A DNA stretch of 32,760 nucleotides. Origin: Limisphaerales bacterium (GTDB taxonomy: Bacteria > Verrucomicrobiota > Verrucomicrobiia > Limisphaerales > JADLHS01). Below, one piece after another: positions 1 to 32,760 of this stretch (position 1 is its first letter; each line of letters begins with the position of its first letter). Where the stretch lies: the NCBI GenBank assembly GCA_020848635.1, contig JADLHS010000155.1, forward strand, positions 1 through 32,760, read 5' to 3'. A program made the position numbers and the translations under genes. Below the pieces are notes generated by a model. The model made no database searches, was not told the origin of the DNA, and was given only the letters and a program-made list of their open reading frames with translations.

Positions 1-347
1 ATCTTGTCGTGGTTCTCCACGCGGTTCAGCCCCGAGGTGATGCCGCCGGGCACGCCGCTGACGACGGCGCAGGTGAGCCCGTGCTGCTTGAGCGTGGGGA
101 AATCCTTCACTTCGAGCAGTTCGACGGATTGCAGCCCCATCTCCTTGGCGGCAACACAGAATGCTTCGAGCGGAATCCTGCCGTAACACCATTTGCACAC
201 GGAGTGGTTGATCCGGCCCTTGAGTTTTGGAGCGACCGCGGCTTCCGCGGCGGCGATGCGATGGGAGAGACTTGAAGTGACCGCGGCGGCGGCTGAGGCA
301 CCCGCGATCTTGCGGAGCGCGGAACGGCGGGAAAGTTGAGTTCTCAT
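1..347 (-). CDS. Hydroxypyruvate isomerase-like TIM-barrel protein, Tat-exported (C-terminus beyond window)
   Basis: The reading frame opens with ATG at 347-345 and runs off the left edge after about 115 codons without a stop. The N-terminus carries a twin-arginine signal (SRRSALRKIAG at residues 6-16) followed by an alanine-rich segment, so the protein is probably exported. The mature part begins with GRINHSVCKWCYGRIPLEAF and continues with a GLQSVELLE strand, which is how hydroxypyruvate isomerase/Hyi-like members of the xylose isomerase-like TIM-barrel superfamily start. These enzymes isomerise small keto/aldo acids or sugars. Only the first two or three strands are visible, so the metal-binding glutamates and histidine cannot be checked and the substrate is unknown. 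The superoxide dismutase gene lies upstream on the same strand, about 200 bases away. The family call is fairly secure; the exact reaction is inference. Confidence 0.8.
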   Translation of the reverse strand, partial: MRTQLSRRSALRKIAGASAAAAVTSSLSHRIAAAEAAVAPKLKGRINHSVCKWCYGRIPLEAFCVAAKEMGLQSVELLEVKDFPTLKQHGLTCAVVSGVPGGITSGLNRVENHDK

Positions 348-430
348 GGCTGGGTTTTACCATGGATGGAGAAAGATGGGCACGAAGAATTTTAGCTGGG
401 GGTCGCTTGTTGTAGGCATGAATTGTACAT

Positions 431-445
431 TTGGGCAAAGCCCAA
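431..445 (-). terminator. Small perfect hairpin downstream of the superoxide dismutase gene
   Basis: Six-base arms (431-436 and 440-445) flank a three-base loop. The hairpin lies between the dismutase stop and the next gene on the same strand. There is no clear T tract after it on either strand, so termination is only a possibility. Confidence 0.25.
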
Positions 446-551
446 TTCTTCATCGTACGCTTCAAATCAAGAGCCGGGCTGCATCCAACCCCAGCAGCGG
501 GCGAAGGTGGATCCAAGCACTCCCATCGGACAGCGGTATCTGCGTGTGCAG

Positions 552-1358
552 TTACTTTGCGAGCTTCGCGTATCGCTCGGCCACGAAGTCCCAGTTGACG
601 ACGTTCCACCAAGCGGCGATGTAGTCCGCGCGCTTGTTCTGATACTTCAAGTAGTAGGCGTGTTCCCAGACGTCGAGGCCAAGCAATGGAATTTTTTCTG
701 AGTTTGCAGTTGTCCCCGTCGCTGGGTTCAAACCATATCGTTCGGCTAAGGCCTTCTTGGCCGCTGCATTACTGGCAACCACGTCCATAATCGTCGGATC
801 CTGGTTAGGTGTGGAAATGACATGCAACTTCTTGTCCGGACCGAGCACCAGCCACGCCCAACCGCTGCCGAAAACTTTTGTCGCGGCCTCGTTGAATTTG
901 GTTTTGAGGTCGGCGAATTTGCCAAAGTTCGCTTCGATGGCCTTTGCCAGTTCCCCTGCTGGCTCGCCGCCGCCATCTTTTTTCATCATCTGCCAGAAGA
1001 GTGAATGGTTGTAGTGCCCGCCGCCGTTGTTGCGGACGGCGGTGCGGATTTTCTCCGGCACGGCGTTCAGGTCCATGACCAGTTCCTCGACCGACCTCTT
1101 GCACACCTCCGGGTAATCCGCGACGGCCTTATTCAAGTTGGCCACGTAAGCGGCGTGGTGTTTATCGTGGTGAATCTCCATCGTGCGCGCGTCAATGTGC
1201 GGTTCGAGCGCGTCGAAGGCGTAGGGCAGAGGCGGCAGTGTGTACGGGCCGCTGGCGGTCGGGGCGGTCGGGGCGGGTTGCGCGATGGCGGCGGGCACGG
1301 TCGCAGCAGCGACCGTGATGAGCGCAGTGGTTTTGAGAGCTTGGCGTCGGGTGATCAT
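552..1358 (-). CDS. sod: Superoxide dismutase, Mn/Fe family, Tat-exported
   Basis: This enzyme converts superoxide to hydrogen peroxide and oxygen. The 268-residue protein has a Tat signal at its start ([10 protein letters not shown], residues 3-12) and a likely cleavage near AIAQ, so it probably acts outside the cytoplasm. The metal ligands are all present: H63 in [10 protein letters not shown]118 in HYNHSLFW, and D229 and H233 in [12 protein letters not shown]. The GGGHYNHS context and Q186 in TPNQD fit the manganese-preferring branch. A segment at about residues 190-221, between TPNQD and LLGLDVWEH, is roughly 30 residues longer than in common bacterial SodA proteins. A proline/alanine/threonine-rich linker (27-37) joins signal and catalytic domain. 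No obvious ribosome binding site precedes the ATG. The catalytic call is secure; metal preference is inferred from motifs. Confidence 0.96.
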
Positions 1359-1511
1359 AATGGGTGCGTTGGTTGTTAATTTCTGTTCGGGAAACTAGCA
1401 TGGATCACCGGGTGCAGGCAATTGCCCAGCCGCAATATTTTGTCCGGCCCGTTGCCGGCCGCTGTCCGAGGCGGTGGGACGATTCCAAGATTGGGTGGAG
1501 GCCTGCCTGAA

Positions 1512-1618
1512 TTTGGTACAAGCCGTCAGACGGCCCGGGGTTATACCGTGGGGGCGATTCTCGACGGCCTGCCATGCCGGGCTTGGGTTGCAATGGTGGT
1601 TCGGTCCTTTGGGTACAA
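1512..1618 (+). promoter_or_regulatory. Dyad and direct repeats upstream of the FGGY-family gene
   Basis: The 283-base gap between the divergent dismutase and FGGY genes holds a perfect 13-base palindrome (1522-1534, centred on an A) and two near-identical direct repeats, TTTGGTACAA at 1512-1521 and TTTGGGTACAA at 1608-1618. Placement upstream of a sugar-kinase-like gene fits an operator, but no regulator gene or clear -35/-10 pair was seen. This is a weak, inferred call. Confidence 0.25.
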
Positions 1619-1641
1619 CTTCTGCGTGAAATCGTAAGCTT

Positions 1642-3120
1642 ATGGAGAAGTTTTATGTCGCTTGTGATTTCGGCGTGCGGACCAGTCGCATTATGTTGGG
1701 CACTTTGCACAACCAAACGCTCACGGTAAATGAGTTGCGACGGTTCAAGACCCCGGTCAACAACGAAAAGAAAGCCCTCCAATGGCACATTCCTGAAATT
1801 TATCGCGAAACGGTGCTGGCCTTGAGCGAAGTTGGCGCCCAAGAGGTCAATCTGGCCGGGGTGAGTTGCAGTTCGTGGGGCGCGGATTACATGCTTTTCG
1901 ATCGCGATGACACCCTTTTGACGCCGGTGTATCATCATGCCGATCCCCGGACCAACGACACGCTGAAGGCGGTGCTGGCCAAGATTCCCGCCGAGGCGAT
2001 CTACGATGAAACCGGGGTGCAGAGCCGGCCCGCCAACACCCTTTTTCAGTTGCGGGCTGAAAGCTCCCGCCGGCTCAAGCGCGACCACCGGTTGCTGCCG
2101 TTTGCGGATGGATTTAATCATTTGCTTGGGGGTGATCGTTGCGTGGAGATGTCGCTCGCCAGTACGACCCAGTTGTTTAACCCGGCCCGACGCGCATGGT
2201 CGAGCCGCTTGATCAGCGAGCTGGGCTGGCCGTTGGAAATGTTGCCACCCGTGGTTTCCCCCGGCGCGAAGCTCGGTCGGTTGCGGCCCGACGTCGCAAA
2301 ACAGACCGGCTTGGAAGATGTCACGGTCATTGCCACATGTTCGAACGAGCTATCAGCGGCGCTAGCCGGGTTGCCGCTGGGCCACGGAAAAGACTGGGCC
2401 TACTTGCGCATCGGAGGCGAATCGCTCATGGGCACGGAAGTGCCTACGCAACTCATCAGCCGATTGACGCGGGAGTTGGGTTATTCGAATGAAAGCTGTC
2501 TGGGGGGGGCAACCAATTTCCACAAACGAACCGTCGGACTCTGGCTGTTTGAGGAGTGCCGGCGGTTCTGGATCGGACAGGACCGGGAGCTTTCGGACGA
2601 CGTGCTGCTGCATCTCGCGACGACCTCGCCGGCGTTCGAGTGTTTGATCAACCTTGCCGATCCGCGTTTCGCGACGCCGGGCGATATGCCGTTGAAAATT
2701 CAGGCCTATTGTCGGGAGACAGGTCAGGAAATCCCGCGCAAACCCGGCCAAATCATCCGGTGCGTCCTCGAGAGCCTTGCGTTGGAATATCGCAAGGCGT
2801 TCCAGGAACTCGAACTGCTTACGGGGAGCAAATTCACCCGCCTCTATTTGTTTGGCGCGGCGGAGAACGGACTTTTGAATCATTTCGTGGTCAACGCGCT
2901 GCAGGTGCCGGTCATTCTGGCTTCGCCCGAGGCGGCCGCGATTGGCAACGTGCTCGTGCAGGCGCTGGCCCTGCGCCACATTCCCTCGCTGGGCGAAGCG
3001 CGGGAGATCTTGCGCAACTCCATCAAAACCCAGGCAATCATTCCACATCCCACCTCGTGGGACACGGCGGCCACCCGAATGTTGGAACTCACTGCTACGG
3101 AGTTGACGTCAGCGAATTAA
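1642..3120 (+). CDS. Rhamnulokinase (RhaB)-like FGGY-family protein with altered catalytic residues
   Basis: The 492-residue protein aligns by eye with RhaB along its length: DFGVRTSRIMLG (9-20), a SSWGADYMLF segment (77-86), DPRTND (101-106), TLFQLRA (133-139), TTQLFNP (175-181), LINLADPRFATP and a late IRCVLESLALEY. RhaB phosphorylates L-rhamnulose with ATP. Three key places differ from the usual kinase: the loop normally read as HDT, with the catalytic aspartate, is NEL here (235-237); the SSGTWSLMG phosphate loop is RIGGESLMG (256-264); and the first phosphate loop has RTSR where SSGR is common. The fold is clear, but activity on rhamnulose is doubtful, so it may be a kinase for another sugar, a sensor or an inactive paralogue. 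It stands alone between divergent and convergent neighbours, with no rhamnose isomerase or aldolase nearby. Confidence 0.85.
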   Translation: MEKFYVACDFGVRTSRIMLGTLHNQTLTVNELRRFKTPVNNEKKALQWHIPEIYRETVLALSEVGAQEVNLAGVSCSSWGADYMLFDRDDTLLTPVYHHADPRTNDTLKAVLAKIPAEAIYDETGVQSRPANTLFQLRAESSRRLKRDHRLLPFADGFNHLLGGDRCVEMSLASTTQLFNPARRAWSSRLISELGWPLEMLPPVVSPGAKLGRLRPDVAKQTGLEDVTVIATCSNELSAALAGLPLGHGKDWAYLRIGGESLMGTEVPTQLISRLTRELGYSNESCLGGATNFHKRTVGLWLFEECRRFWIGQDRELSDDVLLHLATTSPAFECLINLADPRFATPGDMPLKIQAYCRETGQEIPRKPGQIIRCVLESLALEYRKAFQELELLTGSKFTRLYLFGAAENGLLNHFVVNALQVPVILASPEAAAIGNVLVQALALRHIPSLGEAREILRNSIKTQAIIPHPTSWDTAATRMLELTATELTSAN

Positions 3121-3134
3121 ACGACCAAGAGTTA

Positions 3135-3176
3135 GTTATCTCCCAACCGGCTTTGACTTTGCCGGAGGTGAGTAAC
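3135..3176. terminator. Hairpin between convergent genes
   Basis: Arms at 3135-3151 and 3161-3176 pair through a CCGGC/GCCGG inner stem and, with small bulges, an outer GTTA/TAAC stem around a nine-base loop. It lies in the 111-base space between the 3' ends of the RhaB-like and DUF5069 genes, so it may end transcription in both directions. No long T tract follows on either strand. Confidence 0.4.
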
Positions 3177-3231
3177 TGACCAGATTCGATGAACTTCGGC
3201 TTTCCCGGACGCCTAACCCCGTTTTGGTCGG

Positions 3232-3657
3232 CTATGACCGCTTCTCGTCCGCGTCAATGAAATCCACGAAGTTGGTGATATCGTTGCGATGGCTCACGCC
3301 CGCCTGTTCCTTGCGCAGTTTGAGCCGGGCGATACCTTCCGCGTCGTCGGCTTTGGGATAGTCAAGCATGCTGGCAAGCAACGCGGCTTTGTCAGTGGCG
3401 GATTTCTTTACATGGTGGCGGACCCAATCGCATACCTCGCCGTCGCTGACGGAGTTCTTCACCACCGCAATCATCTGATCGTGCGTCACGCCGGCGGCTT
3501 TAAGCCACGAACCATCGAAGCCTTTGCCGAAGTTGTTCTGGTAATCGGCGTGGAGCTTGCCGGCCAGGTGCAACCGGATTTTGTCAACGTAACGCGGCAG
3601 ATGCGGCCAACCATCCATGGTTTCACGGGGACTGCGGGGATAAATGATGTCGCTCAT
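3232..3657 (-). CDS. DUF5069 domain-containing protein
   Basis: This 141-residue protein has the layout of DUF5069: a RSPRETMDGWPHLPRYVDK segment near the start (8-26), then LHADYQNNFGKGFDGSWLK, then a helical half with VSDGEVCDWVRHH. There is no signal peptide or membrane segment, so it should be cytoplasmic. The function of the family is not established; it is common in Verrucomicrobiota and Planctomycetota. The length fits a stand-alone domain. The gene lies 178 bases downstream of the beta-helix gene on the same strand and converges with the RhaB-like gene; the large gap argues against tight co-translation. The first ATG of the frame matches the conserved N-terminus, so the start is likely right. 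Confidence 0.88.
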   Translation of the reverse strand: MSDIIYPRSPRETMDGWPHLPRYVDKIRLHLAGKLHADYQNNFGKGFDGSWLKAAGVTHDQMIAVVKNSVSDGEVCDWVRHHVKKSATDKAALLASMLDYPKADDAEGIARLKLRKEQAGVSHRNDITNFVDFIDADEKRS

Positions 3658-3835
3658 ACTTGGGATGATTGGCAGGCGGGCGGGGCGGTGTCAATCGTTG
3701 GCCCGCCAAATGGGTGGCATGGGAAGGGGCGCGGAAAGCTTAACTGCTCGCCCGTCCTTCGCACTCACTCGTGAACTGGGGCTCCGTGGCACAACTCCGG
3801 ACCCGTCCACCCATCCCAAGTTTTGGGGCGCATCG

Positions 3836-5980
3836 TCATTTCTCTGGCGTGACTGCAGAGGAAAGTCGCTTCAACCCGCGCCGCAACGCATCCTCATGCA
3901 GACCGATTTGTTCGACGGGAATCCGTTGAAAGCCCAGCGTCCATGCGGGCGAATTTTTCTTTAGCGTGAAGTCCGTCGCGGGCGACTGGTCGTTTGGGGT
4001 CGAGACCAGGCTGGGGGAGGCATTGGTCAAGTTGCTGACGAGCTGGAGGCTTTCCGGCTTCGCATGCCAGCCGGCTTCGAGCCATTTGCCAGCGCAGACA
4101 TTGCGGACAACCATGTTGTCGTCGGGTGGTACGCCGGTGAACGCCGCGCCGGTGATCGCCGGGCCTTCCGGCGGGCCGTAGTAACGGTCGAGCGATTTCA
4201 TCTCCGGGTAGCGCTGACGATACAACGCCAGCGGCACTTCGGCGAGCCGCTGGCGCATAGTATCGTCCACCATGTTGTGCCAGACGGGGGACTTGTCGAG
4301 GCCACGACCATCCGCGCGTACGGCGGGGTCGCAGTCAACGAACAAATTATTCTCCACGCGATGGTCACGGCCGCCGCCGATGAACATCGCCCAGTGAACC
4401 TTGTAGAACACATTACCGAAAACCTCCGTGCCACTTACGCAATCATCCATGTAAACGCCCATGGAACCCATGCCCACGCCGCCAGTGTGATGGATGAAAT
4501 TGTGGCGGATCTTGTTCCCACGAAACGTATAATCGCGGCCCGTATAAATCGCCCCCACGTCGCCGGTCTCGAGCGCGATGTGATGAATTTCATTAAACTC
4601 CATGAGATGATCGTTACCCCAGTAAAGAATCGCGCAGTGCGGATGATCCTGAATTAAATTGTGCGACGCGCGCAAGCCGACGCCGGTCATTGCCACCGCC
4701 GGCACGTAGCACTTGGACCACCGGCCCAGCCGCTGGAAGTGGCAGTTTTCCACGAAATGCCCGCCTGGGCTAAGCGTCTGGCGATCGCCGCCCGTCAATG
4801 ACACACCGCCGTCGCCGGTGTCCGATACATCGCTGCTCACCACTGCGTGGCCGGTGCCGCCTTCGATCACCACGCCGGTGTTGCCGATATTGCGGATGAG
4901 GCAGCCGGCGATGCGATTGCTCGCGCCGCCTCGTATTTCGATGGCGTTGGCACGCGTGGCTTCGAGAATCAGACCCCTAAAAGTGAGGTTTGAAACGTCC
5001 GCGAGCTTGAGTAACGGCTGGTCGAGGAGGGAAAGTAAAGTTTCCGCGGCGCGGTAAGTCCCGGCGGCTGGGTTTTTGATCGGCGGCGGCCAGAAGTAGA
5101 GCACGCCAGACCTGCGGTCGAGAAACCATTCACCCGGTTGATCCAGTTCTTCGAGGACATTCAGAAAATGGACTCGCTGGTCCTTTCGAAAACCGTAGTG
5201 GCCGTATGGTGGCAAAGTCTTGACGAGGCGTTGTTCGACATCGAGCGAAGCGACTTTTTCGTAAGAGTTCGCCCAGTCGTAGGCCCAGTAACCGTGAATC
5301 CACAGGTCGCTTGTGTCCCGCCAGCGGCGCGGACGGTCGCCGGAATAATTGAATCCGCCGGTTAACTCGCCAAGCTGTCCGCCGTGCTCGTCTTTCTGTC
5401 CCGCAGGATAGCCGGCGATTTTCGCGAACTCACCTTCGTTCGGCCAACGGGCCAGCAACATCGGACGATGATCGAAAAACAACTCGCAATGCGCCGGCAC
5501 CGTGGGGCGGCCGAAGCCGCGCGATTTCATTTCGCCAAAGTCGGTGATGCCGAGGGCGCGGAGATTCAGTTGTACGACATGGCCGCGTGCCGTGTCATCG
5601 AGCCGCGCCAGCACCGTCGCGTCGGAGACAGGGGTAAAACCGGTCAAGGTGCGCCCGCCCAGTAGGCGAACAGGCTCGTTTTTGTACGCGCGCCAAGTGA
5701 TGGGTGCTCCGGCCGTGCCGGAGTCGGCGGCTGTGAGTTCGAGGGTGTTGGTGCGAAGATAATCGCCGCCGCGCAGCCAGACGGTGATTGTTTCCCGAAC
5801 CGCGCTTTGGGAAGCTCTGCGCATACGTACCGCGTCTCGCGCTCGCTCCAACGTGGCGAAGGGTTTTGCCTTGGTGCCCGCGTTGGCGTCGCTGCCGTTG
5901 GGGGCGACAAAGTAAACGGGAGCGGAGAAGATCGGTCGCGCAACGAGCAGGGCGACGACGCATAGCAGGCGAATCATCAT
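3836..5980 (-). CDS. Exported right-handed parallel beta-helix protein, GH141-like
   Basis: The 714-residue protein starts at the tandem ATG 5980-5975, where a signal peptide begins (MMIRLLCVVALLVARPIFSA) and is followed at once by VYFVAPNGSDANAGTKAKPF, the usual opening of beta-helix polysaccharide enzymes. The open frame continues about 258 codons further upstream, antisense to the divergent gene, but that part looks like shadow sequence. A central segment reads VLEELDQPGEWFLDR then SGVLYFWPP, seen in GH141 and related families. From about residue 350 short turns with N, G and H recur (NLTFRGLILEA, NRIAGCLIRNIGN), consistent with helix coils. GH141 includes fucosidase and xylanase activities, so a glycosidase acting on plant or algal polysaccharide is plausible. 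The GH141 assignment and substrate are inference. The DUF1080/oxidoreductase operon diverges from it across 126 bases. Confidence 0.85.
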   Translation of the reverse strand: MMIRLLCVVALLVARPIFSAPVYFVAPNGSDANAGTKAKPFATLERARDAVRMRRASQSAVRETITVWLRGGDYLRTNTLELTAADSGTAGAPITWRAYKNEPVRLLGGRTLTGFTPVSDATVLARLDDTARGHVVQLNLRALGITDFGEMKSRGFGRPTVPAHCELFFDHRPMLLARWPNEGEFAKIAGYPAGQKDEHGGQLGELTGGFNYSGDRPRRWRDTSDLWIHGYWAYDWANSYEKVASLDVEQRLVKTLPPYGHYGFRKDQRVHFLNVLEELDQPGEWFLDRRSGVLYFWPPPIKNPAAGTYRAAETLLSLLDQPLLKLADVSNLTFRGLILEATRANAIEIRGGASNRIAGCLIRNIGNTGVVIEGGTGHAVVSSDVSDTGDGGVSLTGGDRQTLSPGGHFVENCHFQRLGRWSKCYVPAVAMTGVGLRASHNLIQDHPHCAILYWGNDHLMEFNEIHHIALETGDVGAIYTGRDYTFRGNKIRHNFIHHTGGVGMGSMGVYMDDCVSGTEVFGNVFYKVHWAMFIGGGRDHRVENNLFVDCDPAVRADGRGLDKSPVWHNMVDDTMRQRLAEVPLALYRQRYPEMKSLDRYYGPPEGPAITGAAFTGVPPDDNMVVRNVCAGKWLEAGWHAKPESLQLVSNLTNASPSLVSTPNDQSPATDFTLKKNSPAWTLGFQRIPVEQIGLHEDALRRGLKRLSSAVTPEK

Positions 5981-6106
5981 GGCGGAGATTAGCGTTTTGG
6001 ATTCGGGAAAGCATCTGAAAATGCCGGCGCGGCCAAACGCCGGCTTGACAGGTTTTAAGAATTGGCAAATGCTCGCCGGGCCGAACGTTACGTCACCAAG
6101 ACCAAA

Positions 6107-7453
6107 ATGAAAAAGCACTCTCCCAGCCCCTCCAGACTTATCCCTCATGTGAAACTGCTCTCGGTCGCCACACTGCTGGTGGCCGTTCTGACATCGTGTG
6201 TTTCCACCCAGCGCGAGCCGGGGTTCGTTTCCCTCTTCGACGGCAAAACGCTGGCGGGGTGGACGCTCGTCGGGAAGCACGGCGCCGGCTACGGCGTGAC
6301 CAACGGGGTCATTTACTGCGCTCCGGGTGGCGGGGGGAACCTGCTCACGGACCAGGAATTTGACGATTTCATCCTGCGCTTCGAGTTCAAACTGGAGGAT
6401 GGCTCTAACAACGGCATCGGCATCCGCGCGCCGCTGGGGGGCGATGTGGCCTACCTCGGCATGGAGATTCAGATTCTCGAGGATGGCGCGGCCGACCGTG
6501 GCAAGTGGGGCAAGCTGCACGCGGAACAATATCATGGTTCCATTTATGGCGTCGTGGCCGCCAAGCGCGGGGCGCTCAAACCGCCGGGCGAGTGGAACAC
6601 CGAGGAAATCACGGCCCAAGGCCGGCAGATCAAGGTGGTAGTCAACGGCAAGACCATCGTGGATGCCAATCTCAACGATGTCACGGACCCGGAGATTATT
6701 CGTCAACATCCTGGGTTGTTCCGCGAGCGGGGGCGCATCGGTTTCCTCGGCCATGGCGATTACCTGGAGTTCCGCAACCTTCGCATCAAGGAACTGCCCC
6801 GCCAGGAAAAGGACAACTCGGCGCCGGAGGGGTTCACAGCGCTGTTCAACGGGAAGAGTCTCGATGGTTGGAAGGGGTTGTTAAAAGGTCCCAACGATAA
6901 TCCCATCAAGCGCGCCGCGCTGACGCGGGAACAAAGGGCCGAGGCGCAAAAGGAAGCCGACGAAGACATGCGTGCCCATTGGCGCGTGGAGAATGGCGAA
7001 TTCGTGTTCGATGGCAAGGGCCGCAGCCTCTGCACGGCCAAGGACTACGCGAATTTTGAGCTGCTCGTGGATTGGAAAATTACGGAGCATGGGGACAGCG
7101 GGATTTACCTGCGCGGCTCGCCGCAGGTCTCCATCTGGGATCCGTTCACCCTGCCCACCAAGCACGGCAGCGAAGTCGGTTCCGGTGCGTTTTACAACAA
7201 CCAGAAGAATCCGAGCAAGCCGCTCTTGGTCGCCGACAAACCCATCGGTCAGTGGAATCGCTTTCGCATCCTGATGGTGGGCGAGCGAGCCCATATTTTT
7301 CTCAATGGCCAACTCGTGACGCGGGATACAGTGCTGGATAATTATTGGGATCGGGCCCTGCCGATTTTCCCGAGCGGCCAGATCGAATTGCAGAACCATG
7401 GTGATGTGCTGTGGTTCAAGAACATCTATATCCGCGAACTGCCAACCAAATAA
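6107..7453 (+). CDS. Lipoprotein with two DUF1080 (3-keto-disaccharide hydrolase/LamG-like) domains
   Basis: The start was set at ATG 6107 because it opens a lipoprotein signal (lipobox LTSC, C31); an in-frame ATG at 6062 would add 15 unlikely residues. The 448-residue product has two DUF1080 domains: the first from GFVSLFDGKTLAGWTL to FRNLRIKELP, the second from GFTALFNGKSLDGWKG to FKNIYIRELP. Both end in the family's short strand. The family has a concanavalin-like beta-sandwich fold and some members cleave 3-keto-glycosides made by Gfo/Idh/MocA oxidoreductases. That fits the context, since two such oxidoreductases follow, the first after only five bases. The protein should be anchored at the outer or inner membrane. 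The substrate cannot be read from sequence. A second tandem-DUF1080 protein lies at 21858-23126. Confidence 0.92.
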   Translation: MKKHSPSPSRLIPHVKLLSVATLLVAVLTSCVSTQREPGFVSLFDGKTLAGWTLVGKHGAGYGVTNGVIYCAPGGGGNLLTDQEFDDFILRFEFKLEDGSNNGIGIRAPLGGDVAYLGMEIQILEDGAADRGKWGKLHAEQYHGSIYGVVAAKRGALKPPGEWNTEEITAQGRQIKVVVNGKTIVDANLNDVTDPEIIRQHPGLFRERGRIGFLGHGDYLEFRNLRIKELPRQEKDNSAPEGFTALFNGKSLDGWKGLLKGPNDNPIKRAALTREQRAEAQKEADEDMRAHWRVENGEFVFDGKGRSLCTAKDYANFELLVDWKITEHGDSGIYLRGSPQVSIWDPFTLPTKHGSEVGSGAFYNNQKNPSKPLLVADKPIGQWNRFRILMVGERAHIFLNGQLVTRDTVLDNYWDRALPIFPSGQIELQNHGDVLWFKNIYIRELPTK

Positions 7454-7458
7454 TTATC

Positions 7459-8796
7459 ATGAAAAACACCTTCTCACGCCGGGAGTTTATGCGCCGGGCG
7501 GCGTTGACCGCCGCCGGGGTCTGGGCAGCGCCCTTTGTCACCAGCGGTTTGCGGGCGGCGCCGCCCGGCGAAATGTTGCTGCACGCCAGTATCGGCAGCA
7601 GTGGCATGGCGCGCAGCGACATTGAAGGCATCACCCGTGGCGGTCGCGCCCGTCTCGTCGCCGTGGCGGACGTGGACCTCACCAAGGCCCGGGCGCTCAA
7701 GAAGGATTTCCCGGACGTGAAAATTTATCAGGATTGGCGTGAGTTGCTTGACAAGGAGAAGTCCATTCAGTCGGTCAACGTTACCGTGCCCGACCACATG
7801 CACGCGGCCATCGCCATGTCCGCGATGCAGCTCGGCAAGAATGTTTATTGCCAGAAGCCGCTCACGCACGACATTTACGAAACGCGCCGGCTCACGGAGT
7901 TCGCCCGTCAGAAAAAGCTCGTAACGCAGATGGGCATCCAGATTCATTCCAGCGGGACTTACCGCGAGGCGGTTCGCATCATCCAGGATGGCACGATCGG
8001 CAAGATCAAGGAGGTCCACACCTGGAGCAACAAGGCTTGGGGTGATCCTTCGGCGCGTCCGGACCGCACGGACCCGGTGCCGACGGACTTCAACTGGGAC
8101 TTCTGGCTGGGAACGGCGGCGACGCGTCCGTTCATTGGCGATGGGTATTACCATCCCGGCAACTGGCGCAAGCGGCTCGACTTTGGCACCGGGACATTTG
8201 GCGACATGGGCTGCCACATTTACGACCCGGTCTTCAAGGCCTTGGAGCTGACCGCGCCGATTTCGCTGCGCTCGGACGGCCCGGCGCCAAACCGATGGAA
8301 TTGGGCCATCAATGCCCGCATCGAATACGTTTTTCCTGGCACGGCCTTCACCGAGGGCAAAACGGTAAAAGTGACTTGGTATGATGGCGACGAGCGCCCG
8401 CCGAAAGAGGTCCAGCCGACGTTGGTTGATGAGAAGTTGCCCGACCAAGGTTCGCTGTTCATCGGCACGAAGGGGATGATGCTTCTGCCACACATCGCGC
8501 GAGCGCAGCTCTTTCCCGAAAAGGATTTCGAGAACTGGACGCGGCCGAAGGTGACCGAGAACGATCACTGGCAGCAGTTCGTGGAGGCTTGCCGCGGCAA
8601 CGGCCAGACCTCGGCGAACTTTGATTATGCCGGCCCGTTGACGGAAACAATCCTGCTGGGCAGCCTGGCCTCCCACTTCCCGCAAACCACCCTGCAATGG
8701 AACGCGAAGAAACTGAAGTTCTCGAATCTTTCGGAAGCCAATCAATACGTCCGCCGGCGTTATCGCAAGGGTTGGGAAGTTAAAGGATTGTCATGA
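7459..8796 (+). CDS. Gfo/Idh/MocA family oxidoreductase, Tat-exported
   Basis: The 445-residue protein opens with a Tat signal (SRREFMRRAALTAAG, residues 6-20). The start at 7459, five bases after the DUF1080 stop, was preferred over an in-frame ATG at 7411 inside the previous gene because it places the twin arginines correctly. A Rossmann domain follows (ARLVAVADVDLTKA, 64-77), then the catalytic-lysine motif, which reads QKP (132-134) rather than the classic EKP, and the C-terminal sheet domain with FGDMGCHIYDPVF. The nucleotide loop is IGSSGMA rather than a textbook GxGxxG. Family members oxidise or reduce sugars with tightly held NAD(P). With the DUF1080 neighbour, a role in making or using 3-keto sugars outside the cytoplasm is plausible. 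Its stop overlaps the next start. Confidence 0.95.
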   Translation: MKNTFSRREFMRRAALTAAGVWAAPFVTSGLRAAPPGEMLLHASIGSSGMARSDIEGITRGGRARLVAVADVDLTKARALKKDFPDVKIYQDWRELLDKEKSIQSVNVTVPDHMHAAIAMSAMQLGKNVYCQKPLTHDIYETRRLTEFARQKKLVTQMGIQIHSSGTYREAVRIIQDGTIGKIKEVHTWSNKAWGDPSARPDRTDPVPTDFNWDFWLGTAATRPFIGDGYYHPGNWRKRLDFGTGTFGDMGCHIYDPVFKALELTAPISLRSDGPAPNRWNWAINARIEYVFPGTAFTEGKTVKVTWYDGDERPPKEVQPTLVDEKLPDQGSLFIGTKGMMLLPHIARAQLFPEKDFENWTRPKVTENDHWQQFVEACRGNGQTSANFDYAGPLTETILLGSLASHFPQTTLQWNAKKLKFSNLSEANQYVRRRYRKGWEVKGLS

Positions 8797-10076
8797 ATCG
8801 TCGCGAATTCATCCAGCGCAGCGCGCTCGGAGCGGCGGGACTCTGCCTCGTTGGTTGTCGCACCCCCGCGCGGAAAATCTCTGCGAACGAGAAGCTGAAC
8901 CTCGGGATCATCGGGGTGGCGCATCAGGGCCAGTACGACATGATGAATGTGGCGGGTGAAAACATCGTGGCGCTGTGCGATGTGGACGACACCTATCTTG
9001 CTGCGGCAAAACAGAAATTTCCCGGCGCGACCACCTACAACGATTTCCGGCGACTGCTCGACCAGCGGGATATTGACGCCGTCGTCATTGCGACGCCCGA
9101 TCACACCCATGCCGTGGCAACGGCGGCCGCGTTGCGCAGCGGCCGGCACGTCTATTGCGAGAAGCCGCTCACGCGCACGATTTCCGAGTGTCGCATCGTC
9201 ACGGAACTCGCGCGCAAACAGAAGCTCATCACCCAAATCGGCACGCAGATTCATTCCGGCGGGAATTATCACCAAGTGGTGGAACTGATTCAGCAAGGGG
9301 CGATCGGCCCGGTACATGAGGTTCATGTGTGGGTCAACGCCACCTACGGCGGCAAGGACCTGCCCACGGACCCGCCGCCGGTGCCGGCGGGTTTGCATTA
9401 CGACCTTTGGCTCGGCCCCGTGGCCGCCCGCCCGTATCATCCGGAGTATTTGCCCGCCAGTTGGCGGAATTGGTGGGCGTTTGGCGGTGGGGCCATCGCG
9501 GATTTCGGGTGTCACTTCATGGATCTGCCGCATTGGGCGCTCGGCCTGCGGTCGCCGTTGAGCGTGGAAATCGTGGACGGTCCGCCGGTTCATCCGGAAT
9601 CCACGCCGCCTTGGTTGATTGTGCGCTACGAATATCCGGCGGCGGACGGCCTGCGCGGCTCCCGCCAACTCACTTGGTATCACGGCGGAAAAAAACCCGC
9701 GCTGCTGCCGTCCAGCCTGGCGGGAAAGTGGCAGAGTGGTGTATTGTTCATTGGCGAGAAGGGTAGCCTGCTGGCGGACTACACCCGGCATGTGGTTTTG
9801 CGGGATGCGAACTTCGCAGACTACACCGAGCCACAATCCATCGGGAGCGACTTCACGAAACATCATCGCGAATGGATCCAAGGCATTAAGACCGGAAAAC
9901 CATCAAGCTCAGATTTCGCCTACTCCGGCCCGCTTACCGAGGCGGCGTTGCTTGGCAACGTGGCGTTTCGCGCTGGATGCCGGATCGAGTGGGATGCCAA
10001 GCACCTGCGCGCGAAAAATTGTCCGGCAGCGGAGGAGTTCATTCAGCACCACTATCGCCCGGGTTGGCGGCTGTAG
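8793..10076 (+). CDS. Gfo/Idh/MocA family oxidoreductase, Tat lipoprotein-like
   Basis: The start ATG overlaps the stop of the previous gene (ATGA), so the two are translationally coupled. The 427-residue product has a Tat signal (NRREFIQRSALGAAG) ending in a lipobox (LVGC, C22), so it is probably a lipid-anchored oxidoreductase. It has the Rossmann start LGIIGVAHQG (37-46), the aspartate strand IVALCDVDD (58-66), the catalytic motif EKP (123-125), and the C-terminal segment FGGGAIADFGCHFMDLPHW. It is a paralogue of the upstream oxidoreductase but keeps the classic EKP where the partner has QKP. The pair may act on different positions or in opposite directions on a sugar. No terminator was found in the 168 bases after it, where the convergent TIM-barrel gene ends. 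Confidence 0.95.
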   Translation: MNRREFIQRSALGAAGLCLVGCRTPARKISANEKLNLGIIGVAHQGQYDMMNVAGENIVALCDVDDTYLAAAKQKFPGATTYNDFRRLLDQRDIDAVVIATPDHTHAVATAAALRSGRHVYCEKPLTRTISECRIVTELARKQKLITQIGTQIHSGGNYHQVVELIQQGAIGPVHEVHVWVNATYGGKDLPTDPPPVPAGLHYDLWLGPVAARPYHPEYLPASWRNWWAFGGGAIADFGCHFMDLPHWALGLRSPLSVEIVDGPPVHPESTPPWLIVRYEYPAADGLRGSRQLTWYHGGKKPALLPSSLAGKWQSGVLFIGEKGSLLADYTRHVVLRDANFADYTEPQSIGSDFTKHHREWIQGIKTGKPSSSDFAYSGPLTEAALLGNVAFRAGCRIEWDAKHLRAKNCPAAEEFIQHHYRPGWRL

Positions 10077-10244
10077 ACCCGCCCGCTGAAGCCCGCGCTG
10101 CGCAAAACCCAGGCTGGCCGGCGTCCTTTGTTTGCAGAACTGATCGCTTTCATGCGCTTGCTCCCGGGCGTGCGAGATTGCATGCGAGAAAGCTGGCGAT
10201 TACTGGATAGTTCGAACTCGCCTTGCGCTGGTACCGGTTAGAGA

Positions 10245-11294
10245 TTATGCCCGCCAACCGTGGTTCTCGCGCACCTGAATCATGGCAGCCAGGATGTCGT
10301 TCCAGGTCTGTTGCTTCCTGAGCGTTTCGTTTGGGAACATGCATCCGTCCCAGCAGATGTGCTTGATCTTCTTGGTTACTTTGCCGGCGTCGTCCCGCAA
10401 CCAATAGCCCGCGTCGCGGGCGATGTTCAACTTGCCGTTCGGGTCCGTGGCCAGGCAATGCTTGCCGGTCTTGTCGTGCGAACCGCTGCCTTTAACCGTC
10501 GCGTCATTTTGGGCGACGTGGAAATCAATCGTCCACGGGCGCAGCGCCTTGGTCAACTTCTTCATCGCCGCGTGAAATTTGTCCGGCTCCCAACTGAAGT
10601 TTTCCGGCACAATTCGATGTTCTGGCGCGTTATCGCTAAGGATGTAGAGAAGGGTGTGCGCCATGTCGGCCTGGAAGCCGACGAGCTTCGGCTGTCCGAC
10701 TTCTTCGAGCAAGGTGACCATCCATTTCCAGGAATGCATTGCGCCCCAGCAGATTTCCCCCTCGGCGGCGAGGCGCTCGCCGTGATCTTTGGCGACCTTC
10801 GCCCCTTCCTTGAAAGTTTTGGCGATCAGCTTCGTGTGGCACTTGGGATCCTTCTCCCAGTCGGTCACGCCCGCGGCTGAGTCAATGCGCACGATGCCGT
10901 ACGGGCGCACGCCCAGCTCGCGCAATTTCCTCGCAATCCGACACGCCTTGCGCACGGCGGTGACCCAGTTTGCCCGTTGGGTTTCATTGCCCATGGCCGA
11001 GCCTTCAAACCACACCGGGGCAACGACCGAGCCAACCACAAATCCCTTGCCACGAATTTTGTCAGCGAGCGCCTTGATGCCGTCGTCGCTGATATCAATG
11101 TTCACGTGCGGGTCGTAGAGAAACAAATCCACGCCATCAAACTTGGCGCCGTTGACTTCGGCCTTGGCGGTGAGGTCGAGCATCGTGTCGAGGTCAATGG
11201 ACGGTTCGGCGCCGGGACTGCCTTTGCCGACGAGGCCGGGCCACATGGCGTTGTGAAGTTTGGGGAAATTGTTTGCTGGCTTGGTGGTGTTCAT
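10245..11294 (-). CDS. Sugar phosphate isomerase/epimerase-like TIM barrel (AP endonuclease 2 superfamily)
   Basis: The 349-residue protein shows the alternating strand/helix pattern of the xylose isomerase-like TIM-barrel superfamily: [40 protein letters not shown], a [11 protein letters not shown] strand with a candidate metal-binding glutamate, [13 protein letters not shown] with an Asp/His pair, and [11 protein letters not shown]. These fit a divalent-metal sugar isomerase or epimerase. The start at 11294 was chosen over an in-frame ATG at 11333, which adds 13 basic residues without a signal peptide; neither has a clear ribosome binding site. No export signal is seen, so it is probably cytoplasmic, unlike the exported oxidoreductases with which it converges. 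The exact substrate is unknown. Divergent from the membrane protein at 11515. Confidence 0.82.
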
Positions 11295-11472
11295 AGATTT
11301 GTTGATTCGCGTGTTGCACATTTTCCGGAGCACGGGCAGGGAAAACCTACCAATCGAATCGCGTCCGGCAATGCCAAAGTGCGTTTGTGGGTGTTATGGA
11401 TTTGCCTTCCTGGAGTTGGCCCGGTTTAATCATAACCATGATCACCGCGCAGTTCCGGACCGATGACGGTTC

Positions 11473-11502
11473 GCGAGCCCAGGGCGGTGAGCCGAGGCTC
11501 GC
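11473..11502 (+). promoter_or_regulatory. Hairpin just upstream of the membrane protein start
   Basis: Seven-base perfect arms, GCGAGCC (11473-11479) and GGCTCGC (11496-11502), flank a 16-base loop and end 12 bases before the start codon at 11515. In an mRNA this would cover the region where a ribosome binding site would lie; no clear site is present. It could control translation or simply be a small palindromic repeat. Confidence 0.3.
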
Positions 11503-11514
11503 AAATCCGTTATT

Positions 11515-12996
11515 ATGAATTCAACTGCTTCAACCTCACCGGACTCCTCCAGCGCGGCATGCGCCCACCCGCCCGTCTGGCAACCGGTCTTGCTCGCGGC
11601 GCTGGCCGGCGGAATGGGGTGGGGTATTCGCGGACAATACGGTCATGAAACCGGGGCCATGATTGCGGGTTTGCTCGTGAGCCTCGTGCTCGTGTTTCTG
11701 CTCTGTCCGCAGGCTTCCTTGTTGCCCGCGGCCCGAGCGGTCGCTTTCGGCACAATTGCAATGGGCATCGGGGGTTCGATGACCTATGGCCAGACCATCG
11801 GGCTCACCCAGAACGCGCCGCTGATTGGAAATTGGGACGCATGGCGTTGGGGTATGTTGGGCTTGGGGATCAAGGGCGCGATCTGGATCGGCTTTGCTGG
11901 ACTGTTTCTTGGCATGGGTTTGGGCGGCGTCCGTTATCGGTCTCGCGAAATTCTGCTCCTGCTGCTGGGTATGCTGGCCCTTTGTGCAATTGGAGTTTGG
12001 GTGCTCAATTCACCGCACGATCCTGCCAACAAAATTTTGCCGCGAATTTATTTCTCTGCCTCCTGGCAGTGGCAGCCCACCGCTGGCGCCGAACTCAAAC
12101 CGCGACCGGAAGTCTGGGGTGGTCAGCTATTCGCGCTGCTGGGTGCTTGGGCGTGGGCCGGTTGGCTTCGCCGCGACCGGCTGGCCCGCAATCTCGCACT
12201 CTGGGGCATGCTGGGCGGAATCGGTTTCCCCATCGGCCAGTGCCTGCAATCGTTTCACGCTTGGAATCCAGAGGTTTTCAAGGCCGGACTCTGGGTCACG
12301 CTCGACCCGGCGATGAACTGGTGGAACTGGATGGAAACCACATTTGGTGCCGTAATGGGCGCGAGCCTCGGCCTCGGCCTTTGGTTCAACCGCCGGCATA
12401 TTGGTCCAATGTCGGACACGACCGACGCCCCGCTCCGGCCGTTCATCGAATGGGTGCTGGTGGGCATCCACGTCACGATGCTCGTGATATCCGAGTTCAC
12501 CGAGATTCGATGGGCGAATGCGCTCTACGATCCCGGCCTGATCATCGCCTTTATCCCTATGGTCGCCGTGGCCGGCGGACGCTGGTGGCCGTTCCTGCTC
12601 GCGTTGCCCATCACTGCCGTGCCGATTCTCGGCAAGACCATTCAAAGCCTGGTTTACGAATCTCACGCGCTTGGTTCGGTGCCCGGCTGGTTGTTCTATG
12701 GCGCGCTGCCATTGGCGTTGACCACGACGGCGGCGATTTGGTTTGCCCGTCAGCTTGGCCGGAATCTCTCCGGGCGTGAGTACGCCCGGCGGGCGCTGTT
12801 GCTGGCTGCGTGGCTGTATTTTGGTTTGAACTATGCCTTTTTCCACTTCCCTTGGCCCTGGCTCAAATGGACCGCACGCACGCCGAATGCGATTGGTTTC
12901 ACTGTGTGCGTGGTGGGTTTGACCTTTGCCTGCCTTACCCTCGGGCCGTATAGACCTCATGCACAAGGCAAATCCCGAAACGTCGCGGACGCCTGA
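11515..12996 (+). CDS. Polytopic membrane protein of unknown function
   Basis: The 493-residue protein is mostly hydrophobic. By eye about eleven or twelve membrane segments can be placed, for example MIAGLLVSLVLVFLLC, AIWIGFAGLFLGMGLGG, ILLLLLGMLALCAIGVWVL, LIIAFIPMVAVAGG and IGFTVCVVGLTFACLTLG. Near the N-terminus is a glycine-rich motif, GGMGWGIRGQYGHETGAM, just before the first membrane pair. Several GxGxG segments and many tryptophans occur. It is not recognised as a named transporter; similar glycine-rich membrane proteins occur in Verrucomicrobiota and Planctomycetota, which is recollection and not a search. The start ATG follows a small hairpin. It stands alone, divergent from the TIM-barrel gene and convergent with the response regulator, so context says nothing about substrate. 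Confidence 0.8.
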   Translation: MNSTASTSPDSSSAACAHPPVWQPVLLAALAGGMGWGIRGQYGHETGAMIAGLLVSLVLVFLLCPQASLLPAARAVAFGTIAMGIGGSMTYGQTIGLTQNAPLIGNWDAWRWGMLGLGIKGAIWIGFAGLFLGMGLGGVRYRSREILLLLLGMLALCAIGVWVLNSPHDPANKILPRIYFSASWQWQPTAGAELKPRPEVWGGQLFALLGAWAWAGWLRRDRLARNLALWGMLGGIGFPIGQCLQSFHAWNPEVFKAGLWVTLDPAMNWWNWMETTFGAVMGASLGLGLWFNRRHIGPMSDTTDAPLRPFIEWVLVGIHVTMLVISEFTEIRWANALYDPGLIIAFIPMVAVAGGRWWPFLLALPITAVPILGKTIQSLVYESHALGSVPGWLFYGALPLALTTTAAIWFARQLGRNLSGREYARRALLLAAWLYFGLNYAFFHFPWPWLKWTARTPNAIGFTVCVVGLTFACLTLGPYRPHAQGKSRNVADA

Positions 12997-13118
12997 CTCT
13001 CTTCGCGTTTCTCAAGACTGCTTGAGCAATGTCATCGCCCTCAACGATCTCGCTGCGATGATAAGGCAAGAAACGTAGCCAACCGGCTTCTCGCCGCCGG
13101 CGGGCAAACTGCGGGCGG

Positions 13119-13883
13119 TCAGTTGAACTTCATGGCCTGCTCCACTTCACGGAGACCGCGGGTCATAGTGAGGCGCTTGCCGTTTTGGAGGAGGACCACA
13201 TGCTCGCCTTTGAAATGCGGCTGCAGTTCCTTGATGTGGTTAAGATTCACGATGGTCGAGCGGCTGATGCGCAGGAAATGAGCCGGATTGAGCCGTGATT
13301 CCAAGGCGTTGAGGGTGTCACGCAGGATATGCGTATCCTTGCCAGATTGGACGGCGACGTAATTGCCAGCGGACTCGATGCAGTCAATCTGCTCGGTTTT
13401 CAAGAAGACAATTTTGTCGGTCGTCTTGAACGAAAGCCGAGTGAGATAGGGGCTGGTCCCCGATTGCCGGCCCAACAATTCCAGCACGGCGGCCACGGCG
13501 GTGTCGTCTTTCGCCGGTGCCGCAAGCCGCTCACGGGCGCGCTGGACGGTCGCTTGGAATCGGGTCGGCGTGAAGGGTTTGAGCAGGTAATCAAGCGCAC
13601 TCACCTCAAATGCGTGCAAAGCGTGTTGATCATAAGCTGTGACAAAGATCACCACAGGCATCTGCCCGGGCGGAATCGCCGCCAGCAGGCCGAAGCCGTC
13701 CATCTCCGGCATCTGCACGTCCAGAAACAGCAGGTCGGGTTGCGCGCGCTGAATGACGGCAAGTGCTTCCGGGCCGTTGCCACACTCGGCGAGTATTTCC
13801 ACGTCCTTTTCCTCGGCGAGCAGCAGGCGAATGCGTTGCCGGGCGAGTGGTTCGTCGTCAACAATGAGCGCGCGGATTTTCAT
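13119..13883 (-). CDS. LytTR-family response regulator
   Basis: The 254-residue protein has a receiver domain (1-120) with the acidic pair D9/D10, the phosphoacceptor D55 in LLFLDVQMPEMDG, a threonine in VTAYD and the conserved lysine in LLKPF. A LytTR DNA-binding domain follows at about 145-254, with IDCIESAGNYVAV, HFLRISRSTIVNLNHI and a terminal GKRLTMTRGLREV. It should bind promoter direct repeats when phosphorylated by the kinase encoded just upstream. Its ATG overlaps the kinase stop by four bases, so the pair is translationally coupled. Its target genes cannot be inferred from the window. Confidence 0.97.
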   Translation of the reverse strand: MKIRALIVDDEPLARQRIRLLLAEEKDVEILAECGNGPEALAVIQRAQPDLLFLDVQMPEMDGFGLLAAIPPGQMPVVIFVTAYDQHALHAFEVSALDYLLKPFTPTRFQATVQRARERLAAPAKDDTAVAAVLELLGRQSGTSPYLTRLSFKTTDKIVFLKTEQIDCIESAGNYVAVQSGKDTHILRDTLNALESRLNPAHFLRISRSTIVNLNHIKELQPHFKGEHVVLLQNGKRLTMTRGLREVEQAMKFN

Positions 13884-15088
13884 GACGGCTTGGGCAGGAC
13901 AGGAGAGGAAGGGGTTTCGGTGTGGAACGGAATTTCCAGTTCGGCGACACCGCCGCCGCCGGGATCGTTTTGCAACGTGAAACGATGACGGTTCGGATAC
14001 AGGCTTTGCAGGCGGGCACGGGTGTTGGCCAGCCCAATGCCCGTTTGGCCAACGCTAGCGCCGTAAGCGCCCGGGGGCAGCCCGATGCCGGTATCACGGA
14101 TAGAGATGCGCAGGGTGTCGCCAACCCGCTGGGCGCTGATGCCGATGATGCCCAGTGCGAGCTTGGGTTCAAGGCCGTGGCGGATCGCGTTTTCGACCAG
14201 TGGTTGTAGCACTAGCGCCGGAACCAGCGCGGCCAGAGTTTCCGGGCTGACGCTTTGCTCGACGCGCAGGCGGTCCCCAAAACGAGTTTGTTCAATTCTC
14301 AGGTAGCAATTGAGAAAATGCAGTTCGCGCGCGAGGGGGATTTCCTGTTCGGTCGCGCTGTCCAGTGAAAGCCGCAGCAACTCGCTGAGACCGCCGATCA
14401 TTTCGTCGGCGGCCCGGGCATCCGTATAAACCAGCGTGGAAATTGCATTGAGGGTGTTAAAGAGGAAATGCGGATGCAACTGCATCCGCAGCGATTGCAG
14501 CCGCGCCTGGGCAAGGCTCGCTTCGAGTTCGAGTTCGTGGCGTTCACGCTGTCGCGAGCGTCGGGAAAAAACGTAGGCATGGCCGAGGCTGGCAAGGATG
14601 AAGTAGATGGGCAGGTTGAACCGGACGCGAAACCAGAAGGGCGGCGATTGGCGTCCGCGGCCCGGCAGTCTTTGCCCGGCTTGGAAAGGCTCGGACATTG
14701 CCGGCCGCCCCCGCTCAGGTGGCGGCCCGTAGGATGGCTCAGTCCCCTCGCGGGCCCAGGGCGGCGGCGCCGGCGGAGCGATACGATCTTCCAGCGATAC
14801 GCAGATCAGCACCGCGCCAGCGCACGCCAATGCGTGGAGCAGAGTACGCCCGGCCCAGCCGACCCTTTCGATGGGGAAACGGAATGTGAACGCGAGGATG
14901 AGCGGCGATAGAAATGTCCAAGGCAGCCATTGATTCAACGTCATCTGAAACGCCTCCTTCCATTGGAAAGCGCCGCTGATGAAATGCTGGGTGGCGATTA
15001 CGGAGAGGAAGAAACTCCAAAACGCCACGAAGCCAGCGACCCAATAAAGGCATCGTCGCAGCGAGAGATTGGGAAGCGCGGGCTTCAT
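13880..15088 (-). CDS. LytS/YehU-type sensor histidine kinase
   Basis: The 402-residue kinase has about four membrane segments (near 14-34, 52-70, 80-98 and 154-172). Between the third and fourth lies a long proline/arginine/glycine-rich loop (about 103-150), with PPAPPPWAREG and GPPPERGRP, that could be the sensing part. A short coiled-coil (RQRERHELELEASLAQARLQ) leads into the His_kinase domain, where the phosphoacceptor is H207 in QLHPHFLFNTLNA. The ATP-binding half shows LQPLVENAIRHG (N box), RDTGIGLP (G1) and TGIGLANTRARL (G2). All motifs are present, so it should be active on the LytTR regulator whose start overlaps its stop. The signal sensed is unknown. Confidence 0.96.
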   Translation of the reverse strand: MKPALPNLSLRRCLYWVAGFVAFWSFFLSVIATQHFISGAFQWKEAFQMTLNQWLPWTFLSPLILAFTFRFPIERVGWAGRTLLHALACAGAVLICVSLEDRIAPPAPPPWAREGTEPSYGPPPERGRPAMSEPFQAGQRLPGRGRQSPPFWFRVRFNLPIYFILASLGHAYVFSRRSRQRERHELELEASLAQARLQSLRMQLHPHFLFNTLNAISTLVYTDARAADEMIGGLSELLRLSLDSATEQEIPLARELHFLNCYLRIEQTRFGDRLRVEQSVSPETLAALVPALVLQPLVENAIRHGLEPKLALGIIGISAQRVGDTLRISIRDTGIGLPPGAYGASVGQTGIGLANTRARLQSLYPNRHRFTLQNDPGGGGVAELEIPFHTETPSSPVLPKPS

Positions 15089-15127
15089 CGTCGGGGAGAT
15101 TAGGCTGCCGGTGGCGGAAAGTCCTTT

Positions 15128-15181
15128 AAAAATAGTTTAACCCGGCTGCGAGCTTGCCGACGGGGCAATTCGCAAGCCGGG
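15128..15181 (-). terminator. Intrinsic terminator after the EF-hand gene
   Basis: Read on the minus strand, arms at 15181-15175 and 15147-15141 (CCCGGCT/AGCCGGG) enclose a second small stem (TTGCC/GGCAA) and are followed at once by the T-rich run TTAAACTATTTTT. This fits rho-independent termination of the EF-hand gene and separates it from the downstream kinase gene. Confidence 0.6.
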
Positions 15182-15206
15182 CGTTCCGACCTGCCGGTTT
15201 GGGACC

Positions 15207-15716
15207 TCATTGCGGAGGGGCGTCACCGACGCCCGGGGGCGGACCAGGTGGGCCGCCGCGCGGTCCGGAGGGTTTCGGCAATTTCAAGCTTCCATCCGCG
15301 AGCGCTGCTGTGACGGCAGCTTGTTCGGTGGTGTCAAGCTGGCCGTCGTTGTTGAAGTCGTATGGGGCGATCACGTCAAACAGCGCAGCCATCTGCCTCG
15401 TGAGGTGACTGGCCATTTCGGCATTCGGCGTGGGCGGGGTTTGCCCTTCACGGCCGCGGGGCGGGATTGGCGGCTGGGGTTTGCCATCCACGAGAGCTTG
15501 CGCCAGGGCCGATTGTTCAGCGGCGTCGAGCTTGCCGTCCTGATTGGTGTCGTACGACACCAATGCGGCGTAGTTGGTTGACAGGGTGGCTGCATTCGGA
15601 GGCGCGGGTCGGTTGTGGGGACCACCGTTGCCGTGGTCACCGGGTTGCGCGAATGCCGACGTGCCGAGCGCGGCGCCAAGCGCGATGGCCAAGGCGATGA
15701 TTTTGCGAGGTTTCAT
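15207..15716 (-). CDS. Secreted EF-hand domain protein
   Basis: The start at 15716 was chosen because AAGGA lies just upstream and the ATG opens a signal peptide (MKPRKIIALAIALGAALGTS, cut near AFAQ); the frame is open further upstream but with no sensible sequence. The 169-residue product has two EF-hand loops, DTNQDGKLDAAE and DFNNDGQLDTTE, each with the usual calcium-coordinating spacing, separated by a proline-rich linker. The C-terminus is glycine/proline-rich (GPRGGPPGPPPGVG). It probably binds calcium outside the cytoplasm; it has no catalytic domain. The same combination of EF-hand and Gly/Pro-rich tracts appears in the CotH protein at 19839, so the two may work in the same compartment. 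It is transcribed toward the histidine kinase but a terminator intervenes. Confidence 0.88.
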   Translation of the reverse strand: MKPRKIIALAIALGAALGTSAFAQPGDHGNGGPHNRPAPPNAATLSTNYAALVSYDTNQDGKLDAAEQSALAQALVDGKPQPPIPPRGREGQTPPTPNAEMASHLTRQMAALFDVIAPYDFNNDGQLDTTEQAAVTAALADGSLKLPKPSGPRGGPPGPPPGVGDAPPQ

Positions 15717-16072
15717 ATTTTCCTTTTGTTTTTTGTTGGTTGTTTTCTTTGACCGCATCGGTTTCTGCGATGCTCGATCTTCATGATGACAATAACCGCG
15801 GCGCTCAAATCGCTTCCCCACAATAGATGAACGCGGGTTTGGGCGTGACCAACGCCGAATAATGCGAGATGAAGTCCGGGTTCGCTCCGGGTGCAAACCA
15901 GGGAAATACAATTTCGCTCAAGTTCTCGCGGCGGACGCCGACAAGCTCACTGGGAGTGGACCGGATCTTTCGATCCGCAAGTGCGGCCTTTTGCTTACAG
16001 TGATCGCAGATAGCAAATGACGCACGACGCGGAACCTCGCCGTGCATAAGCAGTGAAATGCAATTCGTACTT
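15717..16072. other. Divergent intergenic region without a confident gene
   Basis: These 356 bases separate the EF-hand gene (-) from the repeat protein (+) and should hold both promoters. A six-base hairpin CGGATC/GATCCG sits at 15962-15977. A minus-strand frame of 99 codons (16104-15805) contains one CxxC and no recognisable domain, and its 5' part overlaps the repeat-protein gene; it is not called as a gene. No clear promoter pair was identified. Confidence 0.5.
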
Positions 16073-16813
16073 ATGAACATCTCCGGCCTATCGTCCACCA
16101 ACAACTATTTCAGTCAACTCACTTCCGCCACTGCGCGCAGCGTTGGCAGTTCCACCCAGAGGGCTGCTCCCTCCAATCCCCTGGCAGACTCGCTGAATTC
16201 GCTGGCGAGCGCACTGGAGTCAGGCGACACCGAAACCGCCAACAGCGTGTTTTCGGATATTCTGGCCCACGCGCCGAAAGCCCACACCGACCAATCCAGC
16301 AGCGACTCCGATCCCGGCGCCAAGATTGGTGAATTCCTGGCTTCACTCCAGAGCGCGCTGGCGAGCGGCGACACGGCTTCAGCGGAGAGTGCGGTTGCTT
16401 CGCTCAAGGATTTCCTCGCGGCGAATCCGCCGCCCGAGCCTCCCGGTGGGGCCGGTGGCGCGGAGGGGCGGGCGAATCCGCTGGCCAAGGCGCTGGACGC
16501 GATCGAGCAGGCACTGAACTCCGGCGACACGGCCACGGCCCAAAGTACGTTGGCTGACCTTCTCGCGCACGCGCCAAAGCAGCACGAGTCGAACAGCGAT
16601 ACTAGTGCTGTCATCGGGGACAACGTCTCGGAGTTTTTGAAATCCCTCCAAATCGCCTTGTCGTCGAATGACACTTTGTTGGCCCAAAGCCTTACGGCTT
16701 CGCTCCAGGATTATCTCGCCGCGCACCCACCGCAACCGCCTGGTTTGAGCACTTACTCGACCGACGGCACATTGGCCTCCAGTTCCGTCTCGTCATTCAG
16801 CGTGCTGGCCTGA
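16073..16813 (+). CDS. Helical repeat protein with an exact 50-residue period
   Basis: The start at 16073 (MNISGLSSTNNYFSQL) is preferred over ATG 16058 because small proteins of this type, including the FlxA-like gene nearby, begin with a similar MNI..S segment. The 246-residue protein has four related units beginning at residues 35, 85, 135 and 185: each has a helix ending in ALxSGDT (or SNDT), then a second helix, then LAHAPK or LAANPP/LAAHPP. Units 1 and 3 resemble each other (ending HAPKxH), as do 2 and 4 (ending NPP/HPP), so a 100-residue block appears to have been duplicated. No signal peptide or membrane segment is seen. The helix-pair pattern suggests a protein-binding scaffold; function is unknown. 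A hairpin follows its stop. Confidence 0.75.
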   Translation: MNISGLSSTNNYFSQLTSATARSVGSSTQRAAPSNPLADSLNSLASALESGDTETANSVFSDILAHAPKAHTDQSSSDSDPGAKIGEFLASLQSALASGDTASAESAVASLKDFLAANPPPEPPGGAGGAEGRANPLAKALDAIEQALNSGDTATAQSTLADLLAHAPKQHESNSDTSAVIGDNVSEFLKSLQIALSSNDTLLAQSLTASLQDYLAAHPPQPPGLSTYSTDGTLASSSVSSFSVLA

Positions 16814-16821
16814 TCCGTTTA

Positions 16822-16861
16822 TCCGGGCGCGTTCTGCATCGGTCGCGCAGTTGCGCCCGGA
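16822..16861 (+). terminator. GC-rich hairpin after the repeat-protein gene
   Basis: Nine-base perfect arms (16822-16830 and 16853-16861) enclose a 22-base loop that has its own CTGC/GCAG pairing. It starts eight bases after the stop codon. No T tract follows, so it is either a non-canonical terminator or an mRNA-stabilising 3' hairpin. Confidence 0.4.
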
Positions 16862-17042
16862 ATCCACTCTGCCTCCACTTTCCCCGCCTGCGTTTCGCTG
16901 GCTTTGGACCATTGAAACGGTCTTCCGGACTGGCGCTTCCGTTGCTCCTCGGATGCCTCCGGTCTGTCTCACGAATCGCCGGCTTCATCCCAAATTGGAA
17001 ATCTTTCGGTCCTGGGCGTTGTCTAACGAGGTGAACTGAAAT

Positions 17043-17483
17043 ATGAATACTGAATTGAGAATCCAATACCGCGAACGGATGTTTGTCCGTGCTTGCACCG
17101 AAACCCTGTCCAGCCTGCCACAACAACCGAAGCAGTTTCTAACGGCCAGTTCCCCACGGCCAGCGCATCAAGCCCACACCCAGTTGCACGCAGTCAAACG
17201 GCAGCTCCTGCGCGAAATGTTGGATGAGACTCCCGAGGCGCGGCTCTTCAAACCGCTCTGCGCTGCTGCAAATCAAGCCGCCGATCTTGCCTGGGCCACC
17301 CCCTATCCCATGCTGGTTTTCCCGGGCTTGTTTGAAGACCTGGCGCAAACTGCGCGGAACCACCTTTGGAAGCTTGACCACCGGGAGCGGAACAGACCAG
17401 ACGCGGATGCCGATCCCGACATGGCCCGGCTTCATCCTGTTTTTGCCCCGCCTCATCCCATCCTGGCGGACGCGGTGGTATGA
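17043..17483 (+). CDS. Hypothetical protein, probably conserved in Verrucomicrobiota
   Basis: The 146-residue frame is preceded by GAGGTG nine bases before the ATG, one of the better ribosome binding sites in the window. The centre, LLREMLDETPEARLFKPL then CAAANQAADLAWATPYPMLVFP, has a helical leucine/alanine pattern and a WxTPYPxLxFP motif that resembles hypothetical proteins remembered from Verrucomicrobiota; no search was done. The C-terminus is charged and proline-rich. It has no signal peptide, membrane segment or known catalytic motif, so it is probably a cytoplasmic protein of unknown role. It is followed by a long imperfect palindrome. The region around it (16073-18022) is composed of small hypothetical genes and may be a variable spot. 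Confidence 0.62.
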   Translation: MNTELRIQYRERMFVRACTETLSSLPQQPKQFLTASSPRPAHQAHTQLHAVKRQLLREMLDETPEARLFKPLCAAANQAADLAWATPYPMLVFPGLFEDLAQTARNHLWKLDHRERNRPDADADPDMARLHPVFAPPHPILADAVV

Positions 17484-17506
17484 ACGTGGTTAACTGGCTG
17501 GCAACC

Positions 17507-17640
17507 GAGAATGGGAGTGGCTTGGGACGGGAAAGCGATCTGCTCGAAATGGCATTGGCTGCACTGTTCACTCCCAAGTGCGCAGACGGTGCTAACCTTG
17601 AGTGAGGAAGCAATCTCGTTCCCAAGCCTCTCCCGTTCTT
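17507..17640. repeat. Long imperfect inverted repeat, possible palindromic mobile element or structured RNA
   Basis: Arms of about 30 bases at 17507-17536 and 17610-17640 pair along nearly their whole length, with a few mismatches, one bulge and several G-U pairs. The core GGCTTGGGA (17519-17527) pairs perfectly with TCCCAAGCC (17620-17628). About 73 bases lie between the arms. There is no convincing gene inside. It sits between the hypothetical gene and the broken FlxA-like gene, a place where a non-autonomous repeat would do little harm. Confidence 0.6.
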
Positions 17641-17704
17641 CAACGAACGGCGGCTGAAACACCCGGCGGCCTCGAATTCAGATTATTTGGCGCCGCCAAT
17701 CCTA

Positions 17705-18022
17705 TCAGGCAACGGCTTCCAGCAACCGCCCAGAGGACATTGGCGTCCTGGCGGCATCGGTTGTTGAATCGGCGGTGACTTGCGTTGCGGTGGATGTTTT
17801 TGCGGCTTTGGCGGCTTGAAGTTGCTGAATTTCGGCCGCCACCTGTTGAATTTGAGCTTCCAGGAGCTTGAGTTTCGCCTCCTTGGTTTTCGCGTCATCT
17901 TTGCTGTCTTTCACCTACTGTAATTGTTTCTGGAGCGAGGTGAGTTCGCGTTGGAGCAGGGTGAGTTCGCTGCCGCCTTGAGACGAAGTCGTGAAACTTC
18001 CGGAAACGGATGTGATGTTCAT
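17705..18022 (-). pseudogene. FlxA-like coiled-coil protein interrupted by an in-frame TAG
   Basis: An ATG at 18022 begins MNITSVSGSFTTSSQ, then a coiled-coil (LLQRELTSLQKQLQ) that stops at TAG 17917-17915 after 35 codons. The same frame continues as VKDSKDDAKTKEAKLKLLEA and a second coiled-coil rich in QIQQ, ending at 17705. The two halves together give the arrangement of FlxA-like proteins: a short serine-rich start, a heptad coil, a charged linker and another coil, about 105 residues. The TAG follows CAG, so one C-to-T change of a second CAG would explain it. A GTG directly after the stop could restart translation of the second half. Most likely a recent pseudogene; a sequencing error or a readthrough is also possible. 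FlxA was named in flagellar systems, but no flagellar gene is nearby. Confidence 0.65.
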
Positions 18023-18363
18023 GCTGTGTTCTTGCTTTCTGTGGTCCGCGCAAATGGGTAAAACCCTCCGCCCGAACCGCCATTCGACGTCCGACACAAT
18101 TGGTCGCCGTCGGCATGTGCTGCACTTCGATCGTTCGCACGACCGCTCACTCCCAGTTATCCTATCGGTGGATCTGGTGGGAACTTGACTGGATTCGAGC
18201 TCCGTTCATCACGCCCAGCAGTGGCTTCGTCTCGTTCGAGAACGGTCTTATCCCAAAACCGGTGCGGACTATCGCGTAGTGCGTTTAATTGGTTCAGTTT
18301 TGAAAGCTTGGTGTGCCAAACGAAATCCGAACGCGGGACCATCACTCCCCGCGGCCCAATAAT
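18023..18363. other. Intergenic region between FlxA-like pseudogene and VTC operon
   Basis: This 341-base divergent spacer should hold the promoter of the VTC-DUF4956-CotH operon. A four-base GGGT/ACCC hairpin lies near 18057-18067. A TTGACT at about 18186 is not followed by a good -10 at normal spacing. No gene, RNA or repeat could be supported. Confidence 0.5.
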
Positions 18364-19125
18364 ATGTCACCCTCCACTGACCTGCGGGAAAATCGCGAGT
18401 TTGCCTCCGAAATCAAGTTTCTGGTGACGCCGGTAATCGCGGCCCAGATTCGGGACTGGGCGCGTGGTCGGCTGATCTCGGATCCAAACGCCTCGGACGA
18501 ATCAGGGGACGGTTATCAGATCACCAGCCTTTACTTTGACACCGGGCAGTTCGACGTGTTTCAGCGGAAAGGTTCATTCGGCCGCAGCAAGTATCGCATT
18601 CGCCGCTATGGACAAAGCGAGGTCGTGTTCCTGGAGCGCAAACTCAAGACGCGCGGGTTGCTGACCAAGCGCCGCTCCATCGTCAAACTCGAGGAACTCA
18701 AGCGGCTGGCTGGCGAGACGCCCTCGTGGGATTGGCCGGGGTTCTGGTTTCATCGCCGTTTTCTGGCCCGCAGCCTGGGCCCGGTTTGCCAGATTGCGTA
18801 TCATCGGACCGCGCGTGTGGCGATGACCCGTCACGGGCCCATTCGTCTGACGCTGGATGAAAACCCTCGTGCCGTGCCGACGGGCGAGTTGTCGTTTTGC
18901 GAAGACGAAGGCCGATTGCTTTTGCCTGATCAAGTCATCCTGGAGCTGAAATTTCGCTACGAACTGCCTGTTCTGTTCAAGTCGCTGGCCGAGGAATTTG
19001 CTCTGAATTCGCAGCCGGTTTCCAAGTATCGCCTCGCGGTCGCGGCCCTGGGGCTGGGGGCGGCGCCAATTTCCGACAACTCAGCCGCGAGTATGACAGA
19101 TGAATCCCTATGTCTGACTTCTTGA
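18364..19125 (+). CDS. VTC-domain polyphosphate polymerase-like protein
   Basis: The start at ATG 18364 was preferred over a GTG at 18313 because conserved sequence begins soon after it. The 253-residue protein keeps the catalytic signatures of the VTC4 tunnel domain: EIKFL (16-20), SLYFDT (55-60), KYRIRRYG (77-84) with two tunnel arginines, FLERK (89-93), AYHRTARVA (145-153), LELKF (193-197) and SKYR (220-223). In yeast this domain makes polyphosphate from ATP using a divalent metal; bacterial members are less studied. It has no signal or membrane segment and should be cytoplasmic. Its last 16 bases overlap the DUF4956 gene, which implies coupled translation and probably a complex. The fold and motifs are secure; polyphosphate synthesis here is inference. 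Confidence 0.92.
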   Translation: MSPSTDLRENREFASEIKFLVTPVIAAQIRDWARGRLISDPNASDESGDGYQITSLYFDTGQFDVFQRKGSFGRSKYRIRRYGQSEVVFLERKLKTRGLLTKRRSIVKLEELKRLAGETPSWDWPGFWFHRRFLARSLGPVCQIAYHRTARVAMTRHGPIRLTLDENPRAVPTGELSFCEDEGRLLLPDQVILELKFRYELPVLFKSLAEEFALNSQPVSKYRLAVAALGLGAAPISDNSAASMTDESLCLTS

Positions 19126-19796
19126 AAACCCATTTTGTCAATGGGCCAAACATTGAGCCGCTTGATGTGCTGGTTCGACTCTGCCTCGCCCTCGTGCTCG
19201 GCGGCGTGGTCGCGTGGATTTATCGCCGCACCCGCAAGAGCGCTGAGATTTCGTCCTCGTTTCCGGTCACGCTCGTCCTGCTCGCGGTCCTGATCGCGAT
19301 GGTGACCCAGATCGTCGGCGACAACGTGGCCCGCGCCTTCAGTCTGGTGGGCGCGCTTTCCATCGTGCGCTTCCGGACCGTGGTGCGAGATACGCAAGAC
19401 ACCGCCTATGTGATTTTTGCCGTGGTCGTCGGGATGGCGGCGGGGGCCAATAATCTGTGGGTGGGCCTGATTGGCATTGGCGTGGTCGGGCTGGCGGCTT
19501 ATTTGATGATGGCGCGCGCCCAGGTGTTCAGCGCTTCGCAGCCGGCATTTCTGCTGAGCTTGCGCGTCGGACTCGGTCTCGATCTCAACAAACTTCTCGG
19601 CGGCGCGCTCGATGCGCATTTGCAAGAACGGGAGTTGATGTCGGTGGCCACCGCGAAGCAAGGTGTGTCGCTGGATGTCACCTACGAAACGCGGCTTTGC
19701 CCCGGCGGTTCGGCGGACGAACTGGTGAAGGCTTTGAACCGGATCGAAGGCGTTCAAAGCGTCGAACTTCGCCGGCGCGAATTCATTCGGGACTGA
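19110..19796 (+). CDS. DUF4956 membrane protein
   Basis: The 228-residue protein has about four membrane segments (20-38, 51-70, 97-112, 115-135). The family's signature lies between the second and third: ARAFSLVGALSIVRFRT then VVRDTQDTAYVIFA (74-104), rich in conserved arginines that could line an anion path. A soluble C-terminal domain (about 145-228), with a pattern like small ferredoxin-like or ACT-like domains (DELVKALNRIEGVQSVELR), follows. Function is not established; the family is regularly found beside VTC-domain and CotH genes. Its start lies inside the VTC gene and CotH follows after 42 bases. A role as the membrane partner of the polyphosphate polymerase is a reasonable inference. 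Confidence 0.93.
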   Translation: MSDFLKTHFVNGPNIEPLDVLVRLCLALVLGGVVAWIYRRTRKSAEISSSFPVTLVLLAVLIAMVTQIVGDNVARAFSLVGALSIVRFRTVVRDTQDTAYVIFAVVVGMAAGANNLWVGLIGIGVVGLAAYLMMARAQVFSASQPAFLLSLRVGLGLDLNKLLGGALDAHLQERELMSVATAKQGVSLDVTYETRLCPGGSADELVKALNRIEGVQSVELRRREFIRD

Positions 19797-19838
19797 CAAC
19801 GTAATCGAAACGAGAAGCAGAGTTACATATTTGACCTA

Positions 19839-21587
19839 ATGAAAAATCTCCGACCCCAACTCTTGCTGTGGGCCCTCGCGCTGAGCCTCACGCTCGGCGC
19901 TCTAGCGCAGACGGCTGAAAATTCACCGCCTCGCGAGGGTAGGCCGTTGGGCGAGGGTCATTTTCCACCCGGAGATGGGCCGCCTGACTTTGATGGTCCG
20001 CCGGGATTTGGACCCGGCGGCCCGATGCGGCAGGAAATCAAGCTCGTGCAGCAATTCGACCAGAACCACGACGGGTGGCTCAATCAAGCGGAGCGCAAGG
20101 CCGCGAGGGAATTTCTCGGCCAGGTAGGAACGGGCGGAGGTCGGGGTGGCCCCGGCGGGCGGCGGGGCGGACCAGGATTTGGTGGTCGCGGCGAGTCGCA
20201 GACGCCGCCGCAACCGGGCGCGAAGCTTTCGCCCGCCGCCGTGGCAACATTCACCAATGCCCCGCTCTACGACCTCCAGATACTGCGGACCGTTTTTTTG
20301 GAATTCGAAAACAGCGACTGGGAAAAAGAGCTGGCTGACTTCAAAAACACTGACGTGGAGTTGCCGGCGAAGGTCACAGTGGACGGTAAAACCTACCCGG
20401 ACGTCGGCGTGCATTTTCACGGTATGTCGTCGTTTATGATGGTGGGTGAAGGGCAAAAGCGGTCGCTGGTGCTTTCGTTTGATCTCGTTCATGCGAAGCA
20501 GCAGCTCGGTGGTTACAACAAGCTCAATCTGCTCAACGCGCACGAGGACCCGACCTTCTTGCGCACTGTGCTCTCCTTGCAGATCGCCCGCGAGTATATC
20601 CCGACCCCGAAGGCCAATTTCATGCGGGTCGTTATCAATGGCGAATCCTGGGGCATCTACATCAACCAGCAGCATTTCAACAAGGACTTCCTGAAGGAAG
20701 CCTTCGGCACGACCAAAGGCGCCCGCTGGAAAGTTCCCGGCAGTCCGAACGGACGCGGTAGCCTGGCGTATCTCGGCGAGGATGTCTCGGCCTACCAGCG
20801 CATTTATGAAATCAAGAGCAAGGACGACCCCAAAGCGTGGGCCGACCTCGCCCACCTCTGCAAGGTGTTGAACGAAACGCCGGCGGACCAACTGATCGCA
20901 GCTCTCACCCCGTTGCTCGACATTGACGCCGCGCTGAAGTTCCTTGCGTGGGACAATGCCCTCGTCAACGGCGACGGCTACTGGACGCGCACGAGCGATT
21001 ACGATATTTTCGAAGACGGCCAGGGCCGCTTCCACATTATTCCGTACGATGCGAACGAGACCTTCAGTTCGGGCGGCGGCCCCGGTGGTCCGGGACGTCG
21101 CGGCGGATCGGGCTTGGGTGGCGGGCCCGGCAGGAGGCCGGGATTCGCTGGAACAAATACCAGCGGCATGAGACCTGACATTGCCGGCCGGCGGGGTGGC
21201 AGGCCGGGCGGCGGCGTTGAACTCGACCCGCTTGCGGTTGCGAACGATGCCAGCAAACCGTTGATCGCGAAACTCCTGGCCGTGCCCGAACTACGGGCGC
21301 GCTATCTCGGATATGTGCGGGCCATCGCCGAGAAATGGCTCGACTGGAACAACCTCGGGCCGCTCGCGCAGCAATACCAGACGCTCATCACCGCAGAGAT
21401 CAAGGCCGACACGCGGAAGCTGGATTCCACGGAAGCTTTTTTGAACAGCCTTGCCGGCGACGCCCTAATCGCGCCGGTACCTGGGCGCGGTCCGCAGAAT
21501 TCCAGCCTGAAGCGCTTCGCCGAAAAACGGCGGGCTTTTCTGCTGAACTACAAACCGGTTGATTCCACAAAACCAGCCACCCCATGA
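19839..21587 (+). CDS. Exported CotH-type protein kinase with EF-hand
   Basis: The 582-residue protein has a signal peptide (1-23), a Gly/Pro-rich segment, one EF-hand with canonical spacing (D74, N76, D78, E85), a second Gly/Arg-rich segment (99-118) and a CotH kinase domain from about 143. CotH is an atypical kinase that phosphorylates spore-coat proteins in Bacillus. Family features seen are VHFHGMSSF (191-199), KLNLLNAHEDPTFLR (228-242), NGESWGIYINQQHFNKDFL (267-285) and the metal-site region HIIPYDANETF (399-409). A glycine/arginine-rich insert (411-459) directly follows that motif, inside the domain. As the kinase is exported while ATP is cytoplasmic, its phosphate donor is an open question, and the VTC gene in the same operon makes polyphosphate a candidate. 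No strong ribosome binding site precedes the ATG. Confidence 0.92.
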   Translation: MKNLRPQLLLWALALSLTLGALAQTAENSPPREGRPLGEGHFPPGDGPPDFDGPPGFGPGGPMRQEIKLVQQFDQNHDGWLNQAERKAAREFLGQVGTGGGRGGPGGRRGGPGFGGRGESQTPPQPGAKLSPAAVATFTNAPLYDLQILRTVFLEFENSDWEKELADFKNTDVELPAKVTVDGKTYPDVGVHFHGMSSFMMVGEGQKRSLVLSFDLVHAKQQLGGYNKLNLLNAHEDPTFLRTVLSLQIAREYIPTPKANFMRVVINGESWGIYINQQHFNKDFLKEAFGTTKGARWKVPGSPNGRGSLAYLGEDVSAYQRIYEIKSKDDPKAWADLAHLCKVLNETPADQLIAALTPLLDIDAALKFLAWDNALVNGDGYWTRTSDYDIFEDGQGRFHIIPYDANETFSSGGGPGGPGRRGGSGLGGGPGRRPGFAGTNTSGMRPDIAGRRGGRPGGGVELDPLAVANDASKPLIAKLLAVPELRARYLGYVRAIAEKWLDWNNLGPLAQQYQTLITAEIKADTRKLDSTEAFLNSLAGDALIAPVPGRGPQNSSLKRFAEKRRAFLLNYKPVDSTKPATP

Positions 21588-21619
21588 AACTCGTCCGTCT
21601 TAATCACCGGACCTTTTCC

Positions 21620-21655
21620 TGCCGGCAAAGTGCTGCGGGTCAGGGCCCGCCGGCA
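21620..21655. repeat. Small inverted repeat downstream of the CotH gene
   Basis: Seven-base perfect arms, TGCCGGC (21620-21626) and GCCGGCA (21649-21655), enclose 22 bases. It lies 33 bases after the CotH stop and before a much longer hairpin. No T tract follows on the plus strand. It may be part of the same repeat or a weak transcript end. Confidence 0.35.
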
Positions 21656-21686
21656 CACCGCGGCTGGGACTTTTCATAAAATTCGT

Positions 21687-21753
21687 AGCCGCCGACGTGA
21701 GGAGGCGGAGGCAGTGCGCGTGGCAGCAGGTCCGTTTTCTTGCGTCGGCGGCT
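21687..21753. repeat. 23-base-pair hairpin with G-U pairs, possible dispersed repeat or structured RNA
   Basis: Arms at 21687-21709 and 21731-21753 pair without interruption if G-U pairs are allowed: the outer 11 pairs are Watson-Crick (AGCCGCCGACG/CGTCGGCGGCT), the next 12 include six G-U pairs, and the loop is 21 bases. All six deviations from a perfect palindrome keep pairing only in plus-strand RNA, which points to RNA. It lies in the 270-base gap between CotH and the second DUF1080 gene. The left-arm sequence resembles a repeat I recall from verrucomicrobial genomes; that is unverified. Confidence 0.55.
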
Positions 21754-21857
21754 CCGGACTCTCGGCGCTTTATGCGGCCTGTGAAATATCCGGGTTGGTC
21801 TTCTCTTCCCGGGTTTGGCTTGTTATTTTCATCAAGGCGATGTTTCCTACGGTCACC

Positions 21858-23126
21858 ATGAATCCATTTCCAATCCGACTCAAGCCAGACTCCGGCCATT
21901 GGTTGACGCTTCCGTTCGCCGCCCTGCTCAGCCTGGCTTTCGCGGCGACCGCCCAAACGGAGGACCTGGCGCTGATCACAACCCGTGATCTCCAACCCAT
22001 TTTCAACGGCAAAAACCTTGACGGCTGGATCCAGCGTGGCGGCAAGGCGAAGTATGCCGTCGAGGATGGCGTCATCGTCGGGACGACCGTCAAAGGCGAA
22101 CCGAACAGTTTTCTTTGCACCCAGAAGGAATACGGGGATTTCTTGCTCGAACTTGAAATCAAGGCGGCCCCGGGCTTGAACTCCGGCGTGCAGGTTCGCA
22201 GTCACTGTTTCGACCATGAGACGACTTATGCTTGGGGCAACTCGCAGATTAACATCCCGGCGGGCCGCGTGCATGGCTACCAGATCGAAGTCGATCATCG
22301 TCCGGAACGCCTTTGGAGCGGGGGCGTTTACGAGGAGGGTCGGCGCGGATGGCTGTTTGATCTGAGCAAAAATAAAACCGGCGGCGCGGCGTTCAAGTTT
22401 GGTGAGTGGAACCATTACCGGATTGTGTGCCAGGGCGGCTCCATCAAGACGTTGATCAACGGCGTACCGGCGGCAGATCTGGTGGACACCGAGACGTTGA
22501 CCGGCTTCATCGGATTGCAGGTGCATGGCGCAAAGGACGAAGGTCTGCAGGTGCGCTTCCGCAACATTCGGTTGCAGGACCTGGGCCGGCACGAGTGGAA
22601 GCCGATGTGGGACGGCCGGACTTTCAACGGCGCACACTTGATCGGCAAAGGCGATTGGAAGATCACGGACGGCGTCATTCACGCCACGCACGCCAAAGAC
22701 GAAAGGGAATTCGGACACCTGGTGACCGATCAGGTCTTCTCCGATTTCACGGTGCGCTTGAAATACAAGGCGGTGAAGGGCAACAGCGGGCTGTACTTTC
22801 GCATCGAGGAAAGTGGTTTCAGCGGGGTTTCCGGCTTCCAGGCGGAGATTGACGCGGAGAAAGACGCGGGCGGACTTTACGAAACAAATGGGCGCGCGTG
22901 GGTCAGCCAACCAGCCGCCGCCGACGGGAAGAAATGGTTCCGACCCCAGGAGTGGAACACCATGACGGTGGCCGCGCACGGCAAACGCATCACCGTGGTT
23001 GTGAACGGTTATCAATCAGCGGAGTTGCTCAACGACCCGGGCCGCACGGAAGGCCGGTTCGCACTGCAAGTTCATGGCGGGCAGGATGTGGAGGTTTATT
23101 TCAAGGATTTGGAGATTCTGGAATAA
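21858..23126 (+). CDS. Exported protein with two DUF1080 domains
   Basis: The frame is open far upstream, but the start at 21858 (or ATG 21840, six codons earlier) is the one that opens a signal peptide, with hydrophobic FAALLSLAFAATAQ at 20-33. The 422-residue mature part has a first DUF1080 domain from DLQPIFNGKNLDGWIQRGG to VRFRNIRLQDL and a second, shorter one from WKPMWDGRTFNGAHLIG to VYFKDLEIL. The first has the usual CTQKEYGDFLLELEIKAA and GLNSGVQVRS segments. The family has a concanavalin-like fold and includes 3-keto-disaccharide hydrolases. Unlike the paralogue at 6107 there is no lipobox, so it is probably free in the periplasm or secreted. No oxidoreductase is adjacent here; it lies 270 bases after CotH, separated by hairpins, and probably has its own promoter. 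Confidence 0.9.
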   Translation: MNPFPIRLKPDSGHWLTLPFAALLSLAFAATAQTEDLALITTRDLQPIFNGKNLDGWIQRGGKAKYAVEDGVIVGTTVKGEPNSFLCTQKEYGDFLLELEIKAAPGLNSGVQVRSHCFDHETTYAWGNSQINIPAGRVHGYQIEVDHRPERLWSGGVYEEGRRGWLFDLSKNKTGGAAFKFGEWNHYRIVCQGGSIKTLINGVPAADLVDTETLTGFIGLQVHGAKDEGLQVRFRNIRLQDLGRHEWKPMWDGRTFNGAHLIGKGDWKITDGVIHATHAKDEREFGHLVTDQVFSDFTVRLKYKAVKGNSGLYFRIEESGFSGVSGFQAEIDAEKDAGGLYETNGRAWVSQPAAADGKKWFRPQEWNTMTVAAHGKRITVVVNGYQSAELLNDPGRTEGRFALQVHGGQDVEVYFKDLEILE

Positions 23127-23221
23127 TCGGCACCGTCCGTCAGGCTGGTTGCCACCGGTAGTGCCCGGTTCGGCTTGGGCTCAAGCTACCGCTTGCGTCC
23201 ACATCGCTTCCCCAAGGTACG

Positions 23222-24766
23222 GTGGCCGGAAACGACCAGGGAGAAAAGAGATTACGACGAAGATTAGACGTCGGAAGGAAAGCCTGTTTGGCAACTTCAT
23301 TCGCACCTTGTTCAGTTGAAGAACTTGTATTACCCGGACCAATTTACTACACCTCCCGCGTTGTGCGTGAAACTCTCGAATACCAACTAGTGGCTCCGTC
23401 CGTCGTCCCGACCCTCCATCCGCAGTTCCGACCGGCCATTCTTGCCTTGCGCTCTTTTGCGGAACAGGTTCGGAAGGCGGGCAACCCTCAACCGATCCGC
23501 ATTGCCCTCGAACAGGCGGACGGCTCGGTCTATCACTTCCGCACGGAAATCCTTCCTGCCGATCATCCTTCCGCCGCTGGCAATTATCACCACGTCGAAC
23601 GCATTGTTAAGTTTCTGCTCTGGTCGCGGGGCGGCTGGCGGATTTATTTCGACGGCCCGGCCGCCATCGCCGCGCGACTCACCGCACATTACCACGACGA
23701 TGCCACAGGCAGGTTTGACTCGGACATGGTTGGCACGAAAATGTTCGATCACCCACTCGAGGTGGTGAACACACACAACCTTCCCCCGGAGCGCTCGCAA
23801 AGCAAACCGCTCGGCCGGCATCTGGACGGCTGCCGCATCGGCTTCGATCTCGGCGGCAGCGACCGTAAAACGGCCGCCGTCATTGACGGCAAGGTCGTCT
23901 TCAGCGAGGAGACGGTTTGGGATCCCTATTTTCATCCCGACCCGCAATACCACTTCGACGGTATTATGGATTCGCTGAAGAAAGCAGCAGCGCATCTGCC
24001 CCGCGTGGACGCCATCGGCGGCAGTGCGGCGGGCGTCTATGTAAACAATCGCGTAAAAGCGGCATCGCTCTTTCGCGGCGTGCCGGCCGATTTGTTCAAC
24101 GCGCGGGTGAAGGACATGTTCCTCGAAGTGAAGCGGACCTGGAACCATATTCCCTTTGAGGTGGTGAATGACGGCGAAGTCACCGCCCTCGCCGGCTCGA
24201 TGGCGTTGGGCAAGAATGCCGTGCTTGGCATTGCCCTCGGCACCAGCACCGCTGCCGGTTATGTGACGCGGGAGGGCAACATCACCTCGTGGCTGAACGA
24301 ACTGGCCTTCGTACCGGTTGATTATGACCCCAAAGCGGCCTGCGACGAATGGTCCGGCGATTACGGAGTGGGCGCGCAGTATTTCTCCCAACAAGCCGTC
24401 GGTCGCCTCCTGCCCGTCGCTGGCATTGCAGCGCCGGAAGCCATGCCGTTACCGGAAAAACTCAAGCTTGTGCAAGCGCTTATGGCTCAGGGTGACGAGC
24501 GGGCAAGGAAGATATACCAGACCATCGGGGTCTATCTCGGCTACTTTATCGCGCACGCCGCGGAATTTTACGATTTGCAAAACGTGCTCATCCTGGGGCG
24601 CGTCACCAGCGGCGCCGGCGGGGATTTGATCGTGGCCACGGCCCAGGAAACTCTGCAAACTGGGTTCCCCAACCTTGCCCGGCAAATCGAACTGCATGTC
24701 CCGGATGAAAAAATGAAACGTCACGGCCAGGCCATCGCCGCGGCGAGTTTGCCCAAACTCGGATAG
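23222..24766 (+). CDS. ROK-family (ASKHA) sugar kinase-like protein with an N-terminal extra domain
   Basis: The C-terminal two thirds is a ROK/ASKHA domain: phosphate loop RIGFDLGGSDRKTAAV (205-220 in this numbering), GGSAAGVYVNN, the catalytic-aspartate region VVNDGEVTALAGS, and LGIALGTSTAAGYV. About 150 residues precede it, including EYQLVAPSVVPTLHP and HHVERIVKFLLWSRGGWRIYF, and form an extra domain I do not recognise. The typical ROK zinc motif is not evident. ROK proteins phosphorylate hexoses or act as repressors; no DNA-binding helix-turn-helix is seen, so a kinase is more likely. The GTG start at 23222 has AAGG upstream, but the first 40 residues look non-native, and another frame from TTG 23316 reads more naturally, so the true start may be near 23363 or a frameshift may exist. 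The deacetylase gene follows after 10 bases. Confidence 0.8.
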   Translation: MAGNDQGEKRLRRRLDVGRKACLATSFAPCSVEELVLPGPIYYTSRVVRETLEYQLVAPSVVPTLHPQFRPAILALRSFAEQVRKAGNPQPIRIALEQADGSVYHFRTEILPADHPSAAGNYHHVERIVKFLLWSRGGWRIYFDGPAAIAARLTAHYHDDATGRFDSDMVGTKMFDHPLEVVNTHNLPPERSQSKPLGRHLDGCRIGFDLGGSDRKTAAVIDGKVVFSEETVWDPYFHPDPQYHFDGIMDSLKKAAAHLPRVDAIGGSAAGVYVNNRVKAASLFRGVPADLFNARVKDMFLEVKRTWNHIPFEVVNDGEVTALAGSMALGKNAVLGIALGTSTAAGYVTREGNITSWLNELAFVPVDYDPKAACDEWSGDYGVGAQYFSQQAVGRLLPVAGIAAPEAMPLPEKLKLVQALMAQGDERARKIYQTIGVYLGYFIAHAAEFYDLQNVLILGRVTSGAGGDLIVATAQETLQTGFPNLARQIELHVPDEKMKRHGQAIAAASLPKLG

Positions 24767-24776
24767 CCATCATCGC

Positions 24777-25634
24777 ATGAATCCTTACCCACAATTCGTC
24801 ACCGACTCCGTCCGCCTCGTGCAGGAGGCCCGGTCATTTCCGCTTGGCGGTTTCCCCCCGGCCCCGCGCCCCCAACTCGCCCCGAACGCCCCCAAGGCCT
24901 TGTTCTTCGCGCCGCATCCGGATGACGAAACCATCGTGGGCGCCATGGCCTTGCGCATCTTCCGCGAAGCGAAGATGAACCTCATCAATGTCGCCGTCAC
25001 CCAAGGCAGCAAGCGGGAGCGGCAAGCCGAACGCCTGGTTGAATTACAGCATGCGTGCAATTATCTCGGCTATGGCGTACAGACGACCGGGCCGAATGGA
25101 CTTGAAAAGGTAAACCCCAAGACCCGGCAGAACGAGCCGCAACTTTGGGCCGGGATGGTCCGGGTGATCACCGGCATTCTGATCCAACATCAGCCGCGTG
25201 TGATCTTGTTCCCGCACGACCGCGACTGGAACGGCACGCATATCGGGGTGCACCATCTTGTGATGGATGCGCTCCAGCAGACCCCGCCGGGCTTTGAGTG
25301 TTACCTGGTTGAGACCGAGTTCTGGGGCGCGATGGACGATCCCAACCTCCTGGTCGAAATCAGCGAGCGCGATGTCGCTGACCTGATCACGGCGACGACA
25401 TTCCATGTGGGTGAGGTGAAACGAAATCCCTATCACCTGCTGGCGCCCGCGTGGTGGATGGACAACGTGCGCCGCGGCGCCGAACTCGTCGGGGGGCAGG
25501 GTGGCGCAGCACCGGACTACACCTTTGCCGCGCTCTACCGGCTGCGCAAATGGTCACAACACCGGGTGCAAAAAGTGTTGGCGGGGGGAAAGTTCTTGTC
25601 GCAGACAGAAAGCCCGGCGCAGTTGTTTCCATGA
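24777..25634 (+). CDS. PIG-L/LmbE family deacetylase
   Basis: The 285-residue protein has the zinc motif AHPDDE-type, here APHPDDE (45-51, with H47, D49 and D50), and the later HIGVHH segment (H155, H159) that completes the metal site. These zinc enzymes remove acetyl groups from N-acetylglucosamine-containing compounds such as GlcNAc-PI or mycothiol precursors. There is no signal peptide, so it is probably cytoplasmic. It starts 10 bases after the ROK gene and its stop overlaps the guanine deaminase start (ATGA), so the three form one operon. A kinase plus deacetylase pair suggests handling of an N-acetylated sugar or sugar conjugate, but the link to guanine deamination is unexplained. The substrate is inference only. 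Confidence 0.93.
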   Translation: MNPYPQFVTDSVRLVQEARSFPLGGFPPAPRPQLAPNAPKALFFAPHPDDETIVGAMALRIFREAKMNLINVAVTQGSKRERQAERLVELQHACNYLGYGVQTTGPNGLEKVNPKTRQNEPQLWAGMVRVITGILIQHQPRVILFPHDRDWNGTHIGVHHLVMDALQQTPPGFECYLVETEFWGAMDDPNLLVEISERDVADLITATTFHVGEVKRNPYHLLAPAWWMDNVRRGAELVGGQGGAAPDYTFAALYRLRKWSQHRVQKVLAGGKFLSQTESPAQLFP

Positions 25635-26098
25635 ACCCCACGTTCATGCGCGAAGCGATCCGCCTCTCGCTCGTGAAGATGCGTCGTCATCACGGTGGGC
25701 CGTTTGGTGCGGTCGTGGTGCGCCAGGGCAAAATCGTCGGGCGGGGGTGGAATCAAGTCACTTCCACGAATGATCCCACGGCGCACGCGGAAGTTTCGGC
25801 CATTCGCAGTGCGTGTCGGCGGTTGAAAACCTTTCGACTTGACGACTGTGAGCTTTACGCCAGTTGTGAGCCGTGCCCGATGTGTCTCGCGGCGATTTAC
25901 TGGGCGCGTCTCCGCTGTGTGTTTTACGGCAACACGCGAAAGGACGCAGCGCGCATAGGTTTCGACGACGATTTGATCTATCGCGAGCTTGCCCGCCCCA
26001 TCAGCCGAAGGAAGATTCCCATGAAGCAACTCCTCCGGAAAGCGGCCTCGGTTGCGTTGGTTGAGTGGAAGGCGAAGACCGCCAAGGTTTCCTATTGA
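25631..26098 (+). CDS. guaD: Guanine deaminase-like nucleoside/base deaminase
   Basis: The 155-residue protein matches the small cytidine-deaminase-fold guanine deaminases such as Bacillus GuaD (156 residues) along its length: GGPFGAVVVRQGKIVGRGWN (22-41), TSTNDPTAHAEVSAIR (44-59, zinc ligand H52 and catalytic E54), CEPCPMCLAAIYWAR (79-93, zinc ligands C82 and C85) and the tail AARIGFDDDLIYRELARPIS. It hydrolyses guanine to xanthine and ammonia in the cytoplasm. Related tRNA adenosine deaminases share the core, but NDPTAHAEV and the IGFDD tail favour GuaD. The start overlaps the deacetylase stop; a longer in-frame extension inside that gene was discarded. An intrinsic terminator lies about 275 bases downstream. 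Confidence 0.92.
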   Translation: MNPTFMREAIRLSLVKMRRHHGGPFGAVVVRQGKIVGRGWNQVTSTNDPTAHAEVSAIRSACRRLKTFRLDDCELYASCEPCPMCLAAIYWARLRCVFYGNTRKDAARIGFDDDLIYRELARPISRRKIPMKQLLRKAASVALVEWKAKTAKVSY

Positions 26099-26371
26099 GC
26101 AAATGGTTGGGTGCGGAACCTGAGTTGACCGCTCCCAGCCTTCCCTTTCTTGGGTTTTCAACGGAAATCATGAGATCCCTCCGGGAAACCTCACGAAACG
26201 TTTTGTCCCCCGCAATGGGGACTGGTTGGAAATGCATGCTGCGGTAACCTGTCCTTGTTGTTGGACGCGAAAATGCAGATTACCGTGTGTGCAGAAAGGC
26301 GTGAAACTGCGGCGCCGCCGAAGGCAACCTTGATTACGTGATTTGAAATTGTGCGAGTTGTTTTCAGGCAG
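26099..26371 (+). other. Structured untranslated region, possible small RNA or 3' UTR
   Basis: No gene fits these 273 bases between guaD and a strong plus-strand terminator. Local pairings are dense: GTCCCC/GGGGAC around a six-base loop (26205-26222), and a nested set TGCA 26233-26236/26290-26293, CGGTAA/TTACCG 26242-26247/26280-26285, GTCC/GGAC 26251-26254/26263-26266. Motifs of SRP RNA, tmRNA and RNase P RNA were looked for by eye and not found. It is either a long 3' UTR of the guaD operon or an independent RNA. Confidence 0.4.
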
Positions 26372-26404
26372 AGGGCCGAACGAAAGTTCGGCCCTTTTGC
26401 TTTT
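26372..26404 (+). terminator. Strong intrinsic terminator
   Basis: A perfect 10-base stem (26372-26381 with 26386-26395), core GGGCCGAAC/GTTCGGCCC, closes a GAAA tetraloop and is followed by TTTTGCTTTT. This is a textbook rho-independent terminator for plus-strand transcripts from the guaD side. On the minus strand no T tract follows, so it does not obviously serve ribE. Confidence 0.9.
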
Positions 26405-26448
26405 GCCGGGCGGCGGGCAGCCCTTTGCCCCCGTTGGGGGACGCGGGC

Positions 26449-27060
26449 TCAGTGGCGAGAACGGGCTGGCAGAAACTTCTCCGCATACTTCCCCAGCAGA
26501 TCCGCCTCAAGATTCACTGCGTCACCAACTTTCCGATCCCGCAACGCCGTGATCGCATAGGTGTGCGGAATGATCCAGATGCGGAAGCTGGTTTTTTTGA
26601 TCGCCGCGACAGTGAGGCTGATGCCATCCACCGCGATCGAGCCCTTGTGAATCAGGTAACGCATGACCCCCGGCGGCGCGGCGATGTCCAGCATGTGATC
26701 CCGGCCCACGCGTTCCCATTTTGTAATCCGGCCCAAGCCATCCACATGACCGGTAACGAAGTGACCGCCAAGTTCACCGTCCGCGCGCAACGGACGCTCG
26801 AGGTTCACCAAGGAACCGACTTTGGCGAACTGCATGTTCGTCAAGCGCCAGGATTCCTGGAGCAGATCGAACTGGATCAACCGGTCCTTGCCGCGCGGGA
26901 CAAGCTTCACAACTGTGAGACAGCAGCCGTTCACCGCCACGCTGGCGCCGAGCTTTAGCCCGCGACCGGCGGTGTGAGCGCGAACAGTGAGTTGAATGGA
27001 TTTCTGGGTGGGCCGGATCGCTTCCACCGTTCCCGCTTCTTCGACAATGCCTGTAAACAT
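26449..27060 (-). CDS. ribE: Riboflavin synthase alpha chain
   Basis: This enzyme dismutates two 6,7-dimethyl-8-ribityllumazine molecules to riboflavin and a pyrimidine by-product. The 203-residue protein begins with MFTGIVEEAGTVEAI, the canonical start of the family, and has two related lumazine-binding halves: LGASVAVNGCCLTVV in the first and GSIAVDGISLTVAAI in the second. GGHFVTGHVDGLG marks the junction. Length fits the usual 200-220 residues. The gene lies 74 bases downstream of ribD on the same strand, so the two are probably co-transcribed. No FMN riboswitch was recognised upstream of either gene. Confidence 0.97.
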   Translation of the reverse strand: MFTGIVEEAGTVEAIRPTQKSIQLTVRAHTAGRGLKLGASVAVNGCCLTVVKLVPRGKDRLIQFDLLQESWRLTNMQFAKVGSLVNLERPLRADGELGGHFVTGHVDGLGRITKWERVGRDHMLDIAAPPGVMRYLIHKGSIAVDGISLTVAAIKKTSFRIWIIPHTYAITALRDRKVGDAVNLEADLLGKYAEKFLPARSRH

Positions 27061-27070
27061 GAACCGCAGG

Positions 27071-27104
27071 TTACAAGTTGCCGGTTGCCGGTTGCAAGTT
27101 ACCG
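27071..27104. repeat. Short tandem repeat in the ribD-ribE gap
   Basis: The 7-mer GTTGCCG occurs twice in tandem plus a partial third copy (27077-27095), flanked by near-repeats of GTTxCAAGTTxCCG. It lies in the 74-base spacer between ribD and ribE, a plausible site for replication slippage. No regulatory meaning could be assigned. Confidence 0.5.
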
Positions 27105-27134
27105 TTCAACTGTGAGAATTGGAATCTTGGCCTT

Positions 27135-28295
27135 TCAACCGCCAACCACCTTCGCTGTCAGCAACAAATCCGGGCCAAGCTTGCGCCATTCGACTTCGCA
27201 AAGTTGGCGCACTTCGCTCAAATGCGTGACGCCATTCCCCGCCACGCCCTTGCGGGAATCACGCCCGCCAAGAACCTTTGGCGCATAAAAGAACACCACA
27301 CGCTGTGCCAGTCCCCCCAGCAAGAAGGATGCGTTCACCTCGCCGCCGCCTTCAACCAGCAGCGTGGTGACATCCTCCGCGCCCAGTCGGCGCAGCAGCC
27401 AGGGCAGATCGAGTGTGGAATGTGGGCTGCGGGGCGCGGACTGTTTCAGGGGTGCAACCAGCACGTTCGCGCGTCGAGCCAGGGCCGTGACACGCTTCCG
27501 GGGCGCGCGCCGACTGACAACGATCGTGGTCAATGCCGCGTGCTCATCGCGCACCACCCGCGCGGTCAACGGCGTGCGGGCCATCGCATCCAGCACGATG
27601 CGCCGCAACCTTGCAGGCCGGGGCTTGCCTTGTGATTTTGACCCACGCCGAAAAGTGAGACTTGGATCGTCTTGGAGAATCGTGTTGATCCCGACAAGGA
27701 TCGCATCGCTGCCCTGCCGGAGCTTCATGCCATACGCCTGCGCCTTCCCAGCCGTGATCCATTTCGACTCGCCCCGGGCGGTGGCAATCTTGCCATCCAA
27801 CGTCATGGCCGCTTTCACGGTGACGAACGGCGTGCGGTGGATTATCCAGTGGTTGAACGCCTCGTTCAGCCGCACGCATTCCGCACTCAACACGCCATGC
27901 ACGACCGCAATTCCCGCGCACCGCAAAAGATTGAAACCACGCCCTGAATGCTGCGGATTCGGATCCACAGCGCCGACGACCACGCGCTTGAGTCCGGCGG
28001 CAATGATCGCTTCCGTGCAGGGCGGAGTACGACCGTGTGTGCAACAAGGTTCGAGCGTGACATACAGAGTCGCCCCTTTGGGTTTGAAACCGTGCTTTTG
28101 CGCGTCGCGCAGCGCCTCGATTTCGGCATGCGGCCCGCCCGCCTGCCGATGCCAACCACGGCCGATGACTTTGCCGTCTTTCACCAAGACGGCGCCCACC
28201 ATCGGATTCGGCGACGTCGCGCCATAACCATGTCGGGCGAGTCGAACGGCAAGGCGCATATTCTCGATCAGGTTTGGAAGGTTGGACCGGCTCAT
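27135..28295 (-). CDS. ribD: Bifunctional riboflavin biosynthesis deaminase/reductase
   Basis: This protein carries out the second and third steps of riboflavin synthesis, deaminating the pyrimidine and reducing its ribosyl chain. Start ATG 28295 gives 386 residues; the frame is open to 28451 but those residues are not conserved, and a promoter-like pair lies at 28309-28337, inside that extension. The deaminase domain has GPHAEIEAL (54-62, H56 and E58) and LEPCCTHGRTPPC (81-93), holding the zinc cysteines. The reductase domain begins near RTPFVTVKAAMTLDGKIAT and ends with TTLLVEGGGEVNASFL, the NADPH-binding strand. It is followed by ribE. Both domains look intact. Confidence 0.96.
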   Translation of the reverse strand: MSRSNLPNLIENMRLAVRLARHGYGATSPNPMVGAVLVKDGKVIGRGWHRQAGGPHAEIEALRDAQKHGFKPKGATLYVTLEPCCTHGRTPPCTEAIIAAGLKRVVVGAVDPNPQHSGRGFNLLRCAGIAVVHGVLSAECVRLNEAFNHWIIHRTPFVTVKAAMTLDGKIATARGESKWITAGKAQAYGMKLRQGSDAILVGINTILQDDPSLTFRRGSKSQGKPRPARLRRIVLDAMARTPLTARVVRDEHAALTTIVVSRRAPRKRVTALARRANVLVAPLKQSAPRSPHSTLDLPWLLRRLGAEDVTTLLVEGGGEVNASFLLGGLAQRVVFFYAPKVLGGRDSRKGVAGNGVTHLSEVRQLCEVEWRKLGPDLLLTAKVVGG

Positions 28296-28308
28296 TTGCT
28301 TGGTGGGC

Positions 28309-28337
28309 AATATAGCGAACCGTGCCGGCAGGCTCAA
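28309..28337 (-). promoter_or_regulatory. Sigma70-type promoter candidate for ribD
   Basis: On the minus strand TTGAGC (28337-28332) and TATATT (28314-28309) are separated by 17 bases, matching 4/6 and 5/6 consensus bases. The -10 ends only 13 bases before the ATG at 28295, so the transcript would be leaderless or nearly so if this start and promoter are right. Confidence 0.45.
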
Positions 28338-28476
28338 ATCATTCCCCCCCAGGGCCATCGCGCGTCGCCGATAATTTGCAGGCCGTCGCAACGCGATCAG
28401 TGCCACAGAGTTCATTCCCCGTTCGCCTTTCTGTCCCCACATGCGGCCCAAGCCGGACGCGGGTTCGCATGCCGGT

Positions 28477-29322
28477 TCAGATCTTCTTCACCGTTCCCCA
28501 GTAAACATCCAGCCGTTTGGTGAGGTAAAGTTTGATGGCTTTGACGAGCACCCGGGCTTCGAGCTTCTGGCCGGCCACGATGATCTCGTTCAGTGGCATG
28601 CTGGAGCGCACCTCAAAACTGGCCTGCGCGATGATGGGACCTTCGTCCAGGTGCATGCTCACAAAATGCGAGGTCACCCCGACGATCTTGACTCCGTGTT
28701 CGTACGCCTGCCGATACGCACTCGGCCCCGGAAAACTCGGCAGCAGCGACGGGTGAATATTGATGATCTTGTTTTTGTAGCGCCACACGAACGTGGGCGA
28801 GAGGATTTTCATGAAGCGCGCCAGCACGACAAAATCAATCGCCTGTTTCTCGAGCAGTTGCAGCGCGCGGTGCTCAGCCTTTACGCGGTTGCTCCACGGG
28901 ACATGTACAAATGGGAGCTTGTGTTTGCGCGCCAGTGGTTCGAGATCCGGGTGGTTGCCGATGACCACCACAGGATCGGCTTTGAGCTGGCCAGTGCGGC
29001 AGGCGGCCATGATGGCCTCGAAACAGTGGGTTTCCCGCGTCACGAGCAAGGCAAAGCGCTGGCGGCGGCTTGGCTCGAGGAACCGGATCTTGATTTCCAT
29101 GTCCAGCGTCCGGGCGAGTTCGGCCAATCCGGTGCGAATCGCAGACACACCACATTGGTTGGCGGCCCATGACGCCTGGATCGTCATGCCAAACTGACCC
29201 CGGGTGACTTTTTCCTCCAAGCCCTCAATATTGGCCTTCTGGACGAAGAGGAAGCTGGTGATCCGGGCGACGACTCCGGATTGGTCGCGCCCGATGACAG
29301 TGATGGTGGCGTAAACTTGCAT
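28477..29322 (-). CDS. purU: Formyltetrahydrofolate deformylase
   Basis: This enzyme hydrolyses 10-formyltetrahydrofolate to formate and tetrahydrofolate, balancing one-carbon pools. The 281-residue protein has an N-terminal ACT domain (about 1-80: TITVIGRDQSGVVARITSFL) and a formyltransferase domain with the catalytic triad N188 and H190 in INIHPSLLPSF and D226 in HLDEGPIIAQ. The usual PurU reads NIHHSFLPAF; the NIHPSLLPSFPG here resembles PurN, glycinamide ribonucleotide formyltransferase. The ACT domain and total length nevertheless favour PurU. It lies 181 bases upstream of ribD on the same strand and diverges from the pilT-like gene. Confidence 0.93.
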   Translation of the reverse strand: MQVYATITVIGRDQSGVVARITSFLFVQKANIEGLEEKVTRGQFGMTIQASWAANQCGVSAIRTGLAELARTLDMEIKIRFLEPSRRQRFALLVTRETHCFEAIMAACRTGQLKADPVVVIGNHPDLEPLARKHKLPFVHVPWSNRVKAEHRALQLLEKQAIDFVVLARFMKILSPTFVWRYKNKIINIHPSLLPSFPGPSAYRQAYEHGVKIVGVTSHFVSMHLDEGPIIAQASFEVRSSMPLNEIIVAGQKLEARVLVKAIKLYLTKRLDVYWGTVKKI

Positions 29323-29443
29323 CGGCCCAAGCTAGGCAAATCCAACCGGCGCATGGCAAGGCTTGTTTTGCCGGTGGCATGTGTAGCTGAAGGACTCATT
29401 ACTTTCCGCTTTGGTCCCGGCACGGGTTTGTTAGGCTGCGGGC

Positions 29444-30535
29444 ATGGAAATGTTCTACAAGATTTTGAAGACCGCCGTGGATGGTCACGCGTCGGACGTC
29501 CATCTCAAAATCGGGACGCCAGTGGTGTTCCGGATCAACCGCGAACTGATTGCCATCGAGTGTCCGCATCCGACTCAGGAGTGGATGAACCTGGTGGTCG
29601 AGGGCGTCCTGCCGCCCCACCTGCGCAAGAAGGCCGAAGACGACCGCGAAGTGGACTTCTCCTATTTCGTGCCGGGGATTGGCCGGTTTCGCACCAACCT
29701 TTTCCAGCAACGCGGCCAGTGGTGCCTGGCGATGCGCTACGTGAAAACGAACGTCCCGAGCTTTCAGGAACTCGGCTTGCTCGAACAGATCAAAACGATT
29801 GCCGAAGCCCCACGCGGCATCGTGCTGGTGGCCGGTTCGACCGGTTGTGGCAAATCCACCACCTTGGCGGCGATGCTGGAACACATCAATGCCGGCTTCA
29901 AGAAACATATCATCACCCTCGAAGACCCGATTGAATACGTGTTTGAGGACAACCAGTCGGTCATCGAGCAACGCGAGGTGGGGTTGGACACGCAGTCCTT
30001 TCATCATGCGCTGAAGCATGTTTTACGTCAGGATCCGGACATCATCATGATCGGCGAGATGCGCGACGACATCAGTTTTACCTCCGCAATGAGCGCGGCG
30101 GACACGGGCCATCTGGTGCTATCCACGCTGCATACCACCAACGCGTCGCAATCCATCAGCCGCATCCTGGACTTTTTCGACGCCGCCGAACGCGAGCAGA
30201 TACGCCGACAACTGGCCGGCACGTTGCAGGCGGTGATCTGCCAGCGCATGGTGTCAACCATAGCCGGCTCCATGACGCCCGCCTTGGAGATTATGATCAA
30301 CACGGCGACGGTGAAAAAGTTGATCGAAGAGAACCGCCTCGACAAACTCCCCGCCGCCATCGAAACCGGCACGGACGACGGCATGCTCAACTTCAATCAA
30401 TCACTGTTCAACCTCGTCAAAGCGGGCAGAGTATCCGAGAAGGATGCGCTGGCCAAGGCGACCAACCCGCAGGCACTGGAGATGAACTTCAAGGGCATCT
30501 TCCTCGACGAAGGTCGCCGGATTCTCGGCGGGTAG
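29444..30535 (+). CDS. pilT: Type IV pilus retraction ATPase, PilT/PilU family
   Basis: The 363-residue protein has all motifs of the family: a start DGHASDVHLKIGTPVVFRIN typical of PilT/PilU, Walker A GSTGCGKSTT (131-140), the Asp box ITLEDPIEYVF (157-167), Walker B PDIIMIGEMRD (198-208) and the His box HLVLSTLHTTNA (223-234). It should be a hexameric cytoplasmic ATPase that depolymerises type IV pili for twitching motility. Whether it is PilT or the accessory PilU cannot be settled; the C-terminus lacks a clear AIRNLIRE motif, which leans to PilU. ATG 29444 is preferred; a second ATG lies six bases later. No other pilus gene is in the window. Confidence 0.94.
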   Translation: MEMFYKILKTAVDGHASDVHLKIGTPVVFRINRELIAIECPHPTQEWMNLVVEGVLPPHLRKKAEDDREVDFSYFVPGIGRFRTNLFQQRGQWCLAMRYVKTNVPSFQELGLLEQIKTIAEAPRGIVLVAGSTGCGKSTTLAAMLEHINAGFKKHIITLEDPIEYVFEDNQSVIEQREVGLDTQSFHHALKHVLRQDPDIIMIGEMRDDISFTSAMSAADTGHLVLSTLHTTNASQSISRILDFFDAAEREQIRRQLAGTLQAVICQRMVSTIAGSMTPALEIMINTATVKKLIEENRLDKLPAAIETGTDDGMLNFNQSLFNLVKAGRVSEKDALAKATNPQALEMNFKGIFLDEGRRILGG

Positions 30536-30613
30536 CCGGCGGACATGGAGGCGGGGAGACTGATTCGAGACCCGATCGAACGATGCTTCGCGAACTGAAA
30601 TCGGAACCCCCGT

Positions 30614-31978
30614 TCAACGCTTCGGAGCCATGTAAATGCCGCTCTTTTCGACGCCCTTCAAGATCATTTCAACGGTGCGATCCGCCGCCCCGAGATTTTC
30701 GCGAACGACCTCGAACGCATTCCGACCCAGTTGATCACGGCGTGACTGATTGAACAAGAGTTCGGCAAACGCAGCCTCCAATTCTGCCGCGTCCCGCACT
30801 TGCACGACCGCATCCCGCGCCCGGAAAAGTTCCACGATATCCGTGAAGTTTTGCATGTTCGGTCCGAAGACCACCGGTTTGCCCAGCGCGGCTGGCTCGA
30901 TGGGATTCTGCCCGCCCTTCGCCGCCAGGCTTTTGCCGACGAACACCACCGTGGCCAGCTCGTAAAAGCACCGCAGTTCGCCGGTCGTATTGACCAGCAG
31001 GCCGTGCAGTTCCCCCGGAGCATACTGGGTTTGCCCGTGAATCTTGCTGCGCAGGGCGAACTTCAAGCCGCGCGCAGCCATTTCCCGTCCCGCCTCGCGG
31101 CAACGCTCGAAGTGCCGCGGCACAACGATGAGAAAAAGCCCCGGAAAACGTTGTCGTAAACGGAAGTGGATACTCGCGAGCATGGCTTCCTCGCCCGCGT
31201 GCGTGCTGCCGCAAACGAGAATGGGGGCATGGGCCACCACACCAAGTTGCGCCAGCAACCCGCGCACATCCACGGGGCGAGGCCCGGCTTGTTTCGCGGC
31301 GTCAAATTTCAGATTGCCGACGACATGCACGGCCTCCGGGCGGCAGCCGATTTCACGCAAGCGCGCTGCGTCTGCCTCGCTTTGCGCCCCAACGCCGGTG
31401 AACGAAGCAAATAAAGGTCGGAACAGAAACCCGAACCGCCGGTAGCCGCGATACGAACGCTCCGACAGGCGGGCGTTCACAAGAAAAAGCGGAATCCCCA
31501 GGGACGTGGCCCGCCAGATGAAGTTTGGCCAGATCTCGGCTTCGACCAGAATGATCGCCTCCGGACTGAGGGAAATCAGCGCGCGCGAAACAAATTTCCA
31601 CCGGTCCACGGGGTAATAAATCTTACTGATGTGGGTGGGTAGCTTCTTCTTTAGCTCGCCCATGCCGGTGGTGGTGGTGGTGGAGACGATAATCTTGGCG
31701 TTGGGCAGGCGCGGTTCGAGCGTGCGGATAAGCTGGGTCGTGAGATTTACCTCGCCGACGCTGACGGCATGCACCCAGAGGTTATGGCGATTGGTGATCG
31801 CCTGCTTGAGCTTGGTGTCATATTGGCCGAAGCGTTCACCAAAGCCGGCCAGCCAGTTGCCGCGCCGCAGCAGTCGCCAGAAATAGTACGGCGACGCCAC
31901 CAGAAAGAACCCCCAAAATAATATATTGTAAAGCGTGCGCACGTTTCTGACTCGCCCAAAGTCCTTTATTTTCGGCAA
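30614..31978 (-). CDS. waaA: 3-deoxy-D-manno-octulosonic acid (Kdo) transferase
   Basis: This enzyme adds Kdo to lipid A precursors, so it implies a Gram-negative outer membrane with lipopolysaccharide. The 454-residue protein has an N-terminal membrane anchor (about 17-36), then the GT30 segment LWVHAVSVGEVNLT with the catalytic glutamate E76, VEAEIWPNFIW, and FLVNARLSERSYRGY. The nucleotide-sugar half shows ILVCGSTHAGEE, FLIVVPRHFERC and GKSLAAKGGQNPIEPAALGKP with the family's GGxNxxEPA motif. Length is slightly above E. coli WaaA. It ends convergently with the pilT-like gene and lies 59 bases downstream of amn on the same strand. Confidence 0.97.
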   Translation of the reverse strand: MPKIKDFGRVRNVRTLYNILFWGFFLVASPYYFWRLLRRGNWLAGFGERFGQYDTKLKQAITNRHNLWVHAVSVGEVNLTTQLIRTLEPRLPNAKIIVSTTTTTGMGELKKKLPTHISKIYYPVDRWKFVSRALISLSPEAIILVEAEIWPNFIWRATSLGIPLFLVNARLSERSYRGYRRFGFLFRPLFASFTGVGAQSEADAARLREIGCRPEAVHVVGNLKFDAAKQAGPRPVDVRGLLAQLGVVAHAPILVCGSTHAGEEAMLASIHFRLRQRFPGLFLIVVPRHFERCREAGREMAARGLKFALRSKIHGQTQYAPGELHGLLVNTTGELRCFYELATVVFVGKSLAAKGGQNPIEPAALGKPVVFGPNMQNFTDIVELFRARDAVVQVRDAAELEAAFAELLFNQSRRDQLGRNAFEVVRENLGAADRTVEMILKGVEKSGIYMAPKR

Positions 31979-32037
31979 TTATAGCTCCGGGTAAAGCAAA
32001 TGTTTCTGGCGGGGCGACAGCCACCCCGGCGCGGCGG

Positions 32038-32760
32038 TCAAAACCGAAGATGCTTCACCGTCTGGCCGCGATTGATGAGTTGGTGGAGGGAATCAATCCC
32101 AATGCGCAGATGCTTGTCGAGGTATTCCTTCGTCACCTTCTGGTCGCTTGTGGCGGTTTTTACTCCTTCAGACACCATGGGTTGATCCGATACCAGCAAG
32201 AGCGCCCCGGTGGGAATTTCGTTGAAAAAACCTGTAACGAAAATCGTCGCCGTCTCCATGTCAATCCCGATACAGCGAAGCTGGCGCAGATACTTCTTGA
32301 ACTTCTCGTCGTGTTCCCAAACGCGGCGGTTGGTGGTGTAAACGGTGCCCGTCCAGTAATCCCGCTGGTGATCCCGGATCGTGGTGGATATCGCCTTCTG
32401 CAGGCTGAACGCCGGCAACGCGGGCACTTCCGGCGGGAAGTAGTCATTCGACGCGCCTTCGCCACGAATGGCCGCTATCGGCAAAATGAGATCTCCCAGA
32501 TTCGTCACATGTTTCAACCCGCCGCACTTGCCGAGAAACAAAACAGCCTTTGGCGCAATGGCATGCAATAAATCCATCACTGTCGCCGCGCTGGCGCTGC
32601 CCATGCCGAAATTGATGATCGTGATCCCGCCGGCGGTGGCGTTAGGCATGGGGCGATCCTCCCCACGCACGGGCACGTTGTGCCATTGGGCGAACCGGCG
32701 GACGTAGTTGTTAAAGTTTACGAGTAGAATGTGTCCGCCAAATTCCTTGAGCGGGGTGCC
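32038..32760 (-). CDS. amn: AMP nucleosidase (N-terminus beyond window)
   Basis: The open frame continues to the right edge, so the gene is cut; the 240 residues visible are the C-terminal catalytic half, about half of E. coli Amn (484 residues). The enzyme hydrolyses AMP to adenine and ribose 5-phosphate. Seen are FNNYVRRFAQWHNVPV, ITIINFGMGSASAATVMDLL, AVLFLGKCGGLK, ILPIAAIRGEGASNDYFPPE, YTTNRRVWEHDEKF, GIDMETATIFVTGFF, the catalytic LLLVSDQPM, and the usual final TVKHLRF. These match Amn of the nucleoside phosphorylase fold along their length. A GTG within the frame at 32676 is internal, not the start. waaA follows after 59 bases. Confidence 0.96.
   Translation of the reverse strand, partial: GTPLKEFGGHILLVNFNNYVRRFAQWHNVPVRGEDRPMPNATAGGITIINFGMGSASAATVMDLLHAIAPKAVLFLGKCGGLKHVTNLGDLILPIAAIRGEGASNDYFPPEVPALPAFSLQKAISTTIRDHQRDYWTGTVYTTNRRVWEHDEKFKKYLRQLRCIGIDMETATIFVTGFFNEIPTGALLLVSDQPMVSEGVKTATSDQKVTKEYLDKHLRIGIDSLHQLINRGQTVKHLRF

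Follow-up and report, generated by a model that had tools for sequence, protein, structure and literature searches.

A VTC-DUF4956-CotH operon from Limisphaerales as a candidate module for polyphosphate synthesis and export

What joins a putative polyphosphate polymerase, a membrane protein of the DUF4956 family and an exported CotH-type kinase when their genes stand together in one bacterial operon? The question was raised by a contig of a Limisphaerales bacterium (Verrucomicrobiota; assembly GCA_020848635.1, contig JADLHS010000155.1), the analyzed stretch of which, 32,760 nucleotides long, is called the window here. A first-pass annotation had proposed a chain in which VTC makes polyphosphate, DUF4956 passes it out and CotH uses it or phosphorylates proteins near it. 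Pfam searches confirmed the three genes and their placement, all on the + strand; the features discussed are as follows.

18364..19125, + strand: VTC-domain protein with the TTM tunnel fold, a Vtc4-like candidate polyphosphate polymerase (PF09359, E 4.6e-30)
19110..19796, + strand: DUF4956 membrane protein, MgtC-like helical part plus cytoplasmic ACT/ferredoxin-like domain, candidate conduit (PF16316, E 3.7e-11)
19368..19400, + strand: invariant RFRTxxRDxxD motif of DUF4956 (R87, F88, R89, T90, R93, D94, D97)
19839..21587, + strand: exported CotH-family kinase-fold protein (PF08757, E 4.3e-36)
19839..19910, + strand: CotH signal peptide read from sequence (a basic start, then a hydrophobic core and a cleavage-like ALA-Q site)
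20058..20093, + strand: EF-hand-like calcium loop of CotH, DQNHDGWLNQAE, a pattern match N-terminal to the kinase domain

The longest VTC open reading frame starts with GTG at 18313, with an alternative start at 18364, and ends at 19125; it shares 16 bases with the DUF4956 gene (ATG at 19110), as the initially reported overlap implied, and 42 bases separate the DUF4956 and CotH genes. Neither a sigma-70-like promoter nor an Rfam match was found, PADLOC returned nothing and the three proteins matched no NCBIfam model. VTC and DUF4956 each match once in the genome, CotH three times. The genes that flank the module (a two-component pair, an EF-hand protein, a 3-keto-disaccharide hydrolase and others) show no conservation around it.

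Among 57 related genomes, VTC and DUF4956 occur in an identical set of 42, for the most part as neighbors, and 22 of the 23 VTC-bearing genomes in a phylum sample also hold DUF4956. VTC lies at most 3 kb from DUF4956, always on the same strand, in 80 of 91 DUF4956 loci; no fusion of the two genes was seen in about 120 loci, apparent long open reading frames being in other frames. Six genomes carry CotH-DUF4956 without a VTC match and four carry DUF4956 without neighbor genes or VTC, and these genomes may be incomplete. PPK1 is present in all six of the former versus 45 of the 57 relatives, which weakly favors PPK1 feeding DUF4956 where VTC is missing. The window's genome has PPK1 too, which suggests that VTC does not serve there merely for ordinary storage polyphosphate.

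The VTC protein resembles yeast Vtc4 in both sequence (profile match, E 2.7e-15) and predicted fold (AF2 model, pLDDT 91; best PDB match 3g3r, Vtc4, Foldseek E 3e-12). The positions of K200, R264, R266, K281, K294, Y359, R361, R373, E426, K428 and K458 (Vtc4 numbering) correspond to invariant positions among 56 VTC homologues, and that of S457 carries Ser in 53 of them and Cys in the other 3; K200, R264, R266, K281, R361, E426 and K458 are the catalytic residues among these. Every mappable Vtc4 tunnel residue is kept in the window protein, bearing out the proposal that the domain retains the residues needed for polyphosphate synthesis. That this candidate polymerase would make polyphosphate is well supported by residue conservation and modeled fold. 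No SPX domain was matched by Pfam at the window locus.

The DUF4956 protein had been described as a four-helix protein with an arginine-rich motif. The helices are there, but the AF2 model (pLDDT 86) adds a C-terminal beta-alpha-beta-beta-alpha-beta ACT-like domain, and the motif, although conserved, is made up of RFR (87-89) together with R93, D94 and D97, all invariant in 74 homologues. R87 and R89 are also invariant in 33 more diverse DUF4956 proteins, whose alignment was too divergent for the contig scan, for which the closer sequence set was used. In the model the motif sits where helix 3 is predicted to end on the cytoplasmic side. Profile comparison by hhalign identifies DUF4956 as an MgtC-superfamily membrane protein (probability 97.5, controls at most 1.3) over its full length; the kinship is at superfamily level only, since the window protein scores 13 bits against PF02308, under the curated cut-off of 31.4, and is not a member. 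The two families have in common a helical domain and a C-terminal ACT-like domain, whereas DUF4956 has RFR and lacks the invariant GIGFLGAG and RG-TT pattern of MgtC. Foldseek matches of the C-terminal domain are of ACT type, with likeness to ACT/NikR ligand-binding domains, none of them under E 0.001. No sequence relative of the membrane part was found in the PDB, and no DUF4956 relative on viral contigs.

Does DUF4956 pass the polymer out, as had been suggested? Against a conduit, its predicted membrane helices have no basic residues comparable to the yeast pore lining (TM1) except R75, near the point where helix 3 is predicted to end on the outer side, and RFR is on the predicted cytoplasmic side; additionally, its relative MgtC regulates other proteins and is not a known channel (PMC6658541). 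DUF4956 could instead be anchored in the membrane to regulate the VTC polymerase, as an MgtC-like part with an ACT sensor, in which case polyphosphate would remain cytosolic and CotH or HlyD/TolC would be independent outputs of one jointly controlled operon. The full-length homology to MgtC, which exerts its regulation by binding PhoR and the F1Fo ATP synthase (PMC6658541), and the resemblance of the C-terminal domain to ligand-binding ACT/NikR domains speak for such a role, which we nevertheless regard as unlikely: it leaves unexplained why CotH and its HlyD alternative both act outside the inner membrane, and it leaves HlyD without a visible transporter in the minimal VTC-DUF4956-HlyD operons.

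This exchange of partners is a new observation of the present analysis. A gene for an HlyD-family adaptor, not CotH, directly follows VTC-DUF4956 in 26-27 of 115 distinct loci, 11 proteobacterial-type HlyD loci showing the same short overlap. The 25 adaptors that were aligned all match HlyD_3. A TolC/OEP-type gene lies within the cluster in five HlyD loci; three of these genes were checked and matched Pfam OEP at E about 1e-15. CotH and the adaptor do not co-occur within 2.5 kb at any locus. VTC is always present in the adaptor-linked forms, nearly all of which are in starred clades. The minimal VTC-DUF4956-HlyD operons showed no further inner-membrane transporter. The gene order of these relatives, with adaptor and TolC-type genes after VTC-DUF4956, recalls Type I-like tripartite exporters, but the module has no ABC, RND or MFS transporter and the inner-membrane role would fall to DUF4956. 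At the window locus the third gene is CotH, with neither HlyD adaptor nor outer-membrane factor in the operon. Because HlyD/TolC-type genes replace CotH and the minimal three-gene forms show no other inner-membrane transporter, outward passage of the VTC product gains independent comparative support, and the proposed chain is supported in part, with the MgtC/ACT-type regulator as the rival of its export step. HlyD adaptors serve many exporters; the cargo may hence differ from polyphosphate.

The association of the three genes had been called known, and it is indeed in the literature for the Pel loci of Gram-positive bacteria (PMC7112168, PMC12345266). The accessory genes of these loci (e.g., SIR_1592-1594) likewise place cotH, a polyphosphate polymerase and DUF4956 side by side, and the streptococcal DUF4956-type membrane protein has also been read as MgtC plus ACT (PMC7112168, PMC12345266). 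Unlike them, the window module is outside Pel and does not adjoin pelDEADAFG: the ORFs of the window that were scanned with Pfam include no pel-like genes, and PelG has no match in the genome. VTC-DUF4956-CotH synteny outside Pel was sought and not found by PMC12345266, which is contradicted by the non-pel loci that we find in Verrucomicrobiota, Acidobacteriota and Planctomycetota. In Streptococcus intermedius, deletion of the DUF4956 and CotH genes altered aggregation and Pel, whereas no change in either was reported for deletion of the VTC gene (PMC12345266); these phenotypes and the six VTC-less CotH-DUF4956 genomes run against a strict chain. A module serving an envelope polymer or protein, with phosphate or short polyphosphate decorating an exopolysaccharide or surface protein outside, would agree with the altered Pel level and aggregation (PMC12345266) and with the genes adjoining pel in streptococci, clostridia and bifidobacteria (PMC7112168). 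It appears distinctly improbable here, as a clear PelG is found in only two or three of the 57 relatives versus VTC-DUF4956 in 42, and no exopolysaccharide genes are recognizable around the window operon.

The third protein is, as had been read, an exported kinase-fold protein. It matches the solved CotH 5jd9 (phmmer E 8e-7, profile E 3e-37), its D379 and D404 are invariant in 44 aligned CotH proteins, and it retains the catalytic and metal-binding aspartates of a known ATP-using kinase. The signal peptide, MKNLRPQLLLWALALSLTLGALAQ, was recognized by eye, and a crude scan found a signal-like stretch in 49 of 66 neighboring CotH ORFs. The EF-hand-like loop pattern occurs in the window protein and in 42 of the 66 neighboring proteins, its EF-hand matches in profile search being weak. 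The Bacillus CotH spore-coat kinase belongs to the same family, whereas the window protein has a signal peptide and an EF-hand-like loop and adjoins VTC-DUF4956 instead of spore-coat genes. The complete chain first proposed made exported polyphosphate the phosphate donor of CotH outside the cell, in surroundings poor in ATP. The periplasm has no known ATP pool, the kinase is exported with its aspartates intact, and the neighboring VTC-DUF4956 could plausibly supply polyphosphate outside. However, this part of the proposal is not supported and we hold the full chain to be very improbable: the characterized CotH uses ATP (PMC7821199), a polyphosphate donor is not established for the CotH family, and CotH-DUF4956 is kept without VTC in the six genomes mentioned, though all have PPK1. 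Still more improbable is that VTC acts as a tunnel triphosphatase or some other phosphohydrolase unrelated to polyphosphate synthesis, for although triphosphatases have the same TTM fold and the AtTTM3 E4 position (acidic metal site: PMC4641920) is Glu in 56 of 56 homologues, most of the acidic Site-2 metal ligands are lost (A in place of E2, K in place of E171), the mapped Vtc4 residues, K428 and K458 among them, do not vary, and Vtc4 is nearest in both sequence and fold.

The reading we prefer is synthesis coupled to export. VTC would be a cytoplasmic, ATP-using polyphosphate polymerase docked at the inner membrane to DUF4956, which, its RFR motif lying on the cytoplasmic side, would take the nascent chain and carry it across, a passage parallel to that of the yeast VTC complex, where synthesis is coupled to translocation (PMC9911596), with different membrane subunits. 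The yeast complex (Vtc4/Vtc3/Vtc1) likewise ties a membrane protein to a cytosolic TTM polymerase whose catalytic residues are the same, but the bacterial partner is MgtC-like with an ACT domain instead of Vtc1-type three-helix subunits, and the bacterial module lacks SPX and has the extra exit partners CotH or HlyD/TolC. Control of the process probably falls to the ACT-like domain, as a gate that responds to a small ligand, and the third gene would set what happens outside the inner membrane. In the window, the exported CotH kinase with its calcium-type loop may work in the periplasm or on the cell surface, where it perhaps phosphorylates or organizes envelope material next to polyphosphate; in other lineages HlyD, in some with TolC, would take the polymer through the outer membrane. 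Its observed basis is the identity of the genes, their joint occurrence, the conserved catalytic residues, the assigned folds and the exchange of partners, whereas polyphosphate as the product, its translocation through DUF4956 and what CotH does are inferred. For this explanation as a whole we see an about even chance. The more general proposal, that VTC-DUF4956 is a widespread bacterial polyphosphate synthase-translocase built on an MgtC-like subunit, with HlyD/TolC (release) or exported CotH (envelope) as interchangeable outer parts, is put forward tentatively, with somewhat less than even confidence.

Surface and extracellular polyphosphate of bacteria has effects on biofilms, on immune cells and on the cycling of phosphorus, and no dedicated bacterial polyphosphate exporter was found in the literature searched. 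If the explanation is true, the module would be such a defined exporter, set apart from Pel, the context in which it has been studied so far; DUF4956 would have a function and exported CotH proteins would gain a role. Coupled polyphosphate synthesis and membrane passage of the yeast-vacuole type would then exist in bacteria, with a different membrane part.

The window carries three linked genes on the + strand, as the first-pass annotation had proposed, each above its Pfam cut-off:

18364-19125, +, VTC (longest ORF from GTG 18313)
19110-19796, +, DUF4956, overlapping VTC by 16 bases, which confirms the annotated overlap
19839-21587, +, CotH

The window genome has a single match each for VTC and DUF4956 and three for CotH; in many genomes of the same order the number of CotH matches reaches 20 to 30 or more, often within very large proteins (over 1000 aa). 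In relatives the module has other neighbours, so the unit is taken to be these three genes. Upstream are a histidine kinase/LytTR response regulator pair (13119-15088, -) and an EF-hand-like exported protein (15207-15911, -), both unconserved beside the module elsewhere, and a protein of 251 aa (16058-16813, +) that contains two LESGDTETANSVFSDILAHAP-like near-repeats and is not confidently assigned to any Pfam family. Two 3-keto-disaccharide hydrolase (DUF1080) proteins are encoded at 6062-7453 and 21630-23126 (+), the latter directly after the module, a position unconserved in relatives.

The gene association was rightly described as known, since the same set has been published for Gram-positive loci of the exopolysaccharide Pel (PMC7112168, PMC12345266), and a Clostridium perfringens locus holds similar genes (PMC2879425). 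This synteny was stated as not found outside Pel (PMC12345266). Unlike those Pel accessory genes, the window module lies outside Pel: PelG has no match in the window genome and is clear in just 2-3 of 57 relatives. VTC and DUF4956 occur in an identical set of 42 of these 57 genomes, and in a phylum-wide sample (n = 145) both are present in 22 genomes besides the window's, with VTC only in 1 more. VTC lies within 3 kb of DUF4956, always on the same strand, in 80 of 91 DUF4956 loci, and among the 91 fetched loci where the two could be placed relative to each other, the DUF4956 start falls upstream of the VTC stop or at most 30 bases past it in 85; the association exceeds chance. In one genome (G199, contig C38, 277-7829) the polyphosphate kinase PPK1 is located about 6 kb or less from a VTC-DUF4956 pair.

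The VTC family profile matches the yeast polyphosphate polymerase Vtc4 (E 2.7e-15) and, more weakly, Vtc2 and Vtc3, and the structures nearest to the AlphaFold model (pLDDT 91) are Vtc4. By alignment, K18, R78, R80, K93, K102, Y146, R148, R161, E194, K196 and K221 correspond to Vtc4 K200, R264, R266, K281, K294, Y359, R361, R373, E426, K428 and K458; all 11 are invariant among 56 homologues, so the residues for polyphosphate synthesis appear to be kept, as annotated. At the position of Vtc4 S457, 53 homologues have Ser and 3 have Cys. The second metal of tunnel triphosphatases is held by AtTTM3 Glu2, Glu4 and Glu171 (PMC4641920), where the window protein has Ala, Glu and Lys. Since the Vtc4 residues are kept and these acidic residues mostly replaced, VTC is read as polymerase-like, the invariant Glu16 (AtTTM3 Glu4 position) being the one oddity.

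DUF4956 had been described as a four-helix protein with an arginine-rich motif; the motif stands (R87 and R89 of R87-F88-R89 are invariant, distant members included), and the helix count does not, as the model (pLDDT 86) has a short N-terminal helix, five main helices (the third short) and a ferredoxin/ACT-like domain. Foldseek found no match for the helices, and for the latter domain ACT and NikR-type domains, none below E 0.001. An MgtC model is matched by 54 of 74 relatives at E ≤1 (best 9.6e-5), and profile comparison with MgtC proteins gave a probability of 97.5 over 198 columns (reversed or shuffled controls ≤1.3); MgtC and ACT domains were already recognised in the streptococcal homologue SIR_1592 (PMC12345266). 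By the positive-inside rule, we place the RFR motif and the ACT-like domain on the cytoplasmic side, with VTC. Fitting outward passage poorly, DUF4956 has, unlike TM1 of yeast VTC, no comparable ring of basic residues inside its membrane helices. Three Acidobacteriota loci (L120:10001-10672, L142:10001-10675, L155:7170-7751) hold a lone DUF4956 between aminotransferase-like and LolA-like genes, in genomes matching neither VTC nor PPK1, possibly a different use of the protein.

CotH carries a signal peptide as well as an EF-hand-like loop, and its aspartates D379 and D404 are invariant. The suggestion that polyphosphate feeds it is unsupported, as its sequence gives no indication of the exported form's phosphate donor and Bacillus CotH is an ATP-using kinase (PMC7821199).

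Among 120 further DUF4956 loci, taken from two related-genome sets and from 80 named contigs and giving, window included, 115 distinct sequences of DUF4956, the third gene is of two kinds, CotH or an HlyD-family adaptor. CotH is present in at least 48 loci with VTC and at least 12 without VTC nearby (lower bounds, the CotH of L095 having been overlooked by the profile) and the adaptor in 27-28 (L123 weak), frequencies that are not population estimates because loci were picked by motif and similarity. The two were never found together within 2.5 kb in the fetched loci. The adaptor comes directly after DUF4956 in 26-27 loci, with the same short overlap in 11 of proteobacterial type; all 25 aligned adaptors match HlyD_3. 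A TolC-type gene joins the cluster in 5 loci (OEP match ~1e-15 in the 3 checked). On the DUF4956 tree the adaptor and CotH states require just two changes. In one genome (G158) three forms coexist: with CotH (L071), with the adaptor (L073) and VTC-DUF4956 alone (L063). Four operons, spanning Pseudomonadota, Myxococcota, Verrucomicrobiota and Kiritimatiellota, are candidate trans-envelope polyphosphate exporters:

L164:9213-11676, VTC-DUF4956-HlyD
L166:9213-11670, VTC-DUF4956-HlyD
L172:8995-13778, VTC-DUF4956-HlyD and TolC-type gene
L087:6122-10450, VTC-DUF4956-HlyD and TolC-type gene

The L164 and L166 operons contain nothing else, which leaves DUF4956 as their sole candidate inner-membrane transporter. 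The open-access literature searched holds no mention of the adaptor-linked form or of a bacterial VTC exporter; this form is new evidence of the present analysis.

Analogy with MgtC speaks instead for a role of DUF4956 in regulation; the swap between two extracytoplasmic components as third gene favours outward passage over a purely cytosolic role. PPK1 is also present in the window genome, so ordinary storage is already covered. Fitting the proposed chain poorly, CotH-DUF4956 pairs occur in six genomes lacking a VTC match, all with PPK1 (L127, L128, L132, L136, L156, L157), and DUF4956 alone, without VTC, in four; many VTC-less genomes may be incomplete, and several of their DUF4956 proteins sit on long branches. 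In S. intermedius, deletions of the DUF4956 and CotH genes are reported to alter aggregation or Pel, and loss of the polymerase gene is not listed with them (PMC12345266). The chain first proposed is therefore upheld in part, its export step strengthened by the swap and its polyphosphate-fed kinase left without support. Most likely, VTC would polymerise phosphate from ATP at the membrane and DUF4956 would pass the chain outward, its ACT-like domain perhaps gating passage, with the fate outside most likely set by the third gene, CotH or adaptor.
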